Positions 1-7,619 of a stretch of 7,619 nt of DNA are shown here, in pieces. The stretch's first letter is position 1. Every line of letters starts with the position of its first letter. The DNA lies in NCBI GenBank assembly GCA_017459485.1, contig JAFUCW010000276.1, positions 1 to 7,619 on the forward strand, read 5' to 3'. The position numbers and the translations under genes were made by a program. This stretch comes from Eggerthellaceae bacterium (GTDB lineage: Bacteria; Actinomycetota; Coriobacteriia; Coriobacteriales; Eggerthellaceae). Below the pieces are notes generated by a model. It was not told where the DNA came from. It searched no databases and worked only from the letters and a program-made list of their open reading frames with translations.

Positions 1-874
1 CTTCCAGGATGCCTGCAGGCACGTTTCCAGCATGGGTGTTGGTTGCTGGGGCGGTGGAGGACACGCGCGAGGCGCTTGCACCTTGGATCATGAATCCTTC
101 CCCCTGGTCAAGCGACGACTCGAGCACGGACAGAGGGCCGTTTATGGGTACTTCGCTCCCTGTTTCGGAATCGATGAACGTAAACGTCTGGTCCATGCGC
201 GTTACGCCAAGTTGGAAAAAGCCCCAGTCGAAGCGGTTGGTGAACTGCACGACCGCTTTGGGCGAAGTGAAAAGCCACGAAGAAGTGTCAACCGTGTTGA
301 CAAGTGTGCTGTCCACCCGAATGTCCACGTAGATGCCCCCTTCGGGCAGTTCGTTTTCAGCGCCAAGCTTGCCTTTGGTCGAGCGCAGGACGCCGGCCTT
401 CTTCCAGGTAACCGAAAACCTACCGCCTACCGCGCCGTTGTCCTTCGAGTCGCCGTCAGACACGAAGGCGAACGCGTCCCCGTTGCCGCCGATGTAGTGC
501 CAACCTTCGCTGTCGCGGTTGTTCACCAGATGGGGATAGATGTGGCAGTACCGATCGTTTTCGCCTCGCCCCCGCAGCCCGCGCCAGTCTTTTCCGCCGG
601 TGGAGTAGTCGCGCGCCTCTTCGGGCAGGGCGTCAAGCTCCACGATTCGTCCGCCCGTTGCGGACATGCCGTACACCCCGTTCGAGGCTTTCAGCAGCTT
701 GATGTAATAGCCGCCGTTGTACAGGTCGGCTGCGGTCACGGGCTCAGCGCGAAAGCTGCCTGCGGCCAGTGCGGGAGCAGCATTCCATGGCACGCACAGG
801 CATGCAAGGCACAGGACCGCAACCGCCTGAGCGCACAACGCGCGCACCCTTTTCTTGCGAAAGATCCGATTCAT
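1..874 (-). CDS. Secreted surface protein, adhesin-like (N-terminal part; runs off left edge)
   Basis: An open frame of 291 codons reads from ATG at 874 to the left edge with no stop, so only the N-terminus is present. Residues 1-38 form a classic signal peptide: a basic start (MNRIFRKKRVR), a hydrophobic core (about 12-29), and a probable signal peptidase I site after the ALA-A at 35-38. No lipobox is visible. The mature part is rich in Gly, Asp, Thr and aromatic residues and predicted beta-rich. The segment from about residue 150 to 245 (VTWKKAG, then YVDIRVD, then FTNRFDWGFFQLGV, then QTFTFIDSETG) resembles the N-terminal beta-sandwich regions of large actinobacterial and Firmicute adhesins that often precede Cna-B or repeat domains. 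That resemblance is a memory-based pattern match, not a search result. The anchor (LPXTG or transmembrane) would lie outside the window. The gene is divergent from ilvE. Coding status is confident; function is not. Confidence 0.8.
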   Translation of the reverse strand, partial: MNRIFRKKRVRALCAQAVAVLCLACLCVPWNAAPALAAGSFRAEPVTAADLYNGGYYIKLLKASNGVYGMSATGGRIVELDALPEEARDYSTGGKDWRGLRGRGENDRYCHIYPHLVNNRDSEGWHYIGGNGDAFAFVSDGDSKDNGAVGGRFSVTWKKAGVLRSTKGKLGAENELPEGGIYVDIRVDSTLVNTVDTSSWLFTSPKAVVQFTNRFDWGFFQLGVTRMDQTFTFIDSETGSEVPINGPLSVLESSLDQGEGFMIQGASASRVSSTAPATNTHAGNVPAGILE

Positions 875-879
875 AGACC

Positions 880-893
880 CACCTCTTCCTTCT
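880..893 (-). promoter_or_regulatory. Ribosome binding site of the minus-strand surface protein
   Basis: Read on the minus strand, AGAAGGAAGAGGTG lies 5 nt before the ATG at 874-872. The purine-rich Shine-Dalgarno match supports this ATG as the start and confirms the minus-strand reading over the long plus-strand frame that overlaps it. Confidence 0.75.
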
Positions 894-1158
894 TTCCGCG
901 CGCAAGGGGGCGGAAGCAGTCAAGCTGCGTCTCCTGGGGCAGAGGTCCAGGGGCAAAGGCCCTAGGGCAAGCCTTTAGTGATGTCCTTGGCAAGCCCTCG
1001 GCGATACCCCAAACGATGCCCTTGGGAGCGCAGCGTCTCTTACGAAAAGGGCTCGGTCGATGCGTCGTTTCGAACAGTCAATTGTGGTCGCACATGCGAG
1101 CCCCGAAACACACACTACGGGGCAAAGCCACCGAAACGCACCTACGAAAGGACTCGGG

Positions 1159-1188
1159 ATTGTCACGGAAACGTCCCAGATTCGTCAA
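1159..1188 (-). promoter_or_regulatory. Possible sigma-70-type promoter for the minus-strand surface protein
   Basis: On the minus strand, TTGACG (1188-1183, 5 of 6 consensus bases) is followed after 18 nt by GACAAT (1164-1159, 4 of 6). Transcription would start near 1152, giving a leader of roughly 280 nt before the ATG at 874. This is a consensus match only, in a region where chance matches are possible. Confidence 0.35.
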
Positions 1189-1337
1189 CCAAAGCACCCG
1201 AGCTTCGCAGGTACTTTTTCTTGCCCCCAGGTCGCACAGCGCACGGACGTGTTTATTCCAGAAAAAAGGCTCCTTCACGCACTCTGCACACTTGGCGCAA
1301 CCTTGCGAAAAACCGTCCCGCACTTTAGTTGCTTGGA

Positions 1338-1404
1338 GTACAATAGCCAAACCAAAAAGCGGAACAGGTGGCGCGTGCGACAGCGCGACTTCTCGTACAA
1401 TAGC
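1338..1404 (+). promoter_or_regulatory. Duplicated GTACAATAGC element, possible tandem -10 boxes for ilvE
   Basis: The exact 10-mer GTACAATAGC occurs at 1338-1347 and again at 1395-1404. Each contains TACAAT, a 5-of-6 match to the -10 consensus on the strand of ilvE. The distal copy would start transcription near 1351, the proximal one near 1408 (about 60 nt before ilvE). Neither has a convincing -35 box at 16-18 nt, so they may be activator-dependent promoters or repeated operator sites. Two exact copies in an otherwise non-repetitive leader argue against chance. Confidence 0.4.
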
Positions 1405-1454
1405 GCATCCAGCAGCTACACGCGTCAAAAGACCTGTTCGAGCCAGACGTTAAC

Positions 1455-1462
1455 GAAGGAGG
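1455..1462 (+). promoter_or_regulatory. Ribosome binding site of ilvE
   Basis: GAAGGAGG lies 5 nt before the ATG at 1468. This near-perfect Shine-Dalgarno site decides the ilvE start, although the same frame is open for about 400 bp upstream. Confidence 0.9.
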
Positions 1463-1467
1463 CTTCC

Positions 1468-2388
1468 ATGGCTGCTCTCACAGAAGGCGAGTTCATTTGG
1501 AAAAACGGGGAGCTTGTGCCCTGGGCAGAGGCAACCACACACGTTCTTTCCCATTCGCTTCACTATGGATCCGGCGTGTTCGAGGGCATCCGCTGCTACA
1601 AGGGCGACACCGCAAGCTACGTGTTCAGGCTGGTCGACCACATGGAGCGCCTGCTTAACAGCTGCAAGATCGCCCAGATTCCGTGCACGTGCACAGTTGA
1701 CGATCTGGTCAAGGCTGCAGTGGATACCATCAAGGCCAACAAACTTGAAGCGTGCTACGTCCGTCCGATTGTCTATCGCGGCTACGGCACGATGGGTGTC
1801 GATCCGACCGATGCTCCCGTCGACGTGGTCGTTGCCGTGTGGCCATGGGGCGCCTACCTGGGCGAAGAGGCCCTGGAAAAGGGCATCACCGCAGGCACCA
1901 GTTCGTGGCGGCAGCGTTCGAACAACTCCATCCCGCCCTACATGAAGGCGACGGCTAGCTACATGAACTCCATCCTCGCCAAGCTTGAAGCGAAGGCGCA
2001 TGGTTACGAAGAGGCCGTCATGCTCAACGAGCAAGGCAACGTCTGCGAAGGAACGGGCGAGAACATCTTCATCGTGCGCGACGGGATCATCTCCACGCCT
2101 CAGATCTCCGACGGGATCCTGCCGGGCATTACGCGCGACACGGTCATCCAGCTGGCGTGCGACCTGGACATTCCCGTGATCGAAGAGACGCTTACGCGCT
2201 CGGACCTCTACACCGCAGATGAAGTGTTCTTCACCGGCTCTGCCGCAGAGGTCACTCCCGTCGCAAGCGTGGACGAGCGGCAGATTGGCGGGCGCGGGCC
2301 CATTACCAAGGCAATTCAGGACCGCTTCTTCGAAATGACCGCCGGCCGCCATCCCGAGTATTCTGACTGGTTGTACGAAGTTGAATAG
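1468..2388 (+). CDS. ilvE: Branched-chain amino acid aminotransferase (306 aa)
   Basis: Catalyses the last, reversible step of isoleucine, leucine and valine synthesis: PLP-dependent transfer of the amino group from glutamate to the branched 2-oxo acids. It is a cytosolic fold-type IV aminotransferase. The 306-residue length matches bacterial IlvE. Family features in order: the N-terminal HSLHYGSGVFEGIR (30-42), R99 and Y103 in YVRPIVYRGYGTMG, the PLP lysine K160 in PPYMKATASYMNS, the PLP-ring glutamate E194 in EGTGENIF, the LPGITRD segment (218-224), and the phosphate-binding TGSAAEVTP (256-264). All key residues are intact, so it should be active. The ATG at 1468 is chosen for its strong Shine-Dalgarno site and because upstream in-frame codons encode no family sequence. 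Its stop overlaps the TTG start of cimA, implying one transcript and translational coupling. A D-amino acid aminotransferase is the closest alternative, but the motifs and context favour IlvE. Confidence 0.96.
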   Translation: MAALTEGEFIWKNGELVPWAEATTHVLSHSLHYGSGVFEGIRCYKGDTASYVFRLVDHMERLLNSCKIAQIPCTCTVDDLVKAAVDTIKANKLEACYVRPIVYRGYGTMGVDPTDAPVDVVVAVWPWGAYLGEEALEKGITAGTSSWRQRSNNSIPPYMKATASYMNSILAKLEAKAHGYEEAVMLNEQGNVCEGTGENIFIVRDGIISTPQISDGILPGITRDTVIQLACDLDIPVIEETLTRSDLYTADEVFFTGSAAEVTPVASVDERQIGGRGPITKAIQDRFFEMTAGRHPEYSDWLYEVE

Positions 2389-4150
2389 CATAACAACCTA
2401 CGATTGCACCCTGCGTGACGGGGAGCAAGGGCTTGGCATTGCGCTGTCCTTAGAGGACAAGCTGCGCATCGTGGAGCGGCTCGACGCATTCGGCATTGAC
2501 ATCGTCGAAGGGGGATATCCCGCATCCAACCCGCGCGATATCGAGTTTTTCAAGCGGGTTGCAGGCATGCGCTTGCGGCATGCGCGCATTGCCGCGTTCG
2601 GATCCACGTGTCGCAAGGGTTTGGCCGCTTCGCAGGATGCGGGCATTGCCGCGCTGCTGGAAAGCGGGGCTCCGGTGGTAACGCTGGTGGGCAAGGCCCA
2701 TGCCGGCCACGTGGAAGCCGTTTTGCGCACCACCTTGGAAGAGAACCTGCGCATGGTGGCCGAATCGGTTGCGTATTGCGTTGCCGCTGGGCGCGAAGTG
2801 GTACTCGACGCAGAGCATTTCTTCGACGGCTATGCGGCAAACTCCGACTATGCGCTGGCCGTAGTGTGTGTTGCGGCGGAAGCGGGCGCTTCGTGCGTGT
2901 GCTTGTGCGAAACGAACGGCGGAGCGCTTCCCGACCAGGTGGCGCAAGCCACTGCCGCCGCGCATAGGGCGTTGGGCCTTGGGCCCGCTCCTGGAGTTGC
3001 CGGCGCTTTCGGACAGGAAGGCGAAGTGCGCAGCGCCCGTGCTTCGTCGGAGCCTTCCGGCGACGTTTTGCGTACTGACGAATTGCCCGTTCAAGCTGCG
3101 GGGTCTGCGCCTTCCGGGGCGTCAAGGCAGGTGGCGCTGGGCATCCATTGCCACAACGACTCGGGTTGTGCGGTGGCGAATTCGCTTGCCGCCGTTCAGG
3201 CGGGCGCGACTCATGTCCAAGGCACCATCAACGGCTATGGCGAGCGCGCAGGCAACGCGGACTTGCTTTCGGTCATCGCAAACGTGGAGTTGAAGCTGGG
3301 TTTAAGCTGCTCGCCCGATCTCTCCCAACTTACCAGCACGGCCAACTACGTGGCGGAATGCTGCAACGCAAGCCTACCCGCTAACACGCCCTACACCGGT
3401 TCGGCGGTCTTCGCGCACAAAGGGGGCCTGCACGCCAGCGCCTTGTCGCGCATGGAGGGAGCCTACGAGCACGTGGACCCGGCGGCAGTGGGCAACCAGA
3501 GCAACGTGGTGGTAAGCGAGCTTGCGGGCAAGGCGTCTCTGGTCCAGAAGGCGGCGCAGCTGGGCATTGACCTTCCCGCCGACGAAGCGCTCGTCCAGCG
3601 TATCTTGGACGACGTGAAGGCGCGCGAAGCGGATGGGTACACCTACGAAGTGGCAGACGGTTCGCTTTACCTGCTTATGCTGCGCCATCTGGGAAAACTC
3701 GAGTCTCATTTCACTTTAGAGAGCTTCCGCGTTATTGTGGACGACCGCGAAGACATGGGCAGCTGGGCCAAGGACGCCGCGAGCGAAGCGACCATCAAGA
3801 TTCGCGTGGGAAGCGTGCGCACGGTTGCCACCGGCGAAGGGGCCGGCCCAGTGGGTGCGCTCGACAACGCGCTGCGCATGGCAATCGAGGAGTCTTACCC
3901 TCAGGTTGCGAACATGGAGCTAACGGACTTCAAAGTGCGCTTGTTGGACGAAAACGTGGGAACGGACGCCATCACGCGCGTGCTTATTACCACGTCGGAC
4001 GGCGAAAGCACGTGGGGCACGGTGGGCGTGAGCGAAAACATTATTGAAGCGTCGTGGAACGCCCTGGTCGATTCCATAGAGTACGGCCTGCACAGGATGG
4101 AGTGGCCAAGCGGATCAGGCGCAATGACGAAGCGGGGCAGGCGCGAGTGA
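2381..4150 (+). CDS. cimA: (R)-citramalate synthase (589 aa) with an internal insertion
   Basis: Condenses acetyl-CoA with pyruvate to (R)-citramalate, first step of the threonine-independent route to 2-oxobutyrate and isoleucine. It belongs to the DRE-TIM (isopropylmalate/homocitrate synthase) family. Seen: TLRDGEQ (10-16) with metal ligand D13, the CimA-type segment EGGYPASNP (43-51), LDAEHFFDGY (142-151), CETNGG (176-181), metal ligands H256 and H258 in GIHCHND, VQGTINGYGERAGNADL (279-295), AHKGGLHASA (345-354), and a C-terminal LeuA-type regulatory domain (about 445-572) ending VGVSENIIEASWNALVDSIEY. EGGYPASNP and EHFFDG favour CimA over LeuA or homocitrate synthase. CimA is usually near 520-540 residues; the excess is mostly an insertion at about 200-250. 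The TTG at 2381 (8-bp overlap with ilvE, no good Shine-Dalgarno) is chosen because it puts TLRDG at the family's usual distance; translation is probably coupled to ilvE. Confidence 0.94.
   Translation: MNSITTYDCTLRDGEQGLGIALSLEDKLRIVERLDAFGIDIVEGGYPASNPRDIEFFKRVAGMRLRHARIAAFGSTCRKGLAASQDAGIAALLESGAPVVTLVGKAHAGHVEAVLRTTLEENLRMVAESVAYCVAAGREVVLDAEHFFDGYAANSDYALAVVCVAAEAGASCVCLCETNGGALPDQVAQATAAAHRALGLGPAPGVAGAFGQEGEVRSARASSEPSGDVLRTDELPVQAAGSAPSGASRQVALGIHCHNDSGCAVANSLAAVQAGATHVQGTINGYGERAGNADLLSVIANVELKLGLSCSPDLSQLTSTANYVAECCNASLPANTPYTGSAVFAHKGGLHASALSRMEGAYEHVDPAAVGNQSNVVVSELAGKASLVQKAAQLGIDLPADEALVQRILDDVKAREADGYTYEVADGSLYLLMLRHLGKLESHFTLESFRVIVDDREDMGSWAKDAASEATIKIRVGSVRTVATGEGAGPVGALDNALRMAIEESYPQVANMELTDFKVRLLDENVGTDAITRVLITTSDGESTWGTVGVSENIIEASWNALVDSIEYGLHRMEWPSGSGAMTKRGRRE
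2978..3127 (+). other. In-frame insertion of about 50 codons inside cimA
   Basis: This segment encodes roughly residues 200-249 of CimA. It lies between the helix ending AAAHRALG and the strand starting VALGIHCHND, where CimA relatives have only a short turn. The inserted peptide is rich in Ala, Gly, Ser, Pro and charged residues, looks disordered, and has two similar SEPSGD/SAPSGA patches encoded by an exact 9-mer repeat GCCTTCCGG (3052-3060, 3109-3117). The frame is kept on both sides and all catalytic motifs survive, so it is an insertion in a working gene, not a frameshift. Boundaries are approximate. Confidence 0.7.
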
Positions 4151-4236
4151 CGAAGCGTGCCAGGTGAGCCAGGCAAGAACGATGCATTGCACCCGGGCTG
4201 TTCCAACATTCGACCAACAGGGCACAAAGGCAAGAA

Positions 4237-4243
4237 AAGGAGA
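4237..4243 (+). promoter_or_regulatory. Probable ribosome binding site of the YerC-like gene, unusually far from the start
   Basis: AAGGAGA is followed by 12 nt before the ATG at 4256, longer than the usual 5-9. A GTG at 4246 is nearer but in the wrong frame. The ATG remains the best start because the protein family begins at this point. Confidence 0.55.
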
Positions 4244-4255
4244 CGGTGAGCGGAC

Positions 4256-4543
4256 ATGAGCGATTTGCGCACAGCGGAAGTGGAAGACCTGCTTCACGTT
4301 CTGGTCGGCGTGACCAGCGAAGACGACGCATACGCCTTGTTGGAAGACCTGTTCACCATCCGTGAAATCCGGGAAACGTCCCAGCGCCTTGCGGTCGCGC
4401 GCATGCTTGACGCGGGCAAGCCCTATGTGGCCATCGAGCAGGCAACCGGGGCGTCGGCCACCACCATCGCCCGCGTCTCCAAGGCGCTCAACTACGGCGC
4501 CGGCGGTTACCGCAAAGCCCTCGACATCCTTGCCGCGCCCTAA
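4256..4543 (+). CDS. TrpR-like regulator, YerC/YecD family (95 aa)
   Basis: A small helical DNA-binding protein of the YerC/YecD family, which shares the Trp-repressor fold. Visible family features: an N-terminal helical part (LRTAEVEDLLHVLVGVTSED), the conserved DLFTIREIRETSQRLAVARMLDAGK (31-55), and a helix-turn-helix (about 56-80) with the characteristic GASATTIARVSKALNYG, followed by GGYRKAL. The length of 95 is normal for the family, and the family pattern is complete. It lies 105 bp after cimA on the same strand, with no terminator-like structure in the gap, so it is probably the last gene of the ilvE-cimA transcript. The ligand and target of this family are generally not known. Its position suggests control of branched-chain amino acid synthesis, possibly autoregulation of this operon, but that is inference. 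It is not the classical tryptophan repressor: no trp genes are present. Confidence 0.88.
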   Translation: MSDLRTAEVEDLLHVLVGVTSEDDAYALLEDLFTIREIRETSQRLAVARMLDAGKPYVAIEQATGASATTIARVSKALNYGAGGYRKALDILAAP

Positions 4544-4559
4544 GGCGATGCCGCAGCGG

Positions 4560-4598
4560 CAGCTTCGGTCGGCAGCTTCGGCCGACAGCTTCGGGTGG
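4560..4598. repeat. Three tandem copies of a 13-bp repeat
   Basis: CAGCTTCGG recurs at 4560, 4573 and 4586 with period 13. The units are CAGCTTCGGTCGG, CAGCTTCGGCCGA and CAGCTTCGGGTGG. The variable ends of units one and two create a 6-bp inverted repeat, GTCGGC (4568-4573) with GCCGAC (4581-4586), around a 7-nt loop. It starts 16 bp after the stop of the yerC-like gene. The hairpin could help end transcription, but no run of T follows. Confidence 0.75.
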
Positions 4599-4670
4599 CC
4601 GGGTGTTCGTTGGTGCTTCTAGGAGGTGCGCTCGTTGGTGTTCCAGCGGGATGGTGCTCCCGGTGTTGCC

Positions 4671-4697
4671 GCTCCAGGGGGTTGGCACCCCTGGGGC
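4671..4697. terminator. Strong GC hairpin after the operon, possible non-canonical terminator
   Basis: GCTCCAGGGG (4671-4680) pairs with CCCCTGGGGC (4688-4697) to give a 10-bp stem with one G-U pair and a 7-nt loop (GTTGGCA). It is the strongest hairpin I found downstream of the operon, 128 bp after the last stop codon. No U-tract follows, so it is not a standard intrinsic terminator. It may block 3'-end decay or work with Rho. Confidence 0.35.
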
Positions 4698-4868
4698 TGC
4701 CGCTCCTGGATTGCTAGTTCGTTCCTCTGCTGCATCCCAAGCAGCTCAAGACCGAAGGGAACCGCGTCTACCTCCCGCTTTACATGGCTCACCTGCTCTG
4801 AAAAAGCGCTTGCACGTGTTCCCGAACGGCAAGGTCGTACATCTAAATGGAGCGGCGGAGACCACATT

Positions 4869-4897
4869 TTGTCGAACTTTTGCATTCAAAATGTAAT
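4869..4897 (+). promoter_or_regulatory. Promoter-like sequence upstream of the subtilase-like gene (distal)
   Basis: TTGTCG (4869-4874) and TGTAAT (4892-4897, 5 of 6 to consensus) are 17 nt apart on the plus strand. It overlaps a 7-bp inverted repeat, CATTTTG (4865-4871) with CAAAATG (4887-4893), so a regulator bound there would cover the promoter. AT-rich DNA makes chance matches likely. Confidence 0.35.
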
Positions 4898-4916
4898 GTA
4901 TAGTATACTTTTACAT
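4891..4916. promoter_or_regulatory. Operator-like dyad, 26 bp
   Basis: An imperfect palindrome centred at G4903. ATGTAA (4891-4896) is mirrored by TTACAT (4911-4916), and inside it GTATA-G-TATAC (4898-4908) is a perfect inverted repeat. The arms differ by one extra base on the right. This architecture is typical of a binding site for a dimeric regulator. It overlaps the -10 region of the distal promoter-like sequence. Confidence 0.4.
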
Positions 4917-4931
4917 AGCGCCGAATAGCGC

Positions 4932-4960
4932 TTGAACTGGGCTTATGTACGTTCTATGAA
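4932..4960 (+). promoter_or_regulatory. Promoter-like sequence upstream of the subtilase-like gene (best match)
   Basis: TTGAAC (4932-4937) and TATGAA (4955-4960) are separated by exactly 17 nt. A perfect TATAAT follows at 4972-4977, but it lacks a good -35 box. Transcription from here would give a leader of roughly 225-240 nt before the GTG at 5205. Confidence 0.45.
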
Positions 4961-4961
4961 T

Positions 4962-5110
4962 TAATGTCTACTATAATGAGGGAATTAGTACGTAATGACA
5001 TGGCTTTTTACGGATTTTCGCCTATGAACTGGGGAAACGAAGGTCATAATATTGTGATAAACTAAGTGTCATTAAGCATATAGGGTTGGTAGACATTATT
5101 TGACATTATT
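4962..5110. repeat. Cluster of GACATTA/TAATGTC inverted and direct repeats
   Basis: TAATGTCTAC (4962-4971) is exactly inverted as GTAGACATTA (5089-5098). GACATTATT is then directly repeated at 5092-5100 and 5102-5110, one helical turn apart. A related pair, TAATGACA (4993-5000) and TGTCATTA (5067-5074), is also inverted. The spacing and the AT-rich setting just downstream of promoter-like boxes suggest regulator binding sites with possible looping. Alternatively the distant arms could pair in the leader RNA. Confidence 0.45.
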
Positions 5111-5111
5111 A

Positions 5112-5145
5112 GGTTGCGCTCGAAATGGCCATTCGCAGCGCAACC
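5112..5145 (+). promoter_or_regulatory. Strong hairpin in the presumed leader of the subtilase-like gene
   Basis: GGTTGCGCT (5112-5120) and AGCGCAACC (5137-5145) form a perfect 9-bp inverted repeat. After one bulged C, CGAA (5121-5124) pairs with TTCG (5132-5135), and the tip contains TGGCCA. No T-run follows on either strand, so it is not an intrinsic terminator. It lies between the AT-rich promoter zone and the start codon, so it is probably a leader RNA structure or a protein-binding site. Confidence 0.55.
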
Positions 5146-5164
5146 AGCAGTATAGGACCACTGT

Positions 5165-5195
5165 CCCGCGAAAAGCAAGACCGGTCGCTTTGGGG
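5165..5195 (+). promoter_or_regulatory. Second dyad next to the ribosome binding site of the subtilase-like gene
   Basis: CCC (5165-5167) and AAAGC (5172-5176) can pair with GCTTT (5187-5191) and GGG (5192-5194) around the 8-bp palindrome GACCGGTC (5179-5186). The structure ends just before the AGGAG at 5197-5201 and could influence access of the ribosome. Pairing is interrupted by a 4-nt bulge and a 2-nt bulge, so stability is uncertain. Confidence 0.3.
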
Positions 5196-5204
5196 CAGGA
5201 GATC

Positions 5205-7619
5205 GTGAAGGATGTGACAGGTTTGAGCGCTCAGCCTAGGACACCCAATTCACTGGTAGAGAGAATTTTCAAAGACAGGCGCGTACGCCAAAGACTTCTG
5301 GCGGCGACAACCGTTCTGTCATTGCTCACCGTACTCGTTACCGTGGGCGTCTTGACTAACCCCGCCATCAGCGTTTCTGGTAGCCCGGAAGAGCTGGCCG
5401 AGCAGGGTATTGCCCTTGACGACGGCAACACGGTAGAGATTATCGACGGCCAGGCGCTTCCTGCAGCCTCCGAATCTGCGCAGGGCACCGCACGCGAACT
5501 GGACGCTACCCGTGCTAAATACGTAGACGCCACGGCAGTGCTCGACGAAGCCAATGTGGCCATGCCGCTTACCGAAGAAACCGTGGTCGAAGAGATCGTG
5601 GCCGAAGACGCCGACGCGGCTGCCGCTGCAGCTGCGGCCCAGATCGCAGGCGAAAACGGCACACTTACCTATTCGGCGAAGGCTGAAGAAGCCCTTAAGA
5701 CGGTCGACCTGTCCTCTGCGCGTCTGATCGTGGGCATGGACGAATCGAAGGCTTCCTCCATGGAAAGCGAACAGCACGTCGTAGCCAGCCACGACAACGT
5801 CTACTTGCTGCAATACGCCTCTGCTGACGAAGCTTCGCAGGGCTTCCTGCGCTACTACGACGTAGCGGAATTCGTGGCCCCCGACGTTGCGCTGGAAATC
5901 GCCGAAGGCGAAGAAGGCGAACAGCCCGCTGACCAGGCCGTTCCTGCAGAAGACGGACAGGAAGAAGGCGAGCAGCCGGCCGAAGGCGAAGCAGCCGAAG
6001 GCGACCAGCCCGCAGCCGCGCCTGTGCTGCCCGAAGGCATCTTCGAAACCGAAAGCGGTCAGCTGGTAAACGAGCTGGGCGAACCGGTCGTTACCGAAGA
6101 AGTGGTCGTGCCCGAAAAGGTCGAAGACGACCCTGAAGAACAGACCGTCACTACCGACAACGTGTTCACCGAAGAAGCGAACCCCTTCACCGAGCTTGAA
6201 AGCGCTCTTGACGAAGAAATCGCAGATCAGACCAAGGCAGCCGCCGAATCTAACCAGGTGGCGCTTATCGCCCTTATCGACACCGGCATTGCCGGCAAAG
6301 CCGAAGACAACGCCAACGTGGTCGAGGCCATTTCCGTGCTGGGCGAAGAATTCGCAGACGAAAACGGCAACCCGCTGCCCAGCTACCTGGACGAAAACGG
6401 CCATGGCCAGCGCATGGCAGACTATATAGTAGAAGAGAACGCCGACGCGCGCATCCTGGCCATCAAGGCCCTGGGCAAAGACGGCAAGGGCGACGTGTCC
6501 GCCGTTATCGCAGGCATCAACTACGCCATCGAGCGCGGCGCGAGCATCATCAACCTGTCCGCCGTGGCCTACGCATCCGAAGAAAACGCCGCTTTAGCCG
6601 CCGCCGTCAAGGCCGCCGAAGAAGCAGGCGTTGCGGTTGTCGGCGCTGCCGGCAACCAGGGCTTCAACGCGAAGTACTACATCCCCGCCAACATCGACGA
6701 GGCGCTGGTCGTTGGTGCCGCCAACGAAGTAGGCGTGCGCCTGGCCAAGTCCAACTTCGGCGAAACGGTCGACTACAACGTGGTCGCCGAAAGCACGTCC
6801 GAAGCCGCCGCACGCACCACCGGCTTCGTCTCTGTGTACGGCGAACAGGGCATCGCAGACACCCTGAACCAGGGCAAGTTCTTCCAGGTAGACTTCGTGC
6901 CCCAGGTCATAGAGCTGGTAGAGCCCGAAGCCGAGCCGGAGTCCGAAGGTGAAGAGGGCGAAGCAACCGACGAATCCGAAGGCGAAGAGTCCGAGGCTGC
7001 CGAGGACACCGAAGGCGAACAGCCTACTGAATCCGAAGAGCCCGAAGAAGCCCCCGAAGACTTCGAGGGCATCGAAGTACAGGAAACGGAAAACAAGACC
7101 GGCAAACAGTCCGACGATCTCCCGCAAGATGTCCGGAACAAGCTTGTTGCTCAGCGCACTGGCACAAACGGTGCCGATGGCGCCTTTACCGAAACAACGG
7201 TAAACACGTGGGATGCTCTCGAATGGGCAGTCAACAACTGCGCGTCTGGCAAGCCCGTTACTATTAAACTAGGTGCCAACTTGGCTGCATATAAGACGAT
7301 CACCATTCCTGCAGGCAAGAACATCAAGATTGTTGCCGGGACAGGCACAACCGTCTACCGCGACAGCTCTCCAGCAAGCGGCATGGCATCGTTCTTCAAC
7401 GTCGAGGGCGAGCTGGATATCTCGAATGTCGAGCTGAGCGGGCAAGCGGTGTCCAGCACGATATCCTGGACGGAAACCACCACAGGTGGCACTCCGATCT
7501 ATGATAATGCAGGCCTGGCTGTTTCTGCAGGCACCGTTCACACCGACTCGACAAGCCAGAGTGCCCAGGTTGCTGGCCAGTATGTAAAGAAAGTAGACAA
7601 CGGCTTCCAGCTCGTGAAC
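5205..7619 (+). CDS. Large surface protein: divergent subtilisin (S8) domain followed by a beta-helix-like region (runs off right edge)
   Basis: An open frame of at least 805 codons with no stop. Residues 31-55 are a hydrophobic segment after a basic stretch (RIFKDRRVRQR): long signal peptide or membrane anchor. Residues about 172-232 (ARLIVGMDES to VAEFVAPDVALEI) resemble a subtilase I9-type propeptide. An acidic EGE/EQPA linker follows (234-273, still acidic to about 340), then an S8 domain: D359 in ALIDTGI, H400 in NGHGQRMA, SIINLS, N484 in GAAGNQG, YIPANIDEALVVGAA, SNFGETVDYNVVA and S532 in STSEAAARTTG, where the family has GTSMAAPHVAG. N484 to S532 is 48 residues against 66 in subtilisin BPN', and the C-terminal helices look eroded, so activity is uncertain. 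A second acidic repeat (573-622) leads to a beta-helix-like region (TWDALEWAVNN, then TITIPAGKNIKI). Start uncertain: GTG 5205 (AGGAG only 3 nt away), GTG 5214, TTG 5223 or TTG 5100. Confidence 0.88.
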   Translation, partial: MKDVTGLSAQPRTPNSLVERIFKDRRVRQRLLAATTVLSLLTVLVTVGVLTNPAISVSGSPEELAEQGIALDDGNTVEIIDGQALPAASESAQGTARELDATRAKYVDATAVLDEANVAMPLTEETVVEEIVAEDADAAAAAAAAQIAGENGTLTYSAKAEEALKTVDLSSARLIVGMDESKASSMESEQHVVASHDNVYLLQYASADEASQGFLRYYDVAEFVAPDVALEIAEGEEGEQPADQAVPAEDGQEEGEQPAEGEAAEGDQPAAAPVLPEGIFETESGQLVNELGEPVVTEEVVVPEKVEDDPEEQTVTTDNVFTEEANPFTELESALDEEIADQTKAAAESNQVALIALIDTGIAGKAEDNANVVEAISVLGEEFADENGNPLPSYLDENGHGQRMADYIVEENADARILAIKALGKDGKGDVSAVIAGINYAIERGASIINLSAVAYASEENAALAAAVKAAEEAGVAVVGAAGNQGFNAKYYIPANIDEALVVGAANEVGVRLAKSNFGETVDYNVVAESTSEAAARTTGFVSVYGEQGIADTLNQGKFFQVDFVPQVIELVEPEAEPESEGEEGEATDESEGEESEAAEDTEGEQPTESEEPEEAPEDFEGIEVQETENKTGKQSDDLPQDVRNKLVAQRTGTNGADGAFTETTVNTWDALEWAVNNCASGKPVTIKLGANLAAYKTITIPAGKNIKIVAGTGTTVYRDSSPASGMASFFNVEGELDISNVELSGQAVSSTISWTETTTGGTPIYDNAGLAVSAGTVHTDSTSQSAQVAGQYVKKVDNGFQLVN
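5904..6023 (+). repeat. Acidic EGE/EQPA repeat linker between propeptide-like and S8 domains
   Basis: Codes for residues 234-273, a low-complexity run of EGEEGEQPA, EEGEQPAEGEAAEGDQPA type, with repeated GAA GGC GAA codons. It is strongly negatively charged and probably extended. It separates the propeptide-like region from the catalytic-type domain, where most subtilases have a direct junction. The purine-rich repeat also creates long open frames on the opposite strand, which are artefacts. Confidence 0.8.
6921..7070 (+). repeat. Second acidic repeat linker, after the S8 domain
   Basis: Codes for residues 573-622, again dominated by Glu with Ser, Gly, Pro and Thr (ESEGEEGEATDESEGEESE type). 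It shares the EGEQP motif with the first linker, suggesting both arose by expansion of the same codon motif. It marks the boundary between the subtilase-like domain and the beta-helix-like adhesin region. Confidence 0.8.

Follow-up and report, generated by a model that had tools for sequence, protein, structure and literature searches.

Is a subtilase that has lost most of the residues around its catalytic serine still a protease, and if so, what does it cut? The question is raised by a truncated gene of an Eggerthellaceae bacterium, in which the initial annotation had recognised a subtilase-like domain with an eroded and shortened serine region. The window, that is, the whole stretch of DNA analysed, is the entire contig C188 (7619 bases) of genome G000 (2.43 Mb, 504 contigs, 72% complete). 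Judging by its sequence, the domain is a variant of the S8 subtilases and likely a working protease, which is predicted to cut itself.

The gene and its remodelled catalytic domain

The subtilase gene is preceded by genes for an aminotransferase IV (1450-2388), a LeuA/citramalate-synthase-like protein (about 2381-4147) and a member of the Trp-repressor family (4256-4540). The reading frame of the subtilase-headed surface protein occupies 5205..7619 on the plus strand, as do all of its features given below, and comprises 805 codons before it is truncated by the contig end. The frame is also open from a TTG at 5100; the GTG at 5205 was taken as the start because it reproduces the residue numbering of the initial annotation and is preceded by an AGGAG stretch. 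A hydrophobic stretch (residues 31-50; 5295..5354) is predicted from the sequence to be an export signal or membrane segment, and a comparable stretch is located near the N-terminus of the relatives L002 and L003. The I9-like prodomain, delimited by the AF2 model and the alignment, covers residues 168-233 (5706..5903). It is followed by a long acidic linker (residues 234-317; 5904..6155; 32% D/E), which is mostly specific to the window protein, with columns 240-306 gapped in 110-127 of 128 aligned rows, and which has a pLDDT below 50 across much of its length in the model. The pre-catalytic segment with N326-P327 (6156..6212) is conserved in the alignment of 128 rows, where P327 is present in all of them and N326 in 122. 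The S8 catalytic domain itself, with its remodelled serine region, covers residues 350-562 (6252..6890), and a second acidic linker (6891..7130; 42% D/E over residues 563-640) leads to the start of an adhesin-like downstream region detected with phmmer (7131..7448).

Counted from GTG 5205, the catalytic D359 (6279..6281) and H400 (6402..6404), the oxyanion-hole N484 (6654..6656) and S532 (codon 6798-6800) stand at the places and in the order initially annotated. The first three are present in 128 of 128 rows, D359 at the end of model strand 195-200 and H400 at the start of model helix 241-252, and D or E takes the place of the Asn in 3 of 255 readable copies of a larger set. S532 is the nucleophile, and its motif, STSEAAARTTG (residues 530-540; 6792..6824), is indeed devoid of the Gly, Met, Pro and His of GTSMAAPHVAG: S530 takes the place of subtilisin Gly219, E533 that of Met222 and A536 that of Pro225. 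The shortening between Asn and Ser, estimated initially at about 18 residues, was measured as 19 (48 here versus 67 in the canonical Solibacillus subtilase L009), and the span between His and Asn is 84 versus 91, seven residues fewer. The lost stretch is presumably the part that precedes Ser221 in subtilisin and includes residue 217, and with its loss the prime-side wall would be removed. According to passages of PMC7921005, subtilisin residues 222 and 217 belong to the S1′ pocket. The helices after the serine had been described as hardly visible, a view that the model contradicts, as a 15-residue helix (372-386) begins at T531-S532 of the remodelled motif and a short helix is located at 389-393.

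The full 840-residue frame gave no match to Pfam up to E 1, and excision of the domain recovered a match to PF00082 (3e-17 and 2e-17; 63.3 and 63.8 bits, cut-off 21.8); all ten members of alignment set A3 likewise match PF00082. We suppose that the miss of the full frame is a filter effect of the acidic linkers. A weak LeuA_dimer match in two of the ten A3 members (best E 0.0063) was taken as chance. The NCBIfam matches of the window protein are restricted to three subtilase families, all of them below threshold and rejected as assignments: type VII mycosin (TIGR03921; 59.2 bits, cut-off 278.75), the QhpE protease (NF049966; 51.6 bits, cut-off 165) and the PatA/PatG protease (TIGR03895; 49 bits, cut-off 421.05). 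The predicted fold of the AF2 model (md8bf524b5ad4), in which the triad was compared by secondary-structure positions, is that of unprocessed pro-subtilisin; the VIA alignment to unprocessed pro-subtilisin covers positions 11-402 of the model, and PCSK9 matches it as a pro-subtilase fold.

With subtilisin BPN′ (S8/PF00082) the domain shares the subtilisin fold, the order of the D-H-S triad and the oxyanion Asn, the GxGxxS segment and the I9-like prodomain. It differs from the S8 subtilases in the 19-residue loss between Asn and Ser, the absence of GTSxxxPH, and the shorter His-Asn span and C-terminal tail. A full canonical S8 profile match was looked for and is absent, since the PF00082 match reaches no further than position 211 of the 288 in the profile, and alignments of the window domain to BPN′ end at VDY or VDYNV, directly before the shortened part. 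As both stop before the serine region, the front part of the domain can be regarded as ordinary and the serine part as unrecognised. The canonical motif GTSxAxPx[VIL]xG is not found, residue 530 being never Gly and residue 536 never Pro in 255 readable copies. Subtilases with variant serine motifs are known, and the missing motif therefore points to a separate branch and not to exclusion from S8.

Conservation and distribution of the branch

A scan of species-representative genomes yielded nine loci with the domain. The serine region is remodelled in seven (two in Eggerthellaceae/Coriobacteriaceae MAGs, two in Parasporobacterium, two in Blautia and one in a Clostridiales MAG) and canonical in the two Solibacillus loci. 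Protein relatives were collected with the domain of L004 (478 relatives, best 120 used) and with that of the window (197 relatives, best 120 used, 114 of them new identifiers). Both searches require shared 5-residue words, and in the window search scoring was confined to the 7,993 candidates with the most such words in common, so that conservation of motifs is partly built into these sets. The first alignment consists of 128 rows (the window, L002-L008 and 120 proteins), with L009 and L010 excluded from the counts. D359, H400, N484, S516, N517, G519, T531, S532 and A536 are invariant in it, although A536 is not absolute, because P0007 and P0008 hold an upstream copy with Ser at that position. 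Clustering leaves the D/H/N/T/S set invariant, in all 39 clusters at 70% identity and in all 31 at 60%; each of the latter 31 also has an Asn-Ser spacing of 48.

The set was enlarged to 234 listed proteins, 17 loci and the window, with some duplicates and the window included twice, which gave 256 domain rows with a serine column. Among the 255 rows readable at all four catalytic positions, 252 have D/H/N/S, one D/H/E/A, one D/H/D/S and one D/Q/D/A; the Ser aligned to S532 does not vary freely. The partial row is the first copy of P0025, with S in the Asp column and A in the Ser column. Position 536 holds A in 253 rows and S in two, position 530 is S in 234, T in 12, A in 7, N in 1 and F in 1, and position 533 is E in 238 of 255. 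The spacing is equally constant: Asn and Ser are 48 residues apart in all of the 256 rows but one, where the distance is 46, and the His-Asn spacing is 84 in 240 of 256. At least one complete catalytic set is present in 249 of 251 readable proteins, the exceptions being L034, where Asn is replaced by Asp, and L019, which has Gln for His, Asp for Asn and Ala for Ser; a second copy was looked for on the short contig of L019/L077 and none was seen. Two domain copies are present in 5 of 252 proteins. P0010 and P0025 each combine a dead first copy with an intact second one; of the three copies that lack Ser, two are accompanied by an intact one.

In a tree of 58 members (65% clusters) and 30 canonical subtilases from the same kind of search, from which P0121 (the window) and redundant rows were dropped, the members and the canonical subtilases lie on opposite sides of one branch with 100/100 support; the bootstrap is unsettled and the root is a drawing choice. 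The dead first copies of P0010 and P0025 cluster together (100/98). Decay of a single gene is ruled out, as the catalytic residues and their spacing are shared by all 31 clusters at 60% identity and the members form a branch of their own in the tree. What had been called erosion in one gene recurs throughout the branch and is better described as a conserved signature of a subfamily than as decay.

Profile scans of genomes are a less biased check than the word-based protein searches. In the class of the window, which we take to be Coriobacteriia, 12 of 396 genomes reach at least 207.9 bits, followed, among the scores listed, by 113.7. Nine loci at 205 bits or more were checked: eight carry xTSxA[ASC][AS] and one a dead STA form. 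Below 205 bits, 17 of 18 loci checked carry GTS and no serine motif was found in the remaining one (L079). G034 and G117 hold members yet are absent from the class profile results, having been either not drawn or missed. Four copies, in open frames 3,286 to 6,421 codons long, are present in G644. Within the family of the window, a single-sequence search gave matches in 11 of 138 genomes, which include canonical subtilases such as L026 and L021. In the class of the genome of L004, presumably Clostridia, 202 of 391 genomes match at E 0.001, mainly with ordinary subtilases by score, and 4 of 391 score at least 120 bits, including the seed genome G138 and L036, which is cut before the serine. With 12 of 396 and 4 of 391 genomes, the branch is scattered and not common. 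It is real and spread over two phyla, the count of the second phylum resting on the phylum that we assume for the class of the window, and it is often unlabelled in databases: the Pfam column names PF00082 in 20 of the 120 best relatives of the L004 search and in 61 of the 120 best of the window search (counted by hand), and full-length Pfam scans miss the domain in the window protein, L002, L003 and L004 and show a match in L006.

Adhesin architecture and pilus neighbourhood

The window contig ends within the gene, before any thioester domain (TED), SpaA or LPXTG part, and the architecture of the complete protein has to be read from relatives. L002 (2,849 residues) and L003 (2,921 residues), which belong to the same genus as the window, have SpaA repeats, a thioester domain and an LPXTG anchor. 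When L002, L003, L004 and L006 were scanned whole, SpaA was found in all four, the thioester domain in two and an anchor above cut-off in two. Downstream of the L002 and L003 genes (loci L063 and L064, respectively) are genes for a signal peptidase I (TIGR02227), a backbone pilin (GramPos_pilinBB in L063; SpaH/EbpB-type, slightly below cut-off, in L064) and a class C sortase (270 and 265 bits, cut-off 160), so that an LPXTG anchor and an adjoining class C sortase and backbone pilin occur together in both. Further downstream, L063 encodes a minor pilin, in which SpaA and Cna_B domains were recognised, and another protein with a sortase domain. The same gene order is present in L065 (G034), read from sequence except for its signal peptidase. 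The L004 locus consists of genes for a pilin, the adhesin and a class C sortase; the anchor match of this adhesin (19.8) falls slightly short of the cut-off of 20.

In the window protein, the region after residue 643 matches the adhesins L012, from the same genus (E 3.4e-12), P0061 (8.3e-12) and P0044 (8.8e-11) in phmmer; the match to P0044 spans a slightly shorter stretch than the other two. This resemblance makes the same adhesin architecture likely. Few relatives of the downstream region are present among the sequences at hand. The window gene is likely the front part of a giant surface adhesin, and the protein would share the C-terminal part of its relatives. A protease domain with a rebuilt active site heads very large adhesins in this branch, often unannotated. 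In titles and abstract openings of the open-access papers listed for subtilase domains on pilins or adhesins, no description of this family was found.

A similar arrangement is that of Cpa, the pilus-tip adhesin of group A streptococcus, which is also sortase-linked, has a TED (as do two same-genus relatives here) and is encoded in an operon with a signal peptidase I homologue, a backbone pilin and a pilus sortase. Passages of PMC7900414 describe a similar set of partners for Cpa with a pilus sortase of class B and mention no protease domain; the sortases of the relatives here belong to class C.

Proposed self-processing and the alternatives

The domain is best explained, with a probability of about 55%, as a distinct subtilase branch that forms an active, self-processing module at the N-terminal end of a predicted sortase-anchored adhesin. 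The adhesin would be exported, and its I9-like prodomain would fold the catalytic domain and place its own C-terminal tail (...ALEIA) in the active site. S532 would then cleave after a small residue (A or C) preceding an acidic stretch, and the matured domain would remain at the distal end of the adhesin, where a pilus or fibre would keep it clear of the cell. The kept catalytic set and prodomain, the pro-subtilisin fold and the intact partners of two of the three copies without Ser favour an enzyme capable of processing at least itself.

The elements of the prodomain in the AF2 model are E14-18, H21-27, E33-37, E40-44, H48-59, E64-67 and E70-73. It is aligned in most copies (residue 203 is present in 193 of 256 rows), and in 62 clusters at 65% identity R173 is conserved to 95% and D227 to 97%, with a mean column identity of 0.51 where the prodomain is aligned versus 0.60 for the catalytic domain. 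The tail of an I9 prodomain fills the active site and is then cut, and by analogy the tail here would fill the active site and be cut after A233. Of 39 clusters, 38 show D227 in the tail, and positions 230 and 232 are mostly I/V/M/L and I/A/V, respectively; position 233 is A in 23 and C in 9 (32 of 39 A or C), and position 234 is E or D in 29.

At the outset, two functions had been offered for the domain, a protease of narrow, possibly self-directed, specificity and a pseudo-protease used for structure or binding. The former fits better; the latter fits only a few copies, namely the N-terminal one in both P0010 and P0025, which has an intact neighbour, and L019/L077 in the family of the window. 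That the fold is retained throughout as a binding or spacer module after loss of cleavage is rather unlikely. The serine motif without Gly, Pro and His and the existence of these dead copies speak for it, as does the precedent of CspC/CspA and PCSK9, known dead subtilases with binding or signalling roles. A binding module would not, however, be expected to retain four catalytic positions in 252 of 255 copies, and two of the three copies without Ser adjoin an intact one. Passages of PMC3567191 describe C. difficile CspBA as a single chain that contains one active and one dead copy, an arrangement similar to that of P0010 and P0025. An enzyme of the PCSK9/CspB kind, which cuts its prodomain once, keeps it bound and then serves as a binding or regulated module, is distinctly improbable: the prodomain is present and predicted to dock, and other pro-subtilisins match the model equally well. 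PCSK9 and CspB/CspBA are not known to have an adhesin or sortase-anchored part.

A natural peptide ligase (transpeptidase), which would pass the acyl-enzyme to an amine instead of water and link adhesin or pilin chains, can be considered because of the resemblance to subtiligase and peptiligase. Engineered ligases retain the canonical Asn-Ser spacing. The resemblance consists of Ala at 225, an altered 222, an altered or absent 217 and a shortened Ca-loop region: passages of PMC7921005 report that, in turning subtilisin into a ligase, P225 was changed to A, residues 222 and 217 were altered, reshaping the S1′ pocket in peptiligase variants, and a variant without the Ca loop was used. Here A536 sits at the site of P225A, 222 is E, 217 falls inside the deleted stretch, and the His-Asn span, where the Ca loop lies, is seven residues shorter. 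Subtiligase, peptiligase and omniligase are nevertheless engineered and carry Cys221 as the nucleophile, whereas the branch has Ser, and Asn, Asp, Ser, Cys and Gly at 225 performed better than Ala in the engineered enzymes (both from passages of PMC7921005). The likeness is limited to residues, a candidate acceptor is lacking, and the ligase reading is very unlikely. Still more doubtful is its strong form, a natural subtiligase in which a serine transpeptidase without leaving-group wall and Pro225 would sever its own prodomain junction and attach the resulting acyl end to an amine of a partner, be it an adhesin, a pilin or a surface, welding the protein in place. Least probable is a broad degradative surface protease like the cell-envelope proteinases. 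The N-terminal surface position on long stalk proteins would suit one, but the prime-side wall is shortened, the Gly positions of the S1 wall are replaced (454 is S in 117 and 455 is A in 122 of 128 rows; the window has V and A), and scans of the window and of four relatives revealed no Fn3/C5a-type domain. P0051 does carry an Fn3/C5a-type Pfam label.

Returning to the self-processing module, its substrate set would be narrow, with the protein itself foremost, owing to a cramped S1 pocket and a nearly absent S1′/S2′ wall. The replaced positions 454-455, which we take to be subtilisin Gly127-Gly128, suggest a small S1 pocket, consistent with A or C at the predicted P1, and this pocket and the removed prime-side wall together lead us to expect narrow specificity. 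If the module is active, some Gram-positive surface fibres bear their own enzyme at the tip, and attachment could be coupled to cutting, ripening or release. The branch can also serve as a natural experiment on what the subtilisin active site can do without: the triad is kept, and Gly219, Met222, Pro225, His226 and the segment preceding the serine have been altered or lost. As counterpoints to the active module, the four residues just named are all replaced, the oxyanion Asn or most of the catalytic set is lost in L034 and L019/L077, the predicted P1′ is acidic yet residue 533 is Glu, with no obvious fit, and the window has V at 454 where most members have S. A further counterpoint is that 63 of 256 catalytic rows have no aligned prodomain core (residue 203); in 51 of these the row begins with the first residue of the protein as called, and the four of them examined begin inside the prodomain.

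Duplicated and predicted inactive catalytic domains

The copy L019/L077, a locus from the genome scans of the window's family (G129:C169), carries replacements at the catalytic His, Asn and Ser, all three, and judged by these residues it is a predicted natural pseudo-protease. Two subtilase copies are present in each of five adhesins among the listed relatives (P0006, P0007, P0008, P0010 and P0025); for P0010 and P0025, the sequence of the first copy predicts a dead enzyme. Genome searches also placed two subtilase matches in a single 3,194-codon frame (G128:C88). The profile search of genomes found four subfamily copies in G644 (family f2, same order as the window), a genome of two contigs; all four are on contig C1, and the open frames that hold them are between 3,286 and 6,421 codons long. 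Another relative, P0051 (1,998 residues), is labelled by Pfam with PF00082 together with PF06280, the latter of Fn3/C5a type.

The acidic linker and the prodomain

The acidic linker of the window protein, 84 residues (5904-6155, + strand), is located between the prodomain and the catalytic domain, and in the alignment its counterpart is much shorter in most relatives. The called starts of the relatives P0192, P0182, P0222 and P0206 (MNAYTYFK...) lie inside the prodomain; either these starts are misannotated or a different frame encodes what comes before them. Some of the other rows among the 51 that begin at residue 1 probably start within the prodomain likewise.

Other frames in the window

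The frame at 2-874 (- strand), which has a signal-like N-terminus and is cut by the contig start, gave no confident match in family searches (Pfam, NCBIfam; best Pfam E 0.15). The LeuA/citramalate-synthase-like protein (2381-4147, + strand) has an HMGL domain match split into two stretches, with an apparent insertion at about residues 205-248.
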